Below are positions 1 to 64,000 of a stretch of 64,000 nt of DNA, piece after piece (within the stretch, counting starts at the first letter, position 1; each line of letters begins with the position of its first letter). The position numbers were made by a program, and so were the translations under genes. The stretch comes from Aquiluna sp. (GTDB lineage: Bacteria > Actinomycetota > Actinomycetes > Actinomycetales > Microbacteriaceae). The stretch is taken from contig JAFMHN010000001.1 of the NCBI GenBank assembly GCA_017854485.1, positions 62,001 through 126,000 on the forward strand, in the 5' to 3' direction. The notes beneath the pieces are model-generated. The model was not told where the DNA came from. It ran no database searches and worked only from the letters and a program-made list of their open reading frames with translations.

Positions 1-1423
1 GTCCTCCGAACCAACTGGCGACCTCATTTATAAGAACGATTTGGTCAATGAACCATGGGTCAATCTTGGTCGCGTCGAAGATCTGCTGGGCCGTGGCCCC
101 TGACCAGAGTGCCTGTTGAACCTGGCCGATGCGGCTCTCGGTTGGGGTTTTCATCTGTTCTAGCAGCGTATTCAGGTCGGCTCTTACAGTTGGGAAGCTG
201 AATGAACTCCCTCTTTTCTCCAGTGACCTGAGCGCCTTTTGAAGAGCCTGGGAGAAGGTTCTTCCAATAGCCATCACCTCGCCAACGCTCTTCATGGTGG
301 TGGTGAGCGTTGGGTCAGCAGCCGGGAACTTCTCAAAGGCGAACCTCGGAACCTTCACGACAATGTAGTCAAGGCTTGGCTCAAAAGAAGCCGGCGTGAC
401 ACCGGTGATGTCGTTTGGAATCTCATCCAATGTGTAACCAATCGCCAGCTTCGCTGCAATCTTTGCGATCGGAAACCCAGTGGCCTTTGATGCCAGGGCG
501 GATGACCTGCTAACGCGCGGGTTCATTTCGATGACGATAATTCTGCCGTCGGCAGGGTCTACCGCGAACTGAATGTTGCAACCTCCGGTGTCAACACCGA
601 CGTCGCGAATGATCTGAATGGCGATGTCTCGCATGTTCTGATACTCACGGTCCGTAAGGGTAAGAGCAGGGGCAACGGTTATTGAGTCGCCGGTGTGAAC
701 ACCCACGGGATCAAAATTCTCGATGCTGCAAACCACAACCGTGTTGTCGTTTTTGTCGCGCATCAGCTCAAGCTCGTACTCTTTCCACCCCATAATGGAC
801 TCTTCGAGAAGGACTTCGGTGGTTGGCGAGGCCTGCAGTCCAGCGCCGGCAATTCGCCGCAGGTCTGCTTCGTTGTAGGCAAAACCTGAACCCAAACCAC
901 CCATGGTAAACGACGGCCTAACTACCATCGGGTAGCCAATCTGCCCTGCGATTTCTATAACCTCATCCATGGTGTGAGCAACAGCAGACTTGGCAACTGA
1001 GGCACCGGCTCGAAGCACTAGTTCCTTGAATTCAAGTCGATCCTCGCCGGCCTTGATGGCTGCCACGTTTGCACCGATTAGTTCAACTCCATACTTGTCG
1101 AGCGATCCACGCTCGTAAAGCGACATTGCGGCGTTCAAAGCGGTTTGACCACCGAGGGTTGGCAGGATGGCATCCGGCTTCTCCTTCTCGATAATCGCTT
1201 CAATAACTTCCGGTGTAATCGGCTCGATGTAGGTTGCATCTGCGAAGTCCGGATCAGTCATGATGGTCGCCGGATTGGAATTCACCAGAATCACGCGAAT
1301 GCCCTCCTCCTGAAGCACCCGGCAAGCCTGAGTACCCGAGTAGTCAAACTCACAGGCCTGCCCGATCACAATCGGTCCTGACCCAATGACTAGGACAGAC
1401 TTAATGTCATTTCTCTTTGGCAT
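1..1423 (-). CDS. carB: Carbamoyl-phosphate synthase large subunit (N-terminal part; runs off the left edge)
   Basis: Minus strand from ATG at 1423 reads [35 protein letters not shown]..., the typical CarB N-terminus; its start overlaps the carA stop (TAATG). Absent from the ORF track because it is open at the edge. Confidence 0.95.
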
Positions 1424-2538
1424 TACTTGCTCTCCTTGATGGCGTTCAAAAACTTGTCGAATAGGTAGTGGCTGTCGTGTGGGCCGGCTGCTGCCTCAGG
1501 ATGGTACTGCACCGAAAATGCTGGGATGTCCAGGCACTCAAGACCCTCGACCACTTGATCATTCAGACCCCGGTGTGAGACCACTACTCGACCAAAACCG
1601 GCAGGAGAATCAGCACTGTCCTGCTCAAGCTTGACCGCAAATCCGTGGTTGTGTGCTGTGACCTCAACCTTGCCGCTGGTGAAATTCATAACCGGTTGGT
1701 TAATGCCTCGATGACCAAAGCTGAGCTTGTAAGTTTCGAAACCGAGAGCTCGTCCTAGGAGCTGATTTCCAAAGCAGATTCCGAAGAAGGGCTTGCCGGT
1801 CTTCAATAGGTCTTGAAGCATCGATACCTGAGCAGCGCTTGCTGATGGGTCCCCAGGGCCATTCGAGAAAAAGAATGCGTCAGGCTGACTGTCCAAAATC
1901 CTCTGACTGGAGGAGTCAGCGGGGAACAGCTCAACATCTAAGCCCCTGGCATTCAAGTGCTCAATGGTTGACTTCTTGATACCAAGATCAAGGATTGCAA
2001 CTTTGCCGACCCTTGTTCCCTGGGCAGGAATGGAGACATTCTCGGTTGTAGAGACTTTGGAGCTTAGGCTCTGACCCTTCATCTCTGCCGAGTCCTTTAC
2101 TGCCTGAATCATCTGCTCGCGAGAAAGCGCGGCCGAGCCGGAAAAGATGCCGGAGCGCATCGCGCCTGCGCTTCTGATGTGAAGGGTGATTGCCCTGGTG
2201 TCGACGTTACAAATTCCGACGATTGCCTGCGAGGTCAGATCACTTTCGAGAGTTCGCTCTGCTCTGAAGTTGCTGGCGATCCTTGATGGCTCCTTCAAGA
2301 CGTAGCCGGAGACCCAAATTCTGCTCGACTCCTCGTCGAGGGCGTTGGTGCCGGTAATCCCCACGTGCGGTGCGGTCTGCATCACGATTTGACCGGCGTA
2401 GGAGGGGTCTGTGAGCGTCTCCTGGTAACCAGTCATTCCGGTTGAGAAGACCAACTCGCCGAGAGTTTGACCCTCTGCCCCATAGCTATCGCCCTCAAAG
2501 ACTGTGCCATCCTCTAGAACTAAATAAGCGTTACTCAA
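1423..2538 (-). CDS. carA: Carbamoyl-phosphate synthase small subunit
   Basis: 371 aa; class I amidotransferase motif [19 protein letters not shown] and [11 protein letters not shown]; next to carB. Confidence 0.97.
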
Positions 2539-2539
2539 G

Positions 2540-3025
2540 TCAAGCTCCTAGTTTGTTTGTGATCTGATTTGAAATCTGCTGCCTGGTGCTCTGGTTAGGA
2601 ATTCGAAAATTCGTAACCAGCTGGGTCTGGCCAAGCTGCCAGATAATGGAGAAAAGTCCGTTTGACTCAACTGCCTTATCAATGGTTGCCGAGGCTTTGT
2701 CTAATCCAACAATTTGGACAGTGGGGATAACAAACGATGCCTCACCCTGTCGGTGGACTTCTAGGCCCGCCTCCTTAGAGACAAGCTTCACTTTGCCACG
2801 AACCCCAAGACCATGAGCCCAAACTCGCGTCAGCGGGCTTTCGGCAAGCACCGTGCTCACATAAAGGCCGTCATAGAAGACCGGAGAGTCAGCAGGCTCG
2901 ATGCCTACGGGCGCAGGCAAAAACGTCTCTTGTTTGACTCTTGCTCTTCTGACCCCAACGTAGGCAGCCAGGGCGAATGCTGGAACTATCAATAGCAGGA
3001 GTAACCCGATTACTTCTCTGGTCAT
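2540..3025 (-). CDS. Membrane protein with PH-like domain, conserved between carA and pyrC in actinobacteria
   Basis: 161 aa with N-terminal TM helix; position between pyrC and carA matches the actinobacterial PH-like/export protein. Confidence 0.75.
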   Translation of the reverse strand: MTREVIGLLLLLIVPAFALAAYVGVRRARVKQETFLPAPVGIEPADSPVFYDGLYVSTVLAESPLTRVWAHGLGVRGKVKLVSKEAGLEVHRQGEASFVIPTVQIVGLDKASATIDKAVESNGLFSIIWQLGQTQLVTNFRIPNQSTRQQISNQITNKLGA

Positions 3026-4296
3026 TTCAGCTCCTGCAGTTTCTGATCTCTCACCGTGAAGATGCCGTTGTAAAGCGTGTGCTGAACTCTGCCTTTGAAA
3101 ACCATTCCGGCATATGGATTATTGGACGACAGCGACTGGCTGATGGTGCTCGCCGCAAGGTCTTCATGCGGATTGAAAACAGTGATGTTCGCCTTCCTGC
3201 CCACGGCTAGTTGGCCGTGATCGCTTAGTCCAGTCAGTGCTGCCGGGCGACTGGAAATCAGCTGTTCGAAAAGTTGCCAGGTTAGCGAGCCGGTGCCAGC
3301 TAAAACCTGATGCAGGATGCTCGCTGCCGTTTCTAGGCCAAGCATGCCAAAGGCCGCATGACCCCATTCGGCTTCCTTCTTTTCCGCCGAGTGTGGAGCA
3401 TGGTCGGTGCCAAGCACATCGATGGTGCCATCGAGAACTCCGGCAATCAGTGCTTTAGTGTCGGCATCTGTCCTGAGTGGCGGGTTCACCTTGTAAACAG
3501 GGTCATAACTGCGCACCAACTCCTCGGTGAGCAGCAGGTGATGAGGTGTTACCTCAGCTGTGATTGTAATTCCGCGTTGTTTCGCCCACCTGACTACCTC
3601 TACCCCGCCAGCAGTTGTCAGGTGACAGATGTGAAGACGGGCGCCGGTCTGTTCGGCAAGCAGCGCGTCGCGGGCAATGATGTCTTCTTCTGCAAGTCGT
3701 GGCCAGCCTGTTAGTCCAAGTTCAATTGCAAGCGCCCCGGCGTTCATCTGGGCGCCTTGCGTTCGCTCAGGATCTTGCGCGTGCTGAGCAATGACTCCTC
3801 CGAAGACTTTGACCTGGGCCAGCGCTTCCTGCATAAGGGCAGGGTCAGAAACACAAATTCCGTCGTCGCTAAACATCTTCACATTCGCACGCGACTGGTG
3901 CATCTGTGAAATCTCCGAAAGTTGTTTGCCGGCAAGATCGTTCGTGACAGCCCCGATCGGTTGCACCTGGCAGTAACCCGCCTCTGCCCCGGCGTCTAGC
4001 ACCGCGTCAACGATCTCTGCGGTGTCAGCAACCGGCAGTGTGTTGGCCATCGCACAGACCGCGGTGTAGCCGCCGGCTGCAGCGGCTCTTGAACCGGACA
4101 GGACAGTTTCACTTGCCTCAAATCCAGGCTCGCGCAGGTGCGTGTGTGGGTCAACAAAGCCCGGCAGTCCTATTAGAGAATCGCAGTCGATTCCGCTGCC
4201 CGAAATCGTCCCCATTTCGACGATGGTGTCGCCCTCGATTCTGATGTCAGATCGGGAGCCGTCGGCCAGTGTTAGGTTCTTGAGGATTATAGGCAT
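3022..4296 (-). CDS. pyrC: Dihydroorotase
   Basis: GFVDPHTHLREPG metal-binding motif, GTDHAPH motif; pyr operon context. Confidence 0.96.
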   Translation of the reverse strand: MPIILKNLTLADGSRSDIRIEGDTIVEMGTISGSGIDCDSLIGLPGFVDPHTHLREPGFEASETVLSGSRAAAAGGYTAVCAMANTLPVADTAEIVDAVLDAGAEAGYCQVQPIGAVTNDLAGKQLSEISQMHQSRANVKMFSDDGICVSDPALMQEALAQVKVFGGVIAQHAQDPERTQGAQMNAGALAIELGLTGWPRLAEEDIIARDALLAEQTGARLHICHLTTAGGVEVVRWAKQRGITITAEVTPHHLLLTEELVRSYDPVYKVNPPLRTDADTKALIAGVLDGTIDVLGTDHAPHSAEKKEAEWGHAAFGMLGLETAASILHQVLAGTGSLTWQLFEQLISSRPAALTGLSDHGQLAVGRKANITVFNPHEDLAASTISQSLSSNNPYAGMVFKGRVQHTLYNGIFTVRDQKLQELK

Positions 4297-4297
4297 G

Positions 4298-5227
4298 CTA
4301 ATTTCCTCCAGAAAGGGTTGTTTGTAGTACAGCCATTCTTACAGCTAGTCCATTTGTGACCTGTTGCAACACCGCCGAGCGTGGATCATCGGCTGCCTCA
4401 GCCGAAATCTCGAATCCACGATTCATCGGTCCCGGGTGCATGATTACAACCTCTGGCCCAAGTCCAGCGAGTCGGTGTCCACCCAGTGACCAAAATTTGA
4501 CGTAGGAACTAGCTGAAGGAAACAGATCCTTAGACATCCGCTCTGCCTGCACCCTAAGCATCATTACTACGTTTGGTTGGTCAGCAAGCGCCTGGTCGAA
4601 GTCGTGATGCACGGTGACGCCCAATTTAGAAATCTCAATTGGAACCAGTGTCTCTGGTCCCGCGACGCTTACCTCTGCCCCCAACAGCTTGAGCAGGAAG
4701 ATATTGCTTCGTGCAACTCTTGAGTGCAAGATGTCACCAACGATCAGGACTTTCAATCCCTTGAAATTTGACCCGAGATCCAAGCGCTGCTGCATGGTGA
4801 GCGCGTCGAGGAGAGCTTGCGTTGGGTGCTCATGAGAACCGTCGCCGGCGTTGATTACGCTGCCACGAATCCAGTCGCTGCTTGCCAGTCTCTGGGCAGC
4901 ACCGGACATTGGGTGACGCATGACAATCACATCGGCACCAAGCGCCTCAAGAGTCAGGGCAGTATCTTTCAGCGACTCCCCCTTTGAGAGGCTAGAGGTG
5001 CTTGCATCAAAATTGATTACGTCAGCACTGAGGCGCTTGGCCGCAATTTCGAAACTGATTCTGGTCCTGGTGGAGTTCTCATAGAAGAGATTCACGACCG
5101 TTTTGCCTCGAAGGGTTGGAAGCTTCTTAACTTGTCGCTGATTCACAAGTGCGAGTTCTTGAGAGCTGGCCAAAAGTGAGATTGCAGAGTCAATGTTCAG
5201 GTCCTTGATCGAAACGAGGTGCTTCAT
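4298..5227 (-). CDS. pyrB: Aspartate carbamoyltransferase catalytic subunit
   Basis: [19 protein letters not shown] and [11 protein letters not shown] motifs. Confidence 0.97.
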
Positions 5228-5754
5228 TCAGAAATCACCACCTGATCCACGCCATCGATTTCAACCAGGTTCACTGCTACGTGTTCTGAGATTGCGGTGG
5301 GCAGATTCTTTCCAACGAAGTCAGGTCGAATTGGCAGCTCTCGGTGGCCCCTGTCAACCAAGACCGCCAGTTTGACCTGACGGGGTCTTCCAAACTCTGT
5401 CAGCGCATCTAGTGCGGCTCGGATCGTCCTGCCTGAGAACAAAACGTCATCCACCAGCACCACAGTTTTGTCGTGTACGCCCGAAACGGGAATGCTGGTG
5501 TGCCCAAGTTGTCTGGAGGCTGCGTCCTGGTCGTCGCGGTACAAAGTGATGTCCAGAACGCCACTTTCAAAACTGTGGCCCGGCTCAATTTCTTTTAGGA
5601 TCTTTGAAATCCGCTCCGCCAATGGAGCACCACGGGTGGGTATCCCCACAATAAGAAGGTTTTCAGGCCCCGAATTTGCTTCGAGGATTTCATGAGCTAT
5701 GCGCTTTAGCGCCCTGAGAATGTCGAGCTCAGATAGGACCGTGCGGTCAGTCAT
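5224..5754 (-). CDS. pyrR: Bifunctional pyr operon regulator / uracil phosphoribosyltransferase
   Basis: PRPP motif [21 protein letters not shown]; first gene of the pyr cluster. Confidence 0.96.
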
Positions 5755-5760
5755 TTGTTT

Positions 5761-5783
5761 CTCCTTCTTCGCCTCGCAGGACG
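5761..5783 (-). promoter_or_regulatory. Candidate PyrR-binding RNA element overlapping the pyrR Shine-Dalgarno
   Basis: Minus strand 5'-CGTCCTGCGAGGCGAAGAAGGAG-3' resembles the PyrR anti-antiterminator core AGUCCAGAGAGGCUGAGAAGGA; TTCG/CGAA closing stem; contains the AAGGAG SD 7 nt before ATG. Confidence 0.7.
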
Positions 5784-5817
5784 AATTTAAAGGACATTTG
5801 CCTAAATCATAACAGCA

Positions 5818-6237
5818 CTAAAGAGCTTGGCTGCCTCTTGCCAGCTTGGCGAGCACTCCATTTACGAATTTTGGTGAGTCATCGGTTGAGTACTCACTGG
5901 CTAGCGCAACAGCTTCGGCGATGGCAACCTCATTTGGGACGTCAGGGTTGTAAAGAATTTCCCACGCTCCAAGACGCAGAATAGCCCTGTCGATGCTCGG
6001 CATTCGCTCCAGAGCCCAGCCGTCAGCGAGCTGTCTAAGTTCGTTATCGATCAGCAACTTGTTGGCGTCGAAGCCAGTGATCATGGATTCGGCGTAGTCG
6101 AATATCGCCTCTTGATTCTGGCGGTCTGACACGCTGCCTGCGGTTTCCTGCAGCAGAGCTAATGGCTCTCCCCCTCGAATCTCCGAGGCATAAAGCGCGT
6201 CAAGGGCACGCTTTCTAGATTTGCTCCTGCTGCTCAA
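5818..6237 (-). CDS. nusB: Transcription antitermination factor NusB
   Basis: RKRALDALYASEIRG and KFVNGVLAKLA; downstream of efp. Confidence 0.93.
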   Translation of the reverse strand: MSSRSKSRKRALDALYASEIRGGEPLALLQETAGSVSDRQNQEAIFDYAESMITGFDANKLLIDNELRQLADGWALERMPSIDRAILRLGAWEILYNPDVPNEVAIAEAVALASEYSTDDSPKFVNGVLAKLARGSQAL

Positions 6238-6801
6238 CTATTCGCTCACACGTCCCAGGTAGTCACCCGTTCTCGTGTCAACTTTGACCTTGGTGTTGTT
6301 CTCAATAAACAGTGGAACTTGAATCTGGTATCCAGTTTCCAGGGTTGCAGGCTTTGAGCCACCGGTGGAGCGATCGCCCTGCAGGCCCGGCTCGGTGTAG
6401 GTGATTTCAAGAGTCACTGATGGTGGTAGCTCAACATACAGCGCAGCGCCCTCATGCAGCGCGACTGTCGCGTTCTGGTTCTCCAGCATGAAGTTGGCTA
6501 CATCGCCAACGACTTCGCTGGGAACTATTAGCTGGTCGTAGTTGGATGTGTCCATAAACACAAACCCCGAGCCATCGTTGTATAGGTACTGCATGTCGCG
6601 TCGGTCCACGTTAGCGGTTTCGATCTTCACGCCGGCGTTAAAAGTCTTGTCGACAACCTTGCCGCTAAGAACATTGCGCAGCTTGGAGCGCACGAATGCG
6701 GGCCCCTTACCGGGCTTGACGTGCTGGAACTCAATTACGCTCCAAAGCTGGCCTTCTATCTGAAGGACCATTCCGTTTTTTAGGTCGTTTGAGCTTGCCA
6801 T
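6238..6801 (-). CDS. efp: Translation elongation factor P
   Basis: [22 protein letters not shown] and C-terminal [13 protein letters not shown]. Confidence 0.97.
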
Positions 6802-6827
6802 TTTTCTCCTTTAGGGACTTGCAAATT

Positions 6828-7265
6828 CTAGTCCCGTGTCAGCTGTTCAAGGGCCAGTAGGTAACTATCCATGCCAAAACCGGCAATCACGCCGGTGGCG
6901 ACCCCCGAAATTACGCTGTTGTGGCGAAACTCTTCCCTGGAGTGCGGGTTCGTGATGTGGACCTCGATTAGCTTCAATCCAGAGCCAGTGTGAGCGGCAC
7001 AGGCATCCCTGAGTGCGTAGCTGTAATGTGTGAAAGCAGCCGGGTTCAGAACAATGGCGGCTTCTTCGGAAATCGCGCTGTGAATTGAGCCGATTAGCTC
7101 GTCCTCGCTGTTGGTTTGATGAACTGAAATTTGAGTCTTATTTTGTTCGGCCCAGTGCTCAAGGCGCTGGGTCAGATCACTCAGGGTCATGGTTCCATAG
7201 ACCTCGGGCTCTCTTGATCCCAGCAGATTCAGGTTCGGTCCATTTAGTACATAGATTTCAGGCAT
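6828..7265 (-). CDS. aroQ: Type II 3-dehydroquinate dehydratase
   Basis: NGPNLNLLGSREPEVYG, NPAAFTHYSYALRDA, EVHITNPHSREEFRHNS. Confidence 0.96.
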   Translation of the reverse strand: MPEIYVLNGPNLNLLGSREPEVYGTMTLSDLTQRLEHWAEQNKTQISVHQTNSEDELIGSIHSAISEEAAIVLNPAAFTHYSYALRDACAAHTGSGLKLIEVHITNPHSREEFRHNSVISGVATGVIAGFGMDSYLLALEQLTRD

Positions 7266-7274
7266 GACTACACG

Positions 7275-8309
7275 CTATTCCACTATCGACTGAAATGCTG
7301 TAAATAGCAGCTCGGGCGTGGGAGCGCTCAGAATTGAAGGTTTGCCAATTCTGTCCAAAACTACGAACCTGAGAGCTCCGCCGCGGGCCTTTTTGTCGCG
7401 TTGCATTGTGTCCAACAGCTGTGGCCAACGGTCAGCGCGATATGTGTTGGGTAACCCAAGACCCTCAAAAATACTCCGATGTCTAGAAACTTCGGCTTCG
7501 GATAGTTTTCCGGAGAGCATCGAAAGCTCCGCCGCGAAAACCATGCCTATCGAAATGGCAGCTCCATGGCGCCACTTATATCGCTCGGCGTGCTCGATAG
7601 CATGACCAAGGGTATGTCCGTAGTTGAGAAATTCGCGGTCACCAGATTCCTTGAAGTCTCGGGAGGTGACATCAGTCTTTATGCGCACCGACTCTCTGAT
7701 AAGCCGTTCGAACGCCTCGGATGTTGGGTCGGTGGCGGATTCGTCAGATTCAATAATCTCAAGAATTTCTGGAGCAGCTATGAAGCCATACTTGACGACC
7801 TCCGCCATACCGGCCAGTAGCTCGTTTCTTGGAAGCGAACTAAGCGTATCAAGGTCAATCACGACGCTGTCAGGCAGGTGAAATGCCCCCACCAAATTCT
7901 TCCCCTCGGAGGTGTTGATTCCAGTTTTGCCACCAATGGCCGCGTCGACCATTCCCAGCAGCGTGGTTGGGATCAGAACGGATCTGATACCACGGAGCCA
8001 GGTTGCGGCCACGAAACCAGCGAGGTCTGTGGTTGATCCACCACCCAGTCCAATCACAGCATCGTTTCTGTTGAACTCCCCTTGGCCCATGATTTGCCAA
8101 CAAAAAGCTGCGACCTCAACCCGTTTGGCATCTTCAGCTGCAGGAACTTCGGCCATGTATGTTTGAATTCCTGCCGACTTCAAATTATCGGCTAAGACGT
8201 CAGCCGTTGCAGCTAGGGGCTGCGGATAGACGATAAGAACCTTCTTCGAACCGTGCAGGGTCTCGGGAATCTCATTTAGTAGAGCGCGCCCAATAAGCAC
8301 CTTAGACAT
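7275..8309 (-). CDS. aroB: 3-dehydroquinate synthase
   Basis: GLGGGSTTDLAGFVAATWLRG, NYGHTLGHAIE; internal Met at 8309 (MSKVLIGRAL) preferred over the longer track start. Confidence 0.94.
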   Translation of the reverse strand: MSKVLIGRALLNEIPETLHGSKKVLIVYPQPLAATADVLADNLKSAGIQTYMAEVPAAEDAKRVEVAAFCWQIMGQGEFNRNDAVIGLGGGSTTDLAGFVAATWLRGIRSVLIPTTLLGMVDAAIGGKTGINTSEGKNLVGAFHLPDSVVIDLDTLSSLPRNELLAGMAEVVKYGFIAAPEILEIIESDESATDPTSEAFERLIRESVRIKTDVTSRDFKESGDREFLNYGHTLGHAIEHAERYKWRHGAAISIGMVFAAELSMLSGKLSEAEVSRHRSIFEGLGLPNTYRADRWPQLLDTMQRDKKARGGALRFVVLDRIGKPSILSAPTPELLFTAFQSIVE

Positions 8310-8799
8310 TCTTGCCCGCCTCTCGTTCAAGCTCTTGGAGAATGGTAACAACCGGGCGGTTATCAGTGCGGACCGTTGCGCTGGCGCATTCTCTATAGAG
8401 CGGTAACCTCTGGTCGTAGATAACCTGCCAGTTGGCTGGGTCCTGTTTTAGTAGCGGTCGCTTCTTGGTGTTCAGTGACTTCAGGACATACTCCATGGTG
8501 GTGTCTAGGAAAATGACCCGCTGGCCCTTTAGTAACGCTCTATTTGCCTCGGAGAGCACAATTCCGCCCCCTGTGGCTATGACACCGCCGGTTTCAAGCG
8601 CTTGCTGCAAGGCAGCTGATTCCAGTTGCCTAAAATGAGCCTCGCCCTTGTCGGCGAATATGTCTGGAATCGAGCCGTACTTGCGGCTAATCAGCTTGTC
8701 GGTGTCAGTAAAAGCTAGCTTGAGGGTCTTGGCCAGACGCTTACCAAGAGTCGTCTTTCCTGCACCCATTGGACCGATAAGAACAATGGACTTGGACAT
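8302..8799 (-). CDS. aroK: Shikimate kinase
   Basis: GPMGAGKTTLGKRLA P-loop, DTDKLI, ATGGGIVLSE. Confidence 0.96.
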   Translation of the reverse strand: MSKSIVLIGPMGAGKTTLGKRLAKTLKLAFTDTDKLISRKYGSIPDIFADKGEAHFRQLESAALQQALETGGVIATGGGIVLSEANRALLKGQRVIFLDTTMEYVLKSLNTKKRPLLKQDPANWQVIYDQRLPLYRECASATVRTDNRPVVTILQELEREAGKNV

Positions 8800-9995
8800 T
8801 AGTCTCTAACGATTCGCGACTTGAGCGTCTCCGGAATGCTCTCAAGGTAGGCATCCATGTTTCGCTTGGTCTCTTGAACCGAGTCGCCACCAAACTTTTC
8901 CAAAACTGAGTTCGCAATTACCAGAGCAACCATTGCTTCGACAACGATTCCAGACGCCGGCACGGCGCAAACGTCACTTCGTTGATGGTGAGCCGTTGTT
9001 GCCTCACCTGAGCCAGTGTCGATGGTTTGGAGCGCCTTCGGTACGGTGCTGATCGGCTTCATGCCGGCTCTGACTCGAACTATCTCGCCGTTGGTCATTC
9101 CGCCTTCGATGCCACCTGCTCGGTCGGTAAGCCTCTTTACGCCAGCATCTGAGTTCACGATCTCGTCGTGTGCGACGCTACCGCGACGACGGGTTGTTTC
9201 CAGTCCGTCACCAATCTCCACCGACTTCATTGCCTGGATGCCCATCACGGCGGCAGCCAGCTGCGAATCCAGTCGACGGTCGGCGTGTACGTAGCTGCCA
9301 AGCCCTGGAGGGCAACCGTAGACCAACGTCTCACAGACGCCGCCAATAGTGTCGCCGGTAGAGTGGCAGTCATCAATCTCAGCAACCATTGCTTGACTGG
9401 CTTGCTTGTCGAAGCAGCGAACTGGATTTTCATCTAGTGCTGCAACGTCCTTTGGTCCAGGAAGCTCGGTGGAGCTGTTCAATGCAGTTCCGATGGCAAC
9501 TGTGTGAGTGACCAGCCTGATACCAAGCTCCTCGAGAAACTTCTGCGCCACAGCCCCTAGCGCAACTCTGGTGGCGGTTTCACGGGCGCTAGCTCGCTCA
9601 AGTACCGGCCTAGCCTCAGCAAACCCATACTTTTGCATGCCGGTAAAGTCGGCGTGACCAGGGCGTGGTTTTGTCAGTGGTGCACCTCTTGCGCCAGTTA
9701 GCTGGTCTTTGGCTACCGGCGCAGCGCTCATAACGGTCTCCCATTTTGGCCACTCGGTGTTTGCGATTCGGATCGCAACGGGACCACCCTGGCTTAGACC
9801 AAAGCGCACTCCAGCCGAGAGGCTAATTAGGTCTTGCTCGAATTTCATGCGAGCGCCACGACCATAACCCAACCGGCGACGAGCAAGGGCCGATTGCAGA
9901 TCAGCCTCCAGGATTTCTACGCCTGCTGGCAGACCCTCGATGACACCTATTAGTTCTGGGCCGTGTGACTCTCCGGCAGTAATCCAACGCAACAT
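8799..9995 (-). CDS. aroC: Chorismate synthase
   Basis: [19 protein letters not shown] and [15 protein letters not shown]. Confidence 0.97.
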
Positions 9996-9999
9996 GGGT

Positions 10000-10767
10000 C
10001 TATTTTGTCATGCCCAGGGTCGCCCTGATGGTTTCTACCAATTTTGCTTCGTCTGGAACGGGTGTTTCTAGGCCCTCACCATTGAAAATTCGTTGCTGGC
10101 CAACCGCCTGCCAGATCAGCATGTCCAAGCCTGAGATTGATTCCGCGAAGTGCTCAGCGCCAAGCTTGTTGCTGTAGGCGACATCCAACAAGGTGCCTGA
10201 AAAGCTTGGCTGTTCCACCAGAATCTCACTCAGGGCACCGGTCGGCAATGTGCTTATCACCAGATCGCAGGAGAGCACTTCCTGAAGGCTAGCCAGCTCC
10301 GCCTCGAAGTTTTCTGCCAAGGGCACAGCAGCCTCACTGCGCCTGCCCCAAAGCTTTAGCGGAGACTTTCTGAATGCCATTACGGCACTTCTAGCCGTTG
10401 CTCCGGTGCCGAGCACCCCCACAGATTTAGGTTGCAGCTGTGCAGCTGCCTGCTGGAGTCCGAAGATGTCGGTATTCTCTGCACACCAAACGCCCTCGAA
10501 CCAATAAAGAGTGTTAGCCGCAGCTGCCTCCAGGGCCAAATCAGAAACCTTGGTGGCAACAGTTAGAGCCTGAACTTTCAGTGGCATGGTCAAACTAAGG
10601 CCTAGAAATTCATCATGCGACTTTAGGAATTCTTGAAGATCCGTGACTTCCAGTTTTAGGTACCTATTATCCAGTCCTAGGTGATCGAGAATCGCCCGGT
10701 GAATCACCGGTGACTTGCTGTGCGCTATGGGCGACCCCAGCACCGCATACTTGTCAGCAGACATCAT
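10000..10767 (-). CDS. aroE: Shikimate dehydrogenase
   Basis: [27 protein letters not shown]; start set at MMSADK (10767). Confidence 0.92.
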
Positions 10768-11830
10768 TTGGATTATCCCTGCACCATTGTCGATAAAGGT
10801 CGGCAGCCTTTTCATGTTCGGCTAGAGTCTCCGAGAAGATCGTCTCCCCGGTGTTCAGGTTGATGGCCACGAAGTAAAGCCAATCGCCAGTTGCGGGTCT
10901 TAGTGCCGCCTCAATGGTTAGTGCTCCTGGATTAGTGATGGGGCCTAATGGCAGACCGGGATTTGAAAATGTGTTGAACGGATTCTCGGTGTCCCTAAGG
11001 CCTTCTTGGAAAGAGTCAAGGTTGCCTTCGTATCGGTATTTGACGGTCTGGTCAGATTGCAGCGGCATTTCGAGATCCAGACGATTCAGGAACACTCGAG
11101 AGATTTTGTAGAAGTCCTCAGTCAGGCGCCCCTCGGATTGAATAATCGAAGCAAGAGTCACAATCTCAAGGGAGTCTTTCAGTGAGATCTCGTAACCTGC
11201 GAGCTCCTGCTCCATTCGATCGACCATTGCGGTGATCACCTGGTCTGCAGTGACTCCAGGGTCAAACGAGTAGGTCGCCGGGAACAGATATCCTTCGACG
11301 CTAGGAGCATCGTCCGGAAGTCTTTCCAGTTGTGTTTCTATTGCCGCTTCGATAGCGGCGATTGAGACATCTAGGTCCTCGGCCAGCCTTGGAATTGTCT
11401 GGTCAACAGTCAATCCCTCGGGAATAGTTGTTGTCACGAGTATCCTGTTCTCACCGGTCATCAACAGTGTTAGTGCCGAGCTGCCAGAGAGCTTGGTAGG
11501 GAATTCGTAGCTCCCCGGAAAGAGCACCAGATCCACGTTCAGCATGTCGCGGTAGATCGCATCAAAGCTCTTGATGATGTCGGCCTCAACCATTTTTCTG
11601 GCCACATCTTCGCCGTTGTCGCCAGTCTCGATGACCAAAATCGTCGAGGGACCAGGCTCTCCTTGATAGTCCTCAATCTGAAACCTGCTTAGGAAATCCT
11701 GAACGCTCGAACCTGCAAGCGACAGACCGCCCGCAATCAGACCGACAACCACCGCTAGCGAAATCAATCCGGCAAGCCATGACTTATAGGAGCGCTTGGT
11801 TACTGGCGTCGCTTCAAGGTCTTCAATCAT
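10754..11830 (-). CDS. mltG: Endolytic transglycosylase MltG
   Basis: YceG-like: IPEGLTVDQTIPRLAE, LASIIQSEGR, PGALTIEAALRPATGDWLYFV; start at MIEDLE with GGAGG SD. Confidence 0.92.
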   Translation of the reverse strand: MIEDLEATPVTKRSYKSWLAGLISLAVVVGLIAGGLSLAGSSVQDFLSRFQIEDYQGEPGPSTILVIETGDNGEDVARKMVEADIIKSFDAIYRDMLNVDLVLFPGSYEFPTKLSGSSALTLLMTGENRILVTTTIPEGLTVDQTIPRLAEDLDVSIAAIEAAIETQLERLPDDAPSVEGYLFPATYSFDPGVTADQVITAMVDRMEQELAGYEISLKDSLEIVTLASIIQSEGRLTEDFYKISRVFLNRLDLEMPLQSDQTVKYRYEGNLDSFQEGLRDTENPFNTFSNPGLPLGPITNPGALTIEAALRPATGDWLYFVAINLNTGETIFSETLAEHEKAADLYRQWCRDNPNDVC

Positions 11831-12260
11831 GAACTTCCTCCAAGGTTTTGCCTGCAAGCTGACCCGAGATCTCCGAACTCAGTGCGAAGTCCAAGATTAC
11901 AGCTGCAGCACTAGCGTCAATGATTCCCTTTTGTTGCTTTGAATTCTTGCCCGCTTGTCTAAGGTTTCCGGCCGCTTGTCGACTAGTGAGTCGTTCATCA
12001 ATCAGACGCACTTCAAGACCCAAGGCCTGCAGCTGGCTCGCGAAGTCAATCGCCATTTGGGTGCTTGCGGTCTTCGATCCAGAAAGCGAGATCGGCAATC
12101 CAACGTAGCAACAGACAGCGCTTGACTCATCGTAGAGGGTGCTGATCGCAGTTATCGCGGCTAAGTCGTTTGGAACGGTTGAGTGCGGGATTGCTAGTGT
12201 GTCGACAGACAGAGCGACACCAATTCTTGAAAGACCAATGTCAAGGCCCAGCTTCTTCAT
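11823..12260 (-). CDS. ruvX: Holliday junction resolvase-like protein RuvX/YqgF
   Basis: LGLDIGLSRIGVALS and IDERLTSRQA; between mltG and alaS. Confidence 0.92.
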   Translation of the reverse strand: MKKLGLDIGLSRIGVALSVDTLAIPHSTVPNDLAAITAISTLYDESSAVCCYVGLPISLSGSKTASTQMAIDFASQLQALGLEVRLIDERLTSRQAAGNLRQAGKNSKQQKGIIDASAAAVILDFALSSEISGQLAGKTLEEVHD

Positions 12261-14893
12261 TAGATCGAAGCTGCCGCTGCGCTCAGTGCCTGGGCAAGCT
12301 TCTCGCTGTCCGACCCACCACCCTGGGCCATGTCTGGCTTTCCGCCGCCGCCGCCACCCAAGATCTTTGAGGCAACAGAAACAAGCTGTCCCGCCTTGGC
12401 TCCAGCCGCAACAGCATCCTTACCTGCCACAGCAACCACTACCGCAGAACCACTGGCCTTACTCCCAAGGATCACCACGGAGTTCTCCCCGAGCTCTGAT
12501 CTGAGCGCCATGGCAAGGCTACGCAACATGTCTGAAGACTCGATTGAAACCTCGAGGGTAAGCAGGTTGTAGCTGCCAGCAGGCTTAGCTTGCTTAGCAA
12601 GCTCGGGAACCTTTGAGAGTACTTGTCCAGCCTCTAGCTCCTGCAGTTTCTTTTCAGCGGCCTTCAGGTCGGCTAGTGCTTGAGTGACTTTGGACTCTAA
12701 CTCCTCTGGAGAAGACTTCAGTTCCGCCGATAGCCGCTTCACGATGTCGCGGTCGGCATGCAGAGCACTTAGACCCGGCTGGCCAACCAGAGCTTCGATT
12801 CTTCTTGAACCGGAACCAACCGATGATTCGGTGGTGACGCTTACCAATCCAATTTGGGAAGAGCGAGAAACGTGAGTTCCACCACAGAGCTCTCTAGACC
12901 ATGGTCCGCCGACCTGAACGACGCGCACTTGCTCGTCGTAGGTTTCACCGAATAGCGCAATAGCGCCAAAGTCCTTGGCTTCACCCACGGTCATAAATTG
13001 AGCGCTCACAGCCAAATCTGCTGAGATTGCCAAGTTCGACACTTCTTCAATTTCGCTCTTTGTCGCTTCACTAAGTGCTTGACTCCAGGAGAAGTCCAGC
13101 CGCATGTATCCCGGTCTATTAAACGACCCTGACTGAAGCGCCTGTGGTCCAAGGACTTGCCTGATGGCAGCATGAACCACATGAGTTGCGCTGTGAGCCT
13201 GGCAGGCGCCAAGTCGCCAAGTCGCATCAACGATCGTGTTCGCAGATTCGCCAACCGTCACTTGCCCTGAAGTCACACGAACCTTATGAGCAAATAGCCC
13301 TTTAACTGGCTTCTGGACATCGAGGACCTCAAGAACGAAACCATCCCCAATAATCTTGCCGGCATCAGCGGCCTGACCGCCCGATTCTCCGTAGAGACTA
13401 GTTCGGTTCAGGAAGACTTCGCCGATATCACCTGCTGCTAAGGCAGGAGTGACCTGCCCGTCTCTAACAAGCCCAATGATTTCAGCCTCAGCCTCCAGCT
13501 GCTCATAGCCAACAAACTCAGTCGCACCAACAGATCGCACTTGGCTGTAAACCTGTAGCGATCCGCCGCCGAGTTTTTTGTCTTTGGCGTCCTGCTTCGC
13601 ACGATCCTTTTGATCTTGCATCAGCTGATTGAACCCATCACGGTTCACGGTCAGCCCGTGCTCTTCGGCGATTTCAACTGTCAGGTCGATTGGGAAGCCA
13701 TAGGTGTCGTGTAGCAGGAAGGCCACTTCGCCTGGCAGGATTCCGTTAGCTTTTGAAATTGCTTGCTCCAGCGCAACGGTACCCGTCTCAAGGGTTCGCG
13801 CAAAGCCTGCCTCCTCGGCAAGCGCAATACGCAAGATTCTGGAGAAGTTCTCCTCAAGTTCTGGGTATGCCTCGACCATTGCATCTTTGCTAGCCGTGAA
13901 AAGGGCCTCGAAGCTAGGTTTGGTGACCCCAAGAAGACGTAGCGCGCGAACCGAACGGCGCAACAGCCTTCTGAGTACGTAGCCGCGACCTTCGTTGGCC
14001 GGGGTAACGCCATCGGAGATGAGCATCAGCGAAGACCTAATGTGGTCCGCTATCACGCGCATCCGAACGTCGTCAACTTCCAACGCTCCGTAGGATTTCC
14101 CGCTTAGTTCACTGGCTAGATCAATCAGTGGTCGAATTTGATCTATCTCATAAATATTTTCGACATCTTGGAGAATGAAAGCTACTCGCTCAAGACCCAT
14201 TCCAGTGTCGATGTTTTGCTTTGGTAGATCCCCGATGATTTCGAAGTGGTCTTTGGTTCCGCCATCTGCACGCTCATACTGCATGAAGACCAGGTTCCAG
14301 ATCTCTATGTAGCGATCCTCATCAACCTCTGGCCCACCTTCCAGGCCGTATTCAGGCCCGCGGTCATAGTAGATCTCCGAACATGGCCCAGCCGGACCGC
14401 GCTGCCCGGTCGACCAATAGTTGTCGGCCATTCCGCGCTTTTGGATCCGCTCTTTCGGGATGCTGGTTTGCGTAAGCCAATATTCAATCGACTCATCATC
14501 GTCCTGGTAAACAGTCGCCCAAAGTCTTTCTGGGTCAATGCCATAGCCGCCGTCCTCTAGCGAGGAGGTCAATAGCTCCCAGGCATAGGCAATCGCTTCT
14601 TTTTTAAAGTAGTCGCCGAAGCTGAAGTTTCCATTCATCTGGAAGAAGGTGCCGTGACGGGTGGTCTTCCCAACCTCGTCGATGTCCAAAGTTCTCACGC
14701 ACTTCTGCACCGAGGTTGCCCGCTGGTAGGGAGCTGGCAGAACGCCAGTCATAAAAGGAATGAACGGGACCATTCCGGCCACCACGAACATTAGCGTTGG
14801 GTCTTGGCTAATTAGAGGGGCGCTTGGTACAACAGTGTGATCTTTTCCCTCAAAAAAGGAAAGCCACCGCCGCTTGATTTCGGCAGTCTTCAT
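12260..14893 (-). CDS. alaS: Alanyl-tRNA synthetase
   Basis: 877 aa; MKTAEIKRRWLSFFEGKDHTVVPSAPLI, editing motif CQAHSATHVVHAA, CGGTHV. Confidence 0.98.
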   Translation of the reverse strand: MKTAEIKRRWLSFFEGKDHTVVPSAPLISQDPTLMFVVAGMVPFIPFMTGVLPAPYQRATSVQKCVRTLDIDEVGKTTRHGTFFQMNGNFSFGDYFKKEAIAYAWELLTSSLEDGGYGIDPERLWATVYQDDDESIEYWLTQTSIPKERIQKRGMADNYWSTGQRGPAGPCSEIYYDRGPEYGLEGGPEVDEDRYIEIWNLVFMQYERADGGTKDHFEIIGDLPKQNIDTGMGLERVAFILQDVENIYEIDQIRPLIDLASELSGKSYGALEVDDVRMRVIADHIRSSLMLISDGVTPANEGRGYVLRRLLRRSVRALRLLGVTKPSFEALFTASKDAMVEAYPELEENFSRILRIALAEEAGFARTLETGTVALEQAISKANGILPGEVAFLLHDTYGFPIDLTVEIAEEHGLTVNRDGFNQLMQDQKDRAKQDAKDKKLGGGSLQVYSQVRSVGATEFVGYEQLEAEAEIIGLVRDGQVTPALAAGDIGEVFLNRTSLYGESGGQAADAGKIIGDGFVLEVLDVQKPVKGLFAHKVRVTSGQVTVGESANTIVDATWRLGACQAHSATHVVHAAIRQVLGPQALQSGSFNRPGYMRLDFSWSQALSEATKSEIEEVSNLAISADLAVSAQFMTVGEAKDFGAIALFGETYDEQVRVVQVGGPWSRELCGGTHVSRSSQIGLVSVTTESSVGSGSRRIEALVGQPGLSALHADRDIVKRLSAELKSSPEELESKVTQALADLKAAEKKLQELEAGQVLSKVPELAKQAKPAGSYNLLTLEVSIESSDMLRSLAMALRSELGENSVVILGSKASGSAVVVAVAGKDAVAAGAKAGQLVSVASKILGGGGGGKPDMAQGGGSDSEKLAQALSAAAASI

Positions 14894-14895
14894 GG

Positions 14896-15090
14896 CTACT
14901 TCTTAGGCTTGTTGGCTTTGGCAATCTCAGCTTGACGCTCTTGATAGCCGTCAGCGATCGAGCTTGAAAAGTCTTTGGCAGCCAAACGAATTTCATTCAC
15001 TGCCTCTTGAGCACGTGGGTTATCGCGAATCTGAACCAGGGCAAGTGCACCAAGGCCAATCCCCGCTACAAACCAACCAAATTTGGACAT
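14896..15090 (-). CDS. Small membrane protein conserved downstream of the DUF948 gene
   Basis: 64 aa, single TM; sits in the conserved rpsD-DUF948-alaS cluster. Confidence 0.7.
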   Translation of the reverse strand: MSKFGWFVAGIGLGALALVQIRDNPRAQEAVNEIRLAAKDFSSSIADGYQERQAEIAKANKPKK

Positions 15091-15092
15091 AA

Positions 15093-15440
15093 TTACCTCC
15101 GCTTGCCGAACACTCTTAGCGCGCCTTGCAAAATGCCGGCGACCTTTGTAAGTGGTGCTCCTACTGATGCCGTAAACACGGCAACCATGGAGCTTATGTT
15201 TGTAGTGACCTGCTCGACATCTTCTGTGATCTTGTCCACTCGCTTCAGCTGCTTATTAGCCTCAGCCAGTGTGATTTTTGCTTCACTCAAAATAGGTTCG
15301 AATTCATTGTTGAAGGTTCGAACAGTCGATGCGCTCTCGTCGAGCAGCTTGCCAAGTTTCACCAATGGCACACCTAGCAGAATGACAAACAGGGCGACGC
15401 TGGCAGCAAGAATGATGCCAACAATCTCCCCGCTTGTCAT
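15093..15440 (-). CDS. DUF948 domain-containing membrane protein
   Basis: N-terminal TM then coiled-coil; location between rpsD and alaS. Confidence 0.75.
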   Translation of the reverse strand: MTSGEIVGIILAASVALFVILLGVPLVKLGKLLDESASTVRTFNNEFEPILSEAKITLAEANKQLKRVDKITEDVEQVTTNISSMVAVFTASVGAPLTKVAGILQGALRVFGKRR

Positions 15441-15447
15441 TATCTAA

Positions 15448-16077
15448 CTACCTAGCTGCGTAGTACTCAACCACTAGCTGAACTTCACAGGTCACTGGAA
15501 CCTCGTCGCGCTTAGGGCGACGAACAAGTGTTACCTGCAGTTTGTCTAGATCAGCTGAAAGATACTCAGGGGTCTTAGCCAGTACGTCAGAGTTTCCGCC
15601 AGCAGCCGCAACCTGGAAAGGCTCGGTGCGCTCGGACTTCTCGTGAACGTGAATCATCTGACCAGGCTTCACACGGAATGAAGGGCGGTCGACGCGCTCT
15701 CCGTCAACAAGAATGTGACGGTGAACAACCATCTGACGTGCCTGTGCAATCGTGCGAGCGATGCCAGAGCGGAGCACTAGTGCGTCAAGACGCATCTCCA
15801 GCAACTCAACTAGGTTCTCACCTGTTAGACCACTGGTGCGCTTTGCCTCCTGGAAGGTCTTACGAAGCTGAGCTTCGCGAATTCCATATTGAGCGCGAAG
15901 ACGCTGCTTCTCACGCAGACGAACTGCGTAGTCGGAGTCGCTCTTGCGCTTGGTGCGGCCGTGCTGACCCGGTCCGTAGGGTCGTTTTTCCATATACTTC
16001 GCAGCTTTAGGTGTCAATGCGATACCAAGAGCACGTGATAGACGTGTCTTACTGCGGGTTCTAGTTGTCTTAGACAA
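15448..16077 (-). CDS. rpsD: 30S ribosomal protein S4
   Basis: SKTRLSRALGIALTPKAAKYMEKRPYGPGQHG; likely TTG start at 16077 (AAAGG SD) rather than 16092. Confidence 0.95.
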   Translation of the reverse strand: MSKTTRTRSKTRLSRALGIALTPKAAKYMEKRPYGPGQHGRTKRKSDSDYAVRLREKQRLRAQYGIREAQLRKTFQEAKRTSGLTGENLVELLEMRLDALVLRSGIARTIAQARQMVVHRHILVDGERVDRPSFRVKPGQMIHVHEKSERTEPFQVAAAGGNSDVLAKTPEYLSADLDKLQVTLVRRPKRDEVPVTCEVQLVVEYYAAR

Positions 16078-16182
16078 AAAGGTACCTTTCAAACTTTCAA
16101 ATTGGATTTTTACATGCTCCGGATTCCAGCCGCAGAATCCAGATAACCCAGAAATACTACCAGAGCAAGGCCGACAGTGTCA

Positions 16183-17415
16183 CTACCTGAACAGTATTTT
16201 GTTAATCAGCTCTAGCCGTTTGGCCAGTTCCGCCTCCTGGCCGTGGTTTGTGGGCGTGAAGTATTTTGCATTTCCTGGCCAATACTCCTGGGTAATCACG
16301 CCAATGTCACTGTCATGTGGATATTTGTAACCGACGGCTCCGGTTGAGCGCAGGTGTGAAGGGATCGCAGGCAGTTCACCTGCTTCTACATCCGAGATGG
16401 CTTTGTTTATAGCTAGGTATGCTGAATTTGATTTCGGTGCTAGCGCTAAGTAGATGGTTGCCTCAGCAAGCGGGATGCGCCCTTCAGGCATTCCGATGTG
16501 TTCAACGGTTCTAGCGGCGGCCTCAGCCAGCACCAGCGCCTGCGGATCGGCAAGCCCAATGTCTTCAGCCGCAAGAATTAGCAGGCGCCTTGCGATAAAC
16601 CTTGGATCCTCTCCGCCGACGATCATTCGCGCTAGATAATGAAGGGCGCTGTTGACATCGGAACCGCGAACAGACTTGATAAATGCGCTAATCGTGTCGT
16701 AGTGATTATCTCCGGCCTGGTCGTAGGCAATCGTTGCCTTTGCGGCGTTCTCAGCGTCTTCCAGGGTTACCAGGGACAAGCCAGCGGCCGATGTTTCCAT
16801 CAAAGTCAGTGCTCGTCTGGCATCCCCCATGGCGATCTTGGCCAGGTATTCGAGTGCCTCCGGTTCAAACTCCACCCCGGGCAGGCCGTCATCGGATGAC
16901 ATTGCGCGTTGCATGATATCTATCAAGGAGTCGGCACTGAGCGGTTCGAGCTTTATGACCAGCGACCTTGAAATAAGCGGCGTGACCACACTGAAAGAAG
17001 GATTCTCGGTTGTTGCAGCAATAAGTGTTAGCAGCCCCGATTCGACAGCACCTAGAAGCGAATCTTGCTGAGTTTTGGTGAAGCGATGAATTTCATCCAG
17101 AAAAAGGATCGTTTGCTTGCCATAGATCTCTTTGAGTTCTTTGGCTTTGGCAATCAAATCCCTTACCTGAGAGACCGAGGCACTGATTGCACTTAGTTCT
17201 GAGAAGCTGGCTCCATTACTTGCCCCGATGATTCGGGCGATCGTAGTCTTACCGCTTCCGGGCGGACCCCAAAGAATAATTGATGCCCAACTAGATGACT
17301 TGTCGCCGGTGGTAAGTCGATGCAGTGGGCCATTTACGCTAAGCGCTGCAGATTGCCCGATCAACTCAGACAGTGATTCAGGGCGCACTCTTGCTGCCAA
17401 TGGAATATCAACCAC
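16183..17415 (-). CDS. rarA: Replication-associated recombination protein RarA/MgsA (AAA+ ATPase)
   Basis: WGPPGSGKTTIARIIG, FLDEIHRFTKTQQDSLL, RLLILAAEDIGLADPQAL. Confidence 0.95.
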   Translation of the reverse strand: MVDIPLAARVRPESLSELIGQSAALSVNGPLHRLTTGDKSSSWASIILWGPPGSGKTTIARIIGASNGASFSELSAISASVSQVRDLIAKAKELKEIYGKQTILFLDEIHRFTKTQQDSLLGAVESGLLTLIAATTENPSFSVVTPLISRSLVIKLEPLSADSLIDIMQRAMSSDDGLPGVEFEPEALEYLAKIAMGDARRALTLMETSAAGLSLVTLEDAENAAKATIAYDQAGDNHYDTISAFIKSVRGSDVNSALHYLARMIVGGEDPRFIARRLLILAAEDIGLADPQALVLAEAAARTVEHIGMPEGRIPLAEATIYLALAPKSNSAYLAINKAISDVEAGELPAIPSHLRSTGAVGYKYPHDSDIGVITQEYWPGNAKYFTPTNHGQEAELAKRLELINKILFR

Positions 17416-17467
17416 ACGCGAAGTCTAAGCAACACCTAGAATTACCAAGTTAGAAAATGGGTGATTT

Positions 17468-18232
17468 ATGAAACACGACAGCAAACTAGAGAACTACCAG
17501 GCAAAGCAAGAATTGCTCGCGGCACGGCCCGCTAGAGCAAAGCGCGACAACAAGTTGTTCGTCGCCATTGCAGCAGGCTTCGTGGCTCTGGCGGTCGTGG
17601 GTCAGCTGGCATATTTTGGATTTGGCCCAGGCCAGACTACTGACGAGGTAGTGGCAGAGGAAACAACCGCTGCCACCGAGACTCAGCAGGCAGCCGAGAC
17701 CGACCCTCTAGTTCCTGACCTAAGCATTGCCGAGAATCGCAGCTGGGCAGGTTCAATGGACCTGAACGGCCAAAGCGTTGGAATCGAACTCGCGGGTGAC
17801 CTAGCTCCCCAGGCTGTAGCGAACTTCGTCTCTCTCGCGAAAGATGGTTATTTTGAAGGCATCAACTGTCACCGACTAGTCACAGCTGGAATTTACGTGC
17901 TCCAGTGTGGAGATCCATCAGGAAACGGAACTGGTGGGCCTGGCTATAACTGGGGCCCAATCGAGAACGCGCCAGAGGCCGACCTCTATCAAGAAGGCGT
18001 ACTGGCTATGGCACGACGAGGTGGCGACGGCGAGTCGATGGGCTCTCAGTTCTTCATTGTCTACCAGGACTCAACAATCCCGTCAGATCAAGCTGGCGGT
18101 TACACAGTTTTCGGCAAGGTCACTTCCGGCCTTGATGTCGTGAAAGACATCGCGGCTATCGGAACGGTTGATGGGTCCAGTGACGCATCTCCCCTTGAAG
18201 AAGTATTGATAACCGCAGTTTCGGTAGAGTAA
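17468..18232 (+). CDS. Membrane-anchored cyclophilin-type peptidyl-prolyl cis-trans isomerase
   Basis: N-terminal TM; APQAVANFVSLAKDGYFEGINCHRLV, GSQFFIVYQDS. Confidence 0.92.
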   Translation: MKHDSKLENYQAKQELLAARPARAKRDNKLFVAIAAGFVALAVVGQLAYFGFGPGQTTDEVVAEETTAATETQQAAETDPLVPDLSIAENRSWAGSMDLNGQSVGIELAGDLAPQAVANFVSLAKDGYFEGINCHRLVTAGIYVLQCGDPSGNGTGGPGYNWGPIENAPEADLYQEGVLAMARRGGDGESMGSQFFIVYQDSTIPSDQAGGYTVFGKVTSGLDVVKDIAAIGTVDGSSDASPLEEVLITAVSVE

Positions 18233-18256
18233 GACCCAAACCACTAGGAGCAGCAA

Positions 18257-19471
18257 GTGACCAGCAACGACTTTGGCCGTGTAGACGAGGCCAACAACGT
18301 CTTCGTGAAAGACGGCCCAACCGAGCGTATCGTCGGCCAGTACCCAGATGTCTCACAGGATGAAGCACTTGCTTACTTCACCAGAAAATTTGACGACTTA
18401 GAGGCTCAGGTGAGGACTCTAGAGCAGCGCCTAGCCGCTGGCATCACCGACGCCAAAAGTTTGAAGACCACTCGTGAGCACCTCAAGACCGAACTTGTTG
18501 AGCCAAAGGTTGTCGGAAACATTCAAGGTCTGCGCGACCGGATCGAAGCAGTCTCAGCCGACATTGACAAGACTGCCGAGAAGGCTGCAGCTGAACGAGC
18601 TGAGGCCGTGGCTAAGGCAATGGCTGACAAGGAACAAATTGCAGCTCGCGCCGAGGCTATGGTTGCAAATCTGGGCGGAATCAATTGGAAGAAGTCTTCC
18701 GTTGAGATGACAGAGCTCTTCGAGAAGTGGCAGAAGCTTCAAAAGGATGGTCCGAAGATTCCTAAGGCGAAGACAGATCCGATTTGGAAGCGCTTCTCCC
18801 AGGCCCGCGCGAAATTCGAAACCGGCCGCAGAGCATTCTTTGCAAACCTTGACGGGTCTTTCAAGGAGGCCAAGGCTGCAAAGGTTGCGCTGGTGGCAAG
18901 CGCTGAGGCATTGGTTGCCAAGGGCTCGGATGCCGCTGACGCCTATAAAAAGCTACAAAGCGATTGGAAGCTAGCTGGCAAGGCCGGCAAGGCAGAGGAC
19001 GCGCTTTGGAAGCAGTTCCGTGCAGCCGGTGACGCCATCTTCGCTGCCAAGAAGGAAAAGGACGCAGAAGTAGCAATTTCGCAGCAGGCCAATCTTGAAG
19101 CAAAGCAAGCTCTAGCTAAAGAGGTAGAGGCGATCAAGCTAGACGACCTCGATGAGGCAAAGAAGGCCCTCGGTAACATTCAGGCCAAGTGGGAAAAGAT
19201 AGGCCACGTTCCTCGCGATCAGGTCCGCAAGATTGAAGAGCCACTTCGAAAGGTTGAGAAAAAGATTGCAGAAATGCAAGCCGACGCTTGGCGTCGTTCC
19301 GATCCAGCCGCAAAGGCACGGTCAAATTCACTTGTTACTCAGCTAGAGCAAGCAATCTCGGAGCTAGAAGCCGAGCTTGCAGCTGCCAAGGGTGCTAAAA
19401 AGAAGGCCATCGAAGAGCAAATCACCGCTCGTAAAGCATGGTTGCTCGCTGCTCAGCAAGCAGTCGACTAA
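18257..19471 (+). CDS. DUF349 domain-containing coiled-coil protein
   Basis: Repeated LxxxWKxxGKxGxAEDxLWKxFRAAGD repeats; GTG start. Confidence 0.88.
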   Translation: MTSNDFGRVDEANNVFVKDGPTERIVGQYPDVSQDEALAYFTRKFDDLEAQVRTLEQRLAAGITDAKSLKTTREHLKTELVEPKVVGNIQGLRDRIEAVSADIDKTAEKAAAERAEAVAKAMADKEQIAARAEAMVANLGGINWKKSSVEMTELFEKWQKLQKDGPKIPKAKTDPIWKRFSQARAKFETGRRAFFANLDGSFKEAKAAKVALVASAEALVAKGSDAADAYKKLQSDWKLAGKAGKAEDALWKQFRAAGDAIFAAKKEKDAEVAISQQANLEAKQALAKEVEAIKLDDLDEAKKALGNIQAKWEKIGHVPRDQVRKIEEPLRKVEKKIAEMQADAWRRSDPAAKARSNSLVTQLEQAISELEAELAAAKGAKKKAIEEQITARKAWLLAAQQAVD

Positions 19472-19474
19472 AAA

Positions 19475-21706
19475 CTAACTCGATTTCACTCGGTAAACGT
19501 CGTAGACCGCCTCAATTTTGCGCACCTGATTTAGCAGATGATCCAAGTGAGATGGGTCTGCCATTTCAAAAACAAATTTGCTGATCGCCACACGGTCTCT
19601 GCCTGTTGAAACCGACGCATTCAGGATGTTCACGTGATTCTCAGTAAGAATTCTGGTCACGTCGCTCAGTAGCCCGGACCGGTCCAACGCTTCGATTTGA
19701 ATTTGAACCATGAACACTCCGCGAGCCTCATCGGCCCAACCGACATCCACTAAGCGCTCCTTGTTGAGGCTTTTTACGTTCTTGCAGTCCTGTCTGTGGA
19801 CCGAAACGCCCTCACCTCGAGTGATGAATCCAGTGATCTCGTCCCCTGGCACAGGCGTACAGCACCTGGCCATCTTGGACATCACATCAGGATCGCCCTT
19901 TACGAGAACACCCTGAGACAGGTTCCTGCGACTCCTTAGTGACTTCGGCTCCTGGATTGGGAGCTCCTCGGTGTTTGCCTCAGGTGCTAGCCCTTCTAGC
20001 TGCTTCAGTCGCTCAATTACGGCTGCAACCGACAGCTGACCCTGGCCAATCGCGTTGTATAGGGCTGGAATGTCAACCAGACCGTGCTCATCGGAAATCT
20101 TCTGGAGCGAGTCTGAGCCGAGCAACGATTGAACTGGGAGCCCCTTACGTCTAAGCCCCCTTGCCAGCGCCTCCTTGCCGTCCTCTGTGGCAATTTCCTT
20201 GCGCTCCTGGGTAAACCAGTGCTTTATCTTCGCTCTCGCCCTTGGTGAGGCGACAAAGTTAAGCCAGTCTTTGCTCGGGCCTGCTGTCGGAGATTTCGAA
20301 GTGAGAACCTCGACGGCATCCCCGGCCTGCAATTTACTCTCAAGCGGAACTAGTCGACCATTGACCTTGGCCCCAATTGTTTTATGACCAACCTCGGTGT
20401 GGACAGCATAGGCAAAGTCAATCGGCGTCGAATCCGCTGCCAGCCCAACCACTTTCCCCTTCGGAGTGAACACGTACAACTCTTTGGCGCCAATTTCGAA
20501 GCGAAGATTGTCTAGGAACTCCCCCGGATCAGCAGTTTCCTCTTGCCAGTCAGAAAGCTGCTTTAGCCAAGCAAAGTCAACTTCCTTGTCGGATTTGCCT
20601 GCCTGAGCCTTGTATTTCCAGTGAGCAGCGACTCCGAACTCAGCCCTCTGATGCATCTCTAGGGTCCTGATTTGAATCTCTACAGCTCTACCCTCAGGCC
20701 CAATCACCGTGGTGTGAAGGGACTGATACAGGTTAAACTTCGGCATTGCAATGTAGTCCTTGAAGCGGCCCGGTAGAGGCGACCACTTTGCGTGAATCGC
20801 ACCCAGTGCCGCATAGCAGTCCTTGACGCTTGAGACCATTACTCGGATACCCACCAGGTCATAGATGTCATCGAATTCGCGACCGCGTAGAACCATTTTT
20901 TGGTAGATCGAGTAGTACTGTTTCGGGCGACCATCAATCTTGGATTTCACCTTGTTGGCTCTTAGCTCCGCAGAGATGTCTTCGATCACCTTTTCGGTGT
21001 AGTCATTGCGTGAGGGATTGCGCTGACCCACGAGAGACACGATTTCCTCGTAAACCTTCGGGTAGAGAACTGCGAAGCTAATGTCCTCGAGCTCGACCTT
21101 CATGGTTGAAATACCTAGCCTGTGCGCTAGCGGAGCATAGATCTCCAAGGTCTCTTGAGCCTTCTTGCGAGCTGACTCGGGTGAGACAAAGCCCCAGGTC
21201 CTGGCATTATGAAGTCGGTCGGCAAGTTTTATTACCAGTACTCGAACATCCTTGCTCATCGCAACGACCATCTTGCGCATGGTTTCGGACTGTGCGGTGT
21301 CCCCGAATTTAACCCGGTCTAGCTTCGTCACTCCATCAACCAGCAATGAAATTTCCTGCCCAAATTCTTTCTCCAGCGCCTCCAGCGAATAATCGGTGTC
21401 CTCAACTGTGTCATGGAGTAGCGCAGCGGCTATCGTAGCCGGGCCTGAACCCAAGTCGGCAAGAATCCTGGCTACTGCCAGAGGATGGGTTATGTACTCT
21501 TCACCGCTTTTGCGCAGCTGTCCTGAATGAAAGTGCTCGGCAACGTTGTAGGCCCGCTGAATTATTGCAGTGTCGGCCTTAGGGTGATTGAAGCGAACAA
21601 TCCGGATTAGCGCAGCCAAGTCAGTGCTGTACGCGGTCGAGGACCGAGTGAAGATCTTAGGCAGGCGAGAACGAAGCGAGATGCTCTTGGCGTCACTCAT
21701 GCTCAC
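19475..21706 (-). CDS. relA: Bifunctional (p)ppGpp synthetase/hydrolase RelA/SpoT
   Basis: HD motif ALLHDTVEDTDYS, synthetase YQSLHTTVIGPEGR, TGS and ACT domains. Confidence 0.96.
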   Translation of the reverse strand: MSMSDAKSISLRSRLPKIFTRSSTAYSTDLAALIRIVRFNHPKADTAIIQRAYNVAEHFHSGQLRKSGEEYITHPLAVARILADLGSGPATIAAALLHDTVEDTDYSLEALEKEFGQEISLLVDGVTKLDRVKFGDTAQSETMRKMVVAMSKDVRVLVIKLADRLHNARTWGFVSPESARKKAQETLEIYAPLAHRLGISTMKVELEDISFAVLYPKVYEEIVSLVGQRNPSRNDYTEKVIEDISAELRANKVKSKIDGRPKQYYSIYQKMVLRGREFDDIYDLVGIRVMVSSVKDCYAALGAIHAKWSPLPGRFKDYIAMPKFNLYQSLHTTVIGPEGRAVEIQIRTLEMHQRAEFGVAAHWKYKAQAGKSDKEVDFAWLKQLSDWQEETADPGEFLDNLRFEIGAKELYVFTPKGKVVGLAADSTPIDFAYAVHTEVGHKTIGAKVNGRLVPLESKLQAGDAVEVLTSKSPTAGPSKDWLNFVASPRARAKIKHWFTQERKEIATEDGKEALARGLRRKGLPVQSLLGSDSLQKISDEHGLVDIPALYNAIGQGQLSVAAVIERLKQLEGLAPEANTEELPIQEPKSLRSRRNLSQGVLVKGDPDVMSKMARCCTPVPGDEITGFITRGEGVSVHRQDCKNVKSLNKERLVDVGWADEARGVFMVQIQIEALDRSGLLSDVTRILTENHVNILNASVSTGRDRVAISKFVFEMADPSHLDHLLNQVRKIEAVYDVYRVKSS

Positions 21707-21729
21707 TCCCCTACTTCAATAGGAGAAGT

Positions 21730-22704
21730 CTATTGGCGGTTTGCCGCTACCTTGTCCGCAGCCTTCTTCATGGCAGGCTCATTTTCACGAAGGTGCGCGT
21801 ATATAGGCGCAGCTAGGAAGATCGAAGAGTAGGTACCAACTATGGTTCCAACAAACAGTGCCAGAGCAATGTCCCTGAGGGTTCCAGCGCCAAGAATCAG
21901 CGATCCTACGAACAAGATCGATGCAACCGGCAAAACAGCAACCACCGAGGTGTTAATCGAGCGAACTAGAGTCTGGTTGACCGCGAGGTTAACCATCTCA
22001 CCGAAGGTCCTAGTCTCGGAGTATTCAATCTCAAGAGTGTTCTCTCGAACCTTGTCGAACACAACCACCGTGTCGTAAAGCGAGTACGCCAAAATGGTCA
22101 GGAATCCGATGACCGCAGCGGGCGTAACCTCGAAGCCAACGCCAGCATAAACTCCTGCCGTTAACAACAAGTCGTGCGCAAGGGCCAGTAGCGCTGCAAC
22201 CGACATCTTCCAGCTTCGGAAATATACGGCCATCAGTAGCGAGACCAAGATCAAGAAGGTCACAAGACCGGTCAGAGCCTGACTCGTTACATCCGCTCCC
22301 CAGTTCGGCCCAATGAAGCTGGAGGCTACTTCAGCATCCGCCACACCGTAGGCGGCCGCAAGCGCTAGCCTGGCTTCTTCTGACTCCAAGTCTCCAAGCT
22401 GTTCAGTCTGAATCCTGATGTCGATGGCACCCACGTCGGTTACGTTCACTTGAGACCCTGGCGCGATTGACTGAATCACATCAACAGCGACCTCGTGAGA
22501 CAGCTCCTGAGCGTTGCCCAACCTGAATTCAGATCCCCCTCGGAACTCAATTCCAAAGTTGAACCCGCCACGAAGGATCGGCAATGCGATTGCCAAGATA
22601 ACTGCCACAGCGGCGACGATGTACCAGGTGCGACGCTTGCCTACGAAGTCAAAACTCTGCTCGCCGGAGTAGAGCCTGTTTCCGAAATCTCTTGCCTTAC
22701 TCAT
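21730..22704 (-). CDS. secF: Protein translocase subunit SecF
   Basis: GIEFRGGSEFRL and YSLYDTVVVFDKVREN. Confidence 0.96.
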   Translation of the reverse strand: MSKARDFGNRLYSGEQSFDFVGKRRTWYIVAAVAVILAIALPILRGGFNFGIEFRGGSEFRLGNAQELSHEVAVDVIQSIAPGSQVNVTDVGAIDIRIQTEQLGDLESEEARLALAAAYGVADAEVASSFIGPNWGADVTSQALTGLVTFLILVSLLMAVYFRSWKMSVAALLALAHDLLLTAGVYAGVGFEVTPAAVIGFLTILAYSLYDTVVVFDKVRENTLEIEYSETRTFGEMVNLAVNQTLVRSINTSVVAVLPVASILFVGSLILGAGTLRDIALALFVGTIVGTYSSIFLAAPIYAHLRENEPAMKKAADKVAANRQ

Positions 22705-24382
22705 CTGAGTCTCCCTTAGCAGCTAGCGCCTTACGCTCTGCAATTGTCTGTCGTTTTTGAGCTTCCTTGGAAGACTTTTCAGCCTTCCCGCTTGCCAAGG
22801 TCTTTGAAACCCGGAACTCGCCGCGGCCCTTATACGATGCCTGCTTGGCCGAAAGGTCGAAGCCGGAGAAACGGTGTCCGGATGCGAAGAACTTGTTTCG
22901 AGCCAGTAGCTGCACCAGTGGGTGGGTGAACATTGTCACGATCAGTAGGTCGATCAAAGTCGTAAGTCCAAGCGTAAAGGCGAAGCCTCTGACCGACGAG
23001 CTGGTTAGAAGGTAGAGAACGACAGCCGCGGTAAAGCTAACGGCGTCAGAGATCAAAATGGTACGAAGGGCACGCTTCCAGCCCGCCTCCACAGCAGATT
23101 CAAGGTTTCTACCATCTCGGAGTTCATCCCTGATTCTTTCAAAGTAGACAATGAAGGAGTCGGCCGTAATACCAATGGCAACAATCAAACCGGCAACACC
23201 AGCTAGTGATAGACGGTAGCCCTGTCGCCATGACAGGAAGGCAATTGCGAGGTAAACCAATAGCGCCGCCACAATAAGCGATCCAAGAACGACTGTGGCA
23301 AGCCCGCGGTACTGGAACGACATGTAGATAACCACGAAGATCAGACCAATCAAACCTGCGATTAGACCAGATCGAAGTGAGTCCTCACCAAGTGTTGCAG
23401 AAATGTTCTCCTGGCTCTGCACCTCGAAACCAATTGGCAGCGCACCGTACTTCAGCTGGTCAGCAAGCACAGTTGCTGATTCCTGCGTGAATGATCCGGT
23501 GATCTGAGCCTGACCGTTAGTAATCACAGCGTTGGTTGAAGGTGCGGTGATTACCAAGCCGTCAAGTGTGATAGCGAACTGGTTGGTGGGGCTTGGGTTG
23601 CCAAACAGGCGAGAGGTTACTTCACCAAAGGCGCTGGTTCCCTCTGAATTAAATTCAAGATTCACGGCCCAGGTGTTCGTGCTGGCACCGGTTTGGGTTG
23701 TAACAGTGCCGGCGCTAGCGTCCGAAATGCTTGCACCCTGAACCTCAACCGGTCCGAGAATGTACTTGTACAAGTAGAACTCGTCGCAGGTAACAAGCGC
23801 CACGGTCGGGTCATCTACTTGACCGGCATCGCGGAATGGAACACTGCAATCGAAGTTGTCAAACTCTGCGCGAATTCGCTCGGTTATCCAAGCCGGGTCG
23901 CTAGCATTTGCAGGCTCTGCCGTCAGCTCATTGCTTAGCGCATCCAAATCAACTGGCGCGGTACCCTCGGCAGCAGGCTGCGAGATTCCCTGCTCAATAA
24001 CCGGACGGAATTCCAAAAGCGCGCTGGCTCGAATTAGTTGAAGCGTGGTGGCGTCCGGAGTTCCTGGAATCGCAACAACGATGTTTTGATTTCCCTGAAT
24101 CGAAACCTGGGCTTCACCAACGCCAGAACCATCAATTCTCTGCCTGATGATGGTGACCGCTTGATTCAACTGCTCAGCACTGGCTTGCTCGCCCTCTGCA
24201 ACGGTCGGCGTCAAGATAATTTGAGTGCCGCCCTGCAGATCAAGCGCTAGCTCTGGAGAGTAGGAAGCGCCTGGCTGTGCAGTTGCTACTCCCCAAACCA
24301 TCAATCCAACAAAAAATACTGCAATGCCACTAAGCCATGAGAGCTTCCGTCTAGCGGAGCTGGCAGTTGTGTTCTCAGCCAA
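22697..24382 (-). CDS. secD: Protein translocase subunit SecD
   Basis: LALDLQGGTQIILTP, GITADSFIVYFERIRDE; upstream of secF. Confidence 0.96.
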   Translation of the reverse strand: MAENTTASSARRKLSWLSGIAVFFVGLMVWGVATAQPGASYSPELALDLQGGTQIILTPTVAEGEQASAEQLNQAVTIIRQRIDGSGVGEAQVSIQGNQNIVVAIPGTPDATTLQLIRASALLEFRPVIEQGISQPAAEGTAPVDLDALSNELTAEPANASDPAWITERIRAEFDNFDCSVPFRDAGQVDDPTVALVTCDEFYLYKYILGPVEVQGASISDASAGTVTTQTGASTNTWAVNLEFNSEGTSAFGEVTSRLFGNPSPTNQFAITLDGLVITAPSTNAVITNGQAQITGSFTQESATVLADQLKYGALPIGFEVQSQENISATLGEDSLRSGLIAGLIGLIFVVIYMSFQYRGLATVVLGSLIVAALLVYLAIAFLSWRQGYRLSLAGVAGLIVAIGITADSFIVYFERIRDELRDGRNLESAVEAGWKRALRTILISDAVSFTAAVVLYLLTSSSVRGFAFTLGLTTLIDLLIVTMFTHPLVQLLARNKFFASGHRFSGFDLSAKQASYKGRGEFRVSKTLASGKAEKSSKEAQKRQTIAERKALAAKGDSDE

Positions 24383-24385
24383 AAT

Positions 24386-24688
24386 CTATTTCCCCTCAGC
24401 GGTTTCAATACCGCGGATTGCTTGCTTCACGACACGCAGTTTGACACCAGGTGTGGTTTCAAGCTCAATATCGTCCCCATCGATTGCTACTACCTTGCCT
24501 TTGATGCCAGCATGCATAAGCACGCTCGCCCCTACCGCCAGTGAAGACACTAGGTTCTCGGCATCGCGCTTGCGCTTCCGATTCTGGCTAATTAAAAGCA
24601 GAATCATGGCGGCAAGAACCGCTAGAAGTAAATAATCCAAGATGTTCCTAACCGATTGGTACCCCGAAATTATAGGCGGTTGTGGCAA
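24386..24688 (-). CDS. yajC: Preprotein translocase subunit YajC
   Basis: Small single-TM protein with VVAIDGDDIELETTPGVKLRVVKQAI, upstream of secDF. Confidence 0.88.
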   Translation of the reverse strand: MPQPPIISGYQSVRNILDYLLLAVLAAMILLLISQNRKRKRDAENLVSSLAVGASVLMHAGIKGKVVAIDGDDIELETTPGVKLRVVKQAIRGIETAEGK

Positions 24689-24696
24689 TTCTCGCT

Positions 24697-25671
24697 CTAT
24701 TGAATACCCAAGTGAGCCAATCCGCCGGCCGTAATCTCCCTGCCGCGAGGGGTTCTCTGAATCAATCCTGCCCGAATCAAGTAGGGCTCAATCACCGCTT
24801 CAATGGTGTCTGGCTCCTCACCAAGTGCAACTGCCAGTGTCGATAGCCCGACAGGTTTTGCACTGAACTTTGTCGACAGCATGGTCAAAAGGGTTCGGTC
24901 GACCCGATCAAGCCCGAGCTGGTCCACTTCGAACAGCTCCATTGCCCTCAGGGCAATGTCTCGGTCGATGTCTTCGTGATCATTCACGCTGGCGAAGTCC
25001 CGAACCCTTCTAAGTAGCCGATTGGCGATTCGAGGCGTTCCCCGGGAGCGATGGCTGAGTAGCTCCAGTGCCCCGTCATCAAGTCGTATTTTTAGCTTGA
25101 TCGCCGAGGCACGCAAAACCGAGGCCAAATCCTCTGGCTCGTAGTACTCCAAGAAGGCCGTGAATCCAAAGCGGTCCCTAAGAGGCGTAGGCAGCATTCC
25201 ACTGCGGGTGGTCGCGCCGATTAGTGTGAACGGGGCAATTTCTAGTGATATCGACGCAGCGCCCGGTCCCTTGCCAACCATGACATCCACCCGGAAATCC
25301 TCCATCGCAAGGTAGAGCATTTCCTCTGCGCTTCTGCTCATTCTGTGGATTTCATCGATGAACAGTACGTCACCTGATTCAAGTGCAGAAAGGATCGAGG
25401 CGAGGTCACCTGAGGACTGAATAGCCGGTCCGCTGGTTAGCTTTAGAGCTCGTTCGGCCTCATGAGCAACAATCATTGCCAGGGTTGTCTTGCCTAGTCC
25501 TGGCGGTCCAGCAAGCAGCATGTGGTCGGCCGACCGGCCCCCCAGTTTGGCGGCCTTAATCACCAGCGAAATTTGGTCAACGACCTTTTTTTGTCCGACG
25601 AAATCTTCAAGGACACGGGGCCTCAGCGCCGCCTCAATCTCGCGCTCCTCCGGAGCGACGTGGTCGCTCAT
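24697..25671 (-). CDS. ruvB: Holliday junction branch migration helicase RuvB
   Basis: [42 protein letters not shown]. Confidence 0.97.
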
Positions 25672-26231
25672 TGAAGCTTCGCCTTGCCAAGCTGAGCAAG
25701 CGCCAACTTGAGAAGTTCGGACTCTGATAAAGACTGATCCAGCGATGAGAGCAGTTTCCGGGAAGCGTACTCTTCTCCCCCGAGCTGGAGCATGGCCTGG
25801 AGTACGTTTTCGTTTAGGTTCGGCGAGCTAGAGGCGCCGACCTTGCCGCTTAGCGAGATCAGAACCAGCTTGGCCGTCTTTGGTCCGATGCCTGCTATTG
25901 ATCGGAACGCACCTTCGTCCTGATTATTCACCGCGTTTACCAGCAACTCTGCACTGAGACCGGAAAGCGTGGTCATAGCAAGCTTTGGGCCGATCCCATT
26001 CACACCACAAAGCAGGTCAAACAGTTCAAGTTCTTGCTGTGATTGAAAACCAAACAAGGACAAATCGTCTTCTCTAACAACCAGTTTTGTAGCCAGGGTG
26101 AGCTCTTGCCCAACACTCAACTTCTGTGCATGGCGACTCGTTAGCGCGACCGAGAAGCCGACGCCCGAAACAACCAGGGTCACCCGATCGCTTTGAATGT
26201 GGGAGATTGTCCCGTGCAGGCTAGATATCAC
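25668..26231 (-). CDS. ruvA: Holliday junction branch migration protein RuvA
   Basis: [12 protein letters not shown]..., [12 protein letters not shown] HhH motif. Confidence 0.96.
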
Positions 26232-26235
26232 CTGA

Positions 26236-26763
26236 CTAACCTATTCTTCTGTTGGCAGATTTGGCTGCCGCAACCCACTTCTTCTGCGCATCTGTCCCTG
26301 TGGCCGCACTCTTTTTTGTTGCACAAATCGCCACAGCCAGCGCATCGGAAACATCGGCGGGTTTTGGAATTTCACTCAGTCCTAGGGTGCTAGCCACCAT
26401 CTTGGCAACCTGCGCCTTATCGGCCCTGCCGTGACCGGTAACTGCGAGCTTCACCTGACTCGGAGTGAAAAACTCCAGTGGAATTTGGTGTCGGTGGGCA
26501 ATGGCCATCAATGCCCCAGAGATCTGCGCAACGCCCATAACACTGCGCAGGTTTGACTGAGCGAACACCCGCTCCAGGGCGATTAGGTCCGGTTTTTGAT
26601 CCTTGATGATTTCTTCCAGTGACTCAGAAATCGAACCAACTCTGTCTCTAGGGTCATCGCTTGGAAGCGAGGTGAGAAGGCCAAACCTAATGGCCTTGCT
26701 GCCTGAAATCAGACCGAAGCCGCATCTGGTGAGACCAGGGTCGACCCCAAGGATTACGGTCAC
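26236..26763 (-). CDS. ruvC: Crossover junction endodeoxyribonuclease RuvC
   Basis: ILGVDPGLTRCGFG, ERVFAQSNLRSVMGVAQ, KPADVSDALAVAIC. Confidence 0.96.
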   Translation of the reverse strand: MTVILGVDPGLTRCGFGLISGSKAIRFGLLTSLPSDDPRDRVGSISESLEEIIKDQKPDLIALERVFAQSNLRSVMGVAQISGALMAIAHRHQIPLEFFTPSQVKLAVTGHGRADKAQVAKMVASTLGLSEIPKPADVSDALAVAICATKKSAATGTDAQKKWVAAAKSANRRIG

Positions 26764-27518
26764 TAGTCCTGTGCCTCGATCTCAGCCATAACCGCATCCG
26801 AAATTTGCATGTTGGTGTACACCTCTTGCACATCGTCCAGGTCTTCAAGAGCCTCGACCAGTGCTATCACCTTCTTTGCGTTCTCAGCGTCCACATCAAC
26901 CTTGAGACTCGAGACGAACTCAACATCGGCTGATTCATAATCAAGACCCGCTTCTGCAAGAGCTGTTCTCGCCGCAACCATAGCGCTTGGATCACAGGTA
27001 ACCAAAAGGCCATCATGAACCGGGGCAATATCCTCAACGCCATGCTCAATTGTCGCTTCTAGAACCTGATCCTCCTGGATATCGCCTGCTAAGTGGATGA
27101 TTCCCTTGCGAGCAAACTGGTAACTCACCGAACCTGGGTCTGCCATGTTGCCATGGTTTTTGGTCACTGCAAGTCGAACCTCGGCTGCTGCTCGATTTCG
27201 ATTGTCGGTCAGACACTCAATCATCACTGCAACACCAGCCGGACCGTAACCTTCATACATGATGTTGTGGTACTCAACTCCATCACCCAACTCACCGGCA
27301 CCGCGCTTGACCGCACGATCGATGTTGTCGCTTGGCAACGAATTCTTTCGCGCCTTGTAAACGGCGTCATAGAGCGATGGGTTGCCGTCGATGTCTGAGC
27401 CACCTAAACGCGCGGCGACTTCGATGTTCTTGATGAGTTTGGCAAAAAGCTTCTGACGCTTGGCGTCATTGGCTGCCTTTTTGTGCTTAGTGGTAGCCCA
27501 CTTGGAATGACCTGACAT
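26763..27518 (-). CDS. YebC/PmpR family transcriptional regulator
   Basis: [37 protein letters not shown]. Confidence 0.96.
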
Positions 27519-27544
27519 AGTGCCTCTAAATTACTAGGAAAAAG

Positions 27545-28105
27545 CTAATTGAATGACGAAATGAACAACTTGTGCAAATGTGTTGCTCCGGTTAGTTCCG
27601 GATGAAAGCTAGCGCCCATTAGGGTTCCATGCCGGACAGCCACGACCTCATCCTGGAATTTGGCCACAACCTCAACCTCTGGGTGCTCCAAAATCCTAGG
27701 GGCCCGAATGAAGGCGACGTTTTCTGACACCCCGTCAACAAAGTCCACCTGCCCCTCGAATGACTGAAGCTGACCACCGTAGGAATTCCGCTCGGTGGTG
27801 ATCGGCAAACCGCCAATCAATTGCTGGTCGGCAAGGGCGCCCGAGACCTTGTTCGAAAGCAGGATTAGCCCTGCACAAGTACCAAGAACTGGTTTTGTAG
27901 CGGCGAATTTTCTCAATGGAGAAAGCATTCCAAAGATTTCAATGAGTTTAGAAATCGTGGTTGACTCACCACCTGGAATTATCAAACCGTCCACGGCCTC
28001 AAGCTCAACGGGGTTCTTCACCGCGCTGGCTTGAACCCCTAGTGATTCAATCGCTAATAAGTGTTCGCGAAAATCTCCCTGGAGAGCCAGTACTCCTACG
28101 CGCAA
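27545..28105 (-). CDS. pdxT: Pyridoxal 5'-phosphate synthase glutaminase subunit PdxT
   Basis: GVLALQGDFREHL, PGGESTTISKL, GTCAGLILLS. Confidence 0.96.
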   Translation of the reverse strand: MRVGVLALQGDFREHLLAIESLGVQASAVKNPVELEAVDGLIIPGGESTTISKLIEIFGMLSPLRKFAATKPVLGTCAGLILLSNKVSGALADQQLIGGLPITTERNSYGGQLQSFEGQVDFVDGVSENVAFIRAPRILEHPEVEVVAKFQDEVVAVRHGTLMGASFHPELTGATHLHKLFISSFN

Positions 28106-28996
28106 TTACCAGCCACGCTCCGAAAGCTTGTGTGGTGCCGGTAGGTCGCTTACGTTGATCCCAACCATAGCCTCGCCAAGACCCCTGGAGGCAGTTGCAA
28201 TTGCGTCTGCGTCCTGATACATGGTTGTGGCCTTCACGATGGCCGCAGCACGGGCCTCCGGGTTGCCGGACTTGAAAATTCCAGAGCCTACGAAAACGCC
28301 ATCAGCGCCAAGCTGCATCATCATCGCTGCGTCGGCAGGAGTAGCTACACCTCCTGCTACGAATAGCACCACTGGAAGCTTGCCGTCCTTGGCGACCTTC
28401 TTTACAAGCTCATATGGCGCCTGTAGCTCTTTGGCTGCCACGAAAAGTTCGTCATCTGTTTTCGCAGACAGGGCGCGAATCTCACCCAGGATTGTGCGAA
28501 TGTGCTTGGTTGCCTCTGAGACGTCACCGGTGCCCGCCTCGCCCTTAGACCTGATCATCGAGGCACCCTCAGTGATTCTTCTGAGCGCCTCTCCTAGGTT
28601 GGTTGCTCCACAAACGAACGGAACGTTGAAGCCCCACTTGTCGATGTGGTTCACGTAGTCTGCCGGGCTCAAAACCTCGGACTCGTCAATGTAGTCAACC
28701 TTTAGAGACTCCAACACCTGGGCCTCCACGAAGTGGCCAATTCTCGCCTTGGCCATCACCGGAATTGAAACAGAGTTGATGATCTCGTCAATGAGGTCTG
28801 GATCGCTCATGCGAGCCACGCCACCTTGGGCACGTATATCTGCCGGAACACGTTCCAGGGCCATAACTGCTACGGCGCCAGCATTCTCGGCAATGATTGC
28901 CTGCTCAGCGTTGACTACGTCCATAATGACGCCGCCCTTTAGCATCTCTGCTAGGCCCGACTTAACTAGTGGTGTTGACTCATTTTTGTTTGACAT
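28106..28996 (-). CDS. pdxS: Pyridoxal 5'-phosphate synthase lyase subunit PdxS
   Basis: [46 protein letters not shown]. Confidence 0.97.
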
Positions 28997-29005
28997 ACGT
29001 AAATC

Positions 29006-29536
29006 CTAAGCGGTTGTATTCCAGTTCGAAGCAATTGTTTCTCTAACTTCACCCAGTAGCCTCGGCATGGCCTTGGTTTGAGCGATAATCGGGAAAAAGT
29101 TGGAGTCGTTGCGCCATCTGGGCACAACGTGTTGATGCAAATGCCCGGCTATCCCAGCCCCAGCGACCTGCCCTTGATTCATGCCGATGTTGAAGCCATG
29201 ACAGCCTGCGGTTTGCTCGATGGTCCGCATTGCTTGCTGCGTAAGGAGCGCGATTTCAGCGGCTTCTTCCTGGGTGGCTTTGTCGTAGGTGTCGACATGG
29301 CGATAAGGACACACTAATAAGTGCCCTGCGTTGTATGGGAAGAGATTTAGCAGCACAAAGGCAGTCTCACCGCGCCTAACAATCAAGCCATCCTCATCAG
29401 AGCGCCCTGGCGCCTCACAAAACGGGCATTCAGACTCATGTGGCTGCTGCAAGTGCTCAATGTAGGCAAGGCGATGAGGTGTCCACAGGCGCTCAAAGCC
29501 ATCCTGCATGCCGCCCATCTGTTCGAGGTTGTCCAA
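29006..29536 (-). CDS. HIT domain-containing protein
   Basis: GHLHQHVVPRW histidine triad; N-terminal CPFC motif. Confidence 0.92.
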   Translation of the reverse strand: MDNLEQMGGMQDGFERLWTPHRLAYIEHLQQPHESECPFCEAPGRSDEDGLIVRRGETAFVLLNLFPYNAGHLLVCPYRHVDTYDKATQEEAAEIALLTQQAMRTIEQTAGCHGFNIGMNQGQVAGAGIAGHLHQHVVPRWRNDSNFFPIIAQTKAMPRLLGEVRETIASNWNTTA

Positions 29537-29538
29537 CG

Positions 29539-31524
29539 CTATACCTGAGCCTTTGTCTCAATAGCATCCAGAATTAGTTCCTTCGCCTCTGCCAAGGGAA
29601 TATCGTTCTTCTGAGATCCGTCACGGTAGCGGAAGGCAACAGTCCCTGCTTCTTGGTCTCGAGCCCCAGCCAAAATCAAGAACGGCACTCGCTCCAGAGT
29701 ATGCTCCCTGATCTTTTTCTGCATCCGGTTGTCTGAGTAGTCGACATTCACTCTTACTCCAGCGGCCGCCAAGTCATTGGTGAATGAAGTCAGGTAGTCC
29801 TCGAACTCCCCCGCCACAGCAATGCCTACGGCCTGAACCGGTGCTAGCCATGGTGGGAAGTGACCGGCGTAGTGCTCGGTGAGCACACCGAAGAAGCGCT
29901 CGATGGATCCAAACAGTGCCCGATGGATCATGATCGGCTGATGCCTGTTGCCGTCAGAGCCTACGTACTCGAGATCGAATCGCTGTGGCAAGTTGAAGTC
30001 AAGCTGAATGGTGCTCATCTGCCAGGTGCGTCCAATCGCATCGCGGGCCTGAACCGATATCTTTGGCCCATAGAAAGCCGCTCCACCTGGATCAGGCACC
30101 AATTCCAAACCGCTGGCCTTGGCGACCTTCTCGAGCGTCTCAGTGGCTGAGGTCCAGATTGCGTCGTCACCAACGAACTTAGGATTTCCCTCTTCCTTTG
30201 TCGAGAGCTCTAGGTAGAAGTCATTCAGGCCATAGTCACGAAGGAGGTCCAAAACGAAGTTCAGGACGCTTGTCAGTTCAGTTTCAAGCTGATCGCCGGT
30301 CACAAATAGGTGGGCATCATCCTGTGTCATTCCACGAACTCGCGTAAGGCCATGCAGCACTCCGGATTTCTCGTAGCGATAAACCGATCCGAACTCAAAC
30401 ATCCGCAGTGGAAGTTCGCGGTAGCTTCTCGAGCGTGACTTGAAAATAAGAATGTGGAACGGGCAGTTCATTGGCTTCAAGTAGTAGTCGGCACCATGCT
30501 TTCGAACGGTGCCGTCCCGATCAATTTCAGAATCCAATTTCATTGGAGGGAACATTCCCTCTGAATACCAGGCCAAGTGGCCGCTTTGCTCAAACAGGTT
30601 GGACTTGGTTATGTGGGGTGAGTATACGAACTCATAGCCAGCTTCTTCGTGGCGCTTGCGAGAGTAGTCCTCCATGACCCGCCGAATAACTCCACCCTTG
30701 GGGTGGAACACCGCTAGGCCGGAACCAATCTCCTCCGGGAAGCTAAATAGGTCCAGTTCGGAGCCGATCTTTCGATGATCTCGCTTGGCAGCTTCCTCGA
30801 GACGTTCCAGATGGCTAGCCAAGTCCTCCTTGGTGGCCCAGGCTGTGCCGTAAATTCGCTGAAGCTGCTTATTGTCTTCGTTGCCACGCCAATACGCGGC
30901 AGCCGACCTCAATAGCGAAAAGCCCTTGCCGATCATTCGCGTGTTTGGAAGGTGTGGACCTCGGCATAGATCGCGCCACGCAAACGATCCGTCGGGGTTG
31001 AGGTTCTCATAGACAGAAAGCCCGCCAGAACCAACTTCAACTGAGCCCTCACCGACATTTTCAGACTTGAGCCCAATTAGCTCCAGCTTGTATGGTTCGG
31101 AAGCCATCAGCTCTTTAGCCTGACTGTCGGTGACCTCTAGTCGAACAAATCGCTGCGACTTGCCAACAAGTTCTTTCATGCGCTTTTCAATGCGTTTGAT
31201 GTCTTCTGGGACAAAGGGGTCGTTGACATCAAAGTCAAAATAGAAGCCATCGGTGATGTACGGCCCTATGCCAAGCTTTGCTTCCGGAAAAAGCTCTTGG
31301 ACTGCCTGTGCCATCACATGGGCAGTCGAGTGACGAAGTATTTCCAGTCCAGCCTGTGAAGAAACGTCAATTCCCTCAACGCTGTCGTCCTGACTTAGAA
31401 CGTGCGCTAAATCTCTAGCCTCGCCGTTTACAAACATCGCCACAATCCCACGGTCTGAAAAAACATCAAAACCGGTGGCTCCCTCACTTACCTGGTGAGT
31501 CTTCCCTGCTAACAAAATGTTCAC
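29539..31524 (-). CDS. thrS: Threonyl-tRNA synthetase
   Basis: TGS, editing and class II core ([12 protein letters not shown]); GTG start at 31524 ([12 protein letters not shown]) preceded by GGAG. Confidence 0.96.
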
Positions 31525-31609
31525 TTGAGCTCCTAACTCCACCAGTCTAACGACGCAGTTAGGCATGCCTTGCTAGCGCTTACGGATTCCGAGCGGAAAG
31601 ATTATTGAC

Positions 31610-32140
31610 ATGGATGCAGAAAGAGAATTAGAGGCGCGCCTGAATTGGCTGCGCGCCGCCGTTCTGGGAGCAAACGACGGCGTCGTTTCGGTAGCCGGGG
31701 TGGTCATGGGCGTGGCGGCAGCCGGCTCTGACTCAACGGCCGTCTTGGTCGCAGGAATTGCGGCTCTGGTGGCTGGAGCAATCTCCATGGGTGGTGGTGA
31801 GTACGTGAGTGTGAGCTCCCAACGAGATGCGGAGATCGCTCACGGAAGAACCAAAGACCAGGTAAACGCTCGTCCTTGGTCAGCCGCTGTATCGTCTCTT
31901 GTTGCATTTACCGCAGGCGCAATCCTGCCGTTGGTTGCCATCACCGGACCCTGGCAGGGGCTCAGCATTCCGGCCACAGTTGCCAGCGTGTTCGTGGCTC
32001 TTGGGTTCACGGGTTGGTGGGCCGCCTGGGCCGGCAAGACCCCAGTTGTTCGTTCAATTGTCAGAAATGTTGCGATCAGCGCCCTAACAATGGGGTTTTC
32101 CTACGCAATTGGTGCAGTTTTGGGCGTTACCGTCATTTAG
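31610..32140 (+). CDS. VIT1/CCC1-family transporter, short form
   Basis: NWLRAAVLGANDGVVSVAGVVMGVA, SMGGGEYVSVSSQRDAE. Confidence 0.9.
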   Translation: MDAERELEARLNWLRAAVLGANDGVVSVAGVVMGVAAAGSDSTAVLVAGIAALVAGAISMGGGEYVSVSSQRDAEIAHGRTKDQVNARPWSAAVSSLVAFTAGAILPLVAITGPWQGLSIPATVASVFVALGFTGWWAAWAGKTPVVRSIVRNVAISALTMGFSYAIGAVLGVTVI

Positions 32141-32158
32141 ACCTATTACCCTTAGAAC

Positions 32159-33625
32159 GTGCCTGAATCTGAATCATACGACTACGCCCTAATTGGCGGC
32201 GGAATTATGTCCGCAACCCTTGGTGTTCTTCTGAAGCTGACCAACCCCGATGTTCGCTTGGTTATGTTCGAACGCTTGAGTGAGGTTGCGGCCGAGAGTT
32301 CAAACCCTTGGAACAATGCCGGAACTGGCCATGCCGCGCTTTGCGAGTTGAACTACATGCCGGACTCCGCAGATGGCTCGCTACCGGATCCAAGCAAGGC
32401 AATTGCCATCAATGAGCAGTTCCAGGTTTCTAGGCAATTTTGGGCATCGCTAGTTGACCTGGGAATTCTGAACACACCATCCTCCTTCATTCGTACAGTC
32501 CCTCACATGACTTTCGTTCAGGGCGCCAAAGACATCGATTACTTAAAGCGCCGACACCTAGCGCTCGAGAACCAGCCGCTATTTTCCGGGATGAAGTTTT
32601 CAACTGATCCCGATGAAATCTCCGGTTGGGCGCCACTGATTACTAAGCAGCGTAAAAACCAAGACATAGCCGCCACGTTCATCGACCAGGGAACTGATGT
32701 TGACTACGGCGAGATGACTAAGCAAATGATCACTTGGCTCAAGGGCCAGGGCATGAAGCTGGAAATGGATACCGAAGTTAAATCGGTCTACCAATTCGCA
32801 TCCGGGAAATGGCAGGTTTGGCTCGGGGCATCTCAGAATCGCCTGATCCATGCAGACCGCGTGTTCGTGGGAGCCGGCGGATACGCGCTAAAGCTATTGC
32901 AGAAAAGTGGCATCCCTGAGATTAATGGCTATGGCACTTTTCCGGTAAGCGGCCACTTCCTTAGGACCGACAACCCGGAAGTTGTGGCTCAACATCATGC
33001 CAAGGTCTACTCGCAGGCGCAGGTCGGGGCTCCCCCGATGTCCGTACCTCACCTAGACACCAGAATTGTCGACGGCAAGCCCAGCCTCTTGTTCGGTCCA
33101 TTTGCTGGACTGAATCCAAAGTTTCTAAAGAGTGGTTCGATTTTGGATCTTCCGCGCTCAATTAGGCCAGCGAACCTGCTCCCTTACCTTTCGGTTGCCG
33201 TTAGAAACCTAGGGCTTGTCAGTTACCTACTCAAAGAGGTGACCAAATCTAAGTCAAAGAAATTTGCCTCACTCCAAGAGTTTGTGCCGGATGCGGACGC
33301 AAATGACTGGTCTTACTACGAGGCCGGTCAACGAGCTCAGGTCATCAAACCTGTCGGACGAGGTGGCGTGCTGCAGTTTGGGACTGAAGTCATCACCAGT
33401 GCCGACGGGAGCATCTCAGGATTGCTTGGAGCAAGTCCTGGAGCCTCTGTGAGCGTTAGTGTGATGCTGGAAGTGCTAGAGAAGATGCAGCCTAAGCACT
33501 TCGAGGAGTCAAAAGCGGCTATCGCCAAGCTAATCCCTAGTTTCGGCAAGAAGCTAAACGACAACTCAGGCTTAGCCAAGAAGACCCTCAAGGCCACAGC
33601 TAAGACTCTAGGACTTAAGGCCTAA
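32159..33625 (+). CDS. mqo: Malate:quinone oxidoreductase
   Basis: YALIGGGIMSATLGVLLKL, NPWNNAGTGHAALCELNY; GTG start. Confidence 0.96.
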   Translation: MPESESYDYALIGGGIMSATLGVLLKLTNPDVRLVMFERLSEVAAESSNPWNNAGTGHAALCELNYMPDSADGSLPDPSKAIAINEQFQVSRQFWASLVDLGILNTPSSFIRTVPHMTFVQGAKDIDYLKRRHLALENQPLFSGMKFSTDPDEISGWAPLITKQRKNQDIAATFIDQGTDVDYGEMTKQMITWLKGQGMKLEMDTEVKSVYQFASGKWQVWLGASQNRLIHADRVFVGAGGYALKLLQKSGIPEINGYGTFPVSGHFLRTDNPEVVAQHHAKVYSQAQVGAPPMSVPHLDTRIVDGKPSLLFGPFAGLNPKFLKSGSILDLPRSIRPANLLPYLSVAVRNLGLVSYLLKEVTKSKSKKFASLQEFVPDADANDWSYYEAGQRAQVIKPVGRGGVLQFGTEVITSADGSISGLLGASPGASVSVSVMLEVLEKMQPKHFEESKAAIAKLIPSFGKKLNDNSGLAKKTLKATAKTLGLKA

Positions 33626-33645
33626 CCCGAACTTCCCTGAGGTAG

Positions 33646-33816
33646 TTAGTCGTTTTTCGATTCCTCGTGTGACTGATGAATGTGCATCTTGTCTTCGCGG
33701 TTGGCCTCTTCAAGTTTTTCCCTGGCAACTTTTTCCGTGGTCAGCCTGGCCATCTCTGCCTGGTCTTGATGTTGTTCGTGGTTACTTGGACCTGGGCGTT
33801 GAGGGAAGCACGCCAC
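33646..33816 (-). CDS. Possible small charged His-rich protein (56 aa)
   Basis: GTG start with GGAG 5 nt upstream; reads VACFPQRPGPSNHEQHQDQAEMARLTTEKVAREKLEEANREDKMHIHQSHEESKND*. Below the ORF-track length cut-off. Confidence 0.4.
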   Translation of the reverse strand: MACFPQRPGPSNHEQHQDQAEMARLTTEKVAREKLEEANREDKMHIHQSHEESKND

Positions 33817-33900
33817 CAGGGCTCCGAGTCAAATTAAGAAGACCCGACTACGAAAAGCTGATCGCGGAATTTGGTTCGGACGAGCGCCGCTAAGAATAAC

Positions 33901-33975
33901 TGGTGGGCGATACTGGGTTCGAACCAGCGACCTCTTCCGTGTCAGGGAAGCGCGCTACCACTGCGCCAATCGCCC
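33901..33975 (-). tRNA. tRNA-Val (GAC), CCA encoded
   Basis: Minus strand GGGCGATTGGCGCAGTGGTAGCGCGCTTCCCTGACACGGAAGAGGTCGCTGGTTCGAACCCAGTATCGCCCACCA; cloverleaf arms pair, anticodon GAC. Confidence 0.95.
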
Positions 33976-33987
33976 AAGTCTTGCTTG

Positions 33988-34058
33988 AGGTGAAGACGGG
34001 ATTCGAACCCGTGTACACGGCTTTGCAGGCCGCTGCCTCGCCTCTCGGCCACTCCACC
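33988..34058 (-). tRNA. tRNA-Cys (GCA)
   Basis: Minus strand GGTGGAGTGGCCGAGAGGCGAGGCAGCGGCCTGCAAAGCCGTGTACACGGGTTCGAATCCCGTCTTCACCT; anticodon GCA. Confidence 0.94.
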
Positions 34059-34084
34059 GTTTCAGGGATCAGAAACCCACTGAG

Positions 34085-34156
34085 AGCGGATGACGAGATT
34101 CGAACTCGCGACCCCAACCTTGGCAAGGTTGTGCGCTACCACTGCGCCACATCCGC
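34085..34156 (-). tRNA. tRNA-Gly (GCC)
   Basis: Minus strand GCGGATGTGGCGCAGTGGTAGCGCACAACCTTGCCAAGGTTGGGGTCGCGAGTTCGAATCTCGTCATCCGCT; anticodon GCC. Confidence 0.95.
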
Positions 34157-34211
34157 ATGTACTTTTTCAAGAACAGAAGAATTATGACACAAAACTTCAG
34201 TCCTTGGACAC

Positions 34212-34245
34212 ACAAAAGCGGGAGAGCTCACTCTCCCGCTTTTGT
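34212..34245 (-). terminator. Rho-independent terminator downstream of amt
   Basis: ACAAAAGCGGGAGAG-TGAG-CTCTCCCGCTTTTGT: 15-bp perfect stem with terminal T tract, 19 nt past the amt stop. Confidence 0.88.
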
Positions 34246-34263
34246 ATTGTCGATCTTTTGGTA

Positions 34264-35484
34264 CTACTTGACCACAGGATCCTGACCGAAGCTGTATGCA
34301 GCCTCGCCGTGAACCACTGCGTCGACACCAGCGATCTCATCTTCGCTCTTTACTCTAAAACCGACTGTCTTCTCGATTGCGAAGCCAATAACCAGTGCTA
34401 GAACGAAGCTGTAGATCAATACACCAAAGGCAGCGATTGCCTGAACGATTAGCTGACCTGCATCGCCACCAGTGAATAGACCGGTGTCAATAGCAAAGAA
34501 GCCCAGGAACAATGTTCCAATCAGGCCCGATACCAAGTGGATGCCGACAACATCAAGTGAGTCGTCATAGCCAAGCTTGAACTTCAGGTCCACAGCTAGA
34601 GCAGAAAGGACACCGGCAAGCACACCCAGGATCAAGGCGAACAATGGGGTTACGTTTGCACAGGCAGGGGTGATTGCAACCAAACCAGCTACCGCTCCGG
34701 AAGCCGCGCCAATTGACGTTGCCTTGCCCTCTTTGACCTTTTCGATTACAAGCCAGCCAAGAATTGCAGCTGCTGTCGCGCCAAGGGTGTTCACAGTGAT
34801 CAGCCCGACGTTCGCCATTCCATTTAGGAACTCAGCTCCGACGTTGAATCCAAACCAACCGAACCATAGCAACGCTGCGCCAAGAAGAACTAGTGGCACG
34901 TTGTGAGGCTGCATAATGCCCTTCGCGAACCCAAAGCGCTTCCCGAGAACGATTGCCAGAGCCAGAGCCGCAGCTCCTGCGTTGATGTGGACCGCGGTAC
35001 CACCGGCGTAGTCGATTACCTCAGGCATCTCCAACCAGGTGCCAAGCTCCATGACCCAGCCACCGCCCCAGACCCAAGCGGCTACTGGGAAGTATCCGAA
35101 TGTTGCAAAGAGACCAGCGAAGATAAGCCAAGACCCAAACTTCGCGCGATCGGCGATTGCACCTGAAATCAGAGCGATTGTGATGATGGCGAATGTCGCA
35201 CCGAAGGCGGCACCAATCAAGTCATCATTACCAAGACCCTCTAGTCCGAAACTGGCAAACGGGTTACCCGAGAAGTCAGTTGGTGACTCGACAGCAGACA
35301 TGCTGAAGCCGTAAAGAATCCAAAGGACTCCGACCAGAGCAATTGAGCCGAAGCTCATCATCATCATGCTGACAACGCTCTTGGCTTTCACTAGGCCTCC
35401 ATAGAAGAAGGCCAGACCAGGGGTCATCAATAGCACTAGTGCGGTTGCAGTTACCGCCCAGCTAAGCGAACCTGTATCTAACAT
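34264..35484 (-). CDS. amt: Ammonium transporter
   Basis: LMTPGLAFFYGGLVKAKSVVSMMMMSF, DYAGGTAVHINAGAAALA, GIHLVSGLIGT. Confidence 0.96.
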   Translation of the reverse strand: MLDTGSLSWAVTATALVLLMTPGLAFFYGGLVKAKSVVSMMMMSFGSIALVGVLWILYGFSMSAVESPTDFSGNPFASFGLEGLGNDDLIGAAFGATFAIITIALISGAIADRAKFGSWLIFAGLFATFGYFPVAAWVWGGGWVMELGTWLEMPEVIDYAGGTAVHINAGAAALALAIVLGKRFGFAKGIMQPHNVPLVLLGAALLWFGWFGFNVGAEFLNGMANVGLITVNTLGATAAAILGWLVIEKVKEGKATSIGAASGAVAGLVAITPACANVTPLFALILGVLAGVLSALAVDLKFKLGYDDSLDVVGIHLVSGLIGTLFLGFFAIDTGLFTGGDAGQLIVQAIAAFGVLIYSFVLALVIGFAIEKTVGFRVKSEDEIAGVDAVVHGEAAYSFGQDPVVK

Positions 35485-35554
35485 CGAAATACCTCTCTAA
35501 TAAGTTCAAGCAATCAGCAAATGTGATAGCTGAGGATGATTTTGGGCTACACAG

Positions 35555-35592
35555 GTTTCGATGAGTGTGCAGTTATGTTTCGGGTTTGTTAC
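35555..35592 (-). promoter_or_regulatory. Candidate GlnR-binding site (two a-site/b-site pairs) upstream of amt
   Basis: Minus strand GTAAC-AAACCC-GAAAC-ATAACT-GCACA-CTCATC-GAAAC; matches the actinobacterial GlnR box gTnAC-n6-GaAAC-n6-gTnAC-n6-GaAAC, 71-108 bp upstream of the amt start. Confidence 0.65.
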
Positions 35593-35655
35593 ATTCCTGA
35601 CCGACCATGGAAGTATTTGCCACAAGGTATTCTTGAACAAATTCATTGGAGGAAA

Positions 35656-36795
35656 ATGAGAAGCGACAGGTCAGCAGCACTGCTCTTGATGGGTGTGGCG
35701 ATTTTGGGAATCGTCATCGCAAACAGCCCGATAGGGCCCGCCTTTCTCGACTTCAAGCACTCCTACATCGGGTTTGAGTCAATCGGACTGAAACTTAGTG
35801 TTGAACACTGGGTGAGCGATCTGCTCCTGGCTACCTTCTTTCTAGTAGCTGGGCTGGAACTGAAATATGAACTTTCCATCGGCGTCCTTTCTAAGCCAGC
35901 CAGTGCCCTGGTGCCGGTTCTGGCCGGAATCGGTGGTGTGGTTGTTCCAGCACTGATCTATGTCGCCTTCAACTGGGGAACTGACTACCTTGGCGGCTGG
36001 CCAATCCCGACCGCCACAGACATCGCATTCGCCTTGGGTATTTTGGCAATTTTTGGAAGAGGCCTGCCAAAATCAGCGCGTGTGTTCCTGCTGGCGCTGG
36101 CAATCTTCGATGACTTGGTTGCCATCCTGATCATTGCCATTTTCTTCACTTCTGATGTCCAGGCTCAGTGGCTAGTAGCGGCCATGGTTATCGCCGCAGT
36201 GCATGTCGTGGCCGAGAAATACAAGAAGCTTCCAATTAACTACGTCCGTGTGGTTACGTTCTTGCTTCTTTGGTACACGGTTTATCAGTCAGGCGTGCAC
36301 GCGACCATTGCAGGTGTAGTGCTTGGTTTGATAATTCCAGCCAAGAAGACCCATTCGTTGGTGGCCAAGATTCAACCGTGGACCAACTCGGTCTCGCTAC
36401 CAGTCTTTGCTTTTTTTGCGGTAGCCATCGCATTGCCCACCTTTGACGGTGCATTCTCAAGCGTATTCGTGGGAATTGCCGTGGCACTTCCGGTCGGTAA
36501 GCTGATCGGCATTACCGCACTCGCTGTGCTCGCAAACAGGCTTGCTGCAAAGCCAGACAGACTGGATCTTGAGCCGCTGGACTTCCTTGCGATCAGTGGC
36601 CTTGCCGGTGTCGGATTTACGGTCTCACTACTCATGACGAACCTGGCCTTTGTTGACACACAATACATACTTGCGGAAGCAACGCTTGCTGTGATCCTAG
36701 GTTCGATGCTAGCAATGGGTTTCGGCGCTTGGCTAAGTCAGCTTCGTGGCCGCTACTACATGCGCAAGCATCGAGAAGAGAACGCCGCTAGCTAA
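35656..36795 (+). CDS. nhaA: Na+/H+ antiporter NhaA
   Basis: PTATDIAFALGILAIFGRGLPKSARVFLLALAIFDDLVAILIIAIF; start at 35656 (MRSDRSAALLL) preceded by GGAGG. Confidence 0.94.
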   Translation: MRSDRSAALLLMGVAILGIVIANSPIGPAFLDFKHSYIGFESIGLKLSVEHWVSDLLLATFFLVAGLELKYELSIGVLSKPASALVPVLAGIGGVVVPALIYVAFNWGTDYLGGWPIPTATDIAFALGILAIFGRGLPKSARVFLLALAIFDDLVAILIIAIFFTSDVQAQWLVAAMVIAAVHVVAEKYKKLPINYVRVVTFLLLWYTVYQSGVHATIAGVVLGLIIPAKKTHSLVAKIQPWTNSVSLPVFAFFAVAIALPTFDGAFSSVFVGIAVALPVGKLIGITALAVLANRLAAKPDRLDLEPLDFLAISGLAGVGFTVSLLMTNLAFVDTQYILAEATLAVILGSMLAMGFGAWLSQLRGRYYMRKHREENAAS

Positions 36796-37789
36796 GCAGG
36801 CAAAGAGCAGACATCCTAGAAACTGCCCGAAGATACTTTTTCCGGTATGCGCCTTCCAGCATCACTGCGGGGAAAATGTCAGTTATTGGGAGCTCACCGC
36901 TGGTTCTAAGCGGAATCTGCTGCTCGTAGAGTCGATCAATGAATCCCACCAGCCGTAGGGCATCAACCTGATCGACAAGACCAGACACATTCCAAAGAAC
37001 TAGCGCATCAACATCAACAAGCAGGGCACGGAAGTGGGTTGGGTGCAGCTTTCCAAGATGTGCCAAAAGCTCCCAGAAATCATGTCCAAAACCATTGCTG
37101 TACTGAGACAACCAGACCCGAAGTTCCTCCATGCTCTGATTCTGCGAGTGGCCATCAATTTCCCGGTGTCGGTAATCCTCGCCATCGACCGAGATCATTT
37201 GAAACCTCGAACCGAGTCCTTGAATCTCCCGCTGGAAGTCGGCAGCAGCAAAACGCCCCGCACCGAGTGCGTTGGGTGGAGTATTGCTAGTAGCAGCGAA
37301 CCTGACCCCTTTGGCCTCCAGTTCCTTTAGGAGCCTGGACATGATCATCGTGTCACCGGGGTCATCAAGTTCGAATTCATCAATGCACACCAGCCCGAAT
37401 TTTGACAACTCATCAACGGCCGCAGCAAAGCCGAGGTAACCAACCAGGCTTGTGTAATCCAGGAAGCTCCCGAAGACCTTCTTTCCTGGGAAGTCGTGCC
37501 AAATCGACGCTAGAAGGTGCGTCTTTCCAACTCCGAACCCGCCGTCTAGGTAGATGCCCGGCGCGCTGACCTTCTTGGAGAACAGTTTGGGCTTCTCGGA
37601 TCCCGCAAACGCCTTGACCAGTTTCACGGCCTCGGCCTGCGATGCGTAACGAGGATCCGGAATGTAATTTGTTACTCGAGATTTAGCGAATTCTGGTGGA
37701 GGCTGGAGCTGTCTAATAAGCTCTGTCTTAGAAACCTCTGGTTTCCGGGTCAATAAGGAATTGGGCATTTCGCCTAGTTGTTGACCCAA
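36788..37789 (-). CDS. zapE: AFG1/ZapE-family ATPase
   Basis: GIYLDGGFGVGKTHLLASIWH, CIDEFELDDPGDTMIMSRLL, ATSNTPPNALG. Confidence 0.9.
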   Translation of the reverse strand: MGQQLGEMPNSLLTRKPEVSKTELIRQLQPPPEFAKSRVTNYIPDPRYASQAEAVKLVKAFAGSEKPKLFSKKVSAPGIYLDGGFGVGKTHLLASIWHDFPGKKVFGSFLDYTSLVGYLGFAAAVDELSKFGLVCIDEFELDDPGDTMIMSRLLKELEAKGVRFAATSNTPPNALGAGRFAAADFQREIQGLGSRFQMISVDGEDYRHREIDGHSQNQSMEELRVWLSQYSNGFGHDFWELLAHLGKLHPTHFRALLVDVDALVLWNVSGLVDQVDALRLVGFIDRLYEQQIPLRTSGELPITDIFPAVMLEGAYRKKYLRAVSRMSALCLLS

Positions 37790-37838
37790 TCACGTACCCT
37801 TCGTCGAAAAACAAGTGTAGGCAAAGAATTGGAGCGCC

Positions 37839-38714
37839 ATGACAAGCCACGAGAAAATATCTGAATACGCCGACCCCGAGGTACTTGTAACCACCAAGTG
37901 GCTAGCTGAAAATCTTGACTCGGTGAGCGTGGTTGAGTCAAATGAAGACATTTTGCTCTACGACACAGGTCACATTCCTGGCGCAGTCAAACTTGACTGG
38001 CACACCGAACTCAATCACCCGTTGCGACGCGATTACCTCGAGAGCGAGGCGTTTGCCAAGCTCATGGATCAAAAAGGAATTGGCCGAGAGGACACGGTTG
38101 TTCTCTATGGTGACCGCTCCAACTGGTGGGCCACCTATGCATTTTGGGTATTCAAGCTATTCGGACACGAAAATGTGCTCTTACTAGACGGTGGCAGAAA
38201 CAAGTGGATTGCAGACGGTGGCGCTCTAACAAAAGACGTGCCGGTCCGCGATTCAAAGAGCTACCCGGTGGCCCCAAGGCAAGACCAGCAGATTCGCGCA
38301 TTCCGAGATGAGGTTCTTTCTCACATTGGTAAGCCACTGGTTGATGTTCGATCACCAGAGGAATACACAGGCGAGCGTCTACACATGCCAGATTTCCCGA
38401 ACGAAGGTGCCACTCGCGGTGGCCACATCCCGACCGCAGCCTCTATCCCCTGGTCTAAATCGATCCAAGCCGACGAGACTTTTAGGCCACTGGCCGAACT
38501 AGAGCAGCTGTATTTTGGGGCAACTGGCTTCGATAGAAGCTCAGACTTCATTGCTTACTGCCGCATTGGCGAACGATCTTCCCACACCTGGTTTGTCCTG
38601 AAGTACTTGCTTGGGGTAGAAAATGTTCGAAACTACGATGGCAGCTGGACCGAATGGGGCAACTTAGTCGGAGCGCCGATTGCTATTGGTGCTGAGCCTG
38701 GAGAGGCAGCTTGA
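37839..38714 (+). CDS. Thiosulfate/3-mercaptopyruvate sulfurtransferase (two rhodanese domains)
   Basis: [45 protein letters not shown]. Confidence 0.93.
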
Positions 38715-39139
38715 CCAGTTCAGCAGAAGAAATCGTTGCCGACTTCGGGTTCCTGGAGGGTCAGGACAAGCTGCAGTTGCTGCTTGAGTTCAGTGAGTCT
38801 CTACCTGACATTGATCAAAGATTCCTTGACGATCCAGAGCTACTAGAGCGAGTCGAGGAGTGTCAATCCCCGGTGTTCATTGCGGTGGAGGGCGATGCTC
38901 AGAGAATTGACCTGCACTTCTCAGCACCTCGAGAAGCACCAACCACAAGAGGTTTTGCTGCCATTTTGTCTGCAGCTCTGAACCACCAAAGTGCGGAAAC
39001 CATTCTTGCCTTCTCGGAGGATTTCCCGTCGCGACTGGGCCTTGATTCACTTATCTCTCCCCTGCGCGTAAGGGGAATGCGAGGAATGCTGGCAAGAATC
39101 AAGCGCAAAGTTGGCGAACTAACCGATTCAAATGCGTGA
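38711..39139 (+). CDS. SufE family protein
   Basis: Overlaps the upstream sulfurtransferase stop (TTGA); [29 protein letters not shown]. Confidence 0.88.
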
Positions 39140-39674
39140 GCTTGAAGACCACTTCAACTTAGGGCACCTGACCGCCTCACTGGTTCTGGGTCAAGATGGC
39201 AACCACGTGGACGTAAACGGCACCTCGAAACTCCTTGGAGGGCCAGCCGACCTCGAGCTGCTGAAGTATTTCAGGTCCAGAAGTAGCTGGGTGCTTACAA
39301 CCGGAGCAACCGCGCGCGCAGAGCGCTACCGAATTCCCAGCAAGGCCAAGCTCGCCGTTTTGTCAAGGCAAGCTGAAAGAGCACTGCCGGAAACCCTTGA
39401 CGCGTCAGAGGTTACTGTATTGGGGAGTGACTTTCCTATGTCTATAGCCTCAGCGATTTTGCACCTCGAAAACTTAGATCCTGGCGGCATCCACCTGGAA
39501 TTTGGTCCCCAAACGCTGCTTGCGGTCCTTGCCGAGATTGACCGGTTGCAAATCATTCTGAGTAGTGAGTATGAAACTGGCGCCAGCAATTTCGCACAGG
39601 CCAACAACCTAGTGCTGGGTACGTCTCAAGTTGTAGATCAGCTCTTCATTAGTCAGGTAACTGGGCGAGCCTGA
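39132..39674 (+). CDS. RibD C-terminal / dihydrofolate-reductase-like protein (180 aa)
   Basis: VNGTSKLLGGPADLELLKYFRSRSSWVLTTGATARAERYRIP resembles the RibD reductase domain. Confidence 0.6.
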   Translation: MRELEDHFNLGHLTASLVLGQDGNHVDVNGTSKLLGGPADLELLKYFRSRSSWVLTTGATARAERYRIPSKAKLAVLSRQAERALPETLDASEVTVLGSDFPMSIASAILHLENLDPGGIHLEFGPQTLLAVLAEIDRLQIILSSEYETGASNFAQANNLVLGTSQVVDQLFISQVTGRA

Positions 39675-39710
39675 AGGGGTTTGGGGCGATTCGCAGCTAG
39701 TTTTTGAGAT

Positions 39711-40271
39711 GTGGAACTAGACCTCAAAAACATCTCAGCGCCCTTTGCTGCAATGCTTGAACCCCTGAGCACCCTGGCTGGGCGAAAAGAGATTGAACTT
39801 ACTCAAATACCGTCGCCGAAGGGAATCGCACCCGAGTCGGTTGCCATATCAGCTGAGATAGTCCACGAAACAGCTTCAGACCATGGAGTCTCCAGGCTTG
39901 TGTTCTGCCGCGACCCGGAAATTCCTGAGGGCTGGAACTCTGAATACAGAGTCATCGGTTACGCGAAGTCACCCATTGAACTTGAGATGGCAAAGGATGA
40001 CTACACAGCGGCACTGCCGTGGGAATGGCTGAAAGATGCCCTTCGAAACGGCAGAGCGAGCTTTGCCAATGAAGCCGGCACCACCACCACGGTTATCTCA
40101 ACCGGCCACGGCTCACTAATTGGCCAACCGCAGCACGCGGAGCTTGAAATACGAGCCAGCTGGACTCCTACCAGCATGGACCTTGCTCCTCATGTGATTG
40201 CTTGGACTGAGTTGTTGGCCCTTATTTCTGGGTTACCCCCAGCCGACACAAACGTTACGAGAATTAGTTGA
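39711..40271 (+). CDS. DUF3000 family protein
   Basis: PFAAMLEPLSTLAGRKEIELTQIPSPKGIAPESVAISAE...; directly upstream of RNase D as in other actinobacteria. Confidence 0.8.
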   Translation: MELDLKNISAPFAAMLEPLSTLAGRKEIELTQIPSPKGIAPESVAISAEIVHETASDHGVSRLVFCRDPEIPEGWNSEYRVIGYAKSPIELEMAKDDYTAALPWEWLKDALRNGRASFANEAGTTTTVISTGHGSLIGQPQHAELEIRASWTPTSMDLAPHVIAWTELLALISGLPPADTNVTRIS

Positions 40272-41467
40272 AGCTTGAAGCCCCACGCCGCCAAGTAGAA
40301 ATAGTCCAAGACCAAAATGGTCTGGATTTGCTTCTTGTTGAGCTAGAGAGAAATACTGAGACTCTTGCCATCGACACCGAGCGAGCCAGCGGGTTTCGCT
40401 ACTCCCAGCGGGCCTACCTGATTCAAGTCGGCCTTGCGGACGGGGGCATATTCTTGATCGACCCGATAGCTTTGAATGAAGTTGAGCCTGACTGGAACAA
40501 CAGGGTTGCCCCTGAACTAAATTCCAAGGCCTGGCTGCTACACGCTGCCACTCAGGACATGCCCTGCCTGCAAGAGCTAGGCTTTCAAAGCGACCACATC
40601 ATTGACACCGAGCTCGCCTCAAGACTTGCTGGCTTTCAGAGGGTCGGCCTTGGCGCGATGGTTGAGGAATTGTTGAGCCTGGAGCTGGCAAAGGAACACT
40701 CTGCAGCCGACTGGTCACTGCGGCCATTTGGCGACGAGATGCTCACTTATGCGGCCCTCGATGTAGACGTCCTGCACGACCTCTGGGCTTCTATCAGTCA
40801 GTCTTTGATTGAACAGGGCAAAATGGAATGGGCCGAGCAGGAGTTTGCCGCCCTACAGAATTTCCAACCAAAGCCAACCCCGGAAGAGCCATGGCGCAAT
40901 CTGCCCGGTCTATCGAGAGTCAAGGACATTTCCAAGCTAAAGGCGGCAGCTGCTCTGTGGTTGGTGCGAGATGAGATCGCGAGAACTACAGACATAGCAC
41001 CTGGGCGTCTGATCCCAGACAGGTCGATCATGGCCGCGATTGACAAGGTGCCAAGATCCAAGCAAGAGCTTGCACAAAACAAGGCGTTCCAGGGCAGAGC
41101 ATCGCGTTCAAAACTGGACACCTGGTGGCAGGCAATTTCTGATTCGGGTGGACTTGAAATAGCGGAATCCGCACCGAATACTGGAGCCATCCCCCATCAC
41201 AAGAACTGGGAGCGTCGCTTCCCACAGGCGCATCTTCGACTGAAATTCACCAGAGAGACACTAGTTGCTCGCGCAGAAGAGCTGTCGCTCCCGGTGGAGA
41301 ACCTACTGACTCCAGATTTCCTTCGGAGAGTCTGCTTTGAGCCAGCTGGCGATGTCAGGTCGCAACTCGCCGAACTCGGCGCCAGGCCATGGCAGCTAGA
41401 CCAAGTGGTCCCGCTTATAGAAGCGGGTCTTGCGTTAGCTGGTCCTGAGATTGAGAAGCTTCGATAG
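40268..41467 (+). CDS. rnd: Ribonuclease D (HRDC domain)
   Basis: LAIDTERASGFRYSQRAYLIQVG, DTELASRLAGFQRVGLGAMVEE, AALDVDVLHDLW. Confidence 0.92.
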   Translation: MKLEAPRRQVEIVQDQNGLDLLLVELERNTETLAIDTERASGFRYSQRAYLIQVGLADGGIFLIDPIALNEVEPDWNNRVAPELNSKAWLLHAATQDMPCLQELGFQSDHIIDTELASRLAGFQRVGLGAMVEELLSLELAKEHSAADWSLRPFGDEMLTYAALDVDVLHDLWASISQSLIEQGKMEWAEQEFAALQNFQPKPTPEEPWRNLPGLSRVKDISKLKAAAALWLVRDEIARTTDIAPGRLIPDRSIMAAIDKVPRSKQELAQNKAFQGRASRSKLDTWWQAISDSGGLEIAESAPNTGAIPHHKNWERRFPQAHLRLKFTRETLVARAEELSLPVENLLTPDFLRRVCFEPAGDVRSQLAELGARPWQLDQVVPLIEAGLALAGPEIEKLR

Positions 41468-43358
41468 TTTTAGCATGCGGGACCTTTGATCCCAGCACCT
41501 GAGCAACAATGTCTCTGGAAATTGCCTTTGCGGTTAGTCCAAGACGCTCCAGGATCTCATTACGTTCGGCGTGCTCTAAGAACTCGGCCGGCACTCCAAC
41601 TTCACTCAGCGCGGTATCAACCTCGTGGGCACGTAGCTCCTGACGAACTCGGGAACCAAACCCTCCGGTCTTTAGCCCATCCTCAATAGTCACAACCAAC
41701 CTGTGGTCACGAGCCATTGCGATCAGGTCTACGTTTACCGGCAAAATCCAGCGCGGATCAACTACCGTCGCTCCAATGCCCTGGCTTGCCAACAACTCAG
41801 CCACCTCAATGGCCGTGGCGGCAAAAGATCCAACGCCAATTATCAGCACATCCTTGCTTGCCGACTGCTTCAGGATGTCCACGCCGTTATCGGTTGCAGC
41901 AAGAGCCTCGATAGTAGCGGCCACCTTGCCCTTCGGGAAGCGAATCACACTTGGCGCATTGACAATCTCGATCGATTCCCTGAGAAGCGCCTCGAGAGTT
42001 TTCTGATCTCTGGGAGCAGAGATGTGAATGCCTGGAACCATCTGCAATAGCGGTAGGTCCCAGACTCCATGGTGAGAAGCACCGTCCGGTCCGGTAATGC
42101 CAGACCTGTCCAACACGAATGTCACTCCAGCCTTATGCAACGCAACGTCCATTAGCACCTGGTCAAAGGCTCTAGAGATAAACGTGGAGTAGATGGCAAC
42201 CACTGGATGCAAACCACCAAAGGCCATGCCAGCTGCTGCAGCGACAGCGTGTTGCTCGGCAATACCAACATCAAAAACCCGATCTGGGAAGGCGTCTGCG
42301 AACTTATCCAGCCCAACCGGAATTTTCATGGCCCCGGTTATGCCAACGACATTGGTGTTTGCTCTGGCGATTCGAACAATTTCATCCGAAAATACGTCGG
42401 TCCAACTTGTTCCAGCTGAACCGGGAACAGGAAGGCCGGACTCGGGGTCGATCTTCCCGACCGCGTGAAATTGGTCCGCCTGGTCCTGTAGAGCTGGAGT
42501 GTAGCCACGACCTTTTTGGGTAATTGCGTGGACTACGGACGGGCCATCGTATTCCTTGGCCCTCAATAGCGCGGATTCCAATGCTTCTAGGTCATGGCCG
42601 TCGACTGGGCCAAAATACTTTATGTCTAAGTTCGGAAAGATGCCGCCAAACTCTCTGTGCCTAAACAGTGTCCGTAGCCCCGCATGAACGGAATCAAAAA
42701 TTGCCCTTCCAAAGGCGCCGAACTTATAAAAAATCTTTCGGGACACCAGGTAACCGGCCTTGTAGGCCGAGTTCGACCGAATGGCCTCGAACCTTCTGGC
42801 CATCCCACCCATAGTCGGTGCGTACGATCTACCGTTGTCATTCACGACAATCACCAGATTGCGGTCGTTATCGTCGGTGATGTTGTTCAGGGCTTCCCAT
42901 GACATCCCACCGGTCAGTGCACCATCGCCAATCACGGCTACAACGTGTCTATCAAGCTGACCAGTGGCCTTGTAGGCCCGTGAAATGCCATCTGCCCAGC
43001 TAAGCGATGAAGACGCGTGTGATGACTCCACAATGTCATGAACGGACTCGGAACGCTGTGGGTAGCCGGCTATGCCATCCTTCTGCCGCAGAGTTGACAG
43101 GTCCTTGCGACCCGTCAATAGCTTGTGCACATAGCTTTGGTGACCGGTGTCAAAAATGATCGAATCGGTTGGAGAGTCGAAAACTCGATGCAACGCAACG
43201 GTGATCTCAACCACACCTAGGTTCGGCCCCAAGTGGCCGCCGGTCTTCGATACCGAAGTGACCAGATGATCCCTAATCTCTTGGCAAAGCCCATTCAGCT
43301 GGACTGCATCAAGAGCTTGCAGGTCTGCCGGTGACTCAATCTTTCCCAGTTCGCTCAT
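41415..43358 (-). CDS. dxs: 1-deoxy-D-xylulose-5-phosphate synthase
   Basis: GGHLGPNLGVVEITVALH, GDGALTGGMSWEALNN, GIAEQHAVAAAAGMA. Confidence 0.97.
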   Translation of the reverse strand: MSELGKIESPADLQALDAVQLNGLCQEIRDHLVTSVSKTGGHLGPNLGVVEITVALHRVFDSPTDSIIFDTGHQSYVHKLLTGRKDLSTLRQKDGIAGYPQRSESVHDIVESSHASSSLSWADGISRAYKATGQLDRHVVAVIGDGALTGGMSWEALNNITDDNDRNLVIVVNDNGRSYAPTMGGMARRFEAIRSNSAYKAGYLVSRKIFYKFGAFGRAIFDSVHAGLRTLFRHREFGGIFPNLDIKYFGPVDGHDLEALESALLRAKEYDGPSVVHAITQKGRGYTPALQDQADQFHAVGKIDPESGLPVPGSAGTSWTDVFSDEIVRIARANTNVVGITGAMKIPVGLDKFADAFPDRVFDVGIAEQHAVAAAAGMAFGGLHPVVAIYSTFISRAFDQVLMDVALHKAGVTFVLDRSGITGPDGASHHGVWDLPLLQMVPGIHISAPRDQKTLEALLRESIEIVNAPSVIRFPKGKVAATIEALAATDNGVDILKQSASKDVLIIGVGSFAATAIEVAELLASQGIGATVVDPRWILPVNVDLIAMARDHRLVVTIEDGLKTGGFGSRVRQELRAHEVDTALSEVGVPAEFLEHAERNEILERLGLTAKAISRDIVAQVLGSKVPHAKTIEASQSQDQLTQDPLL

Positions 43359-43391
43359 TGCATACCCAACAGCTAAACCAGTCCACTATTC

Positions 43392-46064
43392 CTAGGCAAC
43401 CAGTGAGCGCAGCACGTACTGCAAAATGCCGCCATTGCGATAGTAGTCAGCCTCACCCGGTGTGTCGATTCGCACAACCGCGTCGAACTCAACCGGGCTC
43501 TTGCCAGCCGCGCTGTGAGCCGAAGCGGTGGCTACAACCCTCACGGTTGAAGGGATAACACCATCATTGAGTGCTTCAATTCCGGTGACATCAAACACCT
43601 CAGTGCCATCCAATCCCAGAGATTCAGCTGTCACGCCTGCTGGATATTGCAGTGGCAAGACACCCATTCCAATCAGGTTGCTTCGGTGAATACGCTCGAA
43701 ACTTTCCGCGATAACAACTCGAATGCCAAGCAGGCTAGTTCCCTTGGCGGCCCAGTCTCTAGATGAACCAGAACCGTACTCTTTACCGGCGAGCGCCACC
43801 AGTGGTGTGCCCTCGGCCTGGTAAGCCTCAGACGCATCAAAGATGAAGCTCTGCTCGCCCGCGCTGGTCGTGAAGTTGCGGGTGTAGCTTCCCTCAACGT
43901 CTGTCAACAGCTGGTTCCTGAGTCTGATGTTTGCGAACGTACCGCGAATCATGATCTCGTGGTTTCCGCGCCTAGAACCATAGGAGTTGAAGTCGACACG
44001 ACTAACACCCTTGGCACTCAAGTAAGCACCGGCTGGAGAGTCAGCCTTGATGGCGCCGGCCGGAGAAATGTGGTCGGTGGTCACCGAGTCGCCTAGCTTC
44101 ACAAGCACCCTTGCGCCGTGAACATCCTTCACGGGGTCCGGCGTCATGGTCATTCCCTCGAAGTAGGGCGGCTTCTTTACGTAGGTAGAGGCATCATCCC
44201 ATTCGAACAAGGCACCCTTAGGCGTTGGAAGCGACTTCCAGCGCTCATCCCCATCGAAAACAGATGCGTACTGAGAGGTAAACATCTCGGAATTAATCGA
44301 AGAGTCAATCGTGCTCTGAACTTCGGCCGGAGTTGGCCAAATGTCTCTAAGGAACACTTCCTGGCCCTGCTGGTCCTGTCCGAGCGGCTCGGTCTCGAAA
44401 TCGAAGTCCATGGTTCCGGCAAGAGCATATGCAATTACCAGCGGCGGCGAAGCCAGGTAATTCATCTTCACATCAGGGTTAATTCGACCCTCGAAGTTTC
44501 GGTTTCCACTAAGCACGGCCGTGACAGCTAGGTCGCCCTCATTCACTGCCGCAGAGATCTCCTCGGCAAGTGGCCCGGAATTTCCAATACAGGTGGTACA
44601 TCCGTAGCCAACAAGGTCAAAACCTAGGTCGTTCAGGGACTCGGTGAGCCCGGCCTTCTTGTAATACTCAGTTACAACCTTGGATCCCGGCGCCAGCGAA
44701 GTCTTTACCCATGGCTTTGAGTGCAGGCCCTTCTCGACAGCATTCCTGGCAAGCAATCCAGCCGCAAGCATTACCGAAGGGTTTGAGGTGTTGGTACAAG
44801 AGGTGATAGATGCAATCGTCACGGCTCCGTGGTCGAGCTGGTAGTCCTTACCCTTCACCGGTACTGGAGCGCTTAGGCTCGGCGCGTAGTTCTTGAGGTC
44901 TTGCTCAAAAGTTGCCTTGCTAGCGCTGAGCTCGACTCGGTCCTGAGGTCGCTTGGGTCCTGCGATCGAGGGCACAACGGTGGAAAGATCAAGCTCGAGA
45001 TACTCGCTGTAATTGGGTTCGATGCTGGCATCGTGCCAAAGGCCCTGGGCCTTGCAGTATGCCTCCACCAAATCAATCTGCTCTTGGCTTCTACCGGTGA
45101 CACGCAGGTAATCGAGAGTGATCTCGTCAATTGGGAAGATCGCCACGGTTGAACCAAACTCCGGCGACATGTTTCCGATTGTCGCTCTGTTGGCAAGTGG
45201 AACCCTGGAGACACCGTCGCCATAGAACTCAACGAACTTGCCGACAACGCCGTGCTTACGAAGCTGCTCGGTGATCGTCAGCACGACATCGGTAGCAGTA
45301 GCACCTGTAGGAATTTCGCCAGTGAGCTTGAACCCGACAACCTTAGGAATCAACATGGAAACTGGCTGGCCAAGCATTGCAGCCTCGGCCTCGATGCCAC
45401 CGACACCCCAACCAAGAACGCCCAGTCCATTGACCATCGTTGTGTGGGAGTCAGTACCGACGCAGCTGTCCGGATAGGCCAGCAGTTCGCCGTCTACCTC
45501 TTTGGCCATGATTGTCCTGGCCAGGTACTCTATGTTCACCTGGTGCACGATTCCAGTTCCTGGAGGAACTACCCGGAAGTTGTCAAAAGCGGTTTGGCCC
45601 CACCTGAGGAATTGATAGCGTTCGCCATTTCTCTGGTACTCAAACTCAACGTTTCTTTCAGCGGCGTCGGGAGAACCAGAGACATCAATCACAACGCTGT
45701 GGTCAATCACCATTTCGGCCGGGGCCAGCGGGTTGATCTTTTGAGGGTCTCCTCCAAGCTCCTGAACTGCTTCGCGCATAGTGGCAAGGTCCACGATGCA
45801 GGGAACACCGGTGAAGTCCTGCATGATTACTCGTGCCGGACTGAACTGAATCTCAGTGTCTGGCTCCGCCTTTGGGTCCCAGTTGACTAGTGCGTCAACA
45901 TGGGCCTGAGTCACATTCTGGTCATCGCGAGTTCGAAGCATGTTCTCGAGCAGAATCTTCAGGCTGTAGGGAAGCTTGTCGACGTTCAGATTCGCCATCG
46001 AAAAGTACTTATAGGTCTTGGACCCGGCGGTGAGATTGCTTGCAGATGTGAGACTTTGTGACAT
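43392..46064 (-). CDS. acnA: Aconitate hydratase
   Basis: [58 protein letters not shown]. Confidence 0.98.
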
Positions 46065-46085
46065 GTAGGTGAACTCCTTGAAGAT

Positions 46086-46760
46086 TTACCTGTCTAATCT
46101 ACCCTCTATCGGGTCCGCAATTCGCTTTAGCAAGATCCAAGTCAGCGCTAAAAGCGCAGCGTAGGCAGGAGCGCCCATCACTACCCTTGAAAACGCGAGC
46201 AATTCCACCTGGTCAGAAAAATACAGTGGCAGCTGCACTGCCAGCCTTAGGCTGAAGAATCCGACCCATAGCAGAGTCACGGTTCTTACTCGCGAGAACA
46301 CAGTCTTGCGCCCGCGCCAATCGGCAACGCCAAACAGAAGCTGAACCAAATAACCCATGACCGGACGGCCAATCAGAACAGAAACCAACATCAGAAATCC
46401 GTAGACCGCGTTGGTGATAAAACCTGGCACGAAATAGTCAGCTGCTTGGCCACCGTCACGAAGCGCAAGAAATGCAGCGAAGGCGATAGCGGCCGCGCCA
46501 ACACCGGCCTGCATCACCGACTTGCGTTGCCCCAATCTCAAGGCGATAAAGAAGGCCGAACTGGTTGCCGCCACCGCTACGGCGGCAACTGGCTCCTTGG
46601 TGATTCCAAAGATTATTGAAAACAGAGTTGCAGGCAGAATCGCCTCTGCAATGCCCAGCGGTCCGCCAATTCCTGCAATCAGTGACTTGCGACTTAAGTC
46701 GTATCCGTCCTGGCCCTTTTCAAGGCCGAGACGACGTGCTACGTCCTCTGGGTTACTCAA
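46086..46760 (-). CDS. DUF3159 domain-containing membrane protein
   Basis: Multi-TM protein GIGGPLGIAEAILPATLFSIIFG, next to the DUF3710 gene and dut. Confidence 0.85.
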   Translation of the reverse strand: MSNPEDVARRLGLEKGQDGYDLSRKSLIAGIGGPLGIAEAILPATLFSIIFGITKEPVAAVAVAATSSAFFIALRLGQRKSVMQAGVGAAAIAFAAFLALRDGGQAADYFVPGFITNAVYGFLMLVSVLIGRPVMGYLVQLLFGVADWRGRKTVFSRVRTVTLLWVGFFSLRLAVQLPLYFSDQVELLAFSRVVMGAPAYAALLALTWILLKRIADPIEGRLDR

Positions 46761-47320
46761 GCCTCTTGCCCGCTCACAGGAAGGCGAAGTGGCAGCAGCT
46801 CGCCCGGAGGCATTGCGATGTCCCCGCGGTTTACGGCCGTTGCACGGAATACCTGGACAAGTTTTTGGTAGACCTCTTCATCAATTGAGGCCGCTGAAAC
46901 AACGCCGCGCAGAAACCACCTGGGGCCATCTACTCCAAGAAACCTTGTTGGTCGAATGACCTTGTTGTCACCAGAAACAGCGGGGACAACTCCACGAAGT
47001 TCAATACCGACTGGACCGGCGTATTGCTCAACTTTTCCGCCCTGGCCTGCCACGGACTTCTCTAGAGACTCCATCGTGGGCTGCCATAGGCCATCGGTCT
47101 TGGTAGCAGCGAAAGCCTGCAGCTGCAATCTATGCCCCTGAATCTCAACTGTGAGGGCCATCACTCGTTTGCTGGCCTCGTCGATGTCGGCGCGAATCTG
47201 CATTTCCTGGCGCGGGGCCAGCCGGATAGATCCAAAGTCCAAATATGGCGTTAGTACGCCCACTTCGCTGATGTCGAAGGGACCGCCTGTGATGCGGTCC
47301 TCTGGTGCTAGCTTTTCCAT
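46757..47320 (-). CDS. DUF3710 domain-containing protein
   Basis: GPFDISEVGVLTPYLDFGSIRL, FLGVDGPRWFLRGVVSG-like; adjacent to dut. Confidence 0.87.
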   Translation of the reverse strand: MEKLAPEDRITGGPFDISEVGVLTPYLDFGSIRLAPRQEMQIRADIDEASKRVMALTVEIQGHRLQLQAFAATKTDGLWQPTMESLEKSVAGQGGKVEQYAGPVGIELRGVVPAVSGDNKVIRPTRFLGVDGPRWFLRGVVSAASIDEEVYQKLVQVFRATAVNRGDIAMPPGELLPLRLPVSGQEA

Positions 47321-47752
47321 CTAATTCCTGCCGCTCGAACCAAAACCAGTTTCACCGCGACTTGACTCGGGCAGAGTCGTCACCTGGATAAACCTCGCAC
47401 GCTCAACGCGCTGAAACAGAATCTGGGCGATCCGGTCGCCCACCAAAACCTGAAATGGTTCAGAAGATGTATTCAACAGGGTGACCATGATTTCTCCGCG
47501 GTAGCCTGCGTCCACGGTTCCCGGGGCATTCAGCACCGTAATACCGTGCTTGGCTGCCAGACCGCTCCTGGGGTGAACTAGGCCCACTACGCCGTCAGGC
47601 ATAGCGATGGAAACACCGGTTTTTACAAGGGCCCTGCCACCGGGCTCAATTTCAAGCGCTTCGGTGGAGCGCAGGTCAGCCCCTGCGTCGCCCGGCTTGG
47701 CATAAACCGGGGCGAAGCCTTCTTCGGCAATCAGTAATACTTCTAAATCCAC
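47321..47752 (-). CDS. dut: dUTP diphosphatase
   Basis: PGDAGADLRSTEALEI, HPRSGLAAKHGITVLNAPGTVDAGYRGEI; GTG at 47752 (VDLEVLLIAEEG) preferred, the track start at 47875 is over-long. Confidence 0.93.
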   Translation of the reverse strand: MDLEVLLIAEEGFAPVYAKPGDAGADLRSTEALEIEPGGRALVKTGVSIAMPDGVVGLVHPRSGLAAKHGITVLNAPGTVDAGYRGEIMVTLLNTSSEPFQVLVGDRIAQILFQRVERARFIQVTTLPESSRGETGFGSSGRN

Positions 47753-47774
47753 TCCTAGAGCGTAATCTATTCTG

Positions 47775-48218
47775 ATGTCCACTTCGTCATATTTTGAACG
47801 GTTGCACCCATCCGTTGGTTTTTTGATCGCCCTAGGCCTGTCAGCTCCGCTGGTGCTGCTCTCAGTGCTCCCCATTTCAGAGGCCTACGCAATTGCGCTG
47901 GCGGGAGTTGTTCCCTTAGCCCTTATTGCACTGTCAGTATTCAGTGCACCAACAATCGAAGTTGATGAGAATCTGTCAGCGGGCAGGATTCGCATTCCGG
48001 TAACTGCCCTTGGCAACATCGAAGTAATCTCTGGCGATGCACTAAAGCATGAACGAGGTCCAGGACTTAGTCCGGCATCTCAGTTTCTAATCCGTGGGGA
48101 CATCAAGACCATGGTCAAGATTCAAGTAGTTGATCCGGCTGACCCAACTTCGTACTTGCTGATCAGCACCAGAAATCCAGAAGCGTTAGCTAGCGCACTC
48201 GATGCAAACAGGCCCTGA
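47775..48218 (+). CDS. DUF3093 domain-containing membrane protein
   Basis: Divergent from dut; two TM helices then GRIRIPVTALGNIEVISGDALKHERG. Confidence 0.85.
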   Translation: MSTSSYFERLHPSVGFLIALGLSAPLVLLSVLPISEAYAIALAGVVPLALIALSVFSAPTIEVDENLSAGRIRIPVTALGNIEVISGDALKHERGPGLSPASQFLIRGDIKTMVKIQVVDPADPTSYLLISTRNPEALASALDANRP

Positions 48219-48473
48219 CCTGGTCTTCGAAGCAAGCTGCGCCTGAGGCTTTACCAAAAAGCAATTTATGCAGGTGAACTCGTTGTCCTGCACTGGGACA
48301 ACCACTACCTCTAGCTCTTCGTTGACTACGTCTGGGATCGTAAAGCTGTCTACGTTGTCGACATCGTCGTCGCCGGTGCTCGGCTGTGACGGAATTCTTT
48401 CCTTGATGGCATCAAGAGACTCGGTGTCATCATCGGTTTTGCGTGTTGCATCGTAATCCGTTGCCATGGCCAA
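48186..48473 (-). CDS. DUF4193 domain-containing protein
   Basis: MATDYDATRKTDDDTESLDAIKERIPS... CINCFLVKPQAQLASKTRSGPVCIECAS with two CxxC. Confidence 0.9.
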   Translation of the reverse strand: MAMATDYDATRKTDDDTESLDAIKERIPSQPSTGDDDVDNVDSFTIPDVVNEELEVVVVPVQDNEFTCINCFLVKPQAQLASKTRSGPVCIECAS

Positions 48474-48625
48474 GCCTCTCTGTGCGCCTCGGCGTGAACT
48501 ATGCCTTAGGAAATGGAATATTGCAAGCTAGGCTCGCCAATTTTCTAGATTGTCATAGCTAACTCACCGATGGAAATAACTCAACAACCAAGACAACCTG
48601 ACACACTTTAGACAAGGAGGCGACG

Positions 48626-49360
48626 ATGGAGCTCAGGTTTGTTGCACGTGATGGCGAGAACTTAGTCTTGGAGTCTGACGACGGGCAGCGCTATCACCTT
48701 GCCATTGACTCGGCACTCAAGGATGGCATCCGAGCTAATCCACGCGTCACCGAGGCGAACTTCAGCCCCAGGGAAATTCAGAACCTTATCCGAAGTGGCC
48801 TGTCGGTTGACCAAGTCGCCCATCAACTGGAGCAGCCTGCCTCTGCAATCGAACCTTTTGCGGCACCAATCCTGGATGAACTCAGATTTGTGCTCGAAGC
48901 TGCTCTTGGCACACAGGTAGCAGCCGGGGCAGTAATGAAACGCTTTGACGAGCTGGTTGCCGACACTGCTCCCGAATCAACTTTTAGTGCCGCAAAGATC
49001 GACGGGGATTGGATTATCACCGCGGTTGGGTCGGAGACTCTGACCTGGCGCTTTGACCCCAAAGCAAGGTCCTTGGAGCCAACCAACCCGGAGGCTAGCA
49101 ACTTCAGCCGAGCGCACTCTTCTCGCGACATAATCAGTTCGCCAGCTGCGCCGGCCAAGCCAAAGATGGAAACCACTGAACCTACTGATGCTTTTTTTGA
49201 AGAGAGCGATAACGCTTCGGTCCATTCCCTAGTGGATGAACTCCGCAATAGACGTAAGCAAGAAGGAGTGAAGCCCGCAACTGCAAAGGGACGAGCATCT
49301 TTGCCTAGCTGGGATGAGATAGTGCTTGGGGCTACTAACTCAGAAACCGATTTGGATTAG
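48626..49360 (+). CDS. sepH: Septation protein SepH (DUF3071)
   Basis: MELRFVARDGENLVLESDDGQRYHLAIDSAL, FSPREIQNLIRSGLSVDQVA. Confidence 0.88.
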   Translation: MELRFVARDGENLVLESDDGQRYHLAIDSALKDGIRANPRVTEANFSPREIQNLIRSGLSVDQVAHQLEQPASAIEPFAAPILDELRFVLEAALGTQVAAGAVMKRFDELVADTAPESTFSAAKIDGDWIITAVGSETLTWRFDPKARSLEPTNPEASNFSRAHSSRDIISSPAAPAKPKMETTEPTDAFFEESDNASVHSLVDELRNRRKQEGVKPATAKGRASLPSWDEIVLGATNSETDLD

Positions 49361-50464
49361 CGGCACTCTGATTTCCGCACTGGTCAGCGAGCCGTGATGC
49401 GCGATCATCTCAAAGCTCCTTGGCTTGAAATACTTTGAGTGATACAGCGTGTAGTTGGACTTTGCCAGCAGCATGATCTCTGGCAGTCGGTTTCGGGCCG
49501 CCTGTGAAACCTCACCGAACCAGTTGGCCTCGATGGCATCACTTGTAACAACAGCGTCGAATGCGTAACTCACCGGTTGGAGATCCTGGATAACACGATC
49601 AATTGAGGTCTCACTGTCTAGGTAGACGTAATTGACGCGCGTGTCTCCCCCGACAAATCGAACCGACCCGCTGCTTTCGTAGTAGTCATCAAGCACAAGT
49701 TGTCTTGATTTTTCAGTCTCGACCATTCCGTGATCAGCGGTGATGATTACCCCGGTGTCCTTTGGAAGATTGGAGCAGAAGCTCCTGAGAAGCGCATCGA
49801 GCTCCTCAAGCATTGCCGCCCAACCAGGAGAAGTCCAGCCGTTTCTGTGACCGTATTTATCCATTTCTGGGATGTACAAATAGCTGAGGGAACGCTTGGA
49901 GCCAGAAATGATTTTCCTGGCTGACTCAAACTTCTCATCCCAGGAGTCGGCCGAAACAAAGTTGGCACCCCTCATGGTTGCAATTGTGTAGGGCGTGTTC
50001 TTGTATTCGGTTGCGGCAATGACATTGCAATCTACCTCTAGCGAAACAGCCTTTTCGGCAATGGTCTGAACCGGCTGCCACAGCTTCGGGTCAGTTCGCT
50101 CATTCCACCCAATTAGCAAGTTAATCTGCTCGTCAGCTACCCGGTCCCACACTTTATGACCAACCAGACCATGCTCACCAACCGTTGCTCCGGTTGCAAA
50201 GGAGGCGATGTTGGCGCTGGTGGTGGCAGGAAAAGCACAGTTGGTGATGGTTGATTTATTCAAATGACTGTTGAGCCAAGGTGCGTGACCACTTCGCTGC
50301 ATGATCTGTTCGGCGCCAAGCCCATCAATCAAAATGACTACGACCTTGGTCTTTCCGGGCAGCCGAAGTGGATTTGGATTCCCGAGCACGGACTCCAGAC
50401 CTGATGAAAACACGTTACGAATGTTCCCTAAAGCTTTGGGGACTACGGGTAAAGTCGGACTCAC
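49340..50464 (-). CDS. Alkaline phosphatase family / nucleotide pyrophosphatase-like protein
   Basis: VVILIDGLGAEQIM, CAFPATTSANIASFATG, VIITADHGMVE. Confidence 0.9.
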   Translation of the reverse strand: MSPTLPVVPKALGNIRNVFSSGLESVLGNPNPLRLPGKTKVVVILIDGLGAEQIMQRSGHAPWLNSHLNKSTITNCAFPATTSANIASFATGATVGEHGLVGHKVWDRVADEQINLLIGWNERTDPKLWQPVQTIAEKAVSLEVDCNVIAATEYKNTPYTIATMRGANFVSADSWDEKFESARKIISGSKRSLSYLYIPEMDKYGHRNGWTSPGWAAMLEELDALLRSFCSNLPKDTGVIITADHGMVETEKSRQLVLDDYYESSGSVRFVGGDTRVNYVYLDSETSIDRVIQDLQPVSYAFDAVVTSDAIEANWFGEVSQAARNRLPEIMLLAKSNYTLYHSKYFKPRSFEMIAHHGSLTSAEIRVPLIQIGF

Positions 50465-50491
50465 CGCACAAGTTTTGCACAGCTAGGACCC

Positions 50492-52840
50492 ATGACTGAA
50501 ACATCCGAACGAATTGTTGACATTGATGTCTCTGCAGAGATGCAGGAGAGCTTCCTCGAATACTCCTACTCGGTCATATATTCAAGAGCCCTGCCCGATG
50601 CTAGAGATGGACTAAAACCAGTTCAGCGACGCATCGTCTACCAAATGGGACAAATGGGCCTAAAGCCCGACCGCGGTCACGTGAAATCAGCCAGGGTTAC
50701 CGGCGAGGTAATGGGTAAGTTGCACCCGCACGGCGATGGTGCAATCTACGATGCGCTAGTGAGAATGTCTCAAGACTTTTCACTCCGGCTGCCCCTTATC
50801 GATGGCCATGGAAACTTTGGAAGCTTAGATGACGGACCGGCTGCAGCCAGGTATACCGAGGCAAGACTTGCCCCTGCGGCAGAACTGCTGAATGAGAGTC
50901 TCGACGAAGACGTCGTTGACTTCGTAGCAAACTACGACGCACAGCTCACCGAACCTTCAGTACTTCCCGCCGCCTTTCCAAACCTTTTGGTCAATGGTGC
51001 TAGCGGCATCGCGGTTGGCATGGCCACGAACATGCCCCCTCATAACCTGCGTGAAGTAGTCGCTGCAATTCAGCTTCTGATTACCAACCCTCAGGCAGAC
51101 CTAGCCGAGATCATGCAGGTGCTCCCTGGTCCAGACCTTCCTTCCGGAGCGGTGGCTTTGGTTGGCGACAACCTCACTGAGGCATATGCCACCGGCCGCG
51201 GTAGCTTCCGAACCAGAGCAAAAATTTCAATCGAAATGGTGGGCCCGCGCCGAACTGGTTTGGTGGTAACTGAACTTCCTTACCTGGTTGGACCAGAGCG
51301 TGTAATCGACAAGATTCGCGACGCTGTCACCGCAAAGAAGCTGGAGGGCATTCACAACGTGGTTGACCTCACCGACCGCGAAAACGGCCTAAGGCTGATC
51401 ATTGAGCTGAAAACAGGATTCAGTCCGGAGTCCGTGATAGAGGCTCTCTACCGGCTCACACCGCTCGAGGAAAGCTTCGGGGTGAACAATGTGGCACTGG
51501 TTGAAGGACGACCACAACAAATGCCACTGAAGGCACTACTTGAGGTTTATCTTGAACACCGGATAACGGTTACCAAAAGACGAAGCAAGAACAGGCTTGA
51601 TAAAAGAAGGGCAAGGCTTCACCTGCTAGATGGACTTGCCATTGCAGTTGTAAACATCGACGAGGTAATCGAGGTAATCAGGCGGTCCGATACTGCTGAG
51701 ATAGCCAGAGCTAGCCTAAAGACCGTCTTTGACCTTTCTGATTTACAGGCCGACTACATTCTTGAGCTAAGGCTTAGAAGGCTGACCCGATTTAGCCTCA
51801 TCGAGCTAGAGCAAGAAGCGGACACTCTGCGCCGGGAGATCGAGGAGCTTGAAAAGATCCTTGGTAGTGAGGCGCTGGTTCGCTCACTGGTATCCAAAGA
51901 ACTTGAGACCATCGCTGAAGTCTATGGAGACCCCCGCCGCACGCAACTTATCGACGCCGAGGGAATTACTGTTTCCAGGAAGCCCGTGCAAGTTGCACAG
52001 CTGGAGGACTCCCCCACAACTGTCATCTTCGATTCCCTGGGCAACTTATACCGAACCGATCAAGTTGAGCATCAGATGGGCGGGACGGTCATCACAACTT
52101 CGCTCCGAAGCGACCTGGCCGTTGTCATTAGCGACGGTAGGGCAGTGCGGGTGCACGTGTCCGACCTACCGTCACTGACCCACGGTGTTAGCACCAGCGC
52201 CTCATGTGCAGATCAATTCCTTGGTCTTACCAGAGACACAGTTGTAGGGGTTGCCGACTGGAAGTCAGATAACGTCTTCGCCCTTGGCACCAAACAAGGC
52301 ATCGTGAAGCGCTTTGCCGGACCATTCCCGGATAAGGACGAAACCACAGTTATTGCACTCAAGGACCATGACTCAGTTGTCGGTTTCGCCGAAGCCACGG
52401 ACTCCAGTGAGCTTTGCTTTGTCACCAGCACAGCGAACCTACTTGTTTTCCCGGCCTCATCAGTCAGGCCACAGGGGTTGGCAGCCGGGGGCATGCAGGG
52501 CATATCTACTGGAGACTCGAGCGTGATCGCCTTTGGGCCAATCTCCGAAGATTCACACCTTGTAACAGTCGCAAATGATTCACAGGCTCTTGGAGCCACA
52601 GACCCAGGGTCCTTGAAAATCACGCCGCTGTACGCTTATCCAAGAAAAGGCAGGGCGACACAGGGAGTTAGGTGTCACCGTTTCCTGAAAGGTGAAGATC
52701 AGCTCTACTTCGCTGGGTGGGCGGGAACAGCTCCCACAATTATTGATTCAGAAGGTGTGCAGATAGCGACCCCCGAAGTCGATCAGCGAAGAGACTCGAG
52801 CGGGACAGACATCAGCCAGTACGTAGCAGCGGCCTATTAG
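50492..52840 (+). CDS. parC: DNA topoisomerase IV subunit A (GyrA/ParC type II topoisomerase)
   Basis: YSVIYSRALPDARDGLKPVQRRIVYQM, ARYTEARLAPAAELL. Confidence 0.93.
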   Translation: MTETSERIVDIDVSAEMQESFLEYSYSVIYSRALPDARDGLKPVQRRIVYQMGQMGLKPDRGHVKSARVTGEVMGKLHPHGDGAIYDALVRMSQDFSLRLPLIDGHGNFGSLDDGPAAARYTEARLAPAAELLNESLDEDVVDFVANYDAQLTEPSVLPAAFPNLLVNGASGIAVGMATNMPPHNLREVVAAIQLLITNPQADLAEIMQVLPGPDLPSGAVALVGDNLTEAYATGRGSFRTRAKISIEMVGPRRTGLVVTELPYLVGPERVIDKIRDAVTAKKLEGIHNVVDLTDRENGLRLIIELKTGFSPESVIEALYRLTPLEESFGVNNVALVEGRPQQMPLKALLEVYLEHRITVTKRRSKNRLDKRRARLHLLDGLAIAVVNIDEVIEVIRRSDTAEIARASLKTVFDLSDLQADYILELRLRRLTRFSLIELEQEADTLRREIEELEKILGSEALVRSLVSKELETIAEVYGDPRRTQLIDAEGITVSRKPVQVAQLEDSPTTVIFDSLGNLYRTDQVEHQMGGTVITTSLRSDLAVVISDGRAVRVHVSDLPSLTHGVSTSASCADQFLGLTRDTVVGVADWKSDNVFALGTKQGIVKRFAGPFPDKDETTVIALKDHDSVVGFAEATDSSELCFVTSTANLLVFPASSVRPQGLAAGGMQGISTGDSSVIAFGPISEDSHLVTVANDSQALGATDPGSLKITPLYAYPRKGRATQGVRCHRFLKGEDQLYFAGWAGTAPTIIDSEGVQIATPEVDQRRDSSGTDISQYVAAAY

Positions 52841-54891
52841 GCGTCGATTTTTTCACGATCAAAATCGTCAGCAGATTCGACAATAAAATCGCGGCGAGGT
52901 GCAACTTCGTTACCCATCAGTAGTTCAAATGTGCGCTCGCCGGCCTCTGCGTCTGCTGCAGTAATCCTTCGAAGCATCCGATTTGCAGGCTGCATCGTTG
53001 TCTCTGCAAGCTGGTCTGCATCCATCTCACCCAAGCCCTTATAGCGCTGAATCGGCTGCTTATAGCTCTTACCCTGCTGTTCCAGCTTTTTCAAAAGCTC
53101 CACAAGCTCTTGCTGAGAGTAGGTGTAAATCACCTGTTTGTTCTTCCCGCTCGTTTCGACGCGATGCAGCGGTGGAACAGCAGCATAGACCCGACCGGCC
53201 TCAACCAGCGGTCGCATGTATCTAAAGAACAACGTCAGCAGCAGCGTGCGAATGTGCGCGCCATCGACATCGGCATCGCTCATGAGAATGATCTTCTCGT
53301 AACGAACCTGCTCGATGTCGAAGGTGCGACCAGAACCAGCTCCAAGAACTTGAATGATGGCAGCACATTCAGCGTTGGAGAGCATGTCTGACAAGGATGC
53401 CTTCTGCACGTTCAGAATCTTTCCTCGTATAGGAAGCAACGCCTGGAAGGCCGAGTCACGGGCTAGCTTCGCAGTGCCCAGCGCACTGTCTCCCTCAACG
53501 ATAAACAGCTCACTGCCCTGTGTGGCATTGCCACGGCAGTCAACCAGCTTGCTCGGTAGCGAAGATGATTCGAGTGCGTTCTTTCTGCGCTGAGTATCCT
53601 TGAGGCTCCTTGCACTAATTCGTGTTTTGGCTTCGCTTACAACCTTGTCCAGCAGCCCGTCAACCTGCGCCTTAGTTCCTCGAACCTTGCCGGTCAGTAA
53701 CTCATCGGTCCATTTGCTAACGGCAGCTGCGACGATGGACTTTATGGCAGGAGTTCCCAATGTTTCTTTGGTCTGGCCTTCAAACTGAGGTTCCGGGAAG
53801 CTTACTGATACCACCGCAGTGAGACCCGCAAAAACATCGTCACGCTCGATCTTGACCGATGTCGCCTTGAGTCTTCTAGCGTTCTGTTCAATGGCGCCTC
53901 GGAATGACTTGAGTAGCGCTTGCTCAAAACCAGCAACGTGAGAGCCGCCCTTTGGGGTGGCAATGATGTTAACGAAGCTCTTGAGAGTCGTGTCGAAGCC
54001 ACTGCCCCACCTAAGGGCGATGTCAACCTTGCACTCGCGCTTGACTTCCCTGCTTGCCATCGCGCCACTTGCCTCATCCAGCACTGGGACGGTCTCGGAA
54101 AAGTGTGCAGTCTCTTGGATTCGCCTAGTTTCCATGACCGCACTGTCACTACTTAGGTGCTCAACATATTCCGCGATCCCGCCTTCAAACGCGAACCGCT
54201 GGGTTTGCCCTGATTCTTCATCAAGCACTTCTAGGTTCAGACCCGGCACCAAGAAAGCGGTCTGGCGCAGTCTTGACTCAAGGTCCTGCATTGAGAACTT
54301 TGCGCTGGGCTCAAAAATCTGTCGGTCCGGCCAGTAGCGAACTCGAGTTCCGGTTTTACCCTTAGCGACCTTACCCACTTTGCGAAGTTCGCTTTTGTCG
54401 ACGAACGCGGTGAAGCTGGAGTCTGGCTCTGGACCTGCAAAAACCCCCGGCTCTCCCCTGTGAAAAGACATAGCCCAGGTAACGCCATCGCGGTCAACTT
54501 CAACATCCAGGCGCTCACTGAGTGCGTTCACTACAGATGCACCAACACCGTGGAGCCCACCGGAGGCACCGTAAGAACCCCCGCCGAACTTCCCACCGGC
54601 GTGAAGCTTAGTGAAAACAACCTCAACACCGCTAAGGCCGGTCCGCGGTTCGATGTCTACCGGAACACCTCGACCATTGTCTGACACGGCGATCGACCCA
54701 TCGCTGTGGATGACAACGTTTATCGAACTACCGTGCCCGGCAAGCGCCTCGTCTACAGAGTTATCGATGATCTCCCAGAGACAGTGCATGAGACCGCGGT
54801 CATCAGTGGAGCCAATGTACATACCCGGACGCTTGCGAACGGCCTCGAGGCCCTCTAGGACCGACAGATGTCTTGCTGAGTAATCTTCCAC
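52837..54891 (-). CDS. parE: DNA topoisomerase IV subunit B (GyrB/ParE)
   Basis: YSARHLSVLEGLEAVRKRPGMYIGSTD, IVEGDSALGTAKLARD, MSDADVDGAHIRTLLLT; GTG at 54891 preferred, the track start at 55116 overlaps the opposite-strand DUF7455-like gene. Confidence 0.92.
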   Translation of the reverse strand: MEDYSARHLSVLEGLEAVRKRPGMYIGSTDDRGLMHCLWEIIDNSVDEALAGHGSSINVVIHSDGSIAVSDNGRGVPVDIEPRTGLSGVEVVFTKLHAGGKFGGGSYGASGGLHGVGASVVNALSERLDVEVDRDGVTWAMSFHRGEPGVFAGPEPDSSFTAFVDKSELRKVGKVAKGKTGTRVRYWPDRQIFEPSAKFSMQDLESRLRQTAFLVPGLNLEVLDEESGQTQRFAFEGGIAEYVEHLSSDSAVMETRRIQETAHFSETVPVLDEASGAMASREVKRECKVDIALRWGSGFDTTLKSFVNIIATPKGGSHVAGFEQALLKSFRGAIEQNARRLKATSVKIERDDVFAGLTAVVSVSFPEPQFEGQTKETLGTPAIKSIVAAAVSKWTDELLTGKVRGTKAQVDGLLDKVVSEAKTRISARSLKDTQRRKNALESSSLPSKLVDCRGNATQGSELFIVEGDSALGTAKLARDSAFQALLPIRGKILNVQKASLSDMLSNAECAAIIQVLGAGSGRTFDIEQVRYEKIILMSDADVDGAHIRTLLLTLFFRYMRPLVEAGRVYAAVPPLHRVETSGKNKQVIYTYSQQELVELLKKLEQQGKSYKQPIQRYKGLGEMDADQLAETTMQPANRMLRRITAADAEAGERTFELLMGNEVAPRRDFIVESADDFDREKIDA

Positions 54892-54998
54892 TCCGAAACC
54901 ATAACTGGGAATCGCGCATCTTGAGTCATGCCACTTCGCCTTTAGCGAAACATGCTGTACTGGCCGAATAAAAACAGAGCGGCATGGTTGAATAGTGC

Positions 54999-55199
54999 GT
55001 GATGGAAAATACAACCGAAGTAACAAAGCTACTGGTAAGCGATCGCTGCGACGTATGTGGTGCTCAGGCATACATGAGAGTTGAGCTAGCTGGTGGCGAA
55101 CTTCTATTCTGCGCACATCACGGTAACGCCAACAAGGAAAAACTTGAGCCGCTTACCATTCAGTGGCACGACCAAAGCGCCGACCTCAATCAGAACTAA
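54999..55199 (+). CDS. Small DUF7455-like zinc-binding protein
   Basis: 66 aa; SDRCDVCGAQAYMRVELAGGELLFCAHHGN (CxxC...CxxH). Confidence 0.85.
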   Translation: MMENTTEVTKLLVSDRCDVCGAQAYMRVELAGGELLFCAHHGNANKEKLEPLTIQWHDQSADLNQN

Positions 55200-55755
55200 T
55201 CTCTGACCGAATTTTTGCAACAAACTCCAACATATCTTCGGGCCAGTTTGCTCTTTCTGCTCCCAGGCGCAGCAGCAGCAAATCAAGCAGTTCTGGGTTC
55301 TTGGCAAGTATCGGACCATAGAGCGTCGTTGCGATGAATCCCCCAAACAGCTGAACATCACCGCTCGCGAGCTCACTATTGCGATAGCCCATAACAGTTA
55401 GTTCCGCTGTCGGCGTGACTGACCTGAACTCACTGACGCGTGTGGTTCTCGCGTGAGTGCCAAGCTCTGCAATCTTCCCGATGAAAAACTCATAACTAGA
55501 GCCGACCAAGAGCGTCGGCAGCCCCTTGGCGATCCTGGAGCTAAGGACAGAAATTAGCCGCGTCAATTCCTGCTCATGATGACTAATAGCGGCCCGGCTG
55601 GCATCGCCGACCAATACAAAATCAGCAACTGCTGCGTCATCTGTCGCACTCACTTGAAGCCCTTGGGCTTCCAGAAAGAATCGAAGAACCTCAAGGTTTC
55701 CCTGATCTCCGTTGTTGTTGAAGTGCTCAGGCATGAAGGAGAAGTACGTTCTCAC
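55186..55755 (-). CDS. GatD-like class I glutamine amidotransferase homolog lacking catalytic residues
   Basis: HFNNNGDQGNLEVLRFFLEAQGL matches the GatD NIYGDRGN...LxxR region and LYGPILAKNPELLDLLL matches HGPLLxKNPxLADxLL; nucleophile position reads LLVGSSYEFF; no Cys in the protein. Confidence 0.8.
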   Translation of the reverse strand: MRTYFSFMPEHFNNNGDQGNLEVLRFFLEAQGLQVSATDDAAVADFVLVGDASRAAISHHEQELTRLISVLSSRIAKGLPTLLVGSSYEFFIGKIAELGTHARTTRVSEFRSVTPTAELTVMGYRNSELASGDVQLFGGFIATTLYGPILAKNPELLDLLLLRLGAERANWPEDMLEFVAKIRSEISSD

Positions 55756-56957
55756 TTGGCTAACCCCCAGTGTCTTCTGACGCGTCTCATTGCGTCGGCA
55801 CTAAACAGCACTGTTGGACGCGCACCGCTGAGGCGCAGGAAGGCATCCCCAGCTTCGGTGGCTTCGGTGATTACCTGACCGACCTCAACCCCCTGAAACC
55901 TAAGCCGCAATGCCAAATCTGAGGCATTGAAGCCGCCAACGACCTCGACCCGATTCAACTTTGAGAAATCCACTGTCCACAACCAACTTGGATCATGAAT
56001 ATCCCTACCCGCCATCAGCATCAACGGCAGTTCATCCCCGACTAGTTCATCCAAGTTCTTCTGAAAACTAGTTGGGTTCTGCACGAGCCGCAGGTCAATA
56101 TGACGATCGGCTACTACGACCCTTTCATTTCTTGCGAACACCGGTTTCAGTTCCAGCAGCCTTGACTGAACAACATCGGGGTCCACTTCAATTAGGCACT
56201 CAAGGGCAGCAACGGCCGCAGCTAGGTTCATTGCCTGATGGCTCGGTAGCGCCACTGTTTGGTAGACAGAGTCTTTGCCCAGACCATGAACGGTGACGCT
56301 GGAAGCACCTGCAGTGACAAAATGTGAAAGTGCTGGGTGAGCGCCAAAATTTAGAGCGTAGCTAAGTTCACCTGGTGGGAGCTGATTCCTGTCGGCTCCA
56401 AAGGCCAGCGGGGTTTTGCCGAAATCTAACTGGCAGAGGTTTTTGTCCTCGGCATTTATAAGAACGGACCCTGCCTCTACACCAATGATCTTAAGCATCT
56501 CAATGACCACTTCTGGATCAACGAATCGGTCAAGTTGATCAGAGAGCACGTTGGTGAGCACGGCAAGCTTTATCGGAAGCTCTTTGGCCAAAACGGCCCC
56601 ATGCCCCTCATCCCACTCCAGCACGGCAATATCAAAATCGATTCGACCGCGGAGATCTGACTGGGCCAAAATTGCAGCAACTAGTCCTTGACGGATGTTT
56701 GCGGTGCTGGTGTTAGTAAAAACCCTTAATCCATGCGATTGAAGCAGCGAAACCAAATAGCTGGTGGTGGATGATTTCCCCGCCGAACCAGAAACTACTA
56801 CCAACCCGCCTGGAATGCTTCTAATCGCGTTGGCGAGCAGCTTAGGTTGGATTTTGTTGGCGATTACTCCTGGAAGTGCGGAACCTCCGCCGGGTCGAAC
56901 TAATCGGATTAGCAACCTGGCGAGCTTCCCGAACATCACAGCCAGGAAGGTACGCAT
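55752..56957 (-). CDS. MurT-like Mur ligase family protein (DUF1727-type C-terminus) without Cys4 zinc ribbon
   Basis: VVVSGSAGKSSTTSYL P-loop, VLEWDEGHG, LTNVLSDQLDRF, LRLVQNPTSFQKNLDEL, DPSWLWTVDFSKL; stop overlaps the start of the GatD-like gene. Confidence 0.85.
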   Translation of the reverse strand: MRTFLAVMFGKLARLLIRLVRPGGGSALPGVIANKIQPKLLANAIRSIPGGLVVVSGSAGKSSTTSYLVSLLQSHGLRVFTNTSTANIRQGLVAAILAQSDLRGRIDFDIAVLEWDEGHGAVLAKELPIKLAVLTNVLSDQLDRFVDPEVVIEMLKIIGVEAGSVLINAEDKNLCQLDFGKTPLAFGADRNQLPPGELSYALNFGAHPALSHFVTAGASSVTVHGLGKDSVYQTVALPSHQAMNLAAAVAALECLIEVDPDVVQSRLLELKPVFARNERVVVADRHIDLRLVQNPTSFQKNLDELVGDELPLMLMAGRDIHDPSWLWTVDFSKLNRVEVVGGFNASDLALRLRFQGVEVGQVITEATEAGDAFLRLSGARPTVLFSADAMRRVRRHWGLAK

Positions 56958-58022
56958 TTATCCGTCCAGGTAATCTCTGAGTAGTTGTGACCTTGATGGG
57001 TGACGAAGCTTTGACATGGTCTTAGATTCGATCTGACGGATACGTTCACGAGTCACACCGAACTTCTCACCAATTTGATCCAGAGTCATCTGGACACCGT
57101 CTCCCAAACCGAAGCGGGACCTAATTACCCCAGCCTCTCTTGGGTGAAGGCTATCGAGAACTCTCTCAAGCTCCTGCTGGAGCATGGTGAAGCCGACTGC
57201 ATCCGCTGGCACTACCGCCTCGGTGTCCTCAATCAGGTCACCGAACTCGCTGTCGCCATCTTCTCCAAGCGGAGTGGAAAGGGAAATTGGCTCGCGACCA
57301 TACTTCTGAACCTCAACCACCTTCTCAGGTGTCATGTCCAATTCTGCAGCCAACTCCTCTGGGGTTGGCTCGCGGCCAAGGTCCTGAAGCAGCTGGCGCT
57401 GAACACGGGCCAACTTGTTAATGACCTCAACCATGTGGACTGGAATACGAATAGTTCTTGCCTGGTCTGCCATGGCTCGCGTAATCGCCTGACGAATCCA
57501 CCAGGTTGCGTATGTCGAAAACTTGAAGCCCTTCGTGTAGTCAAACTTCTCTACGGCACGGATTAGCCCGAGGTTACCCTCTTGAATCAGATCCAAAAAC
57601 TGCATTCCGCGACCGGTGTAACGCTTGGCGAGTGAAACAACCAGACGAAGGTTAGCCTCGAGCAGGTGTGACTTTGAGCGCTTGCCGTCCTTTACAACCC
57701 AGTTCAGGTCACGTCGGTCAGCCGGAGCAAGGTTTTTATCGGTGGCAAGCTTCTCTTCTGCAAACAGACCAGCCTCAATGCGCTTTGCTAGCTCTACCTC
57801 AAGCTCAGCATTAAGCAGCGCCACCTTACCGATTTGCTTCAGGTAGTCCTTGACCGGGTCAGCCGTCGCACCAGTAATGGTTAGGTTCTGGACCGGGATG
57901 TCGTCTTCGTCATCCTTGATTACAAGTGCGTCGGTTGGAAGCTCAATAACACCGGTTGTTGGTTCAGCGTCATCAGCTGTTAGGTCCACCGCAGCGGCAG
58001 CCTCAGAAACAATGTCTTCCAC
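56958..58022 (-). CDS. sigA: Principal RNA polymerase sigma factor (region-conserved part; true N-terminus probably extends to about 58223)
   Basis: [87 protein letters not shown]. Confidence 0.96.
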
Positions 58023-58250
58023 CGAGTCGGTGACCTTTGATTTGGCGGCCTTTGTTGTGGCCTTGGCTGGTGCCTTCTTGACCAGTGCAGGCTTGGCAGC
58101 CTTTGTGGCCGCAGGCTTCTTGTCCGCAGCTACCTTCTTAGGTGCTGCCGCCTTCTTTGGAGCAGCCTTGACTGCACCTGTGGTGGCGGATTCTTTGGCT
58201 TTCGCCTTGGACGCTGTAGCGATGATATTCCTCTATCTCGGGCAGACTTT

Positions 58251-58285
58251 AAACCCTTGTCAAGTCGAAGGACCTGAAAGGGTTT
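58251..58285 (-). promoter_or_regulatory. Long imperfect hairpin in the sigA upstream/leader region
   Basis: Minus strand AAACCCTT-TCAGGTC-CTTC-GACTTGA-C-AAGGGTTT: 15 bp stem with one G-T pair and one bulged C. Confidence 0.6.
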
Positions 58286-58344
58286 CCCTCTAGTATGCCA
58301 CTAAATACGCGGCAATACAGCTAAAACACGAAATTAGCGCCGAT

Positions 58345-59250
58345 TTATTCCTGATCATCGGTGTTGTTTCGCATCGTTGTCAGGTACTTCTCAAGCTCAT
58401 CGGCCAATTCGTCCACGGTGGGCGGCTCTCCGGAAGGCTTACCAATCGGAGCCCTAGACGGCCCCTGAGACCCTGATGAGTACCCCTGTTCAAGAGTCTG
58501 AACCAGCTTCGCTAACTCCGCGTTGTCAGCGATCTGCGCTTCCACCTTCGCGGCAAATTCGTTAGCAGCATCGCGAAGGTCATCAGATGGGAAGACCAAG
58601 CCGGTCGCGGCACTGATTAGCTCTAGTCCACTGAGGGCCGCGTTTGGAACCTCGTTCTCGGCCAAATAGTGCGGCACAAGAAGCACAAACCCGGCCGTCG
58701 CAACAAAACTGGCACTGAGGCGATATTCCAAAAGGTGTGTCACGTTTCCAGGCACTTGGGTTTGAGGTTTCCACTCTGAGAACCTCTGAATCATGTCAGC
58801 GCGATTACCAGAGACGGTAACGCCAGCGGGTCTTGTGTGAGGAATCGGGAACGGGATCGAGTGCACCCAGGTGAAGTTCTTGACCTGATATTTTCTGATT
58901 AGCTCAAGAATTGAGCTTGCAAATCGCTCCCACCTAAGATCCGGCTCGTAGCCCTCCAGCAGCAAGAATGGCTGCTGAGCCTCATCGAAGACCAGATGGA
59001 CAGCCAGTGACGGAGGTTCGTAGGACTCGATGTGGTCCTTCTCAAAATAGAGTGAAGGTCTCCTTGATCGGTAGTCAAGGAATTCGTCGTTGTCAAAACG
59101 GACTATCTCCTCTGAGTCCAGCTGACCAAAAAGGTGTGTTGATAGTTGAGACACAGTCTGGCCCGCGTCACTAAAGCCGTTTATTAGCGCCACCATTGGA
59201 AGCCCGCTAGGGACTTCTGGCTGCCCAATAATCTTGTATGACGCTTCCAC
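58345..59250 (-). CDS. PAC2 family protein (proteasome assembly chaperone-like)
   Basis: LPMVALINGFSDAGQTVSQLSTHLF, VSGNRADMIQRFSEWKPQTQVPGNVTHLLEYRL. Confidence 0.87.
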   Translation of the reverse strand: MEASYKIIGQPEVPSGLPMVALINGFSDAGQTVSQLSTHLFGQLDSEEIVRFDNDEFLDYRSRRPSLYFEKDHIESYEPPSLAVHLVFDEAQQPFLLLEGYEPDLRWERFASSILELIRKYQVKNFTWVHSIPFPIPHTRPAGVTVSGNRADMIQRFSEWKPQTQVPGNVTHLLEYRLSASFVATAGFVLLVPHYLAENEVPNAALSGLELISAATGLVFPSDDLRDAANEFAAKVEAQIADNAELAKLVQTLEQGYSSGSQGPSRAPIGKPSGEPPTVDELADELEKYLTTMRNNTDDQE

Positions 59251-59282
59251 AAAACAATAGTAACCGACCTAAACTTGTGGCC

Positions 59283-60680
59283 ATGCACACTATCTCGGTC
59301 AGCACAATATCTACCCCCGCCACCCATGTCGCAGCTGCTCTCACGGACACCGGACCACAGGGCTTGGCCGCAAACATCACCAAGGACACCCTTGAGCACT
59401 TCGGTGCTCTGAGCAAGCCTGAGCAGGTGACCCGAATTCCCGGAGAATCCTCCACATTTCTTATGGTCGGATGCGGTGCTGAGATCAACTATCGAAATTT
59501 CGCAGCAGCCGCGGTTCGCTCTGCAAAGGACCTAGTCGAATTGGTGATTGACCTGACTCTGGCAAGCGATAGTGAGATTCTAGAAGCGGCTGAAGGAGCT
59601 GCACTAGGGGTTGAAACACCGAACAGCTACAAGGCGAGCAAAACCAAGCTGCAGACAGTGACCCTGATGGTCAAGCCAGAATTTGAATCGCTAGAGATTG
59701 AACCGGCTATCCAGATCGCTACTCAGGTGGTCAATGCACGAGAACTTATAAACACTCCGGCCAATGATCTCTGGCCGCAAAAACTTGCGGAGACAGCTGC
59801 CAACCACGCAAAGCACCTACCAATCGAAGTTGAGATTTGGGACGAGGAGCGTCTAGTAGAAGAAAACTGCGGCGGCATACTTGGGGTTGGGCGCGGCTCA
59901 GTGAGGCCACCGCGACTAGTAAAAATGACCTACCGCGGCGGATCCAAGCACCTTGGCCTAGTCGGTAAGGGCATAACTTTTGACACTGGTGGGCTTTCCT
60001 TGAAACCCGCCGAATCAATGGTCGGAATGAAGTACGACATGGCCGGTGCAGCCACCGTAATGGCAGCCATTCTCGCAATTGCCCAGCAACAGATTCCGGT
60101 TACGGTGACAGCGATTATGTGCTTGGCCGAGAACATGCCATCCGGCCAGGCAACAAGGCCTGGCGATGTCCTCAAAATGAGAAACGGCAAGACAGTCGAG
60201 GTGCTTAACACGGACGCTGAGGGTCGGCTGGTCCTAGGAGACGGTCTTACCGTTCTAGCCGAACTGAACCCAGACCACATAGTAGATGTAGCAACGCTGA
60301 CTGGAGCGGCAACAATTGCTCTGGGTAACCGATATGCCGGACTCATGGGACGGGGCTCGGCAATAGAGCGCGTGAAAGAGGCCGGCACCCAGGTGGGAGA
60401 GCTGATCTGGGAGATGCCACTTCCCGAAGAGCTGCGCCCACTGCTTGATTCAGACTTGGCAGATATCGCGAATGTGAAGATAGGCAATCGAGCCGGCGGC
60501 ATGCTGATAGCCGGATGGTTCCTGAGCGAATTTGTTGCCGAGGATGCCTCCTGGGCACATCTTGATATTGCCGGCCCGGCCAATAATGACAGCGCTCCCT
60601 ATGGGGTTGTGCCAAAGGGTGCCTCCGGAGTTGCGATTCGCACGCTTGTGCAGCTCGCGCAAAACCTTGCTGATAAGTAG
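59283..60680 (+). CDS. pepA: Leucyl aminopeptidase (M17)
   Basis: GKGITFDTGGLSLKPAESMVGMKYDMAGAATV, NTDAEGRLVLGDGL. Confidence 0.95.
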   Translation: MHTISVSTISTPATHVAAALTDTGPQGLAANITKDTLEHFGALSKPEQVTRIPGESSTFLMVGCGAEINYRNFAAAAVRSAKDLVELVIDLTLASDSEILEAAEGAALGVETPNSYKASKTKLQTVTLMVKPEFESLEIEPAIQIATQVVNARELINTPANDLWPQKLAETAANHAKHLPIEVEIWDEERLVEENCGGILGVGRGSVRPPRLVKMTYRGGSKHLGLVGKGITFDTGGLSLKPAESMVGMKYDMAGAATVMAAILAIAQQQIPVTVTAIMCLAENMPSGQATRPGDVLKMRNGKTVEVLNTDAEGRLVLGDGLTVLAELNPDHIVDVATLTGAATIALGNRYAGLMGRGSAIERVKEAGTQVGELIWEMPLPEELRPLLDSDLADIANVKIGNRAGGMLIAGWFLSEFVAEDASWAHLDIAGPANNDSAPYGVVPKGASGVAIRTLVQLAQNLADK

Positions 60681-60693
60681 GTAGTAGACTTCT

Positions 60694-60717
60694 GCGGGTA
60701 ATAGGCCGCGTTTTTTT
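60694..60717 (+). terminator. Weak possible intrinsic terminator between pepA and lpd
   Basis: GCGG-GTAATAGG-CCGC followed by GTTTTTTT; only a 4-bp stem. Confidence 0.3.
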
Positions 60718-60726
60718 GGAGCTAAA

Positions 60727-62100
60727 TTGGCAGAGAATACTTTTGACCTTGTAATCCTTGGCAGCGGAAGTGGTGGCTACGCCGCCGCTTTGCGCGGAGC
60801 CCAACTTGGATTATCCGTTGCGCTAATCGAAAAGGACAAGCTCGGCGGCACCTGCCTACACCGCGGCTGTATCCCGACTAAAGCGCTATTGCACTCTGCT
60901 GAGGTAGCCGACACCACAAAAGAGGCTGCGCACTACGGCGTGACCGCTGCCTTCCAGGGCATCGACATGGTCCAGGTAAATAAGTACCGCGACTCAATTG
61001 TTGACAAGCTTTATAAGGGACTAACCGGACTGGTTGGTTCAAAGAACATTACTTCGATTCAAGGCGAGGGTCGCCTGACCGGACCCAAGACCGTCACTGT
61101 CGGTAGTGAGACCTACACCGGCAAAAACGTTCTCTTAGCCACTGGATCTGTAACAAAGACCCTAGGAATCGAAATTGGTGGCCGAGTAATCACCAGCGAC
61201 CAGGCGCTTCAGATGGACTGGGTTCCTCAGAAGGTTGCCATTCTCGGCGGCGGCGTTATCGGAGTTGAGTTTGCATCAATCTGGCGCTCTTTCGGCGCAG
61301 AGGTCACCATTATCGAAGGCCTTGACCGACTCGTGCCAAATGAAGATCCAGCGATGAGCAAGGGCCTGGAGCGCGCCTACAAGAAGCGCGGTATCGATTT
61401 CAAACTAGGAAACAAATTCAAGCAGGTCACCCAGAATGAAGCTGGCGTCACTGTAGAGCTGGAGTCAGGCGATTCGGTGCAGGCAGACATTCTGCTGGTA
61501 GCCGTGGGACGTGGACCAAACGCCACCGGCTTTGGCTTCGAAGAGCAGGGCATCGCAATGGAGCGCGGCTGGGTCCTGACCAACGACCGCCTAGAAACCA
61601 ATGTTCCTGGCGTTTATGCAGCAGGAGACATCGTCCCAGGATTGCAGTTGGCCCACAGGGGCTTCATGCAGGGAATTTTTGTCGCTGAGGAAATTGCTGG
61701 CCTCAATCCAATAGTTGTCGACGAGATGGGCATCCCACGCGTCACCTACTGCGAGCCAGAAATTGCTTCAGTGGGACTCACAGAAGCTCAGGCCAAGGAA
61801 AAATTTGGCGCTGACAAGGTTTCGATTTACGAATACAACCTAGCCGGAAACGGCAAGAGCAACATCCTGGGTACTGCTGGAGTAATCAAGCTAATCCGTG
61901 AGGTGAATGGACCGGTAATCGGTTTCCACATGATCGGATCTCGGGCCGGAGAGCAGGTCGGCGAAGCACAGCTAATTGTGAACTGGGAGGCATATCCTGA
62001 GGATGTGGCACCACTTATTCACGCCCACCCGACCATGAATGAAGCTATCGGAGAGGCCCACCTGGCGCTTGCCGGTAAGCCGCTTCACGCACACGCTTAA
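60727..62100 (+). CDS. lpdA: Dihydrolipoyl dehydrogenase
   Basis: GSGSGGYAAALRGAQLGLSVALIEKDKLGGTCLHRGCIPTKALLHSAE; TTG start with GGAG SD. Confidence 0.96.
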   Translation: MAENTFDLVILGSGSGGYAAALRGAQLGLSVALIEKDKLGGTCLHRGCIPTKALLHSAEVADTTKEAAHYGVTAAFQGIDMVQVNKYRDSIVDKLYKGLTGLVGSKNITSIQGEGRLTGPKTVTVGSETYTGKNVLLATGSVTKTLGIEIGGRVITSDQALQMDWVPQKVAILGGGVIGVEFASIWRSFGAEVTIIEGLDRLVPNEDPAMSKGLERAYKKRGIDFKLGNKFKQVTQNEAGVTVELESGDSVQADILLVAVGRGPNATGFGFEEQGIAMERGWVLTNDRLETNVPGVYAAGDIVPGLQLAHRGFMQGIFVAEEIAGLNPIVVDEMGIPRVTYCEPEIASVGLTEAQAKEKFGADKVSIYEYNLAGNGKSNILGTAGVIKLIREVNGPVIGFHMIGSRAGEQVGEAQLIVNWEAYPEDVAPLIHAHPTMNEAIGEAHLALAGKPLHAHA

Positions 62101-62127
62101 TAAGACAAGGACAGTTAGGTAAGAACG

Positions 62128-63498
62128 ATGAGTGAAGTAACACTTCCTGCACTGGGTGAATCAGTCACCGAGGGAACAGTGACCCGCTGGCTTAAGAATG
62201 TTGGCGACACTGTGGCTGTTGATGAGCCACTGGTTGAAGTATCCACAGACAAGGTTGACACGGAGATCCCGTCCCCGTTCGCTGGAACGCTTCAGCAAAT
62301 CATGGTTCAAGAAGATGAGACTGTAGCCGTCGGCGCTGTACTAGCGGTTATCGGTGAGGGCGCCGCTCCTGCCGCCGCGGCCGCAGAACCTGCAGCTCCT
62401 GTTGCTGCCGCTCCTATTGCTGAGGCCCCTGCCGCTCCTGTTGCTCCCGCACCTGTTGTTCCCGCACCTGTTGTTCCCGCACCTGTTGCTGAGGCACCTG
62501 TTGCCGCTCCTGCAGCTCCCGCTCCTGTTGCTGAGGCACCTGTTGCTCCCGCAGCTCCGGCTCCTGTCGCTGCTGCTCCTGTTGCAGCTGCTGCACCAGT
62601 AGCCGTTCCTAATAATGACTCCAGCTACGTAACGCCGATCGTTCGCAAGTTGGCGGCCGAAAAGGGAATTGACCTAGCGTCCGTAAAGGGCACCGGGGTC
62701 GGAGGCAGAATCCGCAAGGAAGACCTAGCTGCAACTCAGGGATCTTCACAAGCTAGCTACAGCCCAGAGCCTGCATCGCCGTTGCGTGGCACAGTCGTCC
62801 CGATGTCAAGACTTCGCAAGGTCTTGGCAGAGCGAGCCGTTGCCTCTATGCAGCAAAGTGCTCAGCTGACATCAGTGGTCGAGGTGGACGTCACCAAGGT
62901 TGCAAACCTGCGGACCAGAATCCAAGCGGAGTTCACCCAGAAAGCCGGCACCAAGCTTTCGTTCATGCCGTTCTTTACGCTTGCCGCAGCCGAGGCTTTG
63001 GCCGCGAACCCAGTTATTAACAGCACCGTTGAAGACACCAACATCGTCTACCACGGACAGGACAACCTGTCCTTTGCCGTCGAGACCGAGCGCGGTCTTC
63101 TGACACCAGTGATCAAGAACGCTTCGTCTTTGACAATCGCACAGCTAGCGCAGTCAATTGCCGACATGGCCGAGCGAACCCGAAACAACCAACTGACACC
63201 CGATGAGCTGTCGGGTGGAACATTCACGCTGACCAACACTGGCAGTCGTGGTGCTTTGTTCGACACCCCGGTTGTGTTCCTGCCGCAGTCTGCCATTCTC
63301 GGCACCGGAATCGTCACGAAGCGTGCCGCCGTTGTCAAGGACCAGGACGGCAATGATGCGATTGCGATTCGTTCGATGGTTTACCTGGCACTGAGCTACG
63401 ACCACCGCATCATCGATGGTGCAGACGCCTCACGTTACCTAATGGCTGTCAAGGCAAGGTTGGAAGACGGTCAGTTCGAATCAGTACTGGGAATCTAG
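62128..63498 (+). CDS. sucB: 2-oxoacid dehydrogenase E2 / dihydrolipoamide acyltransferase with single lipoyl domain
   Basis: EVSTDKVDTEIPSP lipoyl motif, peripheral subunit-binding domain, catalytic SYDHRIIDGADASRYL; between lpdA and lipB. Substrate (succinyl vs acetyl) not determined. Confidence 0.9.
   Translation: MSEVTLPALGESVTEGTVTRWLKNVGDTVAVDEPLVEVSTDKVDTEIPSPFAGTLQQIMVQEDETVAVGAVLAVIGEGAAPAAAAAEPAAPVAAAPIAEAPAAPVAPAPVVPAPVVPAPVAEAPVAAPAAPAPVAEAPVAPAAPAPVAAAPVAAAAPVAVPNNDSSYVTPIVRKLAAEKGIDLASVKGTGVGGRIRKEDLAATQGSSQASYSPEPASPLRGTVVPMSRLRKVLAERAVASMQQSAQLTSVVEVDVTKVANLRTRIQAEFTQKAGTKLSFMPFFTLAAAEALAANPVINSTVEDTNIVYHGQDNLSFAVETERGLLTPVIKNASSLTIAQLAQSIADMAERTRNNQLTPDELSGGTFTLTNTGSRGALFDTPVVFLPQSAILGTGIVTKRAAVVKDQDGNDAIAIRSMVYLALSYDHRIIDGADASRYLMAVKARLEDGQFESVLGI
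62363..62610 (+). repeat. Ala/Pro/Val coding tandem repeat (E2 interdomain linker)
   Basis: Imperfect 15-bp-type units, e.g. gcacctgttgttccc repeated directly, encoding APVVPAPVVPAPVAEAPVAAPAAPAPVAEAPV. Confidence 0.85.
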
Positions 63499-63525
63499 TC
63501 GCCCCATTGCCAAGAGATAGAAGCT

Positions 63526-64000
63526 ATGCCTGAATTTCAAAGGATTAGCTTCGCGCCGGAGTTTCTCGACTATCAAGCTGGCATGGACCTCCAGCAACGT
63601 GTCCACGCTGACGTAGTAGGCAATAAGACGCCGAATACCGTCTTGCTCTTGGAGCACTCCCCTGTTTACACGGCCGGAAAGAGAACTGAGGAACACGAGC
63701 TCCCTGACGACGGTTCTGCGTTTTATGAAACAAACCGTGGCGGGAAAATTACCTGGCATGGCCCCGGCCAACTCGTCGGCTATCCGATCATGCACTTGCC
63801 GCAACCAATTGATGTTGTTGCCTACGTTCGATGGCTGGAGGAAGTGCTAATTCAGGTGATAGCAAACTTCGGAGTTGTCGGGCAAAGAGTTCAGAAGCGA
63901 ACTGGGGTTTGGGTTGAAACCGACTCTGGTTTAGAAAAAGTCGCGGCCATTGGCATTCGAATAAGCGAGAAGGTCACGATGCATGGCTTCGCCTTGAACT
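63526..64000 (+). CDS. lipB: Octanoyltransferase LipB (partial at right edge)
   Basis: MPEFQRISFAPEFLDYQAGMDLQQRVHAD...LLEHSPVYTAGKRT...NRGGKITWHGPGQLVGYPIM; open at window end. Confidence 0.95.
   Translation, partial: MPEFQRISFAPEFLDYQAGMDLQQRVHADVVGNKTPNTVLLLEHSPVYTAGKRTEEHELPDDGSAFYETNRGGKITWHGPGQLVGYPIMHLPQPIDVVAYVRWLEEVLIQVIANFGVVGQRVQKRTGVWVETDSGLEKVAAIGIRISEKVTMHGFALN

Follow-up and report, generated by a model that had tools for sequence, protein, structure and literature searches.

What does a MurT/GatD pair do when its ammonia-making half has been lost? The question is raised by two genes that adjoin the principal sigma-factor gene in a very small actinobacterium from fresh water, and that were compared here with their counterparts in about 200 related genomes. 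Group B peptidoglycan, which for decades has helped to define the Microbacteriaceae, is cross-linked via the alpha-carboxyl of D-Glu, and a search of open-access papers found no gene for the bridge bond at this carboxyl. In the genome paper of one species of the family, direct cross-links were assumed, without any account of cross-bridge enzymology (PMC6106888). A sequence-only reading of the window (the whole stretch of DNA that was analysed, 64,000 nucleotides) had proposed that the pair activates D-Glu and accepts an amino acid or a diamine instead of ammonia, an interpretation that is, as a whole, partly supported by the results below.

Gene context and domain content

The two genes are intact open reading frames that overlap by 4 nt and follow sigA directly, as the sequence-only reading had described them. 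They lie within a conserved gene order (PAC2, sigA, a variable cassette, DUF7455, parE, parC), given here with positions in the window:

58345-59250, minus strand: gene upstream of sigA, presumably PAC2-type; synteny conserved, outside the proposed function
56958-58022, minus strand: sigA, directly upstream of the murT-like gene (0 nt); constant left border across the family
55752-56957, minus strand: MurT-type Mur ligase, 401 aa, intact ORF
55186-55755, minus strand: GatD-fold protein, 189 aa, intact ORF
55002-55199, plus strand: small gene, which we take to be DUF7455-like, convergent with the gatD-like gene; constant right border together with parE
52837-55116, minus strand: parE/gyrB-type ORF, constant right border; true start probably near 54.9 kb

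The MurT-like protein matched the Pfam profiles MurT_C (36.8 bits, cut-off 25) and Mur_ligase_M (33.4 bits, cut-off 24), both above their cut-offs, which bears out its earlier assignment. The GatD-like protein had no Pfam match and matched S. aureus GatD with an E-value of 3e-6. Against the NCBIfam profiles, for which the window pair alone was scored, the MurT-like protein reached 102 bits (below the equivalog cut-off of 800) and the GatD-like protein 38.6 bits (E 1e-9, below the cut-off of 450). In AlphaFold models (pLDDT 88.5 for the MurT-like and 94.4 for the GatD-like protein), the first Foldseek matches were a MurT crystal structure and a solved GatD structure, respectively. By its two domains, its fold and its place in the tree described below, the larger protein is a member of the MurT branch of the Mur ligase superfamily; it has the fold of MurC/D/E/F and presumably their acyl-phosphate chemistry, in which an amino acid is the nucleophile, but its sequence matches them more weakly than it matches MurT.

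The window genome (1.22 Mb, 96% complete) holds no second MurT and no canonical MurT/GatD pair elsewhere, in agreement with the sequence-only reading. Apart from the pair, it has a single cluster of four Mur ligase genes, whose products we take to be MurC/D/E/F, and also encodes a FolC-like protein. One alanine racemase is present in this genome; neither a racemase nor EctB (diaminobutyrate transaminase) is linked to the window cassette, and a genome-wide search for EctB returned sub-threshold aminotransferases only, none of them full-scoring.

Residues retained and lost

Residues were numbered according to S. aureus MurT/GatD (PMC6113224), and the alignment set combined three classes: canonical pairs (96), the class to which the window pair belongs, called form B (68 pairs), and another stripped class, called form C (10 pairs). 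In the GatD-like protein of the window, G85 occupies the position of the nucleophile C94 and Y146 that of the catalytic H189; VGSSYE stands for ICGGYQ and LYGP for LHGP, the GNNG segment is missing, and the whole protein is devoid of Cys. The GDQGN motif is retained. So is the GP..AKNP segment, located beside the His position and in contact with MurT in S. aureus. Judging from these residues, the protein is predicted to be unable to make ammonia by the known route. The MurT-like protein retains the P-loop K61, the Mg-binding E114, N244, R276 and D322 (S. aureus K59, E108, N267, R298 and D349), with a conservative S62 at the T60 position, and lacks all four zinc-ribbon Cys. The losses listed in the sequence-only reading are thus all present.

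The same pattern extends to the alignment set, where Cys is found at GatD position 94 in 96/96 canonical, 0/68 form B and 0/10 form C pairs, the form B residue being G (50 of 68), A (13) or S (3). The His at position 189 persists in 43 of the 68 form B proteins, the window having Tyr. MurT K59 and E108 are invariant in all three classes, and none of the 68 form B pairs has lost K59, E108, R298 or D349. The claimed loss of the ammonia source with retention of the ligase core is supported. D349 itself is Asp in 96/96 canonical and 0/10 form C pairs.

Two of the earlier arguments fared less well. In S. aureus, D349 is a triad residue, and K59, T60, E108 and N267 belong to the ATP site (PMC6113224). 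The Asp-to-Thr change reported in the SWLWD motif is real, but it falls at D355; the triad residue itself is retained as D322, and the claim that MurT has lost its catalytic Asp was therefore rejected. Since this glutaminase-triad residue is invariant in form B, it must have another role there. Loss of the zinc ribbon, taken earlier as a sign of changed function, was likewise rejected as a marker: of the 96 canonical pairs, roughly one in two has no ribbon Cys, and ribbon-less MurTs with an intact GatD occur, for example, in Arthrobacter, Bifidobacterium and Actinomyces loci. Ribbon loss consequently says nothing about the glutaminase and is not a defining character in actinobacteria.

Compared with the MurT/GatD synthases of solved structure (S. 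aureus 6GS2/6H5E, S. pneumoniae 6FQB, S. pyogenes 9SQ9), the stripped pair shares both subunit folds, gene order, overlap, the ATP-site residues, the D349 equivalent and the GP segment. It differs from them in lacking the glutaminase nucleophile or His, the GNNG segment and the zinc ribbon, in the form B switches T56S, R133V/I, N267D (62/68; the window keeps N) and G319S (67/68), and in having a fixed place behind sigA with other linked genes.

Distribution, phylogeny and selection

In a sample of 200 Microbacteriaceae genomes (MurT match threshold E <= 1e-15), any MurT was found in 167 and none in 33. Stripped pairs (form B or C) are carried by about 143 of the 167, four of which have a canonical copy too; 18 others carry nothing but a canonical pair, the MurT of three further genomes is of an odd kind (form D), and in another three, all of genus g49, the match is doubtful. 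Coexistence of a canonical pair with a stripped one linked to sigA, seen in four genomes (G054, G066, G124 and G164), suggests separate functions for the two. Inspection of approximately 40 pairs from the order's other families found the GatD Cys intact in every one, as it is in the remaining named actinobacteria whose GatD could be read; among the sampled actinobacteria, the stripped clade is limited to Microbacteriaceae, as the proposed link to group B walls had implied. The other families of the order mostly have group A walls. Other glutaminase-dead pairs occur at five clostridial or other Firmicutes loci. In a scan of genome contigs, one locus came from a named Microbacteriaceae genus, Amnibacterium.

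In a MurT tree of 177 rows obtained by a quick search, form B makes up one side of a branch (60 rows, SH-aLRT 99) and form C likewise lies on one side of a branch. Form B is found immediately downstream of sigA in most loci. Pairwise dN/dS values (Nei-Gojobori) were 0.30 for form B murT and 0.41 for form B gatD, versus 0.33 and 0.40 for the intact pairs of the order; comparison of the window with its congeners was uninformative, synonymous sites being saturated (pS about 0.8). The stripped pair is under purifying selection, and its decay, which the sequence-only reading had already doubted from the open frames, was rejected on dN/dS and residue conservation. It is accordingly very improbable that the pair is a non-catalytic remnant or regulator, kept for binding a precursor or slowly decaying. 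The shortening of the GatD-like protein to 189 aa, its divergence and the precise absences of the pair among relatives would fit such a fate, but the ligase residues are invariant in 68/68 pairs, the frames are open, dN/dS is as in intact pairs, and the pair is retained in streamlined genomes and also at locus L044, which presumably belongs to Tropheryma whipplei.

The form C pairs (loci L024-L031, L040 and L088) have a MurT that keeps the zinc ribbon and a GatD with His at the nucleophile position and no catalytic His. They lie behind sigA and alternate with form B or with a CofE-like gene within genera. A further class of glutaminase-dead MurT/GatD was seen in uncultured Firmicutes (L159, L160, L161 and L176), three of these loci being, by eye, near a CarD-like gene.

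Gene exchange in the sigA-parE interval

The interval between sigA and parE behaves as an exchangeable cassette, which holds the stripped murT-gatD pair, or a CofE-like ligase usually accompanied by an ATP-grasp gene, or neither. At first sight the relatives without MurT speak against the proposed function, but most of the sigA neighbourhoods fetched from them show a CofE-like cassette instead. murT/gatD was absent behind sigA from all 20 MurT-less genomes whose sigA neighbourhood was fetched; most of these hold a CofE-like gene, four intervals are empty (L130, L134, L125 and L137) and one is cut by a contig end. Among the four genomes with empty intervals, G019, G121 and G146 also have no CofE-like gene, and G156 has it elsewhere. 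The CofE-like gene (F420-0:gamma-glutamyl ligase family, PF01996) is usually accompanied by an ATP-grasp gene (ATPgrasp_ST, PF14397) and often by a pair of racemase genes, one full-length and one in which Pfam recognises the C-terminal domain only; the tandem possibly encodes a heteromeric racemase for a bridge residue. Genes other than the stripped pair, in or next to such cassettes, were located as follows:

L123, L124, L126-L129, L131-L133, L135, L136, L138-L141: CofE-like gene replacing murT-gatD behind sigA
L090, 7716-8417 and 8339-9451: tandem alanine-racemase genes (example)
L131, 3727-4329 and 4290-5396: tandem alanine-racemase genes (example)
L143, 6937-8199, minus strand: EctB in a form B cassette
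L128, 2402-3670, minus strand: EctB in a CofE-like cassette
L165, 2407-3657, plus strand: EctB immediately upstream of a form C-like stripped pair in a clostridial locus

A CofE-like gene was found in 30 of the 200 family genomes, namely 27/33 without MurT versus 3/167 with MurT (Fisher p 2e-24, a value that ignores relatedness), and usually at the same place; six of the 200 have neither any MurT nor a CofE-like gene. On a parE tree of 67 loci, at least 12 changes between murT and the CofE-like gene were counted, which means that different ligases stand at the same place in close relatives. The ATP-grasp gene moves with the CofE-like gene or with form C in about 8/8 independent pairs on supported branches (p 0.008); it is absent from 48/49 form B loci and present in 10/12 CofE-like loci and in form C loci. 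Racemase genes are linked to 18/49 form B, 7/12 CofE-like, 0/2 form C and 0/4 empty loci. The CofE-like protein resembles the stripped MurT in its place behind sigA, its linked racemase pair and its proposed role, but it belongs to a different Pfam family, is not a Mur ligase and usually has an ATP-grasp gene with it. In the canonical-only genomes that were fetched, none of these cassette genes lies in the sigA-parE interval, where L238 and L247 hold another gene.

The exchange with a CofE-like gene at the same locus, together with the linked racemase pair and the linked EctB, strengthens the interpretation of the sequence-only reading. The interval might instead simply collect wall genes, in which case the two ligases would exclude each other because one replaces the other in some accessory task that has nothing to do with the cross-link. 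We regard such a purely contextual association as highly unlikely: wall types are known for two carriers only and six genomes do without both ligases, which leaves some room for it, but the ligase changed at least 12 times with the ATP-grasp gene moving alongside, and EctB and racemases match known bridge chemistry.

Wall types of named carriers

Form B is carried by G015 (927,303 bp; locus L044), presumably Tropheryma whipplei, by G010, which is Rhodoluna lacicola (1,430,433 bp, PMC4156110), and by G034, which is Clavibacter nebraskensis NCPPB 2581 (3,063,596 bp, PMC5358740). The wall of R. lacicola was measured as B2-beta with diaminobutyrate (PMC4156110), and B2-gamma diaminobutyrate walls are given for the genus Clavibacter (PMC5882085). 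With these genomes identified by their exact length, two relatives with B-type walls appear to carry the pair, the wall type resting on measurement in the first case and on the genus in the second. In Aurantimicrobium minutum (G059; 1,622,386 bp, PMC4929513), the pair is canonical (L020) and nothing lies in the sigA-parE interval (L239). R. lacicola, a free-living freshwater strain, is described as genetically tractable, with published genome-editing tools (PMC11577799).

Proposed reaction

The pair is probably a re-purposed lipid II isoglutaminyl synthase, that is, an ATP-dependent ligase joining a diamino acid, perhaps in D form, to the alpha-carboxyl of D-Glu, with the GatD-like protein as a structural or specificity subunit. 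The MurT-like protein would bind ATP and activate a carboxylate of the wall precursor, most likely the D-Glu alpha-carboxyl, as an acyl phosphate, at the stage of lipid II or of a UDP precursor. The amino group of an amino acid would then act as nucleophile in place of GatD-derived ammonia. This amino acid would most likely be the (D-)diamino acid of a group B one-residue bridge, diaminobutyrate in the nearest characterised relative. The GatD-like pseudo-glutaminase may have been kept at the interface with the MurT C-domain, where it could help MurT D322 and the switched residues to shape the site of the nucleophile. Several observations weigh against a bridge ligase: the six genomes without both ligases and the doubtful MurT match of genus g49, the coexistence of canonical and stripped pairs in four genomes, the window cassette without racemase or EctB, the continued invariance of MurT D349 in the stripped clade, and the glutaminase-dead relatives in Clostridia. 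Should the 18 canonical-only family genomes be B-type, such walls can be built without the cassette.

An amidase that uses free ammonium on D-Glu, with the GatD-like protein as a mere scaffold, appears unlikely. In many glutamine amidotransferases the synthase subunit is able to work with free ammonia, and the ATP site, D349 (68/68) and the GatD interface segment are all kept, as such an enzyme would have them; yet amidation leaves the exchange with a CofE-like amino-acid ligase and the linkage to racemases and EctB unexplained, a canonical amidating pair already coexists with the stripped one in G054, G066, G124 and G164, and in B-type walls the D-Glu alpha-carboxyl carries the bridge. It is somewhat less unlikely, though still doubtful, that the pair is an amino-acid ligase acting on another carboxyl or at another step, for example on a distal bridge residue, at position 3 or on a wall polymer. 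The Mur-ligase fold, the racemase and EctB linkage, the CofE-like exchange and the ATP-grasp neighbours fit any amino-acid ligase of the wall, and a different target eases the coexistence with canonical pairs in the four genomes. Against this, all characterised MurTs, to our knowledge, use the D-Glu alpha-carboxyl, the very carboxyl by which group B walls stand apart.

With the stripped pair taken as a D-Glu alpha-carboxyl ligase, the interval as a whole may, more tentatively, set the group B wall type. The absence of ATP-grasp from form B and its presence with the CofE-like gene or form C suggest a prediction in which stripped MurT-GatD makes one-residue bridges and CofE-like or form C with ATP-grasp makes two-residue bridges (such as Gly then a diamino acid). 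The racemase pair and EctB would supply the residue, and two ligase families would have been swapped repeatedly for one wall reaction. The Fem-type tRNA-dependent and ATP-grasp enzymes that build the interpeptide bridges of group A walls likewise add bridge residues, and belong to different families with a different attachment residue. If the proposal is true, candidate genes for the group B cross-bridge lie at one fixed locus, wall chemistry becomes predictable from sequence, and a glutamine amidotransferase became an amino-acid ligase through losing its ammonia supply. It would also explain the variation of diamino acids between close Microbacterium species (PMC10757982).

CofE-like domains were also seen in other settings. 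In G053 (locus L063) and G123, a CofE-like gene lies beside the odd form D MurT and a dead GatD at another locus, and the sigA-parE interval of G053 holds the racemase pair only (L243). Outside the family, the CofE-like domain sits in large proteins; at L235 and L237, from another family of the order, it is C-terminal and fused behind an Asn_synthase domain; a thyX-type gene lies downstream, and at least one of the two loci also has a dapA-like gene nearby. This fusion may be another enzyme acting on a wall carboxyl.
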